DNA of 50,920 nt from Actinomycetota bacterium (lineage in GTDB: Bacteria; Actinomycetota; Acidimicrobiia; Spongiisociales; UBA11373), in NCBI GenBank assembly GCA_020444505.1, contig JAHLKU010000002.1:1-50920 (forward strand), given 5' to 3'. How positions within the stretch are numbered: position 1 is the stretch's first letter; each line of letters begins with the position of its first letter. The notes beneath the pieces were generated by a model, which was not told where the DNA came from, did no database searches, and saw only the letters and a list, made by a program, of their open reading frames with translations. Shown piece by piece: positions 1-50,920 of the stretch. A program made the translations under genes and the position numbers.

Positions 1-568
1 ACCCCCGGTCGAGCAGGCCGAGCCGCTCTGCGGCGACCACGGCCTCGGCGCGGTTGCGCGCCCCGAGCCGGGCGTACAGCTCCGACAGCCGGCGGAACAT
101 GGCTCGCTCCGAATGGCCGGTGTCGTCGGCGAGCCGCACCACCGTCGTGCCTCGCGACAACGCGAGCAGCCAGCCCGCCTCCTCGTCGCTGAGGGACGGC
201 GAGGCGCAGGCGCCGCCGTTCCCGGCGAGCGCCCTGGCGGCCGCCAGGGGCAGCACCGCGTCGCCGGCGGACGCCGCCGTCACGGCGTCCAGGATCCGCT
301 GCGGCTCCCAATCCCAGTCGGCGGGCGCCGCCCCGTGCCGCAGGGCGTGGGAGGCGGTGTCCCGATCGAGCGGCGACACCAGGGCGACGACCGGGGCGCC
401 TGCGGCGAGCGTCTCGACCGCACGGCAGTCGTCGGGAGAGCGGAGCGGGGCCACCACCACGTCGGCGGACGACGGGTCCTCGGCGATCCCCCAGCCCCGG
501 CCGGGGGCGGCGCTCTCCAGCCCGCGCCGGTACGCGGCAGGCACTCCGACGACGGCCAGGCGTGGCAC
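1..568 (-). CDS. LuxR-type HTH response-regulator-like protein (C-terminus cut by window edge)
   Basis: The C-terminal part reads as a LuxR/GerE helix-turn-helix: LS.EE..WLLALSRG..VVRLAD..GHSERAMFRRLSELYARLGARNRAEAV, followed by GLL. This is the DNA-binding domain of NarL/FixJ-type regulators. The N-terminal 110 residues look like a worn receiver domain (start PRLAVVGVPAAYRRGLESA). I cannot place the usual phospho-acceptor Asp or Lys with confidence, so it may be an atypical receiver that does not respond to phosphorylation. GTG at 566-568 is chosen because a TACGCT box lies 6 nt upstream, the leaderless spacing seen across this window. At least 189 residues are present and the end is missing. 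The target genes and any partner kinase are not visible. Confidence 0.75.
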   Translation of the reverse strand, partial: MPRLAVVGVPAAYRRGLESAAPGRGWGIAEDPSSADVVVAPLRSPDDCRAVETLAAGAPVVALVSPLDRDTASHALRHGAAPADWDWEPQRILDAVTAASAGDAVLPLAAARALAGNGGACASPSLSDEEAGWLLALSRGTTVVRLADDTGHSERAMFRRLSELYARLGARNRAEAVVAAERLGLLDRG

Positions 569-574
569 CGGCGA

Positions 575-580
575 AGCGTA
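575..580 (-). promoter_or_regulatory. -10 box TACGCT, leaderless start of the LuxR-type gene
   Basis: TACGCT on the minus strand ends 6 nt before the GTG start, so transcription should begin at or next to the start codon. This is inferred from spacing alone. Confidence 0.6.
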
Positions 581-707
581 CCGCCGCCCGCCGATCCACG
601 ACGCAGGATGGCAGGGCCCCGCCACGGTTGGGCGGGGACAGGCGCCGCAGCCTGCGGTACACCTGCTCTCAGCGACTCCCCGGTCCGTCGCTCATCGGGA
701 CCGGGAC

Positions 708-733
708 GGCTCCGCGCCGGAGGGCGCGGGGCT
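708..733 (+). promoter_or_regulatory. Leader hairpin before the 33-residue peptide gene
   Basis: An 11-bp stem (two G-T wobbles) with loop GGAG; its core CCGCGCC pairs with GGCGCGG. It ends 6-7 nt before the GAAGGAGAG ribosome-binding region. It could be a 5' leader structure modulating translation, or the end of an upstream transcript. No clear -10 box could be assigned in 569-748. Confidence 0.45.
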
Positions 734-748
734 TCTCGAAGGAGAGCA

Positions 749-850
749 ATGCCGAGGAAGAACACGCCGAAGTCGTCGGGCCAGGGTGCGCGCAAGGCCG
801 CCCCGAAGCCGTCGACCGGTTCGGCGAACAAGGGCGCCAAGAAGCGCTAG
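749..850 (+). CDS. 33-residue highly basic peptide
   Basis: A short reading frame starts at ATG 749 after a good Shine-Dalgarno (GGAGAG, 5-nt class spacing) and ends in TAG. The product (MPRKNTPKSS...KGAKKR) has about ten Lys/Arg, no acidic residue and no hydrophobic stretch. It is rich in Lys, Ala, Pro, Ser and Gly, like a disordered nucleic-acid-binding tail. I recognise no family. In support of a real gene: the ribosome-binding site, a stem-loop just upstream and a perfect 10-bp terminator 16 nt after the stop, giving a self-contained unit. Against it: its length and the GC-rich background, in which open frames are common. Function unknown. Confidence 0.5.
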   Translation: MPRKNTPKSSGQGARKAAPKPSTGSANKGAKKR

Positions 851-866
851 CCGCGCTTCGGGTGCC

Positions 867-891
867 GGAGGGCCGCCGTGTGCGGCCCTCC
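867..891. terminator. Terminator hairpin between the basic peptide gene and psuK
   Basis: A perfect 10-bp stem (GGAGGGCCGC / GCGGCCCTCC) with a 5-nt loop, between two convergent genes and so usable in both directions. There is no long T-tract, as is common in GC-rich actinobacteria. Confidence 0.7.
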
Positions 892-904
892 TTCGCGTCC
901 GGGG

Positions 905-1801
905 TCAGGCGCCGATGCGGTCTCTGACCGCTTGCGCCGAGAGCCCTTCGGGGATCGACGCGTCGGTCTCCAGGGCCATCGACGCCGCAGCGAGGCCCCA
1001 CCCCAGCGGGTCCTCCTCCCCGGCGGCAAGTGCGTAGGTGTAGCCGGCCGCGAGGGCATCGCCGGCCCCGGTGACGTCCACGACGCGGCGGGGAGCCAGC
1101 GCCGGGCGCGTCCCGGCGCCGTCGGCCGTGTGCTCGTGGGCGCCGTCGGGTCCCAGCGAGACGACCACCCGTCGGGAGCCGATGGCATGGATGGCCGCGG
1201 CCGCCTCGGCCGGCACCGCGCCGTCGAGGCGGGCGAGGACCCCGGCCTCCGCCCGGTCGGGGAACACGGCCTCCAGGTGGGCCAGCACCGGCAGCAACCG
1301 GGACGCCTTCGGCACCGACACCGGGTCGGCCACCACCGGCACCCGGGCCAGGGCGACCAGCACCTCCAGCGTGGCCGCGGGGAGATTGGCGTCCACCATC
1401 CACACGGCGGCGCCGGCGGCATGCGCCGCGGCCTGCTCCGCCCACTCCCGCCCGGCCTCGTCGTAGATCTGCATGTCGGCGACGCCCAGCACCAGGGCGC
1501 CGTCCGGGTCGAGGACCGCCAGGTACGAGGCGGTCGCCCGGCCGGGCGCGGCGGCGAGGCCGGTGACGTCGATGCCCTCCGCCTGCAGCGTGGCGTGCAG
1601 CGCGTCGGCGGCGGGGTCGTCGCCGGTCAGTGAGCACACGGCCGCCTGCGCCCCGAGGCGCGCCAGGCTGCGGGCCACGTTGCAGGCCACGCCGCCGGGC
1701 GCCCTCATGACGTGCGCCGGGTTGCTGGTGCCGAGGCGGGCCCCTTCCAGCAGGTGCGCCTTCGTGTCGATGTGGGCGCCACCGAAGCAGGCGATCTCCA
1801 T
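905..1801 (-). CDS. psuK: PfkB-family sugar kinase, probably pseudouridine kinase
   Basis: A ribokinase/PfkB protein of 298 residues. Near the start are GGAHIDTK and then SNP..V...PGGVACNVARSLARLG, which closely resembles the E. coli pseudouridine kinase PsuK pattern (DSNPG...PGGVGRNIA). TASYLAVLD and ADPVS also match PsuK. The second PfkB signature DVTGAGDALAAGY holds the catalytic base at D248. PsuK phosphorylates pseudouridine to its 5'-phosphate in the cytoplasm before the glycosidase PsuG cleaves it. No psuG lies nearby, so the substrate is inferred from the sequence pattern; another nucleoside or sugar is possible. The ATG start follows a TAGCAT box by 6 nt. The gene diverges from the siderophore-interacting gene across only 40 bp. 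Confidence 0.75.
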   Translation of the reverse strand: MEIACFGGAHIDTKAHLLEGARLGTSNPAHVMRAPGGVACNVARSLARLGAQAAVCSLTGDDPAADALHATLQAEGIDVTGLAAAPGRATASYLAVLDPDGALVLGVADMQIYDEAGREWAEQAAAHAAGAAVWMVDANLPAATLEVLVALARVPVVADPVSVPKASRLLPVLAHLEAVFPDRAEAGVLARLDGAVPAEAAAAIHAIGSRRVVVSLGPDGAHEHTADGAGTRPALAPRRVVDVTGAGDALAAGYTYALAAGEEDPLGWGLAAASMALETDASIPEGLSAQAVRDRIGA

Positions 1802-1807
1802 GCCCCG

Positions 1808-1813
1808 ATGCTA
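1808..1813 (-). promoter_or_regulatory. -10 box TAGCAT, leaderless start of psuK
   Basis: TAGCAT on the minus strand, 6 nt before ATG 1801. It shares a 40-bp divergent intergenic region with the box at 1830-1835. Confidence 0.6.
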
Positions 1814-1829
1814 CGGCCACCGGGTCGGG

Positions 1830-1835
1830 CATACT
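1830..1835 (+). promoter_or_regulatory. -10 box CATACT, leaderless start of the siderophore-interacting gene
   Basis: CATACT on the plus strand ends 6 nt before ATG 1842. Its -35 region would overlap the start of psuK transcription on the other strand. Confidence 0.55.
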
Positions 1836-1841
1836 CACGGC

Positions 1842-2639
1842 ATGGAGAGATCGGCCCCCATCCGGCGCGAGCCGCCGCCGTTCCGCACCGTCGAGGTGCG
1901 CGCGGTGGAACCGGTGACGGGCTGGCTGGCTTCGGTGACGCTCGGCGGACCGGGGCTCCGGGAGATGGCGCCCGCCGACCCGGCGGCCAGCGTCCGGTTG
2001 CTGCTGCCGGGGAGGGACGGGCTCACGATGCCGTCGTGGAACGGCAACGAGTTCCTGCTGCCCGACGGCACCCGCCCCGCGATCCGCACCCTCACCCCGC
2101 GTCGCAAGGAGGGCGGCACCCTCACGGTGGAGGTGGTGCTCCACCCCGGCGGCGCCCTCGCCGCATGGCTCGCCGCCGCTGTGCCCGGCGGCGCCGTGGC
2201 GGTCTCCGGGCCGGGCCGCGGGTCTGCGCCCGCCGCGGGCGCCGACGCCTACCTGCTGGCGGGCGACGAGGCCGCGGTGCCGGCGATCGCCCAGTTGCTG
2301 GAGGCCATGGGCCCGGCGCCGCGCATCGACGTGCTGATCGAGACGGCGCACCCCGGCGACCCGGCGCCGCTGCCCGCCCGCCCCGACGCAGAGGTGACCT
2401 GGGTCCCGGCCGGGGCGGGTGCCACGCCGGGGACGGCGCTGGCCGATGCGGTGGAAGCCGCCTCCCTGCCCGACGGGTTGCGGGTGTGGGCGGCCGGCGA
2501 GGCGGCGGCGATGCAGCGCATCCGCCGCCACCTCCGCGCCCGGGGCATCCCCCGGGGGCACGCCACCGTCCGCGGCTACTGGAAGCACGGCAAGGCCGCC
2601 GGGGCGGCGGGGGACGCCGTCGGGTCGAAGACGGCGTAA
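1842..2639 (+). CDS. Siderophore-interacting protein (FAD/NAD(P)H ferric-siderophore reductase family)
   Basis: 265 residues, normal for the SIP/ViuB family, which releases iron by reducing Fe3+-siderophores in the cytoplasm. The N-terminal half is the FAD-binding beta-barrel; RTLTPRR near residues 84-90 is the family's FAD-contact motif (R.YT.R), with Tyr replaced by Leu. The second half is the NAD(P)H-binding lobe (YLLAGDEAAVPAI, then RVWAAGEAAAMQRIRRHL). It ends with the typical RGYWKHGKA signature. The ATG was chosen for the CATACT box 6 nt upstream; longer frames upstream run through psuK. No siderophore synthesis or uptake genes are in view. Confidence 0.85.
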   Translation: MERSAPIRREPPPFRTVEVRAVEPVTGWLASVTLGGPGLREMAPADPAASVRLLLPGRDGLTMPSWNGNEFLLPDGTRPAIRTLTPRRKEGGTLTVEVVLHPGGALAAWLAAAVPGGAVAVSGPGRGSAPAAGADAYLLAGDEAAVPAIAQLLEAMGPAPRIDVLIETAHPGDPAPLPARPDAEVTWVPAGAGATPGTALADAVEAASLPDGLRVWAAGEAAAMQRIRRHLRARGIPRGHATVRGYWKHGKAAGAAGDAVGSKTA

Positions 2640-2642
2640 CCT
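2637..2642 (+). promoter_or_regulatory. -10 box TAACCT overlapping the upstream stop codon
   Basis: TAACCT begins with the TAA stop of the siderophore-interacting gene and lies 8 nt before ATG 2651. The downstream gene may therefore have its own leaderless promoter in addition to read-through. Confidence 0.45.
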
Positions 2643-2650
2643 CACCGGCG

Positions 2651-3358
2651 ATGGCTGGAACCGACACCCTCACCTGGCCGGACGCGCTCGACGCGTTCGG
2701 CGCCGACTGGTCGGCGCCGATCCTGGCCGCCGGCATGGATGCGGCGACGCTGGCGGGCGTGCTGGCGGCCCGCACCCCCTTCGGCATCGCCGCCGAGGGC
2801 GACGACTGGGTGCTGCTGGCTCCCGGCGCCCCCGACGAGGTCCCCGGGGAGTGGGCCGATCTCGGTGGCGGGTACGGCACGGTGGTCCTCCGCAGAGGGT
2901 GGGGCCCCCGCGGCGGCCTCACCGGAGCGCTGGCCGACGGTGTGTCGCTGCTGGCGCCCGGAGGGAGGCTGTTCGCCGCCGACCTGGATGCGGCCCGCCT
3001 GCTGGACGCCTCGCCGGTCGCCTACCCGTACCAGTACCGGTTCACGCTCGACCCCGCCGCCGCCGAACGGCTCGAGGCCTCCACCGTCCCCGCCGCCGAC
3101 CTCGCCCTCGGGGTGGGGAGGGCCGGGCTCCGCCACGTGGCGGGCCTGGTCGTGGACGAGGTGCGCGGGGCGTACGACGGCCCTGCGGAGTACTGGGAGG
3201 CCGTGGAGGCGGGGGCATGGCCGTCGCTGGCAGACCTGCCTGCCGACGACCGGGGCCTGTTGCTGGAGCGGCTGGCCGCGGCGCTGAGCGACCTCGCGCC
3301 GATCGGGGGCCTGGTGGAGCGCCGCCCCTGGTTCGCGGCGACCGGTGTCCGTGGGTGA
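2651..3358 (+). CDS. Unrecognised 235-residue protein (weak SAM-methyltransferase-like pattern)
   Basis: I do not recognise this family with confidence. The stretch ADGVSLLAPGGRLFAADLDAARLL resembles the motif after the SAM-binding sheet of class I methyltransferases (LkPGGrl...d). The usual glycine-rich SAM loop is not evident: LGGGYGTVVL is the nearest candidate. The C-terminal third is helical, with many Leu, Ala and Asp. It lies 11 nt after the siderophore-interacting gene and converges with the Nfu-domain gene, leaving a 12-bp gap. The ATG follows a TAACCT box by 8 nt. It could be a degenerate methyltransferase or an unrelated alpha/beta protein. Confidence 0.6.
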   Translation: MAGTDTLTWPDALDAFGADWSAPILAAGMDAATLAGVLAARTPFGIAAEGDDWVLLAPGAPDEVPGEWADLGGGYGTVVLRRGWGPRGGLTGALADGVSLLAPGGRLFAADLDAARLLDASPVAYPYQYRFTLDPAAAERLEASTVPAADLALGVGRAGLRHVAGLVVDEVRGAYDGPAEYWEAVEAGAWPSLADLPADDRGLLLERLAAALSDLAPIGGLVERRPWFAATGVRG

Positions 3359-3370
3359 CGGGGCGGCCGC

Positions 3371-3625
3371 TCAGCCGAAGCGGGCCTCGAGGATCTCGGT
3401 GGCGGGAGGGACGATGGCCTCCCACTCGGCCTCCGGCGTCTTCGACAGCGTCACGAAGTCGGCCGACATGAACACGCTGGTGACCCCTTCGATGGCCAGC
3501 AGCGGGCCGGCCACCGGGTCGTCGGTCGGCTGGGCGGCGGAGAAGGCGGTCGGGGCGTCGAAGGTGGCGTCGACGGTGAACTTGAGGGCATTCGGGTTGG
3601 GCGTGGCGCTCGGCACGGCCGGCAT
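3371..3625 (-). CDS. Stand-alone Nfu/NifU N-terminal domain protein
   Basis: 84 residues beginning with a short lead and PNPNALKFTVD, the hallmark of the Nfu N-terminal domain (PF08712). In larger Nfu proteins this domain precedes the CxxC Fe-S scaffold domain. This protein has the domain alone: LLAIEGVTSVFMSADFVTLSK is the typical second half, and there is no cysteine. A direct Fe-S scaffold role is therefore unlikely; an accessory or protein-protein role is possible. Start chosen at ATG 3625, which has GAGGAA 4 nt before it and a TACGAT box further upstream. It diverges from hyuA. Confidence 0.8.
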   Translation of the reverse strand: MPAVPSATPNPNALKFTVDATFDAPTAFSAAQPTDDPVAGPLLAIEGVTSVFMSADFVTLSKTPEAEWEAIVPPATEILEARFG

Positions 3626-3649
3626 GGCGTTCCTCGATCGGGTCGCGGC

Positions 3650-3655
3650 ATCGTA
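3650..3655 (-). promoter_or_regulatory. -10 box TACGAT for the Nfu-domain gene (leadered)
   Basis: TACGAT on the minus strand lies 24 nt before the start codon, leaving a leader of about 18 nt that contains the GAGGAA ribosome-binding site. Confidence 0.45.
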
Positions 3656-3667
3656 GCGGGAGGCGGC

Positions 3668-5613
<1,946 letters not shown>

Positions 5614-5617
<4 letters not shown>

Positions 5618-7197
5618 GCGTGGACGCCGTCACGCTGGAGGTGGCCCGCAACCGGTTCGCCGCCGTCGCCGAGGAGATGGGCGTGGTGCTGCGGCGCACC
5701 GCCTACTCGCCCAACATCAAGGAGCGGGCCGACTGCTCGGCGGCGATCTTCGTCCCCTCCGGGGAGATGCTGGCCCAGGCCGAGCACATCCCGGTGCACC
5801 TCGGGTCGATGCCGGCCTCGGTGGCGGCGGTGCTCGACCTGCTGGGCGGGGAGGTGGCGCCCGGCGTGCAGTTCGCCGTCAACGACCCGTTCCACGGCGG
5901 CACCCACCTCAACGACCTGACCCTGGTGCGCCCCGTCTATCTGGGGCGCACGCTGGTGGGGTGGGCGGCCAACCGGGCGCATCACGCCGACGTGGGCGGC
6001 GAGGCGCCCGGGTCGATGCCGGCCCACGCCACCCGCCTCGACCAGGAGGGGTGCGTGGTGGCCCCGGTGGTGGCGGCCCGCGACGGGGAGTGGGACCCGG
6101 GGTTCCTGGACCGGTTCCTGGAGGCGACCCGGACGCCCGACGAGCGCATCGGCGACCTGTCGGCCCAGCTCGGCGCCAACGAGGCCGGCGCCGCCCGCTT
6201 CCTGGAGGCGGTCGGGGCGGCGGGCCCCTCCCGCCACGACGAGGTGGCCGCGGCGCTGCTGGACTATGGCGAGGCCCGGATGCGCGCCGCCCTCGAGGCG
6301 CTGCCCGACGGCGAGCACCGCTTCGAGGACGTCATGGAGTGGGGCGACGACGACCTGCCGGTGCGGGTGGCGGTGACCATCGACGGCGGGGACCTGACCG
6401 CCGACTTCGAGGGGACGTCGCCGCAGATCGACGGCAACATCAACGCCGTCGAGGCCGTCACCCGGTCGTGCCTCTACTACGCGGTGCGGGTGGCCGCCGA
6501 CCCGACCATCCCCGCCAACGGCGGCTGCTACCGGCCGCTGCGCCTGCGGGTGCCGCCCGGCAGCCTGGTGGGGGCGTCGCCGCCGGTGGCGGTGGCGGCA
6601 GGCAACGTGGAGACCAGCCAGCGGATCGCCGACACCCTGCTCGGCGCCCTCGCCGCCGCCGCCCCCGGCCGGGTGCCCGCCGCCTCGCAGGGCACCATGA
6701 ACAACGTGCTGATCGGCTCCGGCGGCACCGTCTACTACGAGACCGTCGCCGGCGGGGAGGGAGGCACCCCGCACCGGCCCGGGCAGTCCGGCATCCACAC
6801 CGGCATGACCAACACCAGGAACACCCCCATCGAGTCGGTGGAGACCCACTACCCCTTCCGCATCACCGCCACCCACCTGCGGCAGGGCAGCGGCGGCACC
6901 GGCCTCCACCCCGGCGGGGAGGGCATGGTGCGCGAGATCGAGTTCCTGGAGCAGGCAACGGTCTCGCTGATGGGAGAGCGCCGCCGCCACCGTCCCTGGG
7001 GCCTGCATGGCGGCGGCCCCGGGGCCAACGGCGAGGACTGGTGGATCCGCGCCGGCGGCGCCGCCGAGCGCCTCCCCGGCAAGGTGACGTTCGAGGCCGG
7101 ACCGGGCGATCGCCTCCGGGTGCTCACGCCCGGCGGCGGCGGGTGGGGGCGCCCCACGCAGGCGCGCCGGGCAACGACGCGCCGGGACGGCGCCTAG
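5614..7197 (+). CDS. hyuB: Hydantoinase/oxoprolinase family subunit B (HyuB-like)
   Basis: 527 residues starting at GTG 5614, whose GTGA overlaps the hyuA stop and implies translational coupling. The family motifs are in order: MGVVLRRTAYSPNIKERADCSAAIF, AQAEHIPVHLGSMP, NDPFHGGTHLNDLTLVRPV, NRAHHADVGG, PGSMPA, then DFEGTSPQIDGNINAV and NGGCYRPLRL. The last third has SGGTVYYETVAGGEGG and GGGGWG at the end. It forms the catalytic partner of HyuA. The gene runs into the LarA-like gene on the other strand with a 4-bp stop-codon overlap (CTAG), so the two mRNAs would be complementary at their 3' ends. Confidence 0.9.
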
Positions 7198-8465
7198 CCC
7201 CAGGTGCCGTCCCAGGGGCCCAGCACCTCGCAGGAGGGGTGGGAGGCCATCTCCTCGGCCACCGGTTCGCTGACGGCGACCTCGGCGAGGCTCAGGGTGT
7301 CGCGGATGCGGACGATGCGGGCGTCCGCGGGGACGGCGCCCGGCACCGCCGCCAGCGCGGCCATCACGGCGAGGTCGTCGCCTTCCACCGCCGGTGGGAT
7401 GCGGCCGCACGCCAGCGACCCCGAGGTCACCGAGTTCACCCAGGTCGCCTGCAGGTCGATCCGGTCCAGGAGGCGGCGGGTGATCACGTCGGCGAGGCCG
7501 ATGCCGTGGGCGTTGCCGCCGGTGGCCCCGGTGAGGCCCAGCACCGCGATGCGGGCGATGTCGGGGCCGTCGAAGCCGGGCAGGGGGGCGCCGGTCTCGC
7601 CCCGGCCGGTGACGTTGGCGTCCATCCCGATGCCGGAGACGTCCTTGCCGAAGCGCTCCACCACCAGCACGTCGATGCGCCCGGCGTGGATGCGGGGCAT
7701 CAGGGCCCGGGCCGTCTCCAGCAACTCCGGTTCCCGCGCCGCCAGCGTGCCGGCCGGCACGGCTTCGATCCCGGCGGTCTCGTCGTAGGCGTTCTCGACG
7801 ATCGCCAGGCCGAAGGCGACGTGCCCGGCGGCGGCGAGGGCGGTCCCGGCGTCGAGGATGAGGCGGTCGAACGCCCCGTACCCCTCCCGGTGCAGGCGGG
7901 CCGCCCCGTCGTGCTTGCCGAGGCCGATGGCCAGCATCTTGCACAGCCCGCTCTCGACGGGCCCCCGGAACCCCGTGTGGGGCTTCACCCGGTTCACCGG
8001 GATCACGGCATCGGCGTCGAGCGCCAGGGCGTCCTGGTGGAGCGGCACCTCCGACCCGTGCGGCGACGTGATGGTGGCCGCGACCCGGGTCGCCATGCTG
8101 CTGCGCACGGGAGCGCCCACCGCGTCCCCGGTGATCCCGAGGTGGGCCAGCACCGCCGCCTGGCCTTCGGCGGTGGCGCCGCCGTGCGACCCCATCGCCG
8201 GGACCACGAACACCTCGAGGCCGTGCTCGCGCAGTCCGGCGACGAGGGCGCGGGTGATGCGGGCGATGCCGGCGATGCCCCTGCTGCCGACGGCGACCGC
8301 CGCGGTCCGCTTGCCCCGGAGGGTGGCGGCCACCTCCGGCCGGGAGATCTCGGCGGCGACCGCCGCCTCGACGTCCTCGATGCGGGGGCGGGGGAACGCC
8401 TGCCGCACGCGCCGCAACGGCGGGGGGCCGAGCCCGGCGAGGCCGGGGAAGGTCACGTCGGTCAT
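7194..8465 (-). CDS. LarA-like protein (nickel-dependent lactate racemase superfamily)
   Basis: 423 residues. The blocks VAVGSRGI (53-64), MGSHGGATAEGQ (91-102), NRVKPHTGFRGPVESGLCKM (158-177) and IGLGKHDGA recall LarA (DUF2088). In LarA, His108, His174 and Lys184 act in catalysis or hold the nickel-pincer nucleotide. The likely equivalents here are H94, H163 and K176, all present. The family includes racemases and epimerases of 2-hydroxyacids, so an isomerase is the best guess. The cofactor genes larB, larC and larE are not in the window. Start ATG 8465 follows TACCCT by 6 nt. Its meeting with hyuB at a shared CTAG may be chance or may reflect a joint catabolic role. Confidence 0.75.
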   Translation of the reverse strand: MTDVTFPGLAGLGPPPLRRVRQAFPRPRIEDVEAAVAAEISRPEVAATLRGKRTAAVAVGSRGIAGIARITRALVAGLREHGLEVFVVPAMGSHGGATAEGQAAVLAHLGITGDAVGAPVRSSMATRVAATITSPHGSEVPLHQDALALDADAVIPVNRVKPHTGFRGPVESGLCKMLAIGLGKHDGAARLHREGYGAFDRLILDAGTALAAAGHVAFGLAIVENAYDETAGIEAVPAGTLAAREPELLETARALMPRIHAGRIDVLVVERFGKDVSGIGMDANVTGRGETGAPLPGFDGPDIARIAVLGLTGATGGNAHGIGLADVITRRLLDRIDLQATWVNSVTSGSLACGRIPPAVEGDDLAVMAALAAVPGAVPADARIVRIRDTLSLAEVAVSEPVAEEMASHPSCEVLGPWDGTWG

Positions 8466-8471
8466 GGGGGC

Positions 8472-8477
8472 AGGGTA
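8472..8477 (-). promoter_or_regulatory. -10 box TACCCT, leaderless start of the LarA-like gene
   Basis: TACCCT on the minus strand, 6 nt before ATG 8465. It faces the box at 8502-8507 in a 50-bp divergent region. Confidence 0.6.
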
Positions 8478-8501
8478 TCGGCCGGGAGCGTGCCGAGCCG
8501 C

Positions 8502-8507
8502 TAGCCT
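8502..8507 (+). promoter_or_regulatory. -10 box TAGCCT, leaderless start of the protease-like gene
   Basis: TAGCCT on the plus strand, 8 nt before GTG 8516. It supports the GTG start over later codons. Confidence 0.5.
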
Positions 8508-8515
8508 CGCCCGCC

Positions 8516-9682
8516 GTGACCAGGAGACATGTCGTATTGCTGTCGGTGCTCGGCGCTGCCGCCGCCGTGCTGGTGGCAGCGGCGGTGGCCCTGTCCTCCG
8601 GAGGAGGGCCGGAGGCGGCGGCCCCGCCCACCGGCGCCACCACCACGACGGCCCCGTCCACGACCACGCCCGCCACGACGGGGGCCGCGGCCACCGCGCC
8701 CCCGGCCACAGCGGCGCCGGCCGCGACCACCACCACGACCACCACCGAGGCGCCCCCGGCGACGGCGCCCCCGGCGACGGCGCCCCCGCCCCGGATCGCC
8801 GTGCCGGGCGTGGTGCGCGCCGCCAATCCCATCGTCCACGGCGGGTACGACGACGCCGACTGCGACGGCCTGGTGCTCGACTACGCCGCCGTGCAGCCCC
8901 GCCAACTCCGGCTGCCGGGCGAGCCGGTGGCCAGGGTGCGGACCGCCGTCCTGGTGGACCTCTCCTCCGAGCCGGCCTCGCTGGAGGAGGCCGAGTACTC
9001 GATGGAACTGGCAGGGCAGTACCTGTACGACCTCACCGGCTTCGGGTTCGAGATGACCGAGTACGTCGAGGCCACGCCGCCCCGGGACGACTTCATCGAG
9101 GCGCTGATCCCCCACTGCTACCTGCAGACCCTCGACGACCTGCCCGACCACGTGGTCCTGTTCTCCTACGGCTACGCCGGCAATGCCAGGTCGTTCGGCG
9201 GGTATGCCGAGTACCTGGACGCCCGGTCGCCGTTCGCCTCCTGGGCCCCGGCAGGGTGGTCCAACCGGTTCACCAACGCGACCTTCGGCGGGGTGCAGAT
9301 GTACGTGTCGGTGATCCACTGGAGCCACTCGTACGCTCGCTGCGGCTACGGGTCGTCGGAGACCCCGGTCACCGACGTGGCCATCGACGGCGAGTGCTCG
9401 AATCTCGCGGGCACGGCATGCGCCGCCGGGCCCGACTACCAGATCTGCTCCACCGAGCTGTCCAGCCCCTACGCCTACCGCGCCAACTTCCGGGCCAGCA
9501 CGATCGTCCACGAGTTGATGCACCCCTTCGGCCTCCACGGCAACGGCGACCACGTGGGCGCTCCCGAATGCAACGCCGAGATGGGGCTGCCGGAAGGCAC
9601 GTTCGACGAGGAGACGGCCGAGCGCCATCACCAGATGTGCCCCTACACCTACGAGGAGTTCGCCCGCGGGTTCGCCGGGTAG
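8516..9682 (+). CDS. Membrane-anchored metzincin-like metalloprotease
   Basis: 388 residues. Residues 6-27 are a hydrophobic N-terminal anchor or signal. Residues 33-92 are a Thr/Ala/Pro-rich spacer, probably spanning the cell wall. The globular domain has HELMHPFGLHGNGDH at 332-346: H332 and H336 with E333 form the zinc HExxH motif, and G339 sits as in metzincins (HExxHxxGxxH). The third ligand is shifted, with H341 one place early and H346 four later. M374 could be the Met-turn. Seven cysteines downstream of the spacer suggest extracytoplasmic disulfides. It is probably a secreted or surface zinc protease; the substrate is unknown. The GTG start is set by the TAGCCT box; an ATG at 8528 is out of frame. 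Confidence 0.65.
   Translation: MTRRHVVLLSVLGAAAAVLVAAAVALSSGGGPEAAAPPTGATTTTAPSTTTPATTGAAATAPPATAAPAATTTTTTTEAPPATAPPATAPPPRIAVPGVVRAANPIVHGGYDDADCDGLVLDYAAVQPRQLRLPGEPVARVRTAVLVDLSSEPASLEEAEYSMELAGQYLYDLTGFGFEMTEYVEATPPRDDFIEALIPHCYLQTLDDLPDHVVLFSYGYAGNARSFGGYAEYLDARSPFASWAPAGWSNRFTNATFGGVQMYVSVIHWSHSYARCGYGSSETPVTDVAIDGECSNLAGTACAAGPDYQICSTELSSPYAYRANFRASTIVHELMHPFGLHGNGDHVGAPECNAEMGLPEGTFDEETAERHHQMCPYTYEEFARGFAG
8750..8788 (+). repeat. 15-bp tandem repeat coding the Ala/Pro/Thr spacer
   Basis: Unit GCGCCCCCGGCGACG occurs twice plus a partial third copy, encoding repeated APPAT. It lies inside the low-complexity spacer of the protease-like protein and is a likely site of length variation by slippage. 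Confidence 0.7.
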
Positions 9683-9689
9683 GGCCGGG

Positions 9690-9695
9690 TACCCT
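9690..9695 (+). promoter_or_regulatory. -10 box TACCCT for the oxidoreductase-VOC-ABC run (leadered)
   Basis: TACCCT lies 28 nt before GTG 9724. The predicted leader of about 22 nt contains CAGGAG about 8 nt before the start, so this gene appears leadered, unlike many neighbours. Confidence 0.45.
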
Positions 9696-9723
9696 GGCGC
9701 GGTCCCCGACCAGGAGTGCAGCA

Positions 9724-10674
9724 GTGCGATTCGGCGGTTTCGTGCCCCAGGGCTGGAGGATGGACCTCCAGGGCGTCCCCACCTCCGACCAGTGGGACAC
9801 CATGGTCGGGGTGGCGCACCGGTTGGAGGCGGCCGGGTTCGAGTCGGCCTGGGTGTACGACCACTTCCACACGGTGCCCCACCCCACGCAGGAGCCCACC
9901 TACGAGGCGTGGACCCTGATGGCGGCGCTGGCGGCCACCACCGACACCATCCGCCTCGGCCAGATGTGCACCTGCAACTCGTACCGCCCGCCGGCCTATC
10001 TGGCGAAGGTGGCCTCCACCGTGGACGTCGTCTCGGGCGGGCGCCTCGAGTTCGCCATCGGCGCCGGCTGGTACGAGCACGAGTACCTCGCCTACGGCTA
10101 CGACTTCCCCAAGCCGTCGGTGCGCATCGGCCAGCTGGGCGAGGCGGTCCAGATCATCAAGCGGATGTGGACCGAGGACGAGGCCCACTTCGAGGGGACG
10201 CACTACTCGGTGCGCGGCGCCATCAACCGGCCCCGGCCGCTGCAGGACCCCCACCCCCCGCTGTGGATCGCCGGAGGGGGCGAGAAGCTCACGCTGCGGC
10301 TGGTGGCCGAGCACGCCGACTACGCCAACTTCGCCGGGACGCCCGAGGTGTTCGCCCACAAGTCCAGGGTGCTGGAGGAGCACTGCGAGGCGGTGGGCAG
10401 GGACTACGCCGAGATCGGCCGCACCCTGCACGTCATCGTCATGGTGGACGCCGACGACGCCGCCCTCGAACGGGCGGCGGCCCAGTTCGACGCCCCGGTG
10501 GAGAAGTTCCTGGCAGGCAGCCAGGTGGTCGCCGGGTCCGCCGACGAGGTGGCGAACCGCCTCGGCGCGTACGCCGAGGAGGGATGCGAGTACTTCGTGG
10601 TGTTCTTCCCCGACGCGGTGTGGGGCGACGGCATCGAGGCGTTCGCCGCCGGCGTGATCCCGGAGATGTCCTGA
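9724..10674 (+). CDS. Luciferase-like (LLM) F420-dependent-type oxidoreductase
   Basis: 316 residues, a full-length bacterial-luciferase-like TIM barrel. Typical blocks are FESAWVYDHF (early), TLMAALAATTDTIRLGQMC, PAYLAKVASTVDVVSGGRLEFAIGAGWYEHEYLAYG and RIGQLGEAVQIIKRMW. PPLWIAGGGEKLTLRLVAEHADYANF, the F420/FMN phosphate-binding region, comes later. In actinobacteria this subgroup usually uses coenzyme F420; that is family knowledge, not shown here. The start is GTG 9724, with CAGGAG upstream. The stop TGA shares its A with the ATG of the next gene (TGATG), so the two are coupled. Neighbours suggest oxidative handling of a compound that is then bound or exported. Confidence 0.85.
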   Translation: MRFGGFVPQGWRMDLQGVPTSDQWDTMVGVAHRLEAAGFESAWVYDHFHTVPHPTQEPTYEAWTLMAALAATTDTIRLGQMCTCNSYRPPAYLAKVASTVDVVSGGRLEFAIGAGWYEHEYLAYGYDFPKPSVRIGQLGEAVQIIKRMWTEDEAHFEGTHYSVRGAINRPRPLQDPHPPLWIAGGGEKLTLRLVAEHADYANFAGTPEVFAHKSRVLEEHCEAVGRDYAEIGRTLHVIVMVDADDAALERAAAQFDAPVEKFLAGSQVVAGSADEVANRLGAYAEEGCEYFVVFFPDAVWGDGIEAFAAGVIPEMS

Positions 10675-11108
10675 TGGCGATCCCCTTCCAGGTCACCTTC
10701 GATGCCCACCACCCGCCGACGCTGGCAGAGTTCTGGGCGCTGGCCCTGCAGTACGTGCTGCAGCCCCCGCCGCCGGGCTACGCCACCTGGGACGCCTTCC
10801 TCGACGAGATGGACGTGCCCGGCGACATGCGGGAGTCGCGGGCGGCCATCGTCGACCCGCAGGGGGAAGGCCCGCGGGTGTTCTTCCAGCAGGTGCCGGA
10901 GGGCAAGACCGCCAAGAACCGGGTGCACCTCGACGTGTCGGTGAGCGGAGGGCCCGGCACCGACGACGCCACCCGGCGGTCCCGCATCGAGCAGCACGCC
11001 GCCCTGCTGGAAGGCGCCGGGGCCACGGTGGCGGCCCGCATCGAGGAGTTCGGGGAGTTCTGGATCGTGATGCACGACCCCGAAGGCAACGAGTTCTGCG
11101 TCACGTAG
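10674..11108 (+). CDS. VOC-family (glyoxalase-like) protein
   Basis: 144 residues with the glyoxalase/bleomycin-resistance fold pattern. It opens with FQVTFDAHHPPTLAEFWALAL, has NRVHLDVSV in the middle (H as a metal-ligand candidate), and ends with EEFGEFWIVMHDPEGNEFCV, where the Glu is a second ligand candidate. Such proteins isomerise, cleave or bind small molecules, some giving drug resistance. It is translationally coupled to the oxidoreductase gene (TGATG) and followed 13 nt later by the ABC exporter ATPase. Confidence 0.8.
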   Translation: MAIPFQVTFDAHHPPTLAEFWALALQYVLQPPPPGYATWDAFLDEMDVPGDMRESRAAIVDPQGEGPRVFFQQVPEGKTAKNRVHLDVSVSGGPGTDDATRRSRIEQHAALLEGAGATVAARIEEFGEFWIVMHDPEGNEFCVT

Positions 11109-11121
11109 GCGGAGGCCGCCG

Positions 11122-12030
11122 ATGCCGGCGATCCACATCGAGGGACTGGTCAAGCGATACGGGGGGCTGGAGGCGGTCGCCGGCCTCTCCCTGACCGTGG
11201 AGGAGGGCGAGGTGCTCGCCCTGCTGGGGCCGAACGGTGCAGGCAAGACGACGACCGTCGAGATCCTCGAGGGCCACCGCACCCGCGACGCCGGGCGGGT
11301 GACGGTGCTGGGGATGGACCCCGCCGCCGGCGGCAGGGCCTACCGGGAGAGGATCGGCATCGTCCTGCAGTCGTCCGGCATCGACCGGCAGTTGACGGTG
11401 GGCGAGTTGCTGGCGCTGTACGCGCCCCTGTACCCCCGTCCCCGCCCGATCGGCGAGGTGCTCGAGATCGTGGGCCTCACCGACAAGGAGGGGTCCCGGG
11501 TGAAGACCCTCTCCGGCGGCCAGGCGCGCCGCCTCGACCTGGCCCTCGGCATCGTCGGCGGGCCCGACCTGCTGTTCCTGGACGAGCCGACCACCGGGTT
11601 CGACCCCTCGGCCCGCCGGCGTTCCTGGGACCTCATCGACGGGTTGCGCAGCCTGGGCACCACCATCCTGCTGACCACCCACTACATGGACGAGGCGCAG
11701 CACCTGGCCGACCGGGTGGCGGTCATGTCGCACGGCCGCATCGTCGCCGAGGGCACCCCCGACGAGATCGTCGGCTCGGCACGCGGCACGGCGGTGGTCC
11801 GCTTCCGCCTGCCCGAGGGCGCCGACCCGGCGTCGCTGCCGGCGCCGTTCTCCGGCCCTGCCGGCCCCGGCGCCGTGCTCGAGACCCGGGTGGATGATCC
11901 GACCGAGGCGCTCCATCGCCTCACCACCTGGGCGATGGAGCGGGGGATCCGCCTCCCCGGCCTCACGGTGGCCCGCCCGTCGCTGGAGGACGTCTACCTG
12001 GAACTGACCGACGGGGGCGGCGATGGCTGA
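11122..12030 (+). CDS. ABC exporter ATP-binding protein (DrrA/CcmA type)
   Basis: 302 residues. Walker A GPNGAGKTTT, Q-loop VLQSSGIDRQL, ABC signature LSGGQARRLDLALG, Walker B LLFLDEPTTGFD and switch His in LLTTHYMDEA are all intact. The C-terminal 80 residues form the domain typical of ABC-2 drug or lipid exporters (SLEDVYLELT). It powers the permease encoded directly after it; the frames overlap by 8 bp. GGAGG precedes the ATG. The neighbouring oxidoreductase and VOC genes make export of a toxic or secondary compound a reasonable inference. Confidence 0.9.
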   Translation: MPAIHIEGLVKRYGGLEAVAGLSLTVEEGEVLALLGPNGAGKTTTVEILEGHRTRDAGRVTVLGMDPAAGGRAYRERIGIVLQSSGIDRQLTVGELLALYAPLYPRPRPIGEVLEIVGLTDKEGSRVKTLSGGQARRLDLALGIVGGPDLLFLDEPTTGFDPSARRRSWDLIDGLRSLGTTILLTTHYMDEAQHLADRVAVMSHGRIVAEGTPDEIVGSARGTAVVRFRLPEGADPASLPAPFSGPAGPGAVLETRVDDPTEALHRLTTWAMERGIRLPGLTVARPSLEDVYLELTDGGGDG

Positions 12031-12859
12031 GCGGCGGCCCCCGACCCTCCGCCTCGTCGCCGCCCAGGTGCGGTACCAGAACCGGGTGTTCTGGCGGACC
12101 CCCATCGGCGCCGTGTTCACGCTCGCCTTCCCGCTGATGTTCCTGGTGCTGTTCAACCTCCTGTTCCACGGCACCATCCAGGTCGCAGGGCGTGACCCGC
12201 TGACGGTGGCGCAGTTCTACGCCCCGTCCCTCGCCGTGTTCGCCGCCGCCTCCGCCACCTACACCAACCTGACGGTGGGCACCGCCATCGCCCGCGACGC
12301 CGGCATCCTGAAACGGTTCCGGGGCACCCCGCTGCCGCCGTGGGCCTACCTGGCAGGGAGGGTGGGCTCGGCGGTGTGGATCGCGGTGCTGGCCGTGGTG
12401 CTGATGCTGGGCGTCGGGGTGGCCGCCTACGGCCTGGAGGTGCGGGCGGCGGCCCTGCCGGCGGCGGTGGTGACCTTCGGGGTGGGGGCCGCTTGCTTTG
12501 CGGCGCTCGGCGTCGCGATGGCCGGCGTGGCCAAGTCGGGCGATGCCGCCCCGGCGCTCGCCAACTTCACGATCCTGCCGCTGGCCTTCATCTCGGACGT
12601 CTTCCTGCCACTCGACGACCCGCCCCGCTGGCTGGAGGGAGTCGCCGACGTGTTCCCGCTCAAGCATTTCGCCCGCGCTTTCCAGGACGCCTTCAGCCCA
12701 TTCACCACCGGCGCCGGCTTCCGGTGGAGTGCGCTGGCGGTGATGGGCGTGTGGGCCGCCGTCGGCGCGGTGATCGCACTCCGGACCTTCGGGTGGGAGC
12801 CCAGGGCGCAGCGGGCCGGCGGGAGGGGGAGGCGCGCGTCCCCCTCGCGGGGGAGGTAG
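12023..12859 (+). CDS. ABC-2 type permease (DrrB-like)
   Basis: 278 residues with six predicted membrane segments, beginning with an amphipathic lead (QVRYQNRVFWRTP) and a first segment FTLAFPLMFLVLFNLLF. FRGTPLPPWAYLAGR is the typical cytoplasmic loop that contacts the ATPase. The late motif LPLAFISDVFLPLDDPPRWLEGVADVFPLKHF is characteristic of ABC-2 drug exporters (PF01061/PF12698 group). It overlaps the ATPase gene by 8 bp. The last codons form a small GC hairpin (12839-12854), which could weakly end the transcript. Confidence 0.88.
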   Translation: MAERRPPTLRLVAAQVRYQNRVFWRTPIGAVFTLAFPLMFLVLFNLLFHGTIQVAGRDPLTVAQFYAPSLAVFAAASATYTNLTVGTAIARDAGILKRFRGTPLPPWAYLAGRVGSAVWIAVLAVVLMLGVGVAAYGLEVRAAALPAAVVTFGVGAACFAALGVAMAGVAKSGDAAPALANFTILPLAFISDVFLPLDDPPRWLEGVADVFPLKHFARAFQDAFSPFTTGAGFRWSALAVMGVWAAVGAVIALRTFGWEPRAQRAGGRGRRASPSRGR

Positions 12860-12896
12860 CGGGGGCCCACTTCCGACCTCCGGCCCTACCCCTGCG

Positions 12897-12902
12897 TATG
12901 CT
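12897..12902 (+). promoter_or_regulatory. -10 box TATGCT for the DUF4342/ABC operon (leadered)
   Basis: TATGCT lies 48 nt before GTG 12951. The inferred leader of about 40 nt contains GAGGAG. The 12860-12950 gap shows no other feature I can support. Confidence 0.5.
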
Positions 12903-12950
12903 GTCTCGCCATCATGAGGCCGATCCGACATCACGTGTGAGGAGACGACC

Positions 12951-13217
12951 GTGTCCGAGACCGACGGCGACCGCTACGAAGAGTTCAAGGTGAAGGGCGA
13001 GGACCTGCTCGGCAAGGCCCGCGAGTTGATCCACGAGGGCAACGTGCGGCGCCTCATGATCATCAACGACGACGGCAAGACGCTGGTCGAGATCCCGCTG
13101 ACCATCGGCGTCATCGGGGCCGTGCTGCTGCCGGTGTGGGCCGCCATCGGCGCCATCGCCGCCGTCGTGACCGACTGCACCATCCGGGTGGAGAAGAGCG
13201 ACCAGGGAGAAGGCTGA
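12951..13217 (+). CDS. DUF4342 membrane protein
   Basis: 88 residues. The pattern KVKGEDLLGKARELIHEGNVRRLMIINDDGKTLVEIPLTIGVIGAVLLPVWAAI continuing to VTDCTIRVE is typical of DUF4342. It has a charged N-terminal helix, a short beta segment and one or two hydrophobic segments at about 48-74. Function is unknown; family members often sit near transporters and stress genes. GTG 12951 has GAGGAG 9 nt upstream. The ABC ATPase gene starts 2 nt after the stop, so this is the first gene of a three-gene operon and may be an accessory membrane piece of that transporter. Confidence 0.85.
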   Translation: MSETDGDRYEEFKVKGEDLLGKARELIHEGNVRRLMIINDDGKTLVEIPLTIGVIGAVLLPVWAAIGAIAAVVTDCTIRVEKSDQGEG

Positions 13218-13219
13218 CC

Positions 13220-13960
13220 ATGGACAACGTGGCCAACGGCGTGGCGGCGAGGACCGTCGAGGGGGTGAAGGTCTACGGCGAGGGCCACCTCGCGGTGCGG
13301 GCGCTCGACCGCATCAACGTCTCGTTCGACACCGGCAGGTTCACCGCCATCATGGGGCCGTCGGGCTCCGGCAAGTCGACGCTGCTGCACTGCATCGCCG
13401 GCCTCGACGACCTCACCGGCGGCGACGCCTACATCGGCGACATCCGCCTGGGCGACCTCACCGAGAAGGAACTGACCCTGCTGCGGCGCAAGAAGGTGGG
13501 CTTCGTCTTCCAGTCGTTCAACCTGATCCCGACGCTGTCGGCGAGGGAGAACATCACGCTGCCGCTCGACATCGCCGGCGAGGACGTGGACGTCGAGTGG
13601 TTCGACACGGTGGTCGAGACGATGGGCCTCGGCGACCGTCTCCATCACCGCCCGGTGGAGTTGTCCGGCGGCCAGCAGCAGCGGGTGGCTGCGGCCCGCG
13701 CCCTGGTGTCGCGCCCCGAGATCGTCTTCGCAGACGAGCCCTCCGGCAACCTGGACTCCCGGGCCACCGACGAACTGCTGTCGTTCCTGCGGCGCGCCGC
13801 CGACGAGTTCGGGCAGACCATCGTCATGGTGACCCACGACCCCATGGCCGCGGCGTTCGCCGACAAGGTGGTGTTCCTCGCCGACGGCATCTGCATCGAC
13901 GAGATGGCCCGGCCGACGTCGGACGCGATCCTGGACCACATGAAATCGCTGGGGGACTGA
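13220..13960 (+). CDS. ABC transporter ATP-binding protein (LolD/MacB type)
   Basis: 246 residues. Walker A GPSGSGKST, Q-loop FVFQSFNLIPTLSARENI, signature LSGGQQQRVAAARAL, Walker B IVFADEPSGNLD and switch His in MVTHDPMAA are complete. The SFNL and EPSGNLD forms mark the MacB/LolD/FtsE branch, which works with FtsX-type permeases in moving lipids, peptides or drugs across the envelope by mechanotransmission. It sits 2 nt after the DUF4342 gene and 1 nt before the permease gene. Confidence 0.92.
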   Translation: MDNVANGVAARTVEGVKVYGEGHLAVRALDRINVSFDTGRFTAIMGPSGSGKSTLLHCIAGLDDLTGGDAYIGDIRLGDLTEKELTLLRRKKVGFVFQSFNLIPTLSARENITLPLDIAGEDVDVEWFDTVVETMGLGDRLHHRPVELSGGQQQRVAAARALVSRPEIVFADEPSGNLDSRATDELLSFLRRAADEFGQTIVMVTHDPMAAAFADKVVFLADGICIDEMARPTSDAILDHMKSLGD

Positions 13961-13961
13961 C

Positions 13962-16505
13962 GTGCTGAAGATGGCCTGGAAGGGCGTGCTCGCCCACAAG
14001 GTCCGGCTCGGCCTGACCGCACTGGCGATCGTGCTCGGCGTCGCCTTCATCTCGGGGTCCTTCGTGTTCACCGACCGCATGTCGTCGGCGTTCGACGACC
14101 TGTTCTCCGGCACCGCCGACGGGGTGGACCTGGTGGTGCAGGAGGCGGGGGTGCTCGGCCTGGGCGCCTCCGGGCGGGTGCCGGACACCACACTGGACGA
14201 GGTCCTCAACGTACCGGGCGTGGACAGGGCCGTGCCGGCCGTGCAGGGCATCGCCCAGCTGATCGGCACCGACGGCGAGCCGATCGGCAGCGGGGGCGCG
14301 CCGACGCTCGGCTTCTCGATCCTGGCCGACGACCTGGACGTCTCGGCCCTCGGCCTGGTCGTCGGGGCGCTTCCCGACGGGCCGGGCGAGGTGGTGATCG
14401 ACGCCTACTCCGCCGAGGCGAACGGGCTGGGCATCGGCGACACGATCGGCGTGGTCTCCACGTCGGGCGCCGAGGACTTCACCGTCGTGGGGACGATCTC
14501 GTTCGGCAGCGCCGACAACCTGCTGGGCGCCACCATGGCCGCGTTCGAGATGTCCGAGGCCCAGCGGGTCATGGGCATGGAGGGCTTCTACAGCCAGATC
14601 AGCGTGACGGCGGACCCCGGCGTCACCTCCGAGGAGCTGCTGCCGGCGGTGCAGGCCGCCGTGTCGTCGCCCGACGTCGAGGTGGTGCTGGCCTCGGCGG
14701 AGCTGGAGAAGCAGCTCGACATGGTCGACACGTTCCTGGGGTTCTTCAACACGTTCCTGGTGTCGATCGGTGCGATCGCCCTGTTCGTGGCCGCCTTCCT
14801 GATCAGCAACACGTTCCGCATCATCGTCAGCCAGCGCACCCGCGAGCTGGCCATGCTGCGGGCGGTGGGGGCGACCGGGCGCCAGGTGACCGCGATCGTG
14901 GTGCTGGAGGCGTTCATCGTCGGCCTGATCGCCTCGGCGATCGGCATCGGCGTCGGCGTGCTGCTGGCGATGCTGATCCAGGTGATGATGAGCGGGCTGG
15001 GGATCTCGTTCCCGTCGGGGGCGCTGGTGCTGAAGGCCCGCACGGTCGCCTGGGGCATGGGCTTCGGTGTGCTGTTCACGATGATCTCGGCGATCATCCC
15101 CGCGGTCCGGGCGGCACGGGTGCCCCCGGTGGCGGCGCTGCGGGAGACCTCGGTGGGCTTCTCGAAGCCGCTGGGGAAGCGGTTGATCGCCGGGTCGTCG
15201 ATCACCGTGGTCGGCCTGGTGATGCTGTTCTCCGGCCTGTTCGGGTCGTTCTCCAACGCCCTGCTGGTGATGGGGGTGGGCGCCGGGCTCACCTTCGTCG
15301 GCGTCGCCGTGATCGCCCCGTTCTTCTCGAAGGGGTTCGGGAAGGTGTTCGGGGCACCGTTGCCGCGCATGTTCGGCGTGCCCGGCCGGCTCGCCAAGGA
15401 GAACGCCGTCCGCAAGCCCCGCCGCATGGCGGCGACCGCGTCCGCCTTGATGATCGGCGTGGCCCTGGTCAGCATCCTGGCGGTGCTGGCCGCCTCGGCG
15501 AAGACGACCATCCGGTCGGCCGTCGAGGGCGAGGTGCTCGCCGAGTTCCAGGTGGAGGCGTCCGGCTTCGCCGACCCCACCACCACCGGGGCCAGCCCCG
15601 CCCTGAAACAGGCGCTGTCGGAGGTCCCCGGCGTCCAGGTGGCGTCGTCCTACCGGATCGGCCCCTACCTGGAGCCGGGCAACCCGACCACGCTGTACCT
15701 GGCGGGCGTGGACGCCGCACTCGACCGGGCGCTGCAGATCGAGATCCCTTCGGGGTCCTTTGCCGACCTCGGGCCGGGGAGGGCGATCATCGACGCCGGG
15801 TGGGCCGAGGACGAGGGCCTCGAGGTGGGCGACACCGTGGTCATCGAGCCGCGGGAGGACCGTCCGGAGGGGCTCAGCGTGGTGGCCACCTACGACTCGG
15901 AGCTGTTCACCGGCACCAGGGTGCTGATCTCGATGCAGGACTTCGAGGAGTACTACCCGTCCGGGCTCGAGGCGATGATCATGGTGAAGCTCGACGACGG
16001 CGTCGACGCCGACGCCATCCGGCCGGCCCTGCAGGCGCTGGTCGACGAGTACCCCAACCTGGAGCTCAACGACCAGGAGCAGTACGTCGAGAAGACGGCG
16101 GGGCAGGTGGACCTGTTCCTCAACATCCTCACCGCGCTGCTCGGGCTGGCGATCCTCATCGCGCTGCTGGGGATCATGAACACGCTGGCGCTGTCGATCT
16201 TCGAGCGGAAGCGCGAGATCGGCCTGCTGCGGGCGGTGGGCATGACCAAGCGGCAGGTGCGGCGGATGATCCGCTGGGAGGCGATCCTCATCGCCGTGTT
16301 CGGTGCCGTCATCGGCCTGGTGGTCGGCACGGCCCTCGGCGTGGCCATCGTCTTCGGCATCGGCCAGGGGTTGGAACTGGCGGTGCCGGCCGGCACCTTG
16401 ATCGGGTACGCCGTGGCCGGAGGCATCGGCGGGTTCCTCGCCTCCCTGTGGCCGTCGTGGCGCGGCGCCAAGACCGACCTGCTGGAGGCCATCAGCTTCG
16501 AGTGA
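13962..16505 (+). CDS. FtsX/MacB-type ABC permease
   Basis: 847 residues with two FtsX repeats: an N-terminal membrane segment (about 15-35), a large extracytoplasmic domain, a three-helix bundle around 255-390, a fourth region 405-460, a second N-terminal segment (MAATASALMIGVALVSILAVLAA), a second outer domain, and a final bundle at about 720-835. Both repeats carry the family loop after a transmembrane helix (RTRELAMLRAVGATGRQV and KREIGLLRAVGMTKRQVRRM). This layout fits large macrolide/lipoprotein-type exporters in actinobacteria. GTG 13962 starts one base after the ATPase stop. A strong hairpin follows. Confidence 0.9.
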   Translation: MLKMAWKGVLAHKVRLGLTALAIVLGVAFISGSFVFTDRMSSAFDDLFSGTADGVDLVVQEAGVLGLGASGRVPDTTLDEVLNVPGVDRAVPAVQGIAQLIGTDGEPIGSGGAPTLGFSILADDLDVSALGLVVGALPDGPGEVVIDAYSAEANGLGIGDTIGVVSTSGAEDFTVVGTISFGSADNLLGATMAAFEMSEAQRVMGMEGFYSQISVTADPGVTSEELLPAVQAAVSSPDVEVVLASAELEKQLDMVDTFLGFFNTFLVSIGAIALFVAAFLISNTFRIIVSQRTRELAMLRAVGATGRQVTAIVVLEAFIVGLIASAIGIGVGVLLAMLIQVMMSGLGISFPSGALVLKARTVAWGMGFGVLFTMISAIIPAVRAARVPPVAALRETSVGFSKPLGKRLIAGSSITVVGLVMLFSGLFGSFSNALLVMGVGAGLTFVGVAVIAPFFSKGFGKVFGAPLPRMFGVPGRLAKENAVRKPRRMAATASALMIGVALVSILAVLAASAKTTIRSAVEGEVLAEFQVEASGFADPTTTGASPALKQALSEVPGVQVASSYRIGPYLEPGNPTTLYLAGVDAALDRALQIEIPSGSFADLGPGRAIIDAGWAEDEGLEVGDTVVIEPREDRPEGLSVVATYDSELFTGTRVLISMQDFEEYYPSGLEAMIMVKLDDGVDADAIRPALQALVDEYPNLELNDQEQYVEKTAGQVDLFLNILTALLGLAILIALLGIMNTLALSIFERKREIGLLRAVGMTKRQVRRMIRWEAILIAVFGAVIGLVVGTALGVAIVFGIGQGLELAVPAGTLIGYAVAGGIGGFLASLWPSWRGAKTDLLEAISFE

Positions 16506-16510
16506 CCGCG

Positions 16511-16545
16511 GGACGGGGCGGGCCCCTGCCGGGCCCGCCCCGTCC
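16511..16545. terminator. Strong terminator hairpin after the FtsX-type permease
   Basis: A perfect 15-bp stem starting GGACGGGGCGGG and closing with its complement around loop CTGCC. It starts 6 nt after the stop codon and has no T-tract. The next promoter begins 5 nt later, giving a clear operon boundary. Confidence 0.8.
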
Positions 16546-16549
16546 CCGC

Positions 16550-16555
16550 TACGCT
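16550..16555 (+). promoter_or_regulatory. -10 box TACGCT, leaderless start of the MscS gene
   Basis: TACGCT, 7 nt before ATG 16563, directly after the terminator hairpin. Its -35 element would lie inside the hairpin. Confidence 0.6.
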
Positions 16556-16562
16556 CGCCGGC

Positions 16563-17459
16563 ATGATCGAACGGCTCGCGGAGACCATCGGCCTCACCCG
16601 CTGGCAGACGCAGCTCATCGTCACCGGCGGCGTCGTCCTGCTGCTGGCGGTGGTGCGCTGGCTGGTGCTGGCGCTGGTGCACCGGCGGATCGCGGACTCG
16701 GCCGTCTGGTACCGCACCCGCAAGCTGCTGTCGTACATCATCACCATCGTCGGGGCCATCGTGCTCGCCTCGGTGTGGCTGGAGGGCTCGGGGCTCGCCA
16801 CCTACGTCGGCTTCCTCACGGCGGGCATCGCCATCGCCCTGTCCGACGTGTTGAAGAACCTGGCGGGCTGGGCGTTCATCGTGCTCCGGCGGCCGTTCCG
16901 CCTCGGGGACCGCATCGAGGTGGGGGGCCATCGCGGCGATGTGGTGGACATGCGGGCGTTCCGCTTCACCCTGCTGGAGGTGGGCAACCGGGTGGACGCC
17001 GAGCAGTCCACCGGCCGCCTGCTGCACATCCCCAACGGCACCGTGTTCACCGAGGTGCTGGCCAACTTCACCACCGGGTTCCAGTTCCTCTGGCACGAGA
17101 TCCCGGTGCTGGTGACGTTCGAGTCCGACTGGGAGGAGGCCGAGCGCCTGGTGCTGGACGCCCTGGTGGAGCACGCCCCCGACGTGGACGACGCCGCCGT
17201 GCGGCGCGAACTGCGGGAGGCGGCCACCGAGTACCAGATCCGCTTCACCCATCTCGCCCCGACCGTCTACCTGACCGTCCGGGACAGCGGGGTGCTGCTC
17301 ACCGGGCGGCTCCTGGTGCCGGTGCGCGAGTTGCGTTCCGTGGAGGAGGCGGTGTGGAAGCACCTTCTCCGGGGCATCGCCGCCACCGACACCGTGGCCC
17401 TCGCCTACCCCACGGTCCGGACCACCTTCGAGGGCCCGATCCGGTTGGAGCGCGGGTAG
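16563..17459 (+). CDS. MscS-family mechanosensitive channel protein
   Basis: 298 residues. Three hydrophobic segments (about 20-42, 57-77 and 82-105) are followed by the MscS pore/beta domain signature: VGFLTAGIAIALSDVLKNLAGWAFIVLRRPFRLGDRIEVGGHRGDVVDM. LLHIPNGTVF is the usual PN(G/S) element. The C-terminal domain is alpha/beta and cytoplasmic. MscS proteins open under membrane tension during osmotic downshock. The extra length after the beta domain and divergence from E. coli MscS make the ion or gating preference uncertain. It is transcribed from its own promoter. Confidence 0.88.
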   Translation: MIERLAETIGLTRWQTQLIVTGGVVLLLAVVRWLVLALVHRRIADSAVWYRTRKLLSYIITIVGAIVLASVWLEGSGLATYVGFLTAGIAIALSDVLKNLAGWAFIVLRRPFRLGDRIEVGGHRGDVVDMRAFRFTLLEVGNRVDAEQSTGRLLHIPNGTVFTEVLANFTTGFQFLWHEIPVLVTFESDWEEAERLVLDALVEHAPDVDDAAVRRELREAATEYQIRFTHLAPTVYLTVRDSGVLLTGRLLVPVRELRSVEEAVWKHLLRGIAATDTVALAYPTVRTTFEGPIRLERG

Positions 17460-17530
17460 CGCCGCGCCGCCGCAGTAGGGAATTTCGGCCCTTGGCCCCG
17501 GGCCCGTCGCGGCCGCACGATGGGGGCGAC

Positions 17531-17647
17531 ATGAGCGGGTGGATTCTCGGAGGGATCCTCGCCGCGCTGGCTCTGGCGGGTGCCGTCGTGCTCGTCGGTG
17601 AGTGCCGCATCTGCCGCCGGGAGCGAACGGGGGTCGAAGACAACTAG
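17531..17647 (+). CDS. 38-residue single-span membrane peptide with CxxC
   Basis: Short frame starting at ATG 17531 with a G-rich GGGGGCG stretch before it. The product has one hydrophobic segment (residues 4-24), then ECRICRRER, a basic tail with a Cys-x-x-Cys pair, and an acidic end. With the positive charges after the span it would sit N-out or as an uncleaved signal anchor. It lies 71 nt after the MscS gene and 81 nt before the RND transporter gene, on the same strand. I know no family. The CxxC could bind metal or form a disulfide. Real but unproven; a chance frame cannot be excluded. Confidence 0.45.
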   Translation: MSGWILGGILAALALAGAVVLVGECRICRRERTGVEDN

Positions 17648-17728
17648 GAGGCCGCGCCGCCGGAGGAGGGATCGCCGGCTGCGGCGGTCCGGTTCGGCCC
17701 CGAGGACCGTCCAGAGGAGCACGACCGC

Positions 17729-20239
17729 ATGAAGTGGATCCTGGGCCCGGCCGCCCGGTTGGTCGAACGGCGGCCCTGGTGGGCCATCGGCATCGTCGCC
17801 GCCGTCACCGCCGCGTTGAGCGTCTTCGCCGTCCAGCAGCAATCCGACACCGACATCGCCTCGTTCGCCCCCGACACCGCGATCGGGCGCGCCTTCTTCC
17901 AGATGGAGGAACAGCTCGGGGCGGGCAGCGCCGTGCAGGTGGTGGTGGACGCCGGCGAGGGCGGCAACGTCGTGTCGCCCGCCGGGGTGCGTGCGGTCCT
18001 CGAGATCGAGGCGCTCCTCGAGGCCGATCCCGAGGTGGTCGGCGCGCTCGCTCCCGCGGGCGGAGTCACCCCGCCGGTCTGGTCGTTCGCCGACCCGGTG
18101 GCGGCTGTGCTCGCCGCGGAGGGCATCGACCCCGCGGCGGCTGCGCCGGAGCAGGTGGCCGCCGCCGCCGTCGCCGCCTACGCCTCGGACGACGCAGCGC
18201 TGGCGGCGGCCCTCACCTCCGGGGACGCCGACCTCACGGTGCCGTCGGCCCGGGCCGGCATGGTGCTGGTGCGCTTCAGGGCCGGGCTGTCCGACGTCGA
18301 GACCGGCGAGGCGGCGCTGGCGGTGAGGGAGGCGCTCGCCGGCGTCGCCCCGGAGGGCGTCACGGTGGAGGTGTTCAGCCTCGAGGTGCTGTGGGACGAG
18401 ATGCAGAAGACCATGGACCGGGAGTTGGGCCCGCTGCTCGGCCTGGCCTTCGGCCTCGTGGTGCTGATCCTCATCTTCTTCTACCGCCGGGTCTCGGACG
18501 TGGTGGTGGGCGTGATCGGCCTGCTGCTGGCGATCGTGTGGATGTACGGCATCGGCACGCTGTTGGGCCCCTCGTACCTGGGATGGGTGGGTGCGTTCAC
18601 CCAGATCTCCATCGCGGTGCCGGTGCTGCTGGTCGGCCTCGGCATCGACTACGCCGTGCACCTGACATCGCGCTACCGGGAGGAGCGGAGCAGGGGGACC
18701 GCCCCCGACGCGGCGGCACGTCGGGCGATGCTCACCGTGGGCGGGGCGCTGGTGCTGGCCACCATCACCACACTGGTCGGCTTCCTCACCAACCTGGCCT
18801 CCCCGATCCCGCCCATCGGGGACTTCGGCGTGTTCGCCGCGATCGGGGTCCTGTCGGCGTTCGTGGTCATGGCGTTCCTGGTGCCGTCGGTCCGCAACGT
18901 GCTGGACCGGCGCCGGGCGCGCCGGGAGGACGGGCCGCCTGGCGACCCGCTGCGCCACATCACCGGGGTGATGCGCTCGACCACGGTGCTCGCCACCCGC
19001 ATCCCGTGGGTGACCCTGGGGTTCGCGGCGGCGGTGATGGTGGTCTCGATCGTGGTGGCCTCCGGCCTCACCACCGAGTTCTCCCAGGAGGAGTTCATCC
19101 CCGAGGGCTCGGAGGCGCAGCGCCTGCTCGGTGTGATCGACGGCCTGTTCGGGGGCGATGTCGTCGAGGAGACCGGCATCGTGGTCACCGGCGACGTGCT
19201 CGACGCCGACGTGGCCAACGCCATGCTCGCCACCGAAGCGAACCTGGCGGGCACGCCCGACGTGCGGATGGCGGGGGACCGGGCACAGGTGTCGTCGCCG
19301 GCATCGGTGCTGCTGCTGGCGCGCCGGGTGGCGGCGGAGGAGGACCCTGCGGCCGCCGAGCGGTTCGCCGACCTGGGGATGCTGGAGGCCGGCTTCGCCC
19401 CCGACGCCGACATCATGCGCCTGCTGCTGCTGGCGCGCGACTACGTGCCGGTGGAGCTGGGCTCGGTGATCGCGGTGGACGAGGAGCTGAGCGGCATGAT
19501 GGAGGGCACCGGCGCCGCCGTGCCCGACGACGTGGATCTCGGCCAGATCGTCCGGGGGCGCTGGGTGGCAGCGCTCCGGGTGGCCACCCAGGCCGGCGAG
19601 GAGCGGGCGGGGGAACTCGAGGCCGCCCTCACCGAGGACGCCGACCCGCTGGTGGCGGCCGGGGCCGACATCGCCGTCACCAGCCGCAACCTGCTGATCG
19701 CCGAGGTCGGCACCACGCTGACCGCAGCGCAGCAGCGGTCGATCGTCGTCACCCTGGTCGTGGCGCTGCTGCTGCTGGTGGCGTACTACTGGGTGACCGA
19801 GCGCCGCCCCATGCTGGGCGTGGTGACGATGATCCCGTCCGTCCTCGTGGTGGCGTGGACGCTGGGGACCATGCGGCTCATGGGGCTGACCTTCAACGTG
19901 CTCACCGGCACCATCGCCTCGCTGACGATCGGCATCGGCGTTCCCTACGGCATCCACGTCACCCACCGCTTCGTAGAGGACTTCGATCGGACCGGGGACG
20001 TGGTGCAGGCGGTGCGCATCACGATGGGCCACACCGGCGCAGCGCTCGCCGGGGCGGCGCTGACGACCGCGGCGGGCTTCGGCGTGCTGCGGCTCTCCTC
20101 GATCATCCCGCTGCAGCAGTTCGGGGCGATGACGGCCATCACCATCGTCTACTCGTTGGCCGGGGCCGTCCTCGCCCAGCCGTCCTGCCTGGTGCTGTGG
20201 GGCCGCATGGCGCAGTGGAGGGAGTCGCGCAGGGCGTAG
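17729..20239 (+). CDS. RND/MMPL-family transporter (HAE3-like)
   Basis: 836 residues in two similar halves, each with one membrane helix, a large extracytoplasmic loop and a bundle of about five helices. The first half has GLGIDYAVHLTSRYREE and VGGALVLATITTLVGFLTNL; the second has GIGVPYGIHVTHRFVEDFDRTGDVVQAV and LAGAALTTAAGFGVLRLS. These are the sterol-sensing/MMPL signatures of the HAE3 (hopanoid or lipid) RND branch, driven by proton flow. In the second half the usual Asp of GxxxDY is Pro (GVPYG), so the halves are not equivalent. GAGGAG lies about 10 nt before the ATG. Likely cargo is a lipid or hydrophobic compound. Confidence 0.88.
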   Translation: MKWILGPAARLVERRPWWAIGIVAAVTAALSVFAVQQQSDTDIASFAPDTAIGRAFFQMEEQLGAGSAVQVVVDAGEGGNVVSPAGVRAVLEIEALLEADPEVVGALAPAGGVTPPVWSFADPVAAVLAAEGIDPAAAAPEQVAAAAVAAYASDDAALAAALTSGDADLTVPSARAGMVLVRFRAGLSDVETGEAALAVREALAGVAPEGVTVEVFSLEVLWDEMQKTMDRELGPLLGLAFGLVVLILIFFYRRVSDVVVGVIGLLLAIVWMYGIGTLLGPSYLGWVGAFTQISIAVPVLLVGLGIDYAVHLTSRYREERSRGTAPDAAARRAMLTVGGALVLATITTLVGFLTNLASPIPPIGDFGVFAAIGVLSAFVVMAFLVPSVRNVLDRRRARREDGPPGDPLRHITGVMRSTTVLATRIPWVTLGFAAAVMVVSIVVASGLTTEFSQEEFIPEGSEAQRLLGVIDGLFGGDVVEETGIVVTGDVLDADVANAMLATEANLAGTPDVRMAGDRAQVSSPASVLLLARRVAAEEDPAAAERFADLGMLEAGFAPDADIMRLLLLARDYVPVELGSVIAVDEELSGMMEGTGAAVPDDVDLGQIVRGRWVAALRVATQAGEERAGELEAALTEDADPLVAAGADIAVTSRNLLIAEVGTTLTAAQQRSIVVTLVVALLLLVAYYWVTERRPMLGVVTMIPSVLVVAWTLGTMRLMGLTFNVLTGTIASLTIGIGVPYGIHVTHRFVEDFDRTGDVVQAVRITMGHTGAALAGAALTTAAGFGVLRLSSIIPLQQFGAMTAITIVYSLAGAVLAQPSCLVLWGRMAQWRESRRA

Positions 20240-20254
20240 CCCCCCGGCCCCTGG

Positions 20255-20260
20255 GAAGAT
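20255..20260 (+). promoter_or_regulatory. Weak -10-like GAAGAT before the SRAP gene
   Basis: GAAGAT, 6 nt before ATG 20267. Spacing fits the leaderless set but the hexamer is a poor match, and the gene lies only 27 nt after the RND gene, so read-through is also likely. Confidence 0.3.
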
Positions 20261-20266
20261 GGGCCC

Positions 20267-20953
20267 ATGTGCGGCAGATTCGTCCAGGCACAGGACCCCG
20301 CCACCTACGCGGACCACTTCGGCGCTGCGCCCGTCGAGAACCTGGAGCGGGCCGGGCCGTCGTGGAACGTGGCCCCCACCGACCGGGTGTACGCCGTGGC
20401 CGAGCACGACGGCGAGCGGCGGCTGGCCCGGTTCCGCTGGGGGCTGATCCCGTTCTGGGCCAAGGACGCCTCGGTCGGCAGCCGACACATCAACGCCAGG
20501 GCGGAGACGCTGGCGACCACCGCCGCGTTCAAGGACTCGTTCCGCACCCGGCGCTGCCTGATCCCCGCCGACGGGTTCTTCGAGTGGCAGCGCCGTCCCA
20601 AGGGCAAGCTGCCGCACTACATCACGCGGGCGGACGGGGCACCGCTGGCCCTGGCCGGCCTGTGGGCGTCGTGGCGCGACGCGGCCGGCGAGCGGGTGGT
20701 GTCGTGCACCATCGTCACCACCGAGCCCAACGACCTGGTCGCCCCGCTCCACGACCGCATGCCGGTGGTGCTGCCGACCGCCGCATGGGACCGCTGGCTC
20801 GACCGGGACTTCTCCGACACGGACGCGCTGCGGGCGCTGCTGGCCCCGTCGGCGGAGGCCATGTCTGCCCACCCGGTGTCGACGCTGGTCAACTCGGTGC
20901 GCAACAACCTGCCGGAGTGCATCGCGCCCCTGGAGGGCGGTCCCGGGCTCTAG
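20267..20953 (+). CDS. SRAP-domain abasic-site protein (YedK/HMCES family)
   Basis: 228 residues. Begins MCGRFV, so Cys2 is exposed after Met removal and can form the thiazolidine crosslink with an abasic site in single-stranded DNA. The other active residues align: N76 in HINARAE, E106 in ADGFFEW and H162 in LHDRMP. The family shields AP sites at replication forks and is found widely in bacteria. The 3' end shares CTAG with the hydrolase gene on the other strand. A glycosylase, a PolX and a photolyase lie within 14 kb, but not in one operon. Confidence 0.93.
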   Translation: MCGRFVQAQDPATYADHFGAAPVENLERAGPSWNVAPTDRVYAVAEHDGERRLARFRWGLIPFWAKDASVGSRHINARAETLATTAAFKDSFRTRRCLIPADGFFEWQRRPKGKLPHYITRADGAPLALAGLWASWRDAAGERVVSCTIVTTEPNDLVAPLHDRMPVVLPTAAWDRWLDRDFSDTDALRALLAPSAEAMSAHPVSTLVNSVRNNLPECIAPLEGGPGL

Positions 20954-21828
20954 GTGTGACCCCAGTCGATCAGCAGGGTGCGGAGCGCCGCCACGAAGGC
21001 GAGCGGCTGGTCGAGGATCAGGTGGTGGCGGGCGCCGGGGATCGACACCACCGGGGCCCGGTGCCCGAGCAGCTCCGACATGTAGGCGGCCGTGTCGGGG
21101 GGCACCACCACGCTGTCCTCCCCGCGGAACAGGGCGAGCCGGCACCGGGCCGACAGCAGCTGCTCCCGCATGGACACCATGGTGTGGGTGAACAGGGTGG
21201 GGTCGAACTTCCACGTCCACCCCTCGGGGGTCTCGTGCAGCGAGTGGCGGGCGACGTGATCCACCAGGAACGTGTTCTCGCACTCCTGATCCGGCACCAG
21301 TTTGTAGCGCGCCAGCGCCGTGTCCAGGTCGGGGTAGGTGCCGGGAGAGCGGAACGCGGTGCCCCGTGCCCTCGCCTCCGACTCGGGGTCGGGCCGGCGC
21401 ACCGGGGAGTCCACGATCACGGCGCCGGCCAGCAGATCGCCGTGGGCGGCGGCCGTCTGCATGGCCACCAGGCCTCCGAGGCTGTGGCCGACCACCACCG
21501 GCGGGCCGGGGAACCCGGCCGAGGCTGCGACGGCCATCGCCTCCTCGGCCCAGGTCTCGTGTGCGTAGCGTTCCCGGCGGCCGCTGTCGCCGTGCCCCGA
21601 GAGGTCGAACGCCACCGGGTGCCAGCGCTCGGTGAACATCGGGGCCAGGAACGACCACCAGTGGGCGTGGGCCGCCCCACCGTGGATGAACACCAGCCCG
21701 GGGGCACCTGCCGGGCCGGCCCAGTCGAGCACCCGGATCGGCGCTCCGGCGACCTCGATGCGGCGTTCGGCCGGGACGGCGGCGAGCGCCTCGCGGAACC
21801 AGGCGGGGGGGTCGGGCGCGTCGCTCAT
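20950..21828 (-). CDS. Alpha/beta hydrolase
   Basis: 292 residues of the alpha/beta-hydrolase fold. VFIHGGAAHAHWW carries the oxyanion-hole HGG; FDLSGHGDSG follows; VVVGHSLGGLVAM holds the nucleophile S116. The late ALFRGEDSVV has the acid candidate and SIPGARHHLILDQP the catalytic His. This is the epoxide hydrolase/haloperoxidase/esterase-like group; the substrate cannot be told. The ATG is supported by a TAGGCT box 9 nt upstream. It converges with the SRAP gene (4-bp overlap) and diverges from the antiporter gene. Confidence 0.85.
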   Translation of the reverse strand: MSDAPDPPAWFREALAAVPAERRIEVAGAPIRVLDWAGPAGAPGLVFIHGGAAHAHWWSFLAPMFTERWHPVAFDLSGHGDSGRRERYAHETWAEEAMAVAASAGFPGPPVVVGHSLGGLVAMQTAAAHGDLLAGAVIVDSPVRRPDPESEARARGTAFRSPGTYPDLDTALARYKLVPDQECENTFLVDHVARHSLHETPEGWTWKFDPTLFTHTMVSMREQLLSARCRLALFRGEDSVVVPPDTAAYMSELLGHRAPVVSIPGARHHLILDQPLAFVAALRTLLIDWGHT

Positions 21829-21837
21829 CGACCCGCA

Positions 21838-21843
21838 AGCCTA
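21838..21843 (-). promoter_or_regulatory. -10 box TAGGCT for the alpha/beta hydrolase gene
   Basis: TAGGCT on the minus strand, 9 nt before ATG 21828, at the long end of the leaderless spacing range. Confidence 0.5.
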
Positions 21844-21880
21844 TCGGGGGAGCGCGGCGCGGCAGCCCTCCGGCACCGGG

Positions 21881-21886
21881 TACCAT
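21881..21886 (+). promoter_or_regulatory. -10 box TACCAT, leaderless start of the antiporter gene
   Basis: TACCAT, 8 nt before GTG 21895, in the 66-bp divergent region. Confidence 0.5.
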
Positions 21887-21894
21887 CCGATCCC

Positions 21895-22818
21895 GTGCCC
21901 ATCGCCCTGGCGCTCTTCGTCGGGGGCCTGATCGCCCTCACCCTCGCTGCCGACCGGTTCGTCCTGTCGGCCGCCCGCCTGTCGCGCGCCCTGGGCCTGT
22001 CGCCGTTGCTGATCGGGGCGCTGGTGATCGGCCTCGGGACGTCGGCGCCGGAGATGCTGGTGTCGGCGCTCGCCTCCGGCCGCGGCGAGGTGGACATCGC
22101 CGTCGGCAACGTGATCGGCTCGAACACCGCCAACCTGTCGCTGGTGCTCGGGTCCACCGCGCTGGTGGCGACCATCGTCTCCAAGGCCTCCACCATCATC
22201 CGCGAAGGGGCGCTGATGATGGTGTCCATGGCCATCGCCACCCTGCTGCTGTGGAACCTGCAGATCACGAGGATCGAGGCGGTGTTCCTCCTGGCGGGCA
22301 TGGCCGCCGCCGCGATCCTGCTGGTGCGCTGGGCGCGGCGCGACCCGGAGATCATCCCCGAGCCGCGCGACGGCGAGGTCCGGGTGGGCGTGGAGGTGCT
22401 GGTAGGCCTCGGCGCGCTGTCCCTCACCCTGCTGGGTGCCGAGTTGCTGGTGCGCGGGGCGTCCCGCATGGCGCTGGAACTGGGCATCAGTTCGGCGTTC
22501 GTCGGGCTGATCATCGTGTCGGTGGGGACGTCGCTGCCCGAACTGGCCACCGCCCTGGCGGCGGCCCGCCGCCAGGAGACCGACCTGGTGCTCGGCAACC
22601 TGGTGGGGTCGAACCTGTTCAACACCCTCGCCGTGCTCGGCCTCGCCGGCATGGTGGGACCGGGGGCGGTGTCGGAGGAGTTCCGCGGCGCCCTGGTCTA
22701 CATGCTGGTCGTGGGCGCCGTCGCCGGCGGCTTCGTGCTGATGGGCAGGAAGCTGCAGCGGTGGCAGGGCGCCGTGCTGCTGGCGCTGTTCATGGGCTTC
22801 GTGGCGCTGACCGCCTAG
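21895..22818 (+). CDS. CaCA-family Na+(H+)/Ca2+ antiporter (YrbG-like)
   Basis: 307 residues, about ten membrane helices in two inverted halves. The two alpha repeats are clear: GLGTSAPEMLVSALASGRGEVDIAVGNVIGSNTANL near 44-79 and SVGTSLPELATALAAARRQETDLVLGNLVGSNLFNTL near 209-245. The Glu of each PE pair and the GN.(I/V)GSN motifs bind the cation. Members exchange Ca2+ for Na+ or H+ and keep cytosolic calcium low. The GTG start is set by TACCAT 8 nt upstream. The stop lies in a CTAG shared with the glycosylase gene. Confidence 0.9.
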   Translation: MPIALALFVGGLIALTLAADRFVLSAARLSRALGLSPLLIGALVIGLGTSAPEMLVSALASGRGEVDIAVGNVIGSNTANLSLVLGSTALVATIVSKASTIIREGALMMVSMAIATLLLWNLQITRIEAVFLLAGMAAAAILLVRWARRDPEIIPEPRDGEVRVGVEVLVGLGALSLTLLGAELLVRGASRMALELGISSAFVGLIIVSVGTSLPELATALAAARRQETDLVLGNLVGSNLFNTLAVLGLAGMVGPGAVSEEFRGALVYMLVVGAVAGGFVLMGRKLQRWQGAVLLALFMGFVALTA

Positions 22819-23711
22819 ATCCCCTCGATCGAGCGCAGCGGGCGGCGGGGCCCGTAGCGCGGCGCCTTGCGGCCCGACGCCTGGACCAGCCGGATCACCC
22901 GGGCGCGGTGGCCCCGGTACGGCTCCAGCAACTCCAGCATCCGCTCGTCGTCGGCACGCGGCTCACCGGCCAGCAGCCATGCCACCGCGTTCGGCAGGTT
23001 GTCGTCGCCCACCAGGACGGCGTCGGCGTCCCCCAGCGCCGTCGTCGCCACCAGCGCCTCGGACCACGGCCCCACCCCGCGGACGGCCCTGATGCGGCGG
23101 CCCGCCTCGTCGCGGGGGAGGGAGGCGGCCTCGTCGAGGCGGCGGGCGTGGCGGCCGATGCGGATGATGGTCTCGGCCCGCCCGCGCTCGATCCCGAACG
23201 GGTGGAACGACGGGTAGCCGAGCCCGGCCAGCGCCCGGGGGTCGGGTGGCAGGGTGAGCGGCTGCGGCCCGGGCGCCGGCTCGCCCAACGCGGCGGCCAG
23301 CCGGGAGTAGGAGCGGCGGGCCTCCTTGCCGGTGACCCTCTGGCCGACGGCGGCGCGGACCGCCATGTCGGCCACGGCGCCGCTGCGGGTGATGCGCAGC
23401 CCGGCGTGGCGACGGGCCAGATCGCGCAGCGGCCGCTCCGCCGGGTCGAACCCGGCGGGGTCGTCGCCGGCGCCGACGATGCCGGGCGCCCGGTCGAGGG
23501 CTTCGGCGGCGCCCTCGCCCCAGGCCTCCGCCTCCAGGCGGGTGCCGTCGGCGCGGAACCGGATGGCCGCCGGGCCGGACGGGAGCCGGATGGCCACCCA
23601 TGCCTCCGCCGGGGCGAGACGGAAGGCGGGGTCGTCCGGCGCGGCCCGCTGCGGGCCGAGCGTGGCGGCGAGGTCGACGGGGGCGGCGGCGTCGAAGGTG
23701 CGGGAGGGCAT
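22815..23711 (-). CDS. AlkA-like DNA-3-methyladenine glycosylase (HhH-GPD)
   Basis: 298 residues. The N-terminal ~95 residues are a beta-rich AlkA-like domain; ADMAVRAAVGQRVTGKEA begins the helical core. RAVRGVGPWSEALVA (208-222) is the helix-hairpin-helix, and the following VLVGDDNLPNA gives the catalytic Asp at D236 or D237, where AlkA has its PADD Asp. It removes alkylated or otherwise damaged bases, leaving abasic sites. The usual AlkA length (about 280) fits. Start ATG follows TATGCT by 8 nt. It is read toward, and overlaps by 4 bp, the antiporter gene. Confidence 0.82.
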   Translation of the reverse strand: MPSRTFDAAAPVDLAATLGPQRAAPDDPAFRLAPAEAWVAIRLPSGPAAIRFRADGTRLEAEAWGEGAAEALDRAPGIVGAGDDPAGFDPAERPLRDLARRHAGLRITRSGAVADMAVRAAVGQRVTGKEARRSYSRLAAALGEPAPGPQPLTLPPDPRALAGLGYPSFHPFGIERGRAETIIRIGRHARRLDEAASLPRDEAGRRIRAVRGVGPWSEALVATTALGDADAVLVGDDNLPNAVAWLLAGEPRADDERMLELLEPYRGHRARVIRLVQASGRKAPRYGPRRPLRSIEGI

Positions 23712-23719
23712 CGGCGGCG

Positions 23720-23725
23720 AGCATA
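23720..23725 (-). promoter_or_regulatory. -10 box TATGCT, leaderless start of the glycosylase gene
   Basis: TATGCT on the minus strand, 8 nt before ATG 23711. Confidence 0.6.
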
Positions 23726-23760
23726 GGCCGGGGGAGGGACGCGGACCCCCGGCGATCCCG

Positions 23761-23766
23761 TACCCT
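23761..23766 (+). promoter_or_regulatory. -10 box TACCCT, leaderless start of the S41-like gene
   Basis: TACCCT, 7 nt before ATG 23774, in a 62-bp divergent region. Confidence 0.6.
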
Positions 23767-23773
23767 CCCGGTC

Positions 23774-25060
23774 ATGCGCCGTCCCGTCCTCGCCGCCGCC
23801 CTCGCCGCGCTCGTCACGCTGGCCGCCGGCTGCACCACCGGGGCGGAGGACACCGCGCCGTTCGAGGGGCTGTGGGAGTCGGAGGGCTACGGCCTGTACC
23901 TGGAGATCGGCGGCGCCATCGACGTCTACGAGCACACCTCGGTCTCGTGCGGCCTGGTCGCCGCTGGCTCGTCGCGCGACAGCGGCGAGATCCTGGGCAT
24001 GGAGGGCGACCGCCTCGTCCTCATCGAGGCCGACCGGGTGGTGCGCTTCGACCGCATCGACGCGCTGCCGGAGCGGTGCCGGGAGCCGTACCGGGACGAC
24101 GACCCGGCGGCGTCGCTGGCCGTGCTCGTGGCCTCGATGGAGGAGCACTACGCCTTCTTCGACCTCCGGGGCGAGGGGTGGGAGGAGCGGGTCGCCGCGG
24201 CGACGGCGGCTGCCGGGGGCGCCGACGACGCCGGATTGCTCGCGGCGTTCCAGGCCCTCCTCGGCCCCCTCGGCGACGCCCAGGTGCGCATCGCCGGGCC
24301 CGATCGCGGCCTGCTCCCGGAGGGGGCGTGGTCGGCTGCGGCGCCCGGCCCGGGGCTGGAGGCGCTCGCCCAACAGATCCGCTCCGGCGCCGTGCCCGGC
24401 CTCGGCGAGGTGGAGGTGACGGCCGACCGGGCGGTGGTGTCCGGCGTGCTGGAGGGAGGCGCCGGCTACCTGGCCATCAATCGCCTCGCCGGCTTCGACG
24501 CCGACCCCGGCCTCGAGGAGCGAGCCCTCGCCGATGCGCTGTTCGAGCAGTTGAGCCGGTTCGCCGACGCCCCGGCGCTGGTGATCGACCTGCGGGTGAA
24601 CCGGGGCGGCAGGGAGTCGCTCGCCATGCTGGTGGCCTCCCGCTTCGTGGCGGAGGACACCCCGGTGGCGACCCGGACCGTCCGGGTGGGCGGCACCGAC
24701 CGCTACGTGGCCAACGGCGACGTGGTGGTGCGGCCGCTCCCCACCGGCCCCTACCCGGCCCGCCTGGTGGTGCTGACCGGGCCGGGGACCGCCGGGGCCG
24801 GAGAGCTGCTGGCCCTGGCGCTGCGGGAGGTGCCGGGGACGGCGCTGGTGGGCGCTCCGACCGCCGGGTCGCTGTCGCCGATGCTGATCAGGGAACTGCC
24901 CAACGGGTGGACGGTGGGCCTCTCCCACCAGCGGGTGCTCGACGCCGACGGCGTGCTCTGGGAGGCCGGGGGGGTGCCGGTGGACGTGGAGGTCGCCGAA
25001 CCGGCCACCGCACGGCGGGACCCGGTGATCGAGGCGGCGCTGGCCCTGCTGGCCCCCTAG
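23774..25060 (+). CDS. S41-peptidase-like lipoprotein, catalytic Ser apparently lost
   Basis: 428 residues. A lipoprotein signal (LAALVTLAAGC) has its lipobox Cys at 20, so the protein should be membrane-anchored outside the cell. After a small beta-rich domain, residues 110-170 resemble the tricorn/S41 cap (MEEHYAFFDLRGEGW). The S41 core shows VIDLRVNRGG (around 270-279) and LTGPGTAGAGELLALAL. In active S41 enzymes the nucleophile is the Ser three residues before the Glu (S-A-x-E); here that place is G341. The protein may be a non-catalytic scaffold or may use another residue. Start is ATG 23774 with TACCCT 7 nt upstream. It converges with the beta-propeller gene at a shared CTAG. Confidence 0.7.
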   Translation: MRRPVLAAALAALVTLAAGCTTGAEDTAPFEGLWESEGYGLYLEIGGAIDVYEHTSVSCGLVAAGSSRDSGEILGMEGDRLVLIEADRVVRFDRIDALPERCREPYRDDDPAASLAVLVASMEEHYAFFDLRGEGWEERVAAATAAAGGADDAGLLAAFQALLGPLGDAQVRIAGPDRGLLPEGAWSAAAPGPGLEALAQQIRSGAVPGLGEVEVTADRAVVSGVLEGGAGYLAINRLAGFDADPGLEERALADALFEQLSRFADAPALVIDLRVNRGGRESLAMLVASRFVAEDTPVATRTVRVGGTDRYVANGDVVVRPLPTGPYPARLVVLTGPGTAGAGELLALALREVPGTALVGAPTAGSLSPMLIRELPNGWTVGLSHQRVLDADGVLWEAGGVPVDVEVAEPATARRDPVIEAALALLAP

Positions 25061-26550
25061 CCCTCGTCCCACTCGGCGTCGCCGACGGCGGTCAGCACGC
25101 CCTGGAGGGAACCGACCACCACCGTGCCGTTCTCGGCGATCGCCGGCGACGACAGGATGGGCGCCCCCTCGATGGGGGTCCACTCGCAGAAGTTGTCCTC
25201 GTCCCACTCGTCGGGGACGGCGCCGTTGCTGTCGTCCCCCACGTAGACGCTCCACTCCAGCGAGCCGCCGGCGGCGTCGATCGCGTACAGGCCGCCGTCG
25301 TACCGGGCCAGGATCACCTGGCCGGTGGTGATGGCGGGCGACGACCAGTGGGGGTAGCAGAAGTGGCCTGCCGTCACCGCCCAGCGGGTCTCGCCGCTGG
25401 CGACGTCGATGGCCACCAGGTGGTCGGAGTAGGTCTCGCCGTAGACGGCCAGCGTGCCGATCAGCGCAGGCGACGACCGGATGTTGCCCCACTCGTCCTG
25501 CAGGCCGGCGACGTCCACCGACCTCCACCGCACCGCCCCGCTCTGCTTCTCGAGCGCCATCATCGCCGGTTGCGGGTAGAGGTCGTCGCGCACCAGGGGC
25601 ACGATCAGCAACTGGGCGGTGACCGTCGGGGCGGCGAACACCCGGATGGCGTTGCCGTCGCCGTCGGTGAGGTCCTGCCGCCAGACCACGGTCCCGTCGA
25701 GCGCCACCGCGGCGGCGCCGCCCTCCTCGCTGACCACGTACACCCGGGTGCCGTCCGACGCCATGCCGCCCCGCACCGGGCCGGCGACCGCCATCCGCCA
25801 CTTCCGCTCGCCGGTGTACAGGTCGAGCGCAGTCACCTCGCCGTTGCCGTCGCCGACGATGGCGAGGCCGTCGATGATCAGCGGGTTGGTGAACACGGAG
25901 ATGCCCAGGTCGGCGCTCCACAGCGCCCTGCCCTGCTCGGTGCCGGTGGCGCTGATGCCCCAGACGCGCCCCTCGTCGCCGGTGGCGACCACGATGTCCT
26001 CGGCGACGGCGACGCCGTTCACGTCGTTCTCCGACTCGAAGTGCCAGATCTCCCCGCCGGTGGTGAGGTCGATCGCGTACACGCCGTCGGCGCTGTCGCC
26101 CTCGAACTGGGCGTTCCCGGCGCTGCCGATGAACACCCGGTTGCCCGCGATCACCGGGTTGTTGAGCCACCCGAACACGCCCAGGTCGGTCTGCCACAGG
26201 ATCTCCGGGTCGCGGATGACCCGGGTGGTGGCGGTGCACCCGGAGCGGGTCATCGACCCCTGGAAGGTCTGCCACCCCTGGGCCTCGTCGGGGCACGCCA
26301 GGAAGGTGGTGCCGGCCTCGATCGCCAGGGTGGTGGAGGTGGTGACGGCGGCCATCACCACCGGGTCCTGGTCCGACACCACCGCGGTGGGGTCGGCGTC
26401 ACGGAACCAGGCGAACGCGGCGAGGGCGACGCTGGCCACCATGATCAGTGCCAGGACGGCGTTCGAGGAGGGCAGGATGCTGCGCGACTCGTAGAACTCG
26501 CGCCGCCGCCGGCCGCGGAGGAAGCTGAGCTGATCGCCTCTCCTCGTCAT
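25057..26550 (-). CDS. Membrane-anchored PQQ-like beta-propeller protein
   Basis: 497 residues. Short basic cytoplasmic tail, one membrane helix at about 31-49 (AVLALIMVASVALAAFAWF), then a beta-propeller built of repeats like GVYAIDLTTGGEIW, VTALDLYTGERKW, MMALEKQSGAVRW and LVAIDVASGETRW. These are PQQ/quinoprotein-type blades, but no PQQ ligand set can be asserted. Such anchored propellers are often binding or scaffold proteins, as in BamB. Only a few Cys, possibly one disulfide. Start ATG follows TACCCT by 8 nt. Function unknown. Confidence 0.82.
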   Translation of the reverse strand: MTRRGDQLSFLRGRRRREFYESRSILPSSNAVLALIMVASVALAAFAWFRDADPTAVVSDQDPVVMAAVTTSTTLAIEAGTTFLACPDEAQGWQTFQGSMTRSGCTATTRVIRDPEILWQTDLGVFGWLNNPVIAGNRVFIGSAGNAQFEGDSADGVYAIDLTTGGEIWHFESENDVNGVAVAEDIVVATGDEGRVWGISATGTEQGRALWSADLGISVFTNPLIIDGLAIVGDGNGEVTALDLYTGERKWRMAVAGPVRGGMASDGTRVYVVSEEGGAAAVALDGTVVWRQDLTDGDGNAIRVFAAPTVTAQLLIVPLVRDDLYPQPAMMALEKQSGAVRWRSVDVAGLQDEWGNIRSSPALIGTLAVYGETYSDHLVAIDVASGETRWAVTAGHFCYPHWSSPAITTGQVILARYDGGLYAIDAAGGSLEWSVYVGDDSNGAVPDEWDEDNFCEWTPIEGAPILSSPAIAENGTVVVGSLQGVLTAVGDAEWDEG

Positions 26551-26558
26551 CCGGCCTG

Positions 26559-26564
26559 AGGGTA
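26559..26564 (-). promoter_or_regulatory. -10 box TACCCT, leaderless start of the propeller gene
   Basis: TACCCT on the minus strand, 8 nt before ATG 26550. Confidence 0.6.
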
Positions 26565-26612
26565 GAGCGGTCGCAGGCGAAGCCCGCGCAGGCGCTAGTG
26601 CGAGGGGCGTCC

Positions 26613-26618
26613 TAGGTT
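26613..26618 (+). promoter_or_regulatory. -10 box TAGGTT for the 103-residue gene (leadered)
   Basis: TAGGTT lies 27 nt before ATG 26646; the leader of about 20 nt holds a strong AGGAGGGG ribosome-binding site. Confidence 0.5.
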
Positions 26619-26645
26619 GGGCCTTGCCGCGAGCCAGGAGGGGCG

Positions 26646-26957
26646 ATGGCAGACGAGAGCGCGGAGCCAGAGAGGATCGACGTCACGTTCGGCGACACCG
26701 AGGTCCGGGTGGGCCTCGCCGACGAGCTCGTCGAGTGGGTCGTCCACGTCGACAACCGGCACGGGGATGCCCAAGCCGTGGCGATCCTGTACGTGCGCGC
26801 CTACGACCCCGACGGGGAGTTTCTGGGCGAGCACAGGATCGAGCCCGGCGACGTGGCGCGGGTGCGGCTGCGCGGGGCCGCCGTGACCCTGGCCGGATCG
26901 GAAGGCGCCTTCGTCCGCTACACCTGCGGACCCTGGTCGCCGGAGGACGGCGTCTAG
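26646..26957 (+). CDS. Unrecognised 103-residue soluble protein
   Basis: Starts at ATG 26646, just 2 nt after AGGAGGGG. Acidic, with alternating hydrophobic residues that suggest a beta-sandwich (VRVGLADELVEWVVHVDNRH, AVAILYVRAYDPDGEFLGEHRIEPGDVARVRL). It has no signal peptide, no membrane segment and a single Cys near the end. I recognise no family. The polX gene follows after 33 nt but has its own leaderless box, so co-function is not implied. Confidence 0.65.
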   Translation: MADESAEPERIDVTFGDTEVRVGLADELVEWVVHVDNRHGDAQAVAILYVRAYDPDGEFLGEHRIEPGDVARVRLRGAAVTLAGSEGAFVRYTCGPWSPEDGV

Positions 26958-26978
26958 GGCGTCGGCCGGCGCCTCCGA

Positions 26979-26984
26979 TACGCT
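26979..26984 (+). promoter_or_regulatory. -10 box TACGCT, leaderless start of polX
   Basis: TACGCT, 6 nt before GTG 26991. It decides the GTG start. Confidence 0.6.
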
Positions 26985-26990
26985 CCCATC

Positions 26991-28733
26991 GTGGTCTCCA
27001 ACGACGACGTCGCCGCCGCGCTGTCCGACCTGGCTGCGTTGACGGTCCTCGCCGAGGGCTCGCCGCAGGCGTTCCGGGTGCGCGCCTACGAGAACGCCGC
27101 CAGGGCCGTCGCCGGGGCGCCGGGCTCGGTGGCGGACATGACGGTGCGGGAGCTCACCGCGCTCCACGGCATCGGCGAGGCGACGGCTGCCAAGATCCGC
27201 GAGTTCGTCGAGACCGGGCACATCGCCAAGCTGGACGCGCTCCGCGAGCGGTTCCCCCCGGCGTTCCGCGACCTCACCCGGGTGCCCGGCATCGGCCCCA
27301 AGACCGCCCTGCTGCTGCGTGAGGGGCTCGGCGTCGAGGACGTGGACGGCCTGCGGGCGGCGCTGGAGCGGCAGGAGCTGCGGACGCTGCCGGGCTTCGG
27401 GGCGAAGAGCGAGGAGAAGGTGGCGCGGGCCATCGACCGCCTCGGGCTGGGCGGCAAGGAGCGGCGCACGCCCATCGGAGAGGCGATGCGCCTCGCCGAC
27501 CACGTCGTTGCCGCGCTCGCGGCGCTCCCCGGTGTCCTGCGGGCAGAGCCGATGGGCAGCGTCCGCCGCTTCCGGGAGACGATCGGCGACCTGGACGTGA
27601 TCGTGGTGGCCGACGGGCCGGGCGGCGAGATCATGGATGCGGTGGCCGCGCTGCCCCTCGTGGCCGAGGTGGTGGCGCAGGGGGATCGCAAGTCGGCGGT
27701 GCTGAGCCACGACGGTGTGCAGATCGACGTCCGGGTGGTCGCCCCCGGGCACTACGGCTCGGCCGCCATGTACTTCACCGGCTCCAAGGCCCACAACATC
27801 CGGCTCCGCCAGCGCGCCCTCGAGCGCGGGTGGACGCTCAGCGAGTACGGCCTCGTCGATCAGGAGACCGGCGCCACCATCGCCTCGGAGACGGAGGAAC
27901 AGGTGTACCGGGCGCTCGGCATGGCGTGGGTGCCCCCCGAACTGCGGGAGGACCGGGGCGAGGTGGAACTGGCCGCGGCCGGGGAGATGCCGCCGCTGGT
28001 GGCCGAGGCCGACCTGCGCGGCGACCTCCACGTCCACACCGACCTGTCGGGCGACGGCCGGGAGCCACTCGAGGCGATGCTGGCGGCGGCGGCCGCCCGG
28101 GGGTACGAGTACGTGGCGATCACCGATCACGGCGAGGACCTCACCATCAACGGGGCGTCCCGGCAGCAGCTGCGGGCGCAGCGCGCCCAGATCGCCCGCC
28201 TGCAGGAGCGCTACCCCGGCATGCGGATCCTGCAGGGGTGCGAGCTCAACATCGCCCCCGACGGGTCCATCGACTACGACCCGGAGTTCCTCGAGGAGCT
28301 CGACTGGGGCGTCGCGAGCGTCCACACCGCCTTCGATCTCGACCAGGCCGCCCAGACCGCCAGGGTGATCACCGCGATGGAGAACCCGGCCGTCGACGTG
28401 ATCGGGCACCTCACCGGCCGCATGCTGGGCCGGCGGCCCGGCATCGACCTCGACTTCGAGGCGGTGTTCGCCGCCGCCGAGCGCACCGGCACCGCCCTGG
28501 AGGTGAACTGCCACCTCGACCGGCTCGACGTGCCGGCCGACGTGCTGCTGCGGGCGCGAGATCGGGACGTCCTGTTCGCCATCGACACCGACGCGCACCA
28601 CACCACCGAACTGGCGAACACCGGGTGGGGGGTGCGCAACGCCCGGCGCGGGTGGGTGGGCCCGGAGCGGGTGGTCAACACCTGGGGGGCGAGGCGGTTC
28701 CTGGACTGGGTGGGGGCCACCCGGCGGCGGTGA
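26991..28733 (+). CDS. polX: Family X DNA polymerase with C-terminal PHP domain
   Basis: 580 residues, the standard bacterial PolX size. Helix-hairpin-helix pieces lie at 56-70 (ALHGIGEATAAKI) and 96-110 (RVPGIGPKTALLL). The nucleotidyltransferase core has GSVRRFRETIGDLDVIV (189-206); D200 and D202 are two metal ligands, with a third at D246 (QIDVRVV). The steric-gate region is YFTGSKAHNI. The PHP domain starts at about 340: HVHTD 347-351, ITDHGE 378-382, CELNI and IDTDAHH near 550. It fills short gaps in base excision repair and trims 3' ends with the PHP nuclease. Confidence 0.94.
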   Translation: MVSNDDVAAALSDLAALTVLAEGSPQAFRVRAYENAARAVAGAPGSVADMTVRELTALHGIGEATAAKIREFVETGHIAKLDALRERFPPAFRDLTRVPGIGPKTALLLREGLGVEDVDGLRAALERQELRTLPGFGAKSEEKVARAIDRLGLGGKERRTPIGEAMRLADHVVAALAALPGVLRAEPMGSVRRFRETIGDLDVIVVADGPGGEIMDAVAALPLVAEVVAQGDRKSAVLSHDGVQIDVRVVAPGHYGSAAMYFTGSKAHNIRLRQRALERGWTLSEYGLVDQETGATIASETEEQVYRALGMAWVPPELREDRGEVELAAAGEMPPLVAEADLRGDLHVHTDLSGDGREPLEAMLAAAAARGYEYVAITDHGEDLTINGASRQQLRAQRAQIARLQERYPGMRILQGCELNIAPDGSIDYDPEFLEELDWGVASVHTAFDLDQAAQTARVITAMENPAVDVIGHLTGRMLGRRPGIDLDFEAVFAAAERTGTALEVNCHLDRLDVPADVLLRARDRDVLFAIDTDAHHTTELANTGWGVRNARRGWVGPERVVNTWGARRFLDWVGATRRR

Positions 28734-28757
28734 CGGCGGAGGGAGCCGCAGCCCCGT

Positions 28758-28763
28758 TACGCT
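28758..28763 (+). promoter_or_regulatory. -10 box TACGCT, leaderless start of the NYN-LOTUS gene
   Basis: TACGCT, 6 nt before ATG 28770. Confidence 0.6.
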
Positions 28764-28769
28764 GGACCC

Positions 28770-29813
28770 ATGGACAACAACGAGGACCGCATCGCACTGT
28801 TCCTCGATTTCGAGAACCTCGCCATCGGGGCGCGCGAGGACCTGGGCGGTCTCGATTTCGACTTCAAACCCATCAGCGACGCCCTCGCCGAGCGGGGCCG
28901 GGTGGTGGCGCGGCGCGCCTACGCCGACTGGACCATGTTCGAGAGCGCCCGGCGCGGCCTGACCGAGCACCAGGTGGAGCTGATCGAGATCCCGCAGAAG
29001 ATGGGGGCCACCCGCAAGAACGCCGCCGACATCAAGATGGCGGTGGACGCCATCGAACTGGCCTTCGAGCGCGACTACATCACCACGTTCGTCATCTGCA
29101 CCGGCGACAGCGACTTCACGCCGCTGGTGCACAAGCTGCGCGAGTTGAACAAGCGCGTCATCGGCATCGGGCTGCGGGCGTCAACTTCCCGGCTGCTGCC
29201 CCCCGCCTGTGACGAGTTCCTGTTCTACGAGTCCCTCGAGGGCGTGGACCTGCCCAGGAAGCGCAGGCGGGGCGGGGCGGCGAAGAAGGCCGACCGCCCG
29301 GCCGAGGAGCCACCCGCCGCGGAGGCCAGCGGCGACCTGGCCGCCCTGGAGCGCTCGGTCACCCAGACCCTGTCCGGGATGCAGTCGAGCGGGGGTGTCG
29401 TGCTGGCCTCGACGCTGAAGCGGGCCCTGATCCGCAAGGACCCCACGTTCACGGAGGCCGACTACGGGTTCCGGGGGTTCGGGGAACTGCTCAAGCACCT
29501 CGCCGACCAGAAGGTGGTGGCGCTCACCGAGGGCCCGGCGCGCGGCGACCCGGAGGTCGGCTTCCCCGAGTCGGGCGGCACCGAGGAGGCCGGCTTCGAG
29601 GTGCTGCGCGGCGTGGTCGCTGCGGAGTCGAAGGTGGACCCGGTGCCGTTGTCGGGGCTCAAGGACCGGTTGCGCAAGACCCACCCCGGGTTCAGCGAGA
29701 AGGACTACGGCTACCGCGGGTTCCTGCAGTTCACCAAGGCGGCTGCGGCGCGGGGCCGGGTGAGCATGGAGTGGAGCGACGAGGCCGAGGACTACCTGCT
29801 GACGGTCGACTGA
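28770..29813 (+). CDS. NYN-domain putative RNase with two OST-HTH/LOTUS domains
   Basis: 347 residues. The N-terminal NYN (PIN-like, LabA/DUF88) nuclease domain has FLDFENLAIG (D13, N16), KNAADIKMAVDAIEL (D87) and ICTGDSDFTPLV (D113, D115), the expected acidic metal-binding set. A Lys/Arg- and Pro/Glu-rich linker (162-188) leads to two similar helical repeats at about 190-255 and 273-345. Each has a K..L....P.F.E.DYG(F/Y)RGF..(L/F) pattern, typical of OST-HTH/LOTUS RNA-binding domains. The arrangement mirrors the eukaryotic MARF1/Limkain logic of NYN plus LOTUS. It is probably an RNA-cleaving or RNA-binding regulator with unknown targets. Confidence 0.88.
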   Translation: MDNNEDRIALFLDFENLAIGAREDLGGLDFDFKPISDALAERGRVVARRAYADWTMFESARRGLTEHQVELIEIPQKMGATRKNAADIKMAVDAIELAFERDYITTFVICTGDSDFTPLVHKLRELNKRVIGIGLRASTSRLLPPACDEFLFYESLEGVDLPRKRRRGGAAKKADRPAEEPPAAEASGDLAALERSVTQTLSGMQSSGGVVLASTLKRALIRKDPTFTEADYGFRGFGELLKHLADQKVVALTEGPARGDPEVGFPESGGTEEAGFEVLRGVVAAESKVDPVPLSGLKDRLRKTHPGFSEKDYGYRGFLQFTKAAAARGRVSMEWSDEAEDYLLTVD

Positions 29814-29819
29814 CCGGCG

Positions 29820-29855
29820 GCGCCGCCACCAACCGGCGCGCCGCTACCAACCGGC
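29820..29855 (+). repeat. 18-bp tandem duplication across the stop codon of the neighbouring lipoprotein gene
   Basis: Two 18-bp copies side by side, 29820-29837 and 29838-29855, identical except for one C/T. The differing base lies in the stop codon of the minus-strand gene (TAG in one copy, TGG in the other). Confidence 0.85.
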
Positions 29856-30656
29856 GGTGGAGCCGTCGGCGGCGCAGGGGTCGAACAGGATGACGTCGTC
29901 CACCGTCGGGCCGGACCCGTACACCGGGTCTGCGCCGGCCTCGAGGGCGATGCAGTACCAGCCGCCGCCGACGCCCTGGCCGACCAGGAGTGCCTGCTCG
30001 GCGCCCGGCACCACCAGGACCTCGCCGGGCATCAGCGCCAGTTCGTCCATGGTGGCGCTCAGCCCCGAGGCGTAGTAGCGCAGGTCGTTGCCGGAGGCCA
30101 GGTAGGTGCCGTACTCGGCGTAGAAGGCCTCGAAGGCGGCGAGTGCCAGCGTCAGTTCGGAGCGGACCGCCGCGTCGCCGTCCGAGGGGGCCGCCAGCCA
30201 GTCGCACAGGTTGGCGGCGAACCGCCACCTGCCGTCGCTGCGGGTGGCCGGGAAGAACTCGTCGTAGATCAGTTCCTTGTCGGAGGCGCCCTGATGCTCG
30301 ATCAGCGTGAAGCTCAGGGAGTAGGCGGAGCCGACGGTCCGCAGCGTGATCTCGTCCACCTCGACCTCGGAGGTCTCGGCGATGCCCAGTTCCACCTGCG
30401 ACAGCAGCCCGTCGATGCGGGCGGGGCGGCACTGGTCGTCGGGGGTGAACAGGGCGTACAGCGCGTAGGCGTCGCGCTGGCGGAGGGCGGCGAAGAAGTT
30501 CTCCACGAGGCGGGTGGCCTGCACCTCCTCGACGGAGACCCGGGGCGCGGCCGACATCGCGGCCAGGCGGGCGTCGACGTCGGCGTCGGCCGACGACGTG
30601 CATGCCGTCGCCACCAGGCCGAGCACCGCGATCAGTGCGGCGATCTGCCTGCGCAT
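29844..30656 (-). CDS. Unrecognised lipoprotein (270 residues)
   Basis: Start ATG 30656 is chosen because GAGGAGG lies 7 nt before it and the product then opens with a clean lipoprotein signal (MRRQIAALIAVLGLVATAC). A frame 144 bp longer upstream lacks this. The mature part is acidic; VENFFAALRQRDAYALYALFTPDDQC and WRFAANLCDW resemble an NTF2-like/SnoaL-type fold. The C-terminal part (DPVYGSGPTVDDVILFDPCAADGS) looks like a small secreted beta domain; four Cys could form disulfides. Function unknown. The stop falls within an 18-bp tandem duplication. Confidence 0.75.
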   Translation of the reverse strand: MRRQIAALIAVLGLVATACTSSADADVDARLAAMSAAPRVSVEEVQATRLVENFFAALRQRDAYALYALFTPDDQCRPARIDGLLSQVELGIAETSEVEVDEITLRTVGSAYSLSFTLIEHQGASDKELIYDEFFPATRSDGRWRFAANLCDWLAAPSDGDAAVRSELTLALAAFEAFYAEYGTYLASGNDLRYYASGLSATMDELALMPGEVLVVPGAEQALLVGQGVGGGWYCIALEAGADPVYGSGPTVDDVILFDPCAADGSTAGW

Positions 30657-30780
30657 GGGGTTGCCTCCTCGCTGCGGGTACCTCGTCACATCGGCCCGTT
30701 CCGGCGCCTCCTTGAGGGTTCGGGGCATCCGGGAAATCCCCCGATTCGGGGTCAAGATGCGGGACCATGGTGCCGATACA

Positions 30781-30850
30781 GGGAGGGAGACAACTCCCAT
30801 ACCCTCCCGTCTCAGCCCAGCGAAGCGGCCGCCGTCCGGCGGCCGTTTCG
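30781..30850 (+). ncRNA. Candidate small RNA ending in a strong terminator
   Basis: In the 221-bp gap 30657-30877, GGGAGGG (30781-30787) can pair with CCCTCCC (30802-30808). An inner GGGAG-ACAA-CTCCC hairpin is possible at 30785-30798. This is followed by a single-stranded linker and the terminator at 30821-30850. A possible start signal is GATACA at 30775-30780, with TCAAGA 17 bp upstream, both weak. The next gene has its own leaderless promoter after the terminator, so a leader role for that gene is unlikely. I recognise no known RNA family. It could also be the end of an antisense or short unannotated transcript. Confidence 0.3.
30821..30850. terminator. Strong bidirectional terminator hairpin
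   Basis: A 13-bp stem (one G-T) with loop GTCC: CGAAGCGGCCGCC pairs with GGCGGCCGTTTCG. The A-rich foot on one side and TTT on the other make it the most classical intrinsic terminator of the window. No annotated gene ends just upstream on the plus strand. Confidence 0.75.
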
Positions 30851-30862
30851 CATTCCCGGGCC

Positions 30863-30868
30863 TACGCT
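30863..30868 (+). promoter_or_regulatory. -10 box TACGCT for the DDAH gene
   Basis: TACGCT, 9 nt before ATG 30878, directly after the terminator. Confidence 0.55.
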
Positions 30869-30877
30869 GCGGGCCTG

Positions 30878-31648
30878 ATGCCCGACACCGCCTACCTCCG
30901 CGCCGTCCCCGACGCCTTCGCCGCGTGCGTCACGTCGGTGCCGGCCGTCCCGCCGCTGGACCCGGCGCTCGCCCGCCGCCAGCACGCCGCCTACCGGGAG
31001 GCGCTCGAGGCGGGCGGGTTCGTCACGGTGGTGGTCCCCGCCGACGAGGCCCATCCGGACGGTTCGTTCGTGGAGGACACCGCGGTGGTGATCGGCGGCG
31101 CGGCCCTGGCGACGCGGCCCGGCCACCGTTCCCGGCGCGGCGAGGTGGGGCCGGTGGCGGCCGTGCTCGCCGGGACCATGCCGGTGTCCCGCATGCGCTT
31201 CCCGGGCAGGCTCGACGGGGGCGACGTCCTGCAGGTGGCGGGCAGAGTGTTCGTGGGGGTGGGCAGCCGCACCAACGCCGCCGGCGTGGCCGCCCTGGAG
31301 CGCTTCGCCAGAGGTTCCCGCCTGGTGCCGGTGCCGGTGGCCGGGGTGTTGCACCTGAAGTCGGCGGTCACCGCGCTCGACGACGGCACCGTGCTCGTCG
31401 AGCCGGGCCGGGTGGACGAGTCCGTGTTCGAGGGGCTGCGACTGGTCCGCACCGCCCCCGGCGAGGCCCACGCCGGCAACGTGGTCCGCCTGCCGGACGG
31501 CCGCATCCTGGCCACGGCGGCGGCCCCCCGCACCGCCGGGCTGATCGCCGACGCCGGGTTCGAGGTGACGGCCGTGGACGTCTCCGAGTTCGCCAGAGCC
31601 GACGGCGGCCTCACCTGCCTGTCGATCCGGGTCCGGGGCGGCCGGTAG
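30878..31648 (+). CDS. Dimethylarginine dimethylaminohydrolase (DDAH) family protein
   Basis: 256 residues of the guanidine-modifying (amidinotransferase-like) fold, the size of bacterial DDAH. Catalytic positions are visible: FVEDTAVV (E66, D67), LHLKSAVTAL (H159) and GGLTCLSI (nucleophile C247). FPGRLDGGDVL is the family's substrate loop. DDAH hydrolyses methylated arginine to citrulline and methylamines; an arginine deiminase-like or related activity cannot be excluded. ATG 30878 is preferred over a longer frame from 30767 because it follows TACGCT and the longer form runs through the terminator hairpin. Confidence 0.88.
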   Translation: MPDTAYLRAVPDAFAACVTSVPAVPPLDPALARRQHAAYREALEAGGFVTVVVPADEAHPDGSFVEDTAVVIGGAALATRPGHRSRRGEVGPVAAVLAGTMPVSRMRFPGRLDGGDVLQVAGRVFVGVGSRTNAAGVAALERFARGSRLVPVPVAGVLHLKSAVTALDDGTVLVEPGRVDESVFEGLRLVRTAPGEAHAGNVVRLPDGRILATAAAPRTAGLIADAGFEVTAVDVSEFARADGGLTCLSIRVRGGR

Positions 31649-31663
31649 CCGGTTCCCTCCACG

Positions 31664-31669
31664 TATGCT
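31664..31669 (+). promoter_or_regulatory. -10 box TATGCT, leaderless start of bpa
   Basis: TATGCT, 6 nt before ATG 31676. Confidence 0.6.
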
Positions 31670-31675
31670 CAGGCC

Positions 31676-32164
31676 ATGAGCGACGAACCGAACACCCCCG
31701 CCGCCGGCGCAGCAGGAGACGACGCCCGGGAGGCCGTCGGCGAGGCGGCGCCGTCCCCCGACGGGGTCATCCACGCCTCCAAGCTGATGCGGATCGCCTC
31801 GATGACGCGCGCCATGCTCGAGGAGGTTCGCCAGGCGCCGCTCGACGCCGACGCCCGCCGCCGGCTGACCGAGGTGTACGAGCGGACCTTCGAGGAGATG
31901 GAGGAGGTGCTCAACGACGACCTGCGCGAGGAGCTCGCCGACATCTTCCTGCCGCTCTCCAGCGAAGAGGCGAGCGATTCGGAGATCCGCATCGCCCAGG
32001 CCCAGCTGGTGGGCTGGCTGGAGGGGCTGTTCGCAGGCATCCAGGCGTCGCTGTTCAGCCAGCAGGCGGCCGCCAACGCCCAGTTGCAGCAGATGCGGAT
32101 GCGCGCCATCGAGATGCAGTCGGCCGGCGGCGAGGACGATCCCGCCCCCGGGCAGTACCTGTGA
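31676..32164 (+). CDS. bpa: Bacterial proteasome activator Bpa
   Basis: 162 residues. A disordered acidic N-terminus (1-30) precedes long helices (SKLMRIASMTRAMLEEVRQAP; RRRLTEVYERTFEEMEEVLNDDLREEL; IRIAQAQLVGWLEGLFAGIQASLF), then a short tail ending GQYL. The C-terminal GQYL docks into the 20S core and opens its gate; the helical body forms the ring (DUF2587, M. tuberculosis Rv3780). Bpa works without ATP and helps degrade unfolded proteins under stress. It implies that the genome encodes 20S proteasome subunits, which are not in this window. The acyltransferase gene follows after 7 nt. Confidence 0.93.
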   Translation: MSDEPNTPAAGAAGDDAREAVGEAAPSPDGVIHASKLMRIASMTRAMLEEVRQAPLDADARRRLTEVYERTFEEMEEVLNDDLREELADIFLPLSSEEASDSEIRIAQAQLVGWLEGLFAGIQASLFSQQAAANAQLQQMRMRAIEMQSAGGEDDPAPGQYL

Positions 32165-32171
32165 GCCGCCG

Positions 32172-33191
32172 GTGATCCGATCCCGGCGCGACCCCCTGCG
32201 CGTGGTGCTGGTGCGCCGGGCATGGACCATCCCCTTCATCGTGGTCTTCTTCGTGGTGGTGACGGCCACCCTGCCGCTCCTGACGCTGGGGGCGCTGGCC
32301 GGCGACATCGTGCGCAGGGCCCGGCGGGGCACGCCGTTCGTGCTGGTGCGCGGCGTGCTGTTCGGGTGGGTGTACCTGGCGGTGGAGGTGTGGGCGCTCA
32401 CGTCGCTGCTGTTCACCTGGGTCTTCTCGGCCTTCGGGTTGTGGCGGCGGGCGGAGCTGGCGCTGACCTACCGGCTGCAACTGGCCTGGGCCCGCATGCT
32501 GTTCGGGGCGCTGCGGGCCATCTTCGGCCTCGCCCTCGAGGTGGAGAACGACGACGTGGTCGCCCCGGGGCCGGTGGTGGTGATGGTGCGCCACGCCAGC
32601 ATGATCGACACGCTGCTGCCCAACAACCTGGTCACCCGCCGGCGCGGCATCCTGCTGCGGTACGTGCTCAAGAACGAGTTGCTGTACGACCCGGCGCTCG
32701 ACGTGGCCGGCCACAGGCTCGTCAACCACTTCGTCGAACGGTCCGGCGACTCGGAGGCGCAGGTGGAGAACGTGCGGCGCCTCAGCGAAGGGCTCACCGG
32801 GGACGAGGGCGTGCTCATCTACCCGGAGGGCACCCGGTTCACCGAGGAGAAGCGGGAGCGGGTGCTCGCCAGGCTGCGCGAGATCGACCCGGCCCGGGCG
32901 GAGCGCGCCGAGGCGCTGCGCCACACCCTCCCGCCCCGTCTCGGGGGCCCGCTGGCCCTGCTCGATCCCCTGACCCCCTGCGACGTGGTGTTCATGGCCC
33001 ACGTCGGGCTCGACGGCATGGCGACGGTGAAGCGGCTCCTGTCCGGCAAGGTGGTCGGCAGCCGCATCCGTGTGCGGTTCTGGCGGGTCCCCCGGGAGGA
33101 GATCCCCGAGGGGAGGGAAGCCCGCATCGACTGGCTGTTCGGCCAGTGGGAGCGGGTGGACGCCTGGATCGGCTCGCACGCCGCGCCATGA
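32172..33191 (+). CDS. PlsC-type 1-acyl-glycerol-3-phosphate acyltransferase-like membrane protein
   Basis: 339 residues. Two or three N-terminal hydrophobic segments (about 18-42 and 60-90), then the acyltransferase domain: HASMID at 141-146 is the HX4D catalytic motif, and YPEGTRFT at 217-224 is the EGTR substrate motif. It likely transfers acyl chains to a lysophospholipid or a related acceptor at the inner membrane face. The C-terminal VPREEIP..REARIDWLFGQWERVDAWI is common in actinobacterial members. Start GTG 32172, 7 nt after bpa. Its stop overlaps the photolyase ATG (ATGA), so bpa, this gene and phr form an operon. Confidence 0.85.
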   Translation: MIRSRRDPLRVVLVRRAWTIPFIVVFFVVVTATLPLLTLGALAGDIVRRARRGTPFVLVRGVLFGWVYLAVEVWALTSLLFTWVFSAFGLWRRAELALTYRLQLAWARMLFGALRAIFGLALEVENDDVVAPGPVVVMVRHASMIDTLLPNNLVTRRRGILLRYVLKNELLYDPALDVAGHRLVNHFVERSGDSEAQVENVRRLSEGLTGDEGVLIYPEGTRFTEEKRERVLARLREIDPARAERAEALRHTLPPRLGGPLALLDPLTPCDVVFMAHVGLDGMATVKRLLSGKVVGSRIRVRFWRVPREEIPEGREARIDWLFGQWERVDAWIGSHAAP

Positions 33192-34537
33192 GCCGCGGGC
33201 TGGTCTGGTTCCGCAACGATCTGCGCCTCGCCGACAACCCGGCCTGGGCGGCCGCCACGAGCAGCCACCGGCGGGTGGCGGCACTGTTCGTGGTGGACCC
33301 CGCCCTGTGGCGCCCCGGGACCCCCCGGACGGCGCAACTGGCGGCCCACCTCGCCGCGCTCGACGGCGCGCTCGCCGAACGGGGAGGGCGGTTGCTGGTC
33401 AGGCGGGGCGACCCCGCCCGCGTCGTGCCGGCCGAGGCCGGCGGCGCCGTGCTGCACCTGAACGCCGACGTGACGCCGTACGCGGCGCGGCGCGACGGCG
33501 CCGTGCTGGGCGCCGTCGCCGGGTCGGTGGTGATGGAGGGGCGCTGGGTGCATGCCCCCGGCACCGTGCTGAGCGGGGCCGGGGAGCCGTACCGGGTGTT
33601 CACGCCGTTCCACCGGTCGTGGGCGGCACGTCCCCGCGACCCGTGGCCCGAGCCGGGGGAGGCGGAGGTCGAGGACGATCCGGGCGAGGGCGTGCCCGGG
33701 GCCGGGGCGCCGCTGATGGCCGGAGGGGAGGACGCCGCCCTCGAGCGGCTCGGGGACTTCCTGGGCAGGGTCGACGGGTACGGGGAGGATCGCGACCGCC
33801 CCGATCGCGACACCACCTCGCGGCTGTCGGCCGACCTCAAGTACGGCACGATCGCGGCACGCCGCGTGGCCGACGAGGTGGGGGACGGCACGCCGGGGCG
33901 CAGGGCGCTGGTGCGGCAGCTGGCCTGGCGGGACTTCTACGCCCAGGTGCTGGCCGCCCACCCGCACACGGTGGACCGGGCGCTGCGGCCCGAGTACGGC
34001 GCCATCGCGTGGCGGGACGACCCCGGGGGCCTGGCCGCCTGGCAGGAGGGGAGGACCGGGTATCCCATCGTGGACGCCGCCATGCGGCAACTGGCGGCGG
34101 AGGGGTGGATCCACAACCGGCCCCGCATGATCGCCGCCTCGTTCCTGGTGAAGGACCTGCTGATCGACTGGCGCCTCGGGGAGCGATGGTTCCGCCGCCT
34201 GCTCGTGGACGGCGACGTCGCCCAGAACGTGGGCAACTGGCAGTGGGTGGCCGGGACCGGGGCCGACGCCGCGCCCTACTTCCGCATCTTCAACCCGGTC
34301 ACCCAGGGCCGCAGGTTCGACCCCGACGGCGACTACGTGCGCCGCTGGGTGCCCGAGCTGGCCGATGCGCCCGCCGGGTGGATCCATGCCCCGTGGACGG
34401 CCGGCCCGCTGGAGGCCGCGGCCGCCGGGGTGGTGCTGGGCGACACGTACCCGGCGCCGATCGTGGACCACGCCGAGGCGCGGGAGTCCGCGCTGGCCGC
34501 CTACGGGGCGGCCCGGGAGCAGGCCGCCGGGGCGTAG
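33188..34537 (+). CDS. phr: Deoxyribodipyrimidine photolyase (cryptochrome/photolyase family)
   Basis: 449 residues, a normal class I photolyase size. N-terminal antenna domain: GLVWFRNDLRLADNPAW. C-terminal FAD domain: TSRLSADLKYGTIAARR, RQLAWRDFYAQVL, GRTGYPIVDAAMRQLAAEGWIHNRPRMIAASFLVKDLLIDWRLGERWF, and DVAQNVGNWQWVAGTGADAAPYFRIFNPVTQG with the conserved Trp and Asn near FAD. It repairs UV cyclobutane dimers using blue light. ATGA overlap with the acyltransferase gene couples the two. Confidence 0.94.
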   Translation: MSRGLVWFRNDLRLADNPAWAAATSSHRRVAALFVVDPALWRPGTPRTAQLAAHLAALDGALAERGGRLLVRRGDPARVVPAEAGGAVLHLNADVTPYAARRDGAVLGAVAGSVVMEGRWVHAPGTVLSGAGEPYRVFTPFHRSWAARPRDPWPEPGEAEVEDDPGEGVPGAGAPLMAGGEDAALERLGDFLGRVDGYGEDRDRPDRDTTSRLSADLKYGTIAARRVADEVGDGTPGRRALVRQLAWRDFYAQVLAAHPHTVDRALRPEYGAIAWRDDPGGLAAWQEGRTGYPIVDAAMRQLAAEGWIHNRPRMIAASFLVKDLLIDWRLGERWFRRLLVDGDVAQNVGNWQWVAGTGADAAPYFRIFNPVTQGRRFDPDGDYVRRWVPELADAPAGWIHAPWTAGPLEAAAAGVVLGDTYPAPIVDHAEARESALAAYGAAREQAAGA

Positions 34538-34540
34538 GCT
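34535..34540 (+). promoter_or_regulatory. -10 box TAGGCT overlapping the photolyase stop codon
   Basis: TAGGCT begins with the TAG stop of phr. It would give a leader of about 36 nt that can fold into a GC hairpin (34545-34569) just before the GGAGGAGG ribosome-binding site of the subtilase gene. Confidence 0.45.
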
Positions 34541-34582
34541 CGGGCCGGGCGGGGGGATTCCGCCCCCGGAGGAGGTTCGGCG

Positions 34583-37057
34583 ATGAGGCCCGGCCGGCGG
34601 CACCCGAGGTGGGCGGTGGTGGCGCTCGCCGCATCGATGACGGCCGCCTGCGGGGGATCGGCGCTCTCCGTCGACGGGACCTCTTCCACGACCACCGCCA
34701 CCACGGCCGCGATCTTGCCTGTCGAACCGACGTTCTCGTACCGGGTGGACGCGACGGTCGCCGATCCGTCGGGCGCCGTCGAGGTCGTCGCCAACGACAC
34801 GGGCTCCTCACGCTTCACCCCCGGCCGGATCGTGCTCGTCTTCGCCGACCCTGCCGACCTGGACGCAGTCCTCGACCGGTACGACGGCACGGTGGTCCAC
34901 TCCTTCTCGACCGGCGACTACGGCGTCCCGGGGCCCACGTACGCGGTGATCGAGGTGGATCTGTCCACCGTGGACCCGGACGAGATGCCGGGCGCCATGA
35001 CGGCGCTGGGCATCGAGGGCTCGTCGGCGTTCGGGTCGGAGGACGGCGCCCGCCTTGCAGCCATCGTGGCCGTCGAACGGGCCGCCGGCCGGCAGGTGAG
35101 CCTCGAGTGGAGGACCGAGACCACCGAGATCCCGTTCTCGACGCAGGAGGCCAGCACCACCGGCGGGCGCCGGGGATGGTCACCGAACGCCTACGAGTTG
35201 TCCTACTACCAGCGGGATTCCGTGCAGGGCTTCGGGGTGGCAGAGGCGTGGTCGCTGATGTACTACGCGGGGGTCCTCGGCAACCGGGTGCCCATCGCCG
35301 TCATCGACCGTGGCTTCGAGGTGGACGATGACTTCGCCGACCCGGTCACCTACGCCATGGACCCGTCCTACCTGGAGTTCGGCGAGTCCGACGACGGGTA
35401 CCACGGGTACGAGACGTCGTCGATCGCGATGGCGATCCCCGACAACGGCTACGGGATCGCCGGGGTCGCCGGCGTGGTCGCCGAGCCGATCCTCATCCAG
35501 CGCGGCGCATCCACCGACACCGATGCCATCGAGGCGCTGCTCCAGGCCCGTGCCCTCGGCGCAGAGATCGTCAGCATGTCGTTCATCACCGCGGTGATCG
35601 ACGAATGGGCCTACGTTGCCGACCTCTGGGACCCCGTCACGAGCGCCCTCGCCGACGACGGCGTGCTGATGTTCGCCTCTTCCGGCAACGGAGGAGGCAA
35701 CCTCGACGAGGCCGTCGCCGAGCGAGAGGGGCTGATCGGCACCCGCCCGTGCCAGGCACCGGGGGTGATCTGCGTCGGCGGCCTGGCCGAGGACTCGATC
35801 GACCGCGACGAGCACTCGGTGTACGGAGAGCCCGGCGGCAGCGTGCCCATCTTCGGTCCGTACTGCGTCCACACGATCCCGCCGCAAGGCGGCGGCACGG
35901 TGTTCTGGACCTGCGGGACCAGCCTGTCGGCGCCCTTCGTGGCCGGCGTCGCCGCGCTCGTGTGGGCGTCCAACCCCGACCTGACCGCCGACCAGGTGTG
36001 GGCGATCATGGAGGCGACCGCCCATCCCGGCCGCTGGCCGCGGGTGAACGCCTACGGGGCGGTGGCCGACGCGCTGCCGCCGGCTGCCTTCGTCTCGTTC
36101 GCCGAACCGGCGCCCGATTCGGGCCACGAACTGGCGAACGCCATCACGCTGGCTGCGGTCGTGGCCATCCCGACCGACCTGAACACCTCGTCCGCCGAGG
36201 TGACGATTCGGTTCGCCTCCGATCTCGACGGGCCGATCGACGAGACCACGTGGACGGTCGTGATGGAGCACGACGAGGCGGTGTCCACCCAGCGCGTGTC
36301 CACGGTGACGGCCGACCTGTCGGAGGGAGACCACGTGCTGACCGTGACGGCCACGTACGGCGACGCCGAGGTCTCGGACATCAGGATCATCCACGTCGGC
36401 AACTCGCCGCCGACCGACCTGGTGATCACTCAGCCCGACGACGGGGACCTGGTGTGCGAGGGCTCGACGGTGTTGCTGCGAGGCGACGCGTTCGACATCA
36501 ACGAGCAGCTCGGCCTGTCCAACAGCGCGTTCCGCTGGTCGTCGAGCATCGACGGCCCTCTGGGCAGGGGCCGCAACCGGTCGGAGGACGGACTCAGCGT
36601 CGGCGAGCACGTGATCACCATGCGGGTGGTGGATGCCGGCGGTCTCGAGTCGTCGGAGACGGTGGGGATCACCGTCTGGTCGGCGACCTACCCGGCGTGC
36701 CGCGATGCTCCGCCCGACGCGCGGATCAACCGGCCGCTCGACGAGGCGAGCTTCTATGTGGACTACGAAGGGGACGACTACGAGACGGGTGTCGACGAGG
36801 ACGGCGCCTACGTCGTGGTGACGCTCCGGGTCCGGGTGAGCGACGACCGGGACGAGCCGGAGGATCTGCAGATCGACTTCTACGTCACCCCCGACGAGCC
36901 CGACGCGTGGGTGGGCAGCGGGCGCACCATCGAGACGAGGCTCCATCTCCCCGATGGCGAGACCTCACAGGCCAAGACGATCCGGGTCGTCGTCTACGAC
37001 AGCGGCGGCAACGTGGCCGAAGACGAGATCAGGGTGTTCGTCAGCCGCTTCGTGTGA
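34583..37057 (+). CDS. Subtilisin-like (S8) serine protease lipoprotein
   Basis: 824 residues. Lipoprotein signal with Cys23, then a Thr-rich spacer. Residues 45-200 look like a propeptide. The catalytic domain has IAVIDRGFEV (D242), DDGYHGYETSS (H274), FASSGNGGG (oxyanion N369) and CGTSLSAPFVAG (S447), a full S8 triad although the His block reads HGYE rather than the usual HGT. From about 480 on come beta-sandwich domains (DLSEGDHVLTVTATYGDAEV and GLSVGEHVITMRVVDAGGLES repeat the same theme), probably Ig-like substrate or wall-binding modules. It should act outside the cell, anchored to the membrane. GGAGGAGG sits 7 nt before ATG 34583. It converges with the cyclophilin gene, 3 nt apart. Confidence 0.88.
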   Translation: MRPGRRHPRWAVVALAASMTAACGGSALSVDGTSSTTTATTAAILPVEPTFSYRVDATVADPSGAVEVVANDTGSSRFTPGRIVLVFADPADLDAVLDRYDGTVVHSFSTGDYGVPGPTYAVIEVDLSTVDPDEMPGAMTALGIEGSSAFGSEDGARLAAIVAVERAAGRQVSLEWRTETTEIPFSTQEASTTGGRRGWSPNAYELSYYQRDSVQGFGVAEAWSLMYYAGVLGNRVPIAVIDRGFEVDDDFADPVTYAMDPSYLEFGESDDGYHGYETSSIAMAIPDNGYGIAGVAGVVAEPILIQRGASTDTDAIEALLQARALGAEIVSMSFITAVIDEWAYVADLWDPVTSALADDGVLMFASSGNGGGNLDEAVAEREGLIGTRPCQAPGVICVGGLAEDSIDRDEHSVYGEPGGSVPIFGPYCVHTIPPQGGGTVFWTCGTSLSAPFVAGVAALVWASNPDLTADQVWAIMEATAHPGRWPRVNAYGAVADALPPAAFVSFAEPAPDSGHELANAITLAAVVAIPTDLNTSSAEVTIRFASDLDGPIDETTWTVVMEHDEAVSTQRVSTVTADLSEGDHVLTVTATYGDAEVSDIRIIHVGNSPPTDLVITQPDDGDLVCEGSTVLLRGDAFDINEQLGLSNSAFRWSSSIDGPLGRGRNRSEDGLSVGEHVITMRVVDAGGLESSETVGITVWSATYPACRDAPPDARINRPLDEASFYVDYEGDDYETGVDEDGAYVVVTLRVRVSDDRDEPEDLQIDFYVTPDEPDAWVGSGRTIETRLHLPDGETSQAKTIRVVVYDSGGNVAEDEIRVFVSRFV

Positions 37058-37060
37058 GCG

Positions 37061-37567
37061 CTACCCCTCGGTGATGGTGACGCGCTCGATGACGGCGTCC
37101 ACCGTGGGGCGCTCGCCGGCCCGGGGGAGGGCGGCGATGGCGTCCACCGCGTTCATGCCGTCGGTCACGTCGCCGAAGATGGTGTAGGCGTGGGGGAGGC
37201 CGACGTCGGCCAGGCAGACGAAGAACTGGCTGCCGTTGGTGTTGGGCCCGGCGTTGGCCATCGCCACCACCCCGCGCCGGTACTGGCCGTCGCCCTCCAG
37301 TTCGTCCCGGAAGCGGTAGCCGGGGCCGCCCCGCCCGGTGCCGGTGGGGTCGCCGCCCTGGACGACGAACCCGGGGACGACGCGGTGGAAGATCACGCCG
37401 TCGTAGAAGCCCTCGCGGGCCAGGAACACGAAGTTGTTGACGGCGAGCGGGGCCTCGGCGGGCCGGAACCGGATCTCGATGTCGCCCTCCGAGGTGTGGA
37501 GGGTGGCGGTGTAGGCCGTGTCGAGATCGATCGCGAGGTCGGGGGCGGCGGCGTACTGCTTGGTCAC
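37061..37567 (-). CDS. Cyclophilin-type peptidyl-prolyl cis-trans isomerase
   Basis: 168 residues. FYDGVIFHRVVPGFVVQGGDPTGTGRGGPGYRFRDEL carries the catalytic Arg region; MANAGPNTNGSQFFV is the substrate-binding site; HAYTIFGDVTDGM completes the fold. It speeds proline isomerisation in folding proteins. No signal peptide is seen, so it is cytoplasmic. Start chosen at GTG 37567 with CTGGAG upstream; the longer frame to 37840 runs through the promoter region and overlaps the next gene. A TAGGGT box at 37600-37605 gives a leader of about 30 nt. Confidence 0.9.
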   Translation of the reverse strand: MTKQYAAAPDLAIDLDTAYTATLHTSEGDIEIRFRPAEAPLAVNNFVFLAREGFYDGVIFHRVVPGFVVQGGDPTGTGRGGPGYRFRDELEGDGQYRRGVVAMANAGPNTNGSQFFVCLADVGLPHAYTIFGDVTDGMNAVDAIAALPRAGERPTVDAVIERVTITEG

Positions 37568-37599
37568 GGGGCGCTCCAGAGGTCGTCTGCGGTTGCTAC

Positions 37600-37605
37600 A
37601 CCCTA
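37600..37605 (-). promoter_or_regulatory. -10 box TAGGGT for the cyclophilin gene (leadered)
   Basis: TAGGGT on the minus strand about 32 nt before GTG 37567. The rest of 37568-37697 holds a weak 6-bp hairpin (37668-37682) that could end the acyl-CoA dehydrogenase transcript. Confidence 0.4.
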
Positions 37606-37697
37606 GGCGCGCCGAGGCATCTGTCCGGCGCATCGGCGCCGCACCGTCCCTCCGGGGGCGGTCCTCTTCGGCGGTTCGCCGATCGGGAGTGTGTTCG

Positions 37698-39473
37698 CTA
37701 CAGCCTGTCCACCGGGATGGCGAACAGGCCCCCGGCGCCGGCGAGAGCGGGAGGCAGCAGGCCGCGCACCCTGGGCAGCACCTGGCCGGCGAAGAACTGC
37801 GCGGTGGCGATCTTGTCGGCGAGGAACTCGTCGTCGTCACCGCCGAGCCCTTCGTGGGCCGCGAGCGCCGAGAGCCCCAGCAGCCATCCGCCGGCGGTGA
37901 GTCCGAACATGTCCTGGTACGGGGTGGCGCCCGCCAGGGCGTCGTTGGGGTCCTCCATGAGCATCTTCCCCAGGCCCAGCGACGCCTCGGTGAGGGCGCC
38001 GACGGCGTCGTGGAGCGCGGCGCCGATGGGGGCCAGGTCCTCCACTGCCGCCAGCCGGTCGGCGACGCCCGCCATCTCCTCGAGCATCTCCCGCACCGCG
38101 TCGCCGCCGCGGATGGGCAGCTTGCGGGCCACCAGGTCGGCGGCCTGGATGCCGTTGGTGCCCTCGTAGATGGGGGTGATCCGGGCGTCGCGGAAGTGCT
38201 GCGGCATCCCGCTCTCCTCGATGTACCCCATGCCGCCGAGCACCTGGATGCCCAGCGAGGTGACCTCCACGCTCATGTCGGTCGGCCACGACTTGGACAC
38301 CGGCGTCAGGATGGCCAGCCGCTCGGCGGCGCGGGTGCGCTCCGCCTCGTCGGGATGGTGGTGCGACACATCGATGGCCTCGGCGGTCTTGAACACCAGG
38401 CAGCGGGCGGCCTCGATCTGCGCCCGCATCAGCAGCAGCATCCTCCGCACGTCGGGGTGCTCCACGATCGGCGACTTCTCGGTCTTCGGGGCGCCGACGG
38501 CGCGGCCCTGCTTGCGCTCCAGGGCGTACTCGACGGCCGCCTGGTACGCCCGCTCGGCCACGGCCACGCCCTGCAGCCCCACCTGGAGCCGGGCGTTGTT
38601 CATCATCAGGAACATGTACCGCATGCCCTGGTTGACCTCACCGATGAGTTCCCCCACCGACTCGTCGAACGCCAGCACCGCGGTGGGCGAGGCGTGGATC
38701 CCCAGCTTGGACTCCAGCGACACCGTCTCGACGTGGTTCTCCTCGCCGAGCGTGCCGTCGTCGTTCACCAGGAACTTGGGGACGATGAAGCAGGAGATGC
38801 CCTTGGTGCCGGGAGGGGCGTCGGGGGTGCGGGCCAGCACCATGTGGACGATGTTGTCGGCCAGGTCGTGGTCGCCCCACGTGATGAAGATCTTGTTGCC
38901 GGTGATGCGGTACGTCCCGTCGTCCTGCGGGACGGCCTTGGTGGTGAGGGCGCCGACGTCCGAGCCGGCGTCGGCCTCGGTCAGCACCATCGTGCCGGTC
39001 CACTCCGCCGACACCAGCTTCTCGAGGTAGCGGGCCTTCTGGTCGTCGGAGCCGTGGGTCAACAGCAGTTCGACGGTGCCGTAGGTGAGCATGGGGCACA
39101 GCGAGAAGGCCATGTTGGCGGTGGTGACCAGTTCGTTGACGGCGGTCGCGACCACGCCGGGCATGGCGCCGCCGCCCACCTCCTCGGGGAAGGCGACCGC
39201 AGGCCACCCGGACGCCCGGAACGCCGCGTAGGCCTCCCGGAACCCGGTCGGGGTGGTGACGGATCCGTCCGCCAGGGTGCTGTGCTCGTCGTCGCCCACC
39301 TCGTTGAGTGGGGCGATCACCTCGGCGGCGAAGCGGCCGGCCTCGCCGAGGGCGCCGACCACGAACTCCGGGTCGGCGTAGGGGAATGCCTCGAAGGTGG
39401 CGAGCGACGGCAGGTCGGCCACATGGGTGAGGACGAACTCGATGTCCTTGAGCGGGGGGCGGTAGTCGGTCAT
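37698..39473 (-). CDS. Acyl-CoA dehydrogenase (DmdC-like long form)
   Basis: 591 residues, longer than classical acyl-CoA dehydrogenases (about 380). The N-terminal extension begins YRPPLKDIEFVL, the hallmark of the DmdC/PF12418 group, and a C-terminal helical domain follows the core. Core motifs: MVLTEADAGSDVGALTTKA, GNKIFITWGDHDL, SKLGIHASPTAVLAFDE, LGGMGYIEESGMPQHFRDARITPIYEGTNGIQA; the Glu in YEGTNGIQ is the likely catalytic base. It uses FAD to make an enoyl-CoA from an unknown acyl-CoA; methylmercaptopropionyl-CoA is only one option. The ATG follows TAGCCT by 7 nt. It diverges from the TetR-led cluster and could act on its products. Confidence 0.88.
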   Translation of the reverse strand: MTDYRPPLKDIEFVLTHVADLPSLATFEAFPYADPEFVVGALGEAGRFAAEVIAPLNEVGDDEHSTLADGSVTTPTGFREAYAAFRASGWPAVAFPEEVGGGAMPGVVATAVNELVTTANMAFSLCPMLTYGTVELLLTHGSDDQKARYLEKLVSAEWTGTMVLTEADAGSDVGALTTKAVPQDDGTYRITGNKIFITWGDHDLADNIVHMVLARTPDAPPGTKGISCFIVPKFLVNDDGTLGEENHVETVSLESKLGIHASPTAVLAFDESVGELIGEVNQGMRYMFLMMNNARLQVGLQGVAVAERAYQAAVEYALERKQGRAVGAPKTEKSPIVEHPDVRRMLLLMRAQIEAARCLVFKTAEAIDVSHHHPDEAERTRAAERLAILTPVSKSWPTDMSVEVTSLGIQVLGGMGYIEESGMPQHFRDARITPIYEGTNGIQAADLVARKLPIRGGDAVREMLEEMAGVADRLAAVEDLAPIGAALHDAVGALTEASLGLGKMLMEDPNDALAGATPYQDMFGLTAGGWLLGLSALAAHEGLGGDDDEFLADKIATAQFFAGQVLPRVRGLLPPALAGAGGLFAIPVDRL

Positions 39474-39480
39474 GGTCGTG

Positions 39481-39486
39481 AGGCTA
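39481..39486 (-). promoter_or_regulatory. -10 box TAGCCT, leaderless start of the acyl-CoA dehydrogenase gene
   Basis: TAGCCT on the minus strand, 7 nt before ATG 39473. The stretch to 39539 is almost pure G and C and can form an 8-bp hairpin (39497-39520). Confidence 0.6.
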
Positions 39487-39539
39487 CGCCGCGCCGGGGC
39501 CGGGCGGGGCGACCCGGCCCGGCGGCGGCGCGGTGCCGC

Positions 39540-39569
39540 TTGACAGCACCCCGTCCGCGCGGGTAGACA
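39540..39569 (+). promoter_or_regulatory. Strong promoter of the TetR-led cluster (TTGACA / TAGACA)
   Basis: A consensus -35 TTGACA at 39540-39545 and a -10 TAGACA at 39564-39569 with an 18-bp spacer, the best housekeeping-sigma promoter in the window. The start of transcription should fall at about 39576, inside the palindrome that follows. Confidence 0.7.
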
Positions 39570-39590
39570 TGACACCTGAATCAGTTGTCA
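39570..39590. promoter_or_regulatory. 21-bp palindromic operator, probable TetR autoregulation site
   Basis: The blocks TGACA, CTGA, TCAG and TGTCA are arranged symmetrically, with only the centre and one position per arm off symmetry. The site begins right after the -10 box and covers the expected start of transcription, the classical place for repression. It ends 1 nt before the GGAGGGAGGAAG ribosome-binding region. No second copy was noticed in the window. Confidence 0.75.
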
Positions 39591-39603
39591 GGAGGGAGGA
39601 AGC

Positions 39604-40226
39604 TTGGCAGCTGAGCGGGCGTTCGGTGAACCGATCACAGAACGGGGCCGGGCCACTCGACAGGCGCTGCTCGACGCCGCCGAAGCGGTGTTCGACGAGT
39701 ACTCCTTCGACCGGGCGTCGATCAGCGAGATCACGCGCCGGGCCGGTGTCGCCCAGGGCACCTTCTACCTCTATTTCTCCGACAAGCGCGCCGTGTTCGT
39801 CGAACTGGTCGAGACGCTCAGCCACGGCCTCCGCAGCGCCATCGCCGAAGCCGTCGAGGGTGCGGCCGACCGCGTGGAGGTGGAGCGCATCGGCTTCGAT
39901 GTGTTCTTCGACTACATCACCCGGCACCGCGGGTTCTACAAACTGGTGCGCGAGTCGGAGTTCGTCGACCCCGACGTGTTCCACTCCTACTACGACCACT
40001 TCCTGAAGGGCTACGTCCCCGGTCTCGCCGAGGCCATCGAGCGGGGCGAGATCGCCGGCGATCTCGACCCCGAGGTGCTGGCGTTCTGTCTGATGGGCAT
40101 CGGCGAGATCATCGGCCTGCGCTACGTGGTGTGGCAGGACGGCAGGCCCCTCGACCGGCGCATCGCCGAGCAGGTGTGGCGGTTCATGCTGCGGGGCCTC
40201 GGCGTGCCGGAAGAGGGGACGGACTG

Positions 40227-40227
<1 letters not shown>
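39604..40227 (+). CDS. TetR-family transcriptional regulator
   Basis: 207 residues. N-terminal HTH at about 15-62: RQALLDAAEAVFDEYSFDRASISEITRRAGVAQGTFYLYFSDKRAVF is the textbook TetR pattern. The C-terminal ligand domain (FFDYITRHRGFYKLVRESEFVDPDVFHSYYDHFLKGYVPGL) is helical and resembles those of fatty-acid and acyl-CoA regulators. Start at TTG 39604 with GGAGGAAG before it; this is the rare start in the window and may limit its level. It probably represses its own operon through the 39570-39590 palindrome until an acid or acyl-CoA is present. It is coupled to the first ligase gene by TGATG. Confidence 0.9.
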
Positions 40228-41728
<1,501 letters not shown>

Positions 41729-41732
<4 letters not shown>

Positions 41733-42775
41733 GCGACGTCAGGGCCGGCGTGGTCGCCACCGCCCACTACCTCCCCCCCGAGGTGATGACCTCCGCCGAG
41801 ATCGCCGAGGCCGCCGGCCTCCCGCCGTGGGTGGTCGAGGAGAAGCTCGGCATCACCCAGAAGCACATCGCCACCCCCGACACCCATCCCAACGAGATGG
41901 CCGCCATCGCCGGCAGGGAGTGCATCGAGAAGGCCGGCATCGACCCGGCCGAGATCGACGTCGTGCTCTGCACCACCGAGGAGTGGAAGGAGTACTGCCT
42001 CTGGACCGCAGGCATCGACCTGGCCTACGAGATCGGGGCCACCAACGCCTGGGGCATGGACATCCACATGCGGTGCGCCACCACGGTGACCGCCATGAAG
42101 CTGGCCAAGTCGCTGATGGCCGCCGACGACGACATCGACACCGTGATGATCGCCGGCGGCTACGTCGTCTCCCGGTTCATCGACTTCTCGAACATGCGGA
42201 CGTCGTTCCTGTTCAACATCGGCGCCGGTGCCGGGGCGATGCTGGTCAAGCGGGACTGGCCGGCCAACCGCATCCTCGGCAGCCACCTGATGTCGGACGG
42301 CACCATGGCGCGCCACGTGATCGTGCCGTCCAGCGGGACGATGAAGCACCCCACCGACCAGGCGGTGGCCGACGGGGAGTTCTTCTTCGACCTCGTGGAG
42401 CCGGAAGCCATGAAGAGCCGGCTCAACGAGGTCTCCATGGACAACTGGATGCACTGTGTGGACGAGGCGCTGCGCAAGAGCGGCGCCAAGGCCGACGGCA
42501 GCCCGTACGCCCGTGACGACGTGTCCTATCTCGACATGCTGCTGGTGAAGCCCTCGGCGCACCGCGACATGCTGGAGCGGCTCGGGCTCACCGAGGACCG
42601 CTCCACCTACCTGGGGTCGATCGGCCACATCGGCGAGCAGGACACGATCATCTCCATCGACGAGGGCCTCCGCACCGGGGCCCTGCGCGACGGCGACGTC
42701 ATCGCCGCCGTCGGGGCCGGGATCGGGTACGTCTGGGCGGCCGGGATCCTGCAGTGGGGACCGGTGGAGGACTGA
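41729..42775 (+). CDS. KAS III-like condensing enzyme with His in place of the catalytic Asn
   Basis: 348 residues of the thiolase-like fold, FabH/HMG-CoA-synthase branch. The start GVVATAHYLPPEVMTSAEIAE and WVVEEKLGITQKHIA match KAS III. The nucleophile is C116 (DIHMRCATTV). VKPSAHRDML supplies His278. In FabH the third residue is Asn in a GN motif; here the aligned SIGHIGEQD has H300. The end GDVIAAVGAGIGYVWAAGILQW is typical. Reaction unknown: it may condense, or split by reverse condensation, acyl-CoAs made by the flanking ligases. Overlaps both neighbours (ATGA and TGATG), so synthesis is coupled to theirs. Confidence 0.8.
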
Positions 42776-44310
42776 TGGAGCAATCGACCTACGTCACCGA
42801 CTGGCTCGACAAGCGGTCCCGACTCACCCCCGACCGGGTGGGCCTGGTGGACTACCGCAGCGGCGCCGAGACCACCTACCGGGAGTGGAACGCCCGCGCC
42901 AACAAGACCGCCCGCTACCTGCAGTCGCTGGGCCTGCGCCGCGGCGACCGCCTCGCCGTGTACAGCGGCAACACCCCCGAGTACGTGGACCTGTTCTTCG
43001 CAGCGGGGAAGCTCGGCATCATCCTGCAGAACCTGAACTGGCGGCTCACGGTGCGCGAACTGGAGGGCATCGTGGCCGACGGCGAGCCCCGGGTGCTGAT
43101 GTACTCCCCGGAGTGGGCCGAGAACGTCGAGGCGCTGCGGCCGTCCTTCACGACGATCGCACAGGTGGTGGCCCTGCAGGGCGACCCGGGCGGCGACCGC
43201 CCGTTCTCCGAGCGCGACGCCATGGACGACGGCCCGGTCGAGATGCCCGACCTGTCGTGGGACGACCCCTGGGGCATCTACTACACCGGCGGCACCACCG
43301 GCCTCCCCAAGGGGGCGATCCTCACCCACGGCAACATCACCTGGAACAGCGTCAACACGATCTCGTCGTGGGGCGTCCACGGCGGGCACGTCGCCCCGCT
43401 GCAGCTGCCGTTCTTCCACGTCGGCGGGCCGAACATCTTCCTGATGCCGCTGGTGCACACCGGCGGGAAGACCATCCTGTGCGAGGGCTTCGACCTCGAC
43501 GAGACCTTCGACCTCATCGAGTCGGGCGGCATCACCCACTACGTGGCCGTCCCGACGATGTACCAGATGATGCAGAGCCACCCCCGGTGGGAGGCGGCCG
43601 ACTTCTCGCACCTGGAGCTGGTCATCAGCGGCGGGGCGCCGTGCCCGTTGCCGGTGATGCAGAAGTTCTGGGACCGGGGCATCGACTTCAAGATGGGCTA
43701 CGGGCTCACCGAGGCCGCAGGCAACAACTTCTGGCTGCCGCCGCCCGATGTGGCCCGCAAGACCACCTCGGTGGGCCACCCGCTGTTCCACATCGCCATG
43801 AAGGTGGTGGGGGAGGACGGCGAGGCGCTGGGGCCGAACGAGGAGGGCGAACTGCTCATCAAGGGGCCGCACGTCACTCCCGGCTACTGGAACCGGCCCG
43901 AAGCGACCGCCGAGACCATCGTGGACGGGTGGCTGCACACCGGCGACGTGGCCCGCTACGACGACGAGGGCTTCTTCACCATCATCGGCCGCAGCAAGGA
44001 CATGTACATCTCCGGCGGCGAGAACGTGTACCCCGCCGAGATCGAGAGCGTCATCCTCGACCACCCGGCCGTGGCCGAGGCGGCGGTGATCGGCATCCCC
44101 CACGAGACGTGGGGCGAGGTCGGCAAGGCGTTCGTGGTGAAGGCGCCGGGCGCCGAGATCGACGAGGACGCGCTGCTGGCCTATCTGCTCGAGCGCCTCG
44201 CCAAGTACAAGGTCCCCAAGTCGGTGGCATTCATCGATGAGATCCCCAAGACCGCCATCGGGAAGATGGACAAGAAGGTCCTGGCCGCCGCAGAAGGAGG
44301 CGCAGCATGA
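42775..44310 (+). CDS. Acyl-CoA synthetase (AMP-forming), second of two
   Basis: 511 residues, ANL superfamily. P-loop YTGGTTGLPKG, QLPFFHVGG, YVAVPTMYQMM, ISGGAPCP, MGYGLTEAAGNNFW, GWLHTGDVARYDDEG, IGRSKDMYISGGENVYPAEIE and GKMDKKVL (Lys at about 497) are complete. It is clearly different from the first ligase in its substrate-lining regions (GLTEAAGNN versus GMTEFGPD), so the two probably activate different acids or act at different steps. ATG 42775 overlaps the upstream stop (TGATG) and the stop overlaps the hydrolase ATG (ATGA). Confidence 0.9.
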   Translation: MEQSTYVTDWLDKRSRLTPDRVGLVDYRSGAETTYREWNARANKTARYLQSLGLRRGDRLAVYSGNTPEYVDLFFAAGKLGIILQNLNWRLTVRELEGIVADGEPRVLMYSPEWAENVEALRPSFTTIAQVVALQGDPGGDRPFSERDAMDDGPVEMPDLSWDDPWGIYYTGGTTGLPKGAILTHGNITWNSVNTISSWGVHGGHVAPLQLPFFHVGGPNIFLMPLVHTGGKTILCEGFDLDETFDLIESGGITHYVAVPTMYQMMQSHPRWEAADFSHLELVISGGAPCPLPVMQKFWDRGIDFKMGYGLTEAAGNNFWLPPPDVARKTTSVGHPLFHIAMKVVGEDGEALGPNEEGELLIKGPHVTPGYWNRPEATAETIVDGWLHTGDVARYDDEGFFTIIGRSKDMYISGGENVYPAEIESVILDHPAVAEAAVIGIPHETWGEVGKAFVVKAPGAEIDEDALLAYLLERLAKYKVPKSVAFIDEIPKTAIGKMDKKVLAAAEGGAA

Positions 44311-45374
44311 GCATCCCCGTCACTCCGGGGGTGGAGGCGAAGCGGGTCACCACCGACCGCGTCACCACCCGGGTCCTCTTCACCGGCGACCCCGGCGGGG
44401 TGCCGGTGCTGTTCCTGCACGGGAACATCTCCTGCGCCACCTGGTGGGAGCGGACCATGCTTCGCATGCCGGAGGGGTACTGGGGCATCGCTCCCGACCA
44501 GCGCAACTACGGCGAGTGCGAGCGCGGCACGGTCATCGACGCCACGCTCGGCCTCGCCGACCTGGTGGAGGACGCCATCACGCTGCTCGACCACCTCGGC
44601 GTCGGCCGGGCGTTCGTCTGCGGCAACTCGCTGGGCGGCAACGTGGTGTGGCGGCTCATCATGGACCATCCGGAGCGGGTCATCGGGGCCATCCAGGCCG
44701 GCCCGGGCTCTCCCTACGGGTTCGGCGGCAACCACGGCCTGGAGGGGACCCCGATCTACGACGACTGGGCCGGTTCCGGCGGCGGGGTCATCAACCGCGA
44801 GATGGTGCGGATCCTCGGAGAGGGCGACAAGTCGGCCGAGCACATCCTGTCGCCCCGCAACGCCATCCGCCGCCTGGTGTGGGGCCCCGACGTGATCCCC
44901 GACTGGGAGGACGCCCTCATCGACGCCGCGTTCGCCACCGAGGTGGGTGAGGACTCGTACCCGGGCGACCACGTGGAGTCCCCCAACTGGCCCTACTTCG
45001 CCCCCGGGGTGAAGGGGGCCACCAACGGCCTGTCCGGCAAGTACCTGGCCGACCCGCAGCGTCTGGTGGACGTCGAGCCGAAGCCGCCGATCCTGTGGAT
45101 CCGCGGCAGCGCCGACCTCGCGATCGGCGACCCGGCCGCCAGCGACCCGGCCAACCTCGGGCAACTGGGCCTGATGCCCGGCTACCCGGGTCCCGACGCG
45201 TATCCGCCACAGCCGATGATCGGCCAGACCCGGGCGGTCCTCGACCGCTACGCGGCGGCCGGAGGCGATTACCGGGAGGAGGTGATCGAGGGGGCGGCCC
45301 ACGTGCCGTTCATCACGACACCCGATGAGTACGACCAAGCATTCCATGCGTTCCTAGAGGAGTTCCATCCGTGA
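44307..45374 (+). CDS. Alpha/beta hydrolase of the uptake/activation cluster
   Basis: 355 residues. VLFLHGNISCATWW has the oxyanion motif; APDQRNYGECERG follows; FVCGNSLGGNVVW holds the nucleophile S108; ILWIRGSADLAIGD gives the acid candidate; GAAHVPF gives H332. The lid region (150-260) is long. Candidates include an esterase releasing the acid for the ligases, or a C-C bond or thioester hydrolase acting on the condensing-enzyme product. Coupled to the ligase by ATGA; the transporter follows after a 50-nt gap. Confidence 0.85.
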   Translation: MSIPVTPGVEAKRVTTDRVTTRVLFTGDPGGVPVLFLHGNISCATWWERTMLRMPEGYWGIAPDQRNYGECERGTVIDATLGLADLVEDAITLLDHLGVGRAFVCGNSLGGNVVWRLIMDHPERVIGAIQAGPGSPYGFGGNHGLEGTPIYDDWAGSGGGVINREMVRILGEGDKSAEHILSPRNAIRRLVWGPDVIPDWEDALIDAAFATEVGEDSYPGDHVESPNWPYFAPGVKGATNGLSGKYLADPQRLVDVEPKPPILWIRGSADLAIGDPAASDPANLGQLGLMPGYPGPDAYPPQPMIGQTRAVLDRYAAAGGDYREEVIEGAAHVPFITTPDEYDQAFHAFLEEFHP

Positions 45375-45424
45375 CTCCTCCGGGACACCGACAGAGAGCA
45401 ACACATACGAACGGGAGGAAACGA

Positions 45425-46813
45425 ATGAGCAGGAGATTCCTGCGGGTAGCAGGCCTTCTTGTGGCCTTTGCCCTGGTGATCGCTGCCTGCGGCGACGACG
45501 ACGCCGAGACGACGACCACCGAGGCTGCCACGACGACCGAGGCCGCCACGACGACCGAGGCCGCCACGACGACCGAGGCCGCCACGACCACGACCGAGGC
45601 GATGCCCATGGGCGTGTCGTGCGGCGACGGGGTGACGATCGGTGTGATCACCGACCTCACCGGTTCGCTGGCGATCTACGGCACCCACATGAACCGGAGC
45701 GTGCCGATCGGCTTCGCGTATGCGACCGGCGGCGAGCCGCAGGAGGGCATGGAACAGACGTACATGCTCGACGACTGCGAGATCCGGGTCGTGTTCAAGG
45801 ACGACCAGTCCGATGCCGAGCTGAGCGCCACCGCCGCCCGCGAGCTGATCGAGGTCGAGGGCGCGAGCATCATCATCGGCTCGGTGAGCTCCGGCGTCAC
45901 CGCCACGCTGCAGGGGATCGCCCGTGAGAACGACGTGATCCTCATCGCGGCCCCGGCGGCGGCGACCGACATCACCGGCAAGGACTTCGACCCGAACACG
46001 TTCCGCACCAGCCGGAGCAACTACCAGGACGGCATGGCCATCTGCGACCAGTTCGTGAACAACGACGGGTACCAGACGTTCGTGCAGATCGCACCCGACT
46101 ACTCGTTCGGCTACGGCGGGGCGCAGGCGTACTTCGACGCCTGCACGTACTACGGCGGCGAGTTCATCGCCGACGACATCTTCGCCCCGGCCGACACGAC
46201 CGACTTCACGACCTACCTGGAGCCCCTGGCGGGGACCGAGGCCGACGCCCTCCTGGTCACCTGGGCCGGCGGCGGGTTCGTGCCGCTGCTCCAGGCCGCG
46301 CTCGACCTCGGCGTGATCGACGACGACACCGTCCTCGGTTCGCCGTTCGTCGACAACGTCGTGATGCCGATCTTCTTCGGCAATGCGGTGGGGACCACCT
46401 CGGTGATCCTCTACTGGTACGGCGGTCCCGACAACCCGGCGAACGACTACCTGGTCGCCGAGACCCAGGCGAAGTACGGCGTGAACCCCGATCTCTTCGA
46501 CGGGGACGGGATGAGCGCCGCGATCATGGCCATCGAGGGCCTCCGGGCCACCGGGGGCGCCGCCGACGCGGAGTCGCTGCGGGCTGCGTTCGAGGGCATG
46601 ACCTTCGAAGGCGCCAAGGGCACGTACTACATCCGTCCCGAGGATCACATGGCGATCCAGGACATGTACGTCGTGAACCTGACCGGCTTCGATGCCGACA
46701 CGACGTTCCCGATCTACGACGCGGTCGCCACCGTGCGCCCCGAACCGCCCTGCCTGCTGGAGGGTGACTACGTGGCCCGGTGCGGCGATCTGCCGGTCGG
46801 CAACCTCGGATAG
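45425..46813 (+). CDS. Liv-type ABC transporter substrate-binding lipoprotein
   Basis: 462 residues. The signal VAFALVIAAC gives lipobox Cys22; a spacer of (TTTEAA) repeats to residue 59 lifts the domain off the membrane. The type I periplasmic-binding fold starts VSCGDGVTIGVITDLTGSLAIYGTHMNRSVPIGFAYA and runs through VVFKDDQSDAELSATAARELIEVEGASIIIGSVSSGVT. It binds a ligand for the permeases downstream; family ligands include branched amino acids, amides, urea and aromatic acids. Start ATG 45425 is chosen for GGGAGGAAACG before it and for the signal peptide; an upstream in-frame codon at 45371 lacks both. A strong hairpin follows the gene. Confidence 0.92.
   Translation: MSRRFLRVAGLLVAFALVIAACGDDDAETTTTEAATTTEAATTTEAATTTEAATTTTEAMPMGVSCGDGVTIGVITDLTGSLAIYGTHMNRSVPIGFAYATGGEPQEGMEQTYMLDDCEIRVVFKDDQSDAELSATAARELIEVEGASIIIGSVSSGVTATLQGIARENDVILIAAPAAATDITGKDFDPNTFRTSRSNYQDGMAICDQFVNNDGYQTFVQIAPDYSFGYGGAQAYFDACTYYGGEFIADDIFAPADTTDFTTYLEPLAGTEADALLVTWAGGGFVPLLQAALDLGVIDDDTVLGSPFVDNVVMPIFFGNAVGTTSVILYWYGGPDNPANDYLVAETQAKYGVNPDLFDGDGMSAAIMAIEGLRATGGAADAESLRAAFEGMTFEGAKGTYYIRPEDHMAIQDMYVVNLTGFDADTTFPIYDAVATVRPEPPCLLEGDYVARCGDLPVGNLG
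45509..45601 (+). repeat. 18-bp tandem repeats coding the TTTEAA spacer
   Basis: Near-exact copies of ACGACGACCGAGGCCGCC, about five units with a variant first and last, encode the Thr/Glu/Ala linker of the binding protein. Length may vary between strains. Confidence 0.85.
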
Positions 46814-46823
46814 CGAACCCTGC

Positions 46824-46857
46824 GATGTGGGGGGCGGCTCCGGCCGCCCCCCACATC
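46824..46857. terminator. Strong hairpin between the binding-protein gene and livG
   Basis: A perfect 15-bp stem starting GATGTGGGGGGC with loop TCCG, 10 nt after the stop. In Liv operons such hairpins often cap and protect the abundant binding-protein mRNA and only partly stop transcription into the ATPase genes. No T-tract follows. Confidence 0.75.
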
Positions 46858-46877
46858 CCGAAACGGAAGGAGCCGTC

Positions 46878-47657
46878 GTGGGCGCGATCCTGGAGACCAG
46901 GGGCCTGCGGAGGGAGTTCGGGGCACTGGTCGCGGTGGACGACGTGGACCTCTCGATCGAAGAGGCCACCCTCCACTCCATCATTGGCCCCAACGGCGCG
47001 GGCAAGACCACCCTCTTCAACCTGATCAGCGGGACCCTCGCCCCCACCCGCGGCAAGGTCTTCTACAAGGGCGAGGACATCACCGGCCACCCGATCCACC
47101 AGACCATTCACAAGGGCATCGGCCGGTCGTTCCAGATCACGAACATCTTCCCCAACCTGACGGTGCTGGAGAACGTCCGCCTCGCCGTGCAGGCCACCGG
47201 CAAGGACAGCTTCCGGATGCTGGCGCCGCACCTCAGGTTCTCCGACTACCTGGACCGGGCCACCGAGGTGCTGGCCCGGGTGGGCCTGGCCGACCGGGCC
47301 CTGCAGATCGCCGGGACGCTGCCGCACGGCGACCAGCGCAAGCTGGAGCTGGGCATGATCCTGGCCCCCGACCCCGACGTCCTCATGCTCGACGAGCCGA
47401 CCGCCGGGATGGCGGCCGAGCAGGTGCCGCAGTTGATGGAGCTCATCCAGGAGATCCAGGCGGCCGGGGGCCGCACCGTGGTGCTGGTCGAGCACAACAT
47501 GAGCGTGGTGATGACCGTGTCCGACCGCATCACCGTCATGCACCAGGGCGGGGTGTTGGCCGAGGGCACGCCGGCGGAGATCTCCGCCGACCGCCAGGTG
47601 CAGACCGCGTACCTGGGCGCCCTCTACGGCGACGTGGTGAGGGGAGGCGGCCGATGA
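46878..47657 (+). CDS. livG: Branched-chain/aromatic-type ABC importer ATPase (LivG-like)
   Basis: 259 residues. Walker A GPNGAGKTTL, Q-loop SFQITNIFPNLTVLENV, signature LPHGDQRKLELGMIL (the LivG form of LSGGQ), Walker B VLMLDEPTAGM and switch His VEHNMSVVM are present. It pairs with the LivF-like subunit. Start GTG 46878 with GGAAGGAG before it. Its stop overlaps the livF ATG (ATGA). Confidence 0.92.
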   Translation: MGAILETRGLRREFGALVAVDDVDLSIEEATLHSIIGPNGAGKTTLFNLISGTLAPTRGKVFYKGEDITGHPIHQTIHKGIGRSFQITNIFPNLTVLENVRLAVQATGKDSFRMLAPHLRFSDYLDRATEVLARVGLADRALQIAGTLPHGDQRKLELGMILAPDPDVLMLDEPTAGMAAEQVPQLMELIQEIQAAGGRTVVLVEHNMSVVMTVSDRITVMHQGGVLAEGTPAEISADRQVQTAYLGALYGDVVRGGGR

Positions 47658-48352
47658 GCCTCCTCGACCTGCACGACGTGCACACCTTCATCGGCAAGTT
47701 CCACATCCTCGAAGGCGTCTCGGTGGAGGTGCCGCAGGGGAGTGTCGTTGCCCTGCTGGGCCGCAACGGCGCAGGCAAGACCACCACCCTGAAGACCATC
47801 CTCGGCCTGACGCCGGCGTCGTCGGGGAGGGTGGTGTTCGACGGCGACGACATCGTCGAGATGCGCAGTTTCGACATCGCCGCGATGGGCATCGGCTACG
47901 TCCCCGAGCATCGGGCGATCTTCGCCGACCTGAGCGTCGAGGAGAACCTCCGGATCGCCGAGCGCCGCAAGGGCGACCTGGAGAGGAGGGAGGAGCTGAT
48001 CTTCGGGCTCTTCCCCGACCTGAAGCGGCTGATCGGCCTGCCCGGCACCAGCCTGTCGGGGGGCCAGCAGCAGATGCTCGCGGTGGCGCGGGCCCTGGTG
48101 CCGGAGAACCGGCTGCTGCTGATCGACGAGCCGAGCGAGGGCCTCGCCCCGGTGCTCATCGAGCAGATGATCGAGGCGATCGCCCGGCTGTCGGACACCA
48201 CGACGGTGCTGCTCGTGGAGCAGAACTTCCTGGTGGCGAGCCGGCTCGGCACCACCTACGTGATCATCGAGGAGGGGCGATCGGTGAAGACGGGCGACAT
48301 GACAGACCTCGTCGACGACGACGAGACGATCCAGCGGTACCTGGGGGTGTGA
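47654..48352 (+). CDS. livF: Branched-chain/aromatic-type ABC importer ATPase (LivF-like)
   Basis: 232 residues. Walker A GRNGAGKTTT, GIGYVPEHRAIFADLSVEENL (LivF-typical Q region), LSGGQQQMLAVARAL, Walker B LLLIDEPSEGLAP and VEQNFLVA with the LivF replacement of the switch His by Gln are all seen. Coupled to livG (ATGA) and to the permease gene (TGATG). Confidence 0.92.
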   Translation: MSLLDLHDVHTFIGKFHILEGVSVEVPQGSVVALLGRNGAGKTTTLKTILGLTPASSGRVVFDGDDIVEMRSFDIAAMGIGYVPEHRAIFADLSVEENLRIAERRKGDLERREELIFGLFPDLKRLIGLPGTSLSGGQQQMLAVARALVPENRLLLIDEPSEGLAPVLIEQMIEAIARLSDTTTVLLVEQNFLVASRLGTTYVIIEEGRSVKTGDMTDLVDDDETIQRYLGV

Positions 48353-49956
48353 TGGCGGACACCAAGCAGATCGACCAGATCGAGTCCCCGGGGCCTTCGC
48401 GCAACCGGCGGATCGCCGATGCCATCAAGCGCAACCGGGCGCGGGCCACCGTGCTCGGCGTGCTGGCGGTGCTGTTCCTCGCCGCCATGGCCGGCATCGA
48501 GGCCGACCAGTGGTTCGGCACGATCATGAAGGCCCTGGCGGCCGGTTCCGTCATCTTCCTGGTGGCGAGCGGGTTTCAGTTGATCTTCGGCCTGATGGAC
48601 GTGCTGAACCTGGCGCACGGCGAGTTGTTCATGCTCGGCGCCTACGTGGGGTGGACCGTCTACACCCGGTTCGACACGTTCCTCGACGTGCTCGTCCCGA
48701 TGCTGCTGGTGGCGGCGCCGTTCGCCCTGCTGCCGCTGTGGCGCCGCCTCGGCGCCCGTGTGGCGGCGCTGGCGCGGTGGGCGAGGAGCGCGGCGTGGGG
48801 CCTGATCGTCCTGGGCGGCGGGCTCATGCTGCTGTCCATCACCAAGTTCCCGCTGGTCATCTGGAACGCCGAGGACTTCGCCAAGACCCCGGCCAACTAC
48901 TCGGTGCAGATCGACCTCGGCACCCTGGTCCCGCTGCCGGAAGACGTGTTCGGCTGGCCGATGGCGGTGGCGATCGTGGTGCTGCTGGCCGGCGCCTCGG
49001 CGCTGGCCCTGGGCCTGTCGTCGCTGCGCAAGCACGCGGGGGCGGTCCCGCCGCTCGGCCGATGGAACCTGATCGGCGCCGCCGGGCTGATCGTGGCCTC
49101 GGTGGCGCTGCACCTGGTGCGGGGCCCGCTCAACGACTGGGTGTTCGGCATGAGCACCACCTGGCGGTTCTTCATCGCCCTGATCGTGGCGTCGCTGCTC
49201 GGCGCCGGGCTGGGGGCGCTCATCGAGGTGGTGCTGATCCGCCCGCTGTACGACCGTCCCATCTACACGCTGATGGTCACCCTGGGGGTGGGGTTCGTGA
49301 TCATCGAGACCGTCAAGGAGCTGTGGGGGTCGTCGAACTTCACCATGGCCCGCCCCGCCGCCTTCAACGGGTCCGGTGAGGGCTGCCCGGCCGAGGGCAT
49401 CGGCGGCTTCTTCAGCGGCTGCTCCACCCTGGTGGTGTTCGGCAGCCGGCTGCGGGTGTACAACGAGGGCTTCGTGGTGGTGATCGGGATCCTGGTGTTG
49501 ATCGGGGTGAGCCTGTTGCTGAAGCGGACCCGGATCGGCATGACCATCCGGGCCGGCGTGCAGGACCCCGAGATGGTGGAGGCGCTGGGCATCAACGTGC
49601 GGCGCGTGTTCACCATGGTGTTCGCCCTCGGCGCCGGCCTCGCCGCCTTCGGCGGGGTGCTGGCGGCGCCGTCGATCGGCCTCTACACCGAGATGGGGGC
49701 GCTGTTCCTGCTGACCGCCATCGTGGCGCTGGCCATCGGCGGCCTCACCTCGTTCCCGGGGGTGGCCGCCGGCGCCCTGCTGATCGGGCTGCTGCAGCAG
49801 ATCATCATCCGCTTCGGCCAGACCGGCATCCACATCCCGTTCGTGGCCGAGCCGTTCAAGCCGTCGCCGACCCTGGTGCCGGCGGCGTCCATCATCCTGA
49901 TGATCGTGATCCTGCTGGTCTTGCCCGCCGGCCTGTTCGGAAGGGGGGAGCGATGA
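48352..49956 (+). CDS. livH: LivH-like permease with a large internal insertion
   Basis: 534 residues, against about 290-310 for usual LivH. An N-terminal extension of about 35 residues precedes the first helix. FGLMDVLNLAHGELFMLGAYVGW (79-101) is the start of the LivH domain; the next conserved block, GALIEVVLIRPLYDRPIY, only comes at 288-305. The roughly 150 extra residues between contain three or so more hydrophobic segments and a soluble stretch (WNAEDFAKTPANYSVQIDLG). TRIGMTIRAGVQDPEMVEALGINV (393-416) is the ATPase-contact loop. A Cys pair lies in a further loop (CPAEGIGGFFSGC). ATG 48352 is preferred to GTG 48349 because it forms the TGATG overlap seen elsewhere in this operon. Confidence 0.88.
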   Translation: MADTKQIDQIESPGPSRNRRIADAIKRNRARATVLGVLAVLFLAAMAGIEADQWFGTIMKALAAGSVIFLVASGFQLIFGLMDVLNLAHGELFMLGAYVGWTVYTRFDTFLDVLVPMLLVAAPFALLPLWRRLGARVAALARWARSAAWGLIVLGGGLMLLSITKFPLVIWNAEDFAKTPANYSVQIDLGTLVPLPEDVFGWPMAVAIVVLLAGASALALGLSSLRKHAGAVPPLGRWNLIGAAGLIVASVALHLVRGPLNDWVFGMSTTWRFFIALIVASLLGAGLGALIEVVLIRPLYDRPIYTLMVTLGVGFVIIETVKELWGSSNFTMARPAAFNGSGEGCPAEGIGGFFSGCSTLVVFGSRLRVYNEGFVVVIGILVLIGVSLLLKRTRIGMTIRAGVQDPEMVEALGINVRRVFTMVFALGAGLAAFGGVLAAPSIGLYTEMGALFLLTAIVALAIGGLTSFPGVAAGALLIGLLQQIIIRFGQTGIHIPFVAEPFKPSPTLVPAASIILMIVILLVLPAGLFGRGER

Positions 49957-50920
49957 CCATGCTCACCGCCGAGCGCGGCCCGCGGGCCCTGTGGCGCCGC
50001 CGCCGCGGTGTCGTGTACATGGCCCTGGCGCTGCTGATGTTCCCGTTCGTGATCTCGCTGCTCGTGGACGGGCAGGGCATCGCATCGGTGTGGAACAACG
50101 ACCTGGGCAACGCCCGCTTCCTGCAGGGCCTGGCCATCGAGGTGTTCATCCTCGGGCTGTTCGCCATCTCCTACGACCTGCTGCTCGGCGTGGCCGGGAT
50201 CATCTCCTTCGGGCACGCCATGTTCTTCGCCGTCGGGGCCTACGGCTTCGGCATCATGCTGAAGAGCTTCGAGCTGCACTGGGTGATCGCACTGCTGCTG
50301 GTGGGGGTGCTGGCGGTGCTGCAGGCGCTGCTGTTCGCCATCCTCCTGCCGCGGGTGAAGGGCCTCACCTTCGCGCTGGTCACCCTGGGCATCGCCGCGG
50401 TGTTCTGGATCGTCATCTCCTCCAGCGACCTGGCCCAGTGGGCGGGTGCCGAGATCGGCCTGCAGGGCGTGGAGACCCCGGTGTGGTTCCTCGACACCAC
50501 CAACCACCGGTTCGTGTTCTACCTGCTGGTGGCGGCGATCATGCTCGGCGTCTACGTGCTGTACACCAAGATCGCCGACTCCCCGATGGGGCGGGTTCTG
50601 GTGTCGGTGCGCGAGAACGAGGACCGCTCGTTGATGCTGGGGTACAACACGTTCTGGTTCAAGACGGCGGCCCTCATCGTGTCGTCGCTGACCGCGGCGC
50701 TCGCCGGGGTGCTGCACACGATGCACCAGCCGATCGTCACCCCGAACGTGGCCGGCCTCACGTTCGCCATCACCGTGCTGCTGATGGTGCTGATCGGCGG
50801 GGCCGGGACCATCAGCGGCGCCCTGGTGGGCGCCGCCGTGTACCGCCTGCTCAACTTCTACCTGGACAAGTGGTTCGGGGGCGCCTCCGGGTTGCTGGTC
50901 GGCCTGGTGTTCGTGCTCCT
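49953..50920 (+). CDS. livM: LivM-like ABC importer permease (3' end outside window)
   Basis: At least 322 residues, open to the window edge. ATG 49953 overlaps the livH stop (ATGA). After an Arg-rich lead (LWRRRRG) come membrane segments and the LivM signatures: AISYDLLLGVAGIISFGHAMFFAVGAYGFGIM, RVKGLTFALVTLGIAAVFW, DSPMGRVLVSVRENEDRSLMLGYNTFWFKTAALIVSSLTAALAGVLH, and VLIGGAGTISGALVGAAVY. It pairs with LivH to form the channel. The stop codon and anything after it are not visible. Confidence 0.92.
   Translation, partial: MTMLTAERGPRALWRRRRGVVYMALALLMFPFVISLLVDGQGIASVWNNDLGNARFLQGLAIEVFILGLFAISYDLLLGVAGIISFGHAMFFAVGAYGFGIMLKSFELHWVIALLLVGVLAVLQALLFAILLPRVKGLTFALVTLGIAAVFWIVISSSDLAQWAGAEIGLQGVETPVWFLDTTNHRFVFYLLVAAIMLGVYVLYTKIADSPMGRVLVSVRENEDRSLMLGYNTFWFKTAALIVSSLTAALAGVLHTMHQPIVTPNVAGLTFAITVLLMVLIGGAGTISGALVGAAVYRLLNFYLDKWFGGASGLLVGLVFVL

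Follow-up and report, generated by a model that had tools for sequence, protein, structure and literature searches.

A KAS III-fold protein of the PRK06840 family with a putative Cys-His-Asp acyl-transfer site in an uptake and acyl-CoA operon

The gene at 41729–42775 (+) of the window, which is the whole stretch of 50,920 nucleotides that was analysed, encodes a KAS III-fold protein. With a probability of roughly 0.6, this protein is a CoA-thioester transacylase that uses Cys116, His300, and Asp305 in place of the lost decarboxylating Cys-His-Asn set, and takes part in acid breakdown. The gene lies in an operon with uptake transporters and acyl-CoA enzymes, and the core of this operon recurs in at least six phyla. 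The operon is widely spread and apparently unstudied.

Translation of 41729–42775 gives 348 residues and a stop, in agreement with the open reading frame of the sequence-only reading, an earlier model-made reading of this DNA. The protein scores 411.1 bits against the NCBIfam profile NF005308 (PRK06840), with residues 5–346 on model positions 4–338/339, and thus exceeds the curated cut-off of 315 bits across the whole model. Pfam ACP_syn_III and ACP_syn_III_C are also matched. Structure prediction with AlphaFold2, which the sequence-only reading had proposed as a check, returns the KAS III fold at a mean pLDDT of 94.5, and VIA-align gives Z scores of 36–38 between this model and KAS III chains. 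The nearest solved structures in Foldseek and VIA-align are FabH, BioZ, PqsD, and PqsC, which are nearly tied, and CerJ/ChlB3 is not among the best 50 structural matches listed, so the class cannot be read from the fold ranking. The KAS III fold is shared with PqsD and PqsC at a Z of about 36–37. PqsD keeps Cys-His-Asn, and we know of no GHxGxxD signature in either PqsD or PqsC.

Homologues were taken from a degenerate-peptide scan of genome contigs, from the NF005308 model, and from a protein search of whole genomes. The scan was seeded with CTTEEWK and NAWGMD[IM], so that part of the conservation of those stretches among its hits comes from the seeding itself; the NF005308 and whole-genome searches are free of this bias. 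Clustering at 95% identity leaves 89 sequences, 88 of which cover the sites of His300 and Asp305. The PRK06840 relatives fall into four groups. Group A, to which the window protein belongs, has Cys and TTEE, and its records come from Acidimicrobiia, Chloroflexota, Acidobacteriota, KSB1, Ignavibacteria, Gemmatimonadota, and Myxococcota. Group A′ is marked by SEE and group C by GSE, and group B mostly has Ser at the nucleophile position. Group B (L005–L018) and two further sequences, L154 and L155, mostly read NVS[CAM]G, with a Cys following in some of them, and share the GH....D motif; the Ser of DpsC may be compared. A KSB1 genome holds a second PRK06840-like protein (L029:16764–17774) that stands between the groups, with GSEYKD, Cys, and GHIQTLD.

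PRK06840 matches occur in 18 of the 138 genomes of the window's order. The group A members in this order cluster in another family than the window's, and group A is absent from the other searched genomes of the window's own family, including one of the same genus. The operon looks accessory and is possibly a transferred unit. A search of viral contigs yielded no relative.

Cys116 (codon 42074–42076, +) pairs with the nucleophile Cys of FabH in the alignments, as the sequence-only reading had placed it. It is Cys in all 57 group A relatives, and Ser in 18 of the 23 members of sister group B. The block SIGHIGEQD replaces the GN block of FabH, again as first read, and puts His300 (codon 42626–42628, +; motif GH.G..D) on the site of FabH Asn274 and on the His of ChlB3 and CerJ-like proteins. 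This residue is His in 88/88 clustered relatives that cover the site and in 106/106 before clustering, a conservation far from chance. Homologues with GN here would have spoken against the sequence-only reading, and none occurs among the 88; Asn at position 300 is absent from all relatives found. Judged from these alignments, the change of Asn to His is the rule across the whole PRK06840 family and is not peculiar to the gene at 41729–42775. The same reading had considered an Asn from elsewhere in the oxyanion place. The alignments put none there, and the conserved Asn columns of group A (55, 155, 163, 180, 239, and 269) appear to lie off the site; at column 269, which of these lies closest to the His244 segment, the window protein itself has Asp. 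Asp305 (codon 42641–42643, +), which had been overlooked, stands five residues after His300, the same spacing as in ChlB3. It is equally invariant, with Asp in 88/88 of the clustered relatives covering the site, and is the proposed partner of His300.

The Cys-His-His set that had been proposed for the protein does not hold, since its third member, His278 (codon 42560–42562, +), is not the equivalent of FabH His244. No alignment pairs the two residues: HMMER sets E. coli FabH His244 against the Leu271 column of the window protein, and hhalign aligns the FabH IPHQA segment to a gap. In the AlphaFold2 model His278 lies inside helix 275–284, and its column has Tyr or Phe in 10 of the 56 sequences of group A; in group B, 7/23 have Phe, Tyr, or Leu there. 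The alignments, the model helix, and the Tyr and Phe in relatives rule it out as the catalytic His. With His278 rejected and Asp305 invariant, the residue set is Cys-His-Asp. At column 272, close to the FabH His244 site, the window protein has Leu272 (codon 42542–42544, +), while a His (LHMK) is present in half of group A and throughout the other groups.

The window protein is thus like FabH in fold, active Cys, and overall alignment, and unlike it in having Leu for His244, His300 for Asn274, and an added Asp305; of the Cys-His-Asn triad only the Cys is present. Both the His and the Asn of FabH are needed for its condensation step (PMC5724707), and malonyl decarboxylation is therefore not to be expected of a protein that, by its sequence, lacks them. 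NCBIfam names the family '3-oxoacyl-ACP synthase', which implies decarboxylative condensation, whereas the window protein has neither FabH residue and the whole family is without the Asn. The annotation is probably wrong for the window protein, and a whole family is probably annotated as a fatty-acid initiation enzyme without performing that reaction. A full-text literature search for PRK06840 found no paper naming the family.

The closest counterparts of the residue set are acyltransferases of the CerJ/ChlB3 type. ChlB3 has Cys113-His296-Asp301, in which the His and Asp act on the Cys, and CerJ has the same arrangement (PMC9573744). AfcL, a KAS III-like enzyme with Cys/His/Asp, carries the peptidyl thioester before passing it to an amine (PMC12186527). 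The PDB sequences of ChlB3 and DpsC read GHLGASD and GHLGGGD where the window protein reads GHIGEQD. From Cys to His there are 183 residues in ChlB3 and 184 in the window protein, and the Asp follows at +5 in both. The GHxGxxD signature of this type, comprising the Cys, a His at the FabH Asn site, and an Asp at +5, is therefore found in the window protein. In a profile alignment, six CerJ/DpsC-like genome proteins have their C, H, and D in register with it, at a distant identity of about 19%. The match of Cys116, His300, and Asp305 to the triad of CerJ, ChlB3, and AfcL makes non-decarboxylating acyl transfer a well-supported reading of the sequence, and with it the view that the protein works like the Cys-His-Asp acyltransferases. 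The sequence-only reading, which suggested acyl transfer or Claisen-type chemistry without decarboxylation, fits this analogy, as the same replacement together with the Asp makes up the known triad.

Membership of the CerJ/ChlB3 class by descent is favoured by the sequences. A tree built without the motif columns places groups A and B together with the CerJ-like proteins on the same side of a branch supported at 92/92; an alternative topology that keeps PRK06840 apart from the CerJ class is not rejected by the AU test (p 0.12), so that the shared GHxGxxD could be convergent. Group A differs from the CerJ class in the invariant Glu84-Glu85 of its CTTEEWKE motif (codons 41978–41983, +), present in 57/57 group A sequences, a count that is partly by construction. 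The pair is seen too in relatives found without the CTTEEWK seed, is lacking in the CerJ class, and could mean a different chemistry. The setting differs as well: ChlB3, CerJ, DpsC, and AfcL belong to antibiotic or lipopeptide synthesis, and the known enzymes of the class serve natural-product synthesis and not catabolic operons, whereas the window protein is encoded in an uptake and acyl-CoA operon.

This operon is tightly packed and has about 14 genes, most of which abut their neighbours or overlap them by a few bases. All the operon genes given here with window coordinates are on the + strand. A TetR-type regulator (39604–40227) is the first gene, and has a TetR counterpart at the equivalent place in L019–L021, L023, L026, L027, and L073; the KAS homologue in L019 is 74% identical to the window protein. 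It is followed by an AMP-forming acyl-CoA ligase of the MYVGDY type (ligase 1, 40227–41732), the KAS gene, and a second AMP-forming acyl-CoA ligase (ligase 2, 42775–44310; AMP-binding at 274 bits), whose closest solved structures are feruloyl- and fatty-acyl-CoA synthetases at 404 bits. Next come an alpha/beta hydrolase (44307–45374) with GNSLGG and, by inspection, a Ser-type nucleophile, and a LivK-type substrate-binding protein (45419–46813) in a conserved position. The remaining genes are a LivG-type ATPase (46692–47657 as listed, with the true start probably further in), a LivF-type ATPase (47654–48352; ABC_tran), a LivH-type permease (48349–49956; BPD_transp_2), and a LivM-type permease (49953–50920) that runs off the window. 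Beyond the window, the contig goes on to encode a third ligase (ligase 3), a MaoC hydratase, a crotonase, and another MaoC-like protein.

A ligase lies near the KAS gene in each of the 29 group A loci that have enough flanking sequence. Alpha/beta hydrolases are near it in 25 of these loci, transporters of the Liv or SSS type in 17, and SDRs in 13. Chloroflexota and Ignavibacteria have extended operons, which also encode a thiolase, a DUF35 protein, one more ligase, and, besides the KAS protein itself, a second KAS III-like protein. Some loci have neighbouring genes for TonB receptors or isocitrate lyase, for acyl-CoA dehydrogenase together with Etf, or of the PhaC-like kind. The importers, the three CoA ligases, and the enoyl/hydroxyacyl-CoA enzymes together suggest the uptake and breakdown of a carboxylic acid, and with the hydrolase they make acid breakdown the most likely service of the KAS enzyme. 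The closest solved structures of the ligases, the hydrolase, and LivK do not pin down the substrate.

In the proposed scheme, the Liv ABC transporter would import the carboxylic acid and the three ligases would activate it, one of them supplying the acyl-CoA for the KAS enzyme. Asp305 would orient His300, and His300 would activate Cys116, which would take the acyl group from acyl-CoA. His300 would then activate an acceptor, and the acceptor would remove the acyl group from Cys116; transfer to O, N, or S, as in CerJ, ChlB3, and AfcL, is one possible form of this step. The enoyl/hydroxyacyl-CoA step could fall to MaoC and crotonase, joined by the SDR in many relatives, and the alpha/beta hydrolase may cleave an ester or thioester. 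The geometry of the triad, the lack of decarboxylation, the catabolic direction, and the substrate are what we infer. If the enzyme acts in acid breakdown, Cys-His-Asp chemistry on the KAS III fold would extend from antibiotic synthesis to primary catabolism, and would do so across several abundant environmental phyla. The transporter, ligases, KAS protein, and hydrolase would then form a directly testable operon for a carbon source.

A more specific form of this proposal, which we put forward tentatively, makes the protein a catabolic counterpart of CerJ/ChlB3 with a Glu-Cys-His-Asp site, which would cleave or transfer the acyl group of the imported acid in the place of a thiolase, and whose operon-mates in many genomes would include a second, still more unusual KAS III paralogue with Cys-Thr-Tyr. 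If true, both the role and the active site would be new for this fold and would be spread over many phyla, under a misleading name. A thiolase-like retro-Claisen cleavage is possible but doubtful. Cys116 would attack a beta-ketoacyl-CoA made by the operon hydratases and a dehydrogenase, and CoA would release a shortened acyl-CoA. The part of His300 as the His of the thiolase GHP motif, and of Glu84/85 as the acid/base replacing the second thiolase Cys, is equally doubtful. His300 would be at the right place if the GHP His corresponds to the FabH Asn site, as we take it to do. The Cys, the His in a GH motif, and the acyl-CoA context are thiolase-like, and the neighbours are of the beta-oxidation type, i.e., three ligases, MaoC, and crotonase, to which some relatives add SDR, acyl-CoA dehydrogenase, and Etf, and L054 adds isocitrate lyase; the window operon also has no other thiolase-fold enzyme. 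The thiolase of Z. ramigera, however, uses Cys89, Asn316, His348 (GHP), and Cys378 (PMC3406046), and the window protein has no counterpart of the NEAF Asn or of the second Cys: NEAF and CxG are absent, VGAGIGY stands at the place of that Cys, and Pfam Thiolase_N stays below threshold at 20.6 against 26.4 bits. The window operon also lacks an SDR, and in the extended operons a full thiolase with DUF35 adjoins the KAS protein. Ordinary thiolases elsewhere in the genome mean that the retro-Claisen reading is not forced.

A reaction like that of HMG-CoA synthase, an aldol or Claisen condensation in which Glu84 would be the base, is improbable. Glu84 lies 32 residues before Cys116, the same spacing as between Glu79 and Cys111 of the S. 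aureus enzyme, and archaeal 6esq gives a weak profile match (residues 6–131, 57.9 bits). Thiolase and DUF35, partners in the archaeal HMG-CoA synthase complex, are added in the extended operons, but the window operon has neither. Glu84 and Cys116 could fill two places of the Glu-Cys-His set, yet the His of that set has its counterpart in FabH His244, where the window protein has Leu, and the score against the archaeal family is 39 bits for a cut-off of 244. A full-text literature search for a set of HMG-CoA synthase residues found nothing. That the protein is the ordinary decarboxylating KAS III of its annotation, with another residue standing in for Asn274, is very unlikely: the overall fold, the FabH and BioZ structural matches, and the family name agree with it, while both His244 and Asn274 are missing and genes for fatty-acid or polyketide synthesis are absent from the operon. 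The genome already encodes two canonical FabH-type proteins whose set is Cys-His-Asn (L002 and L003), so the product of 41729–42775 is not its sole KAS III. OleABCD-like synthesis of a beta-lactone or olefin has the slightest chance. The KAS protein, SDR, AMP ligase, and alpha/beta hydrolase are the same kinds of enzyme as those of the Ole set, as in the gene composition of the Polyangia and Chloroflexi loci, but the PRK09258 KAS III model, presumably OleA-type, gives 30 bits against a cut-off of 285, the SDR is FabG-like, the ligases are closest to feruloyl- and fatty-acyl-CoA synthetases, and the uptake transporters favour import.

The second KAS III-like protein of the extended operons (L025:4604–5617, L032:8383–9387, L039:4924–5922, L043:14551–15552, L045:19908–20918, and L054:13569–14576) forms a separate, strongly supported clade. 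It keeps the Cys, and has Thr for the FabH His (FTQLNLR) and Tyr for the FabH Asn (GY[IL]GSAC), a Cys-Thr-Tyr set that to our knowledge is not among described enzymes. The thiolase and DUF35 pair beside the KAS genes (L025:8276–9985, L031:17449–19277, L043:17117–18875, L036:1707–3610, and L032:11285–12973) resembles the archaeal thiolase/DUF35/HMG-CoA synthase set.

PhaC-like genes, which resemble class III PHA synthases below the cut-off, lie beside the operon at L161:18906–19919 and L031:365–1420 (−), and the L163 hydrolase matches an intracellular PHA depolymerase below threshold, a hint of 3-hydroxyacid chemistry. Downstream of the KAS gene in another locus is an HpaB-family protein of the 4-hydroxyphenylacetate 3-hydroxylase type (L041:12905–14374), with acyl-CoA dehydrogenase and Etf genes alongside. 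In the window itself, positions 34583–37057 (+) encode what its motifs suggest to be a subtilisin-like (S8) secreted protease with a lipoprotein-like start.
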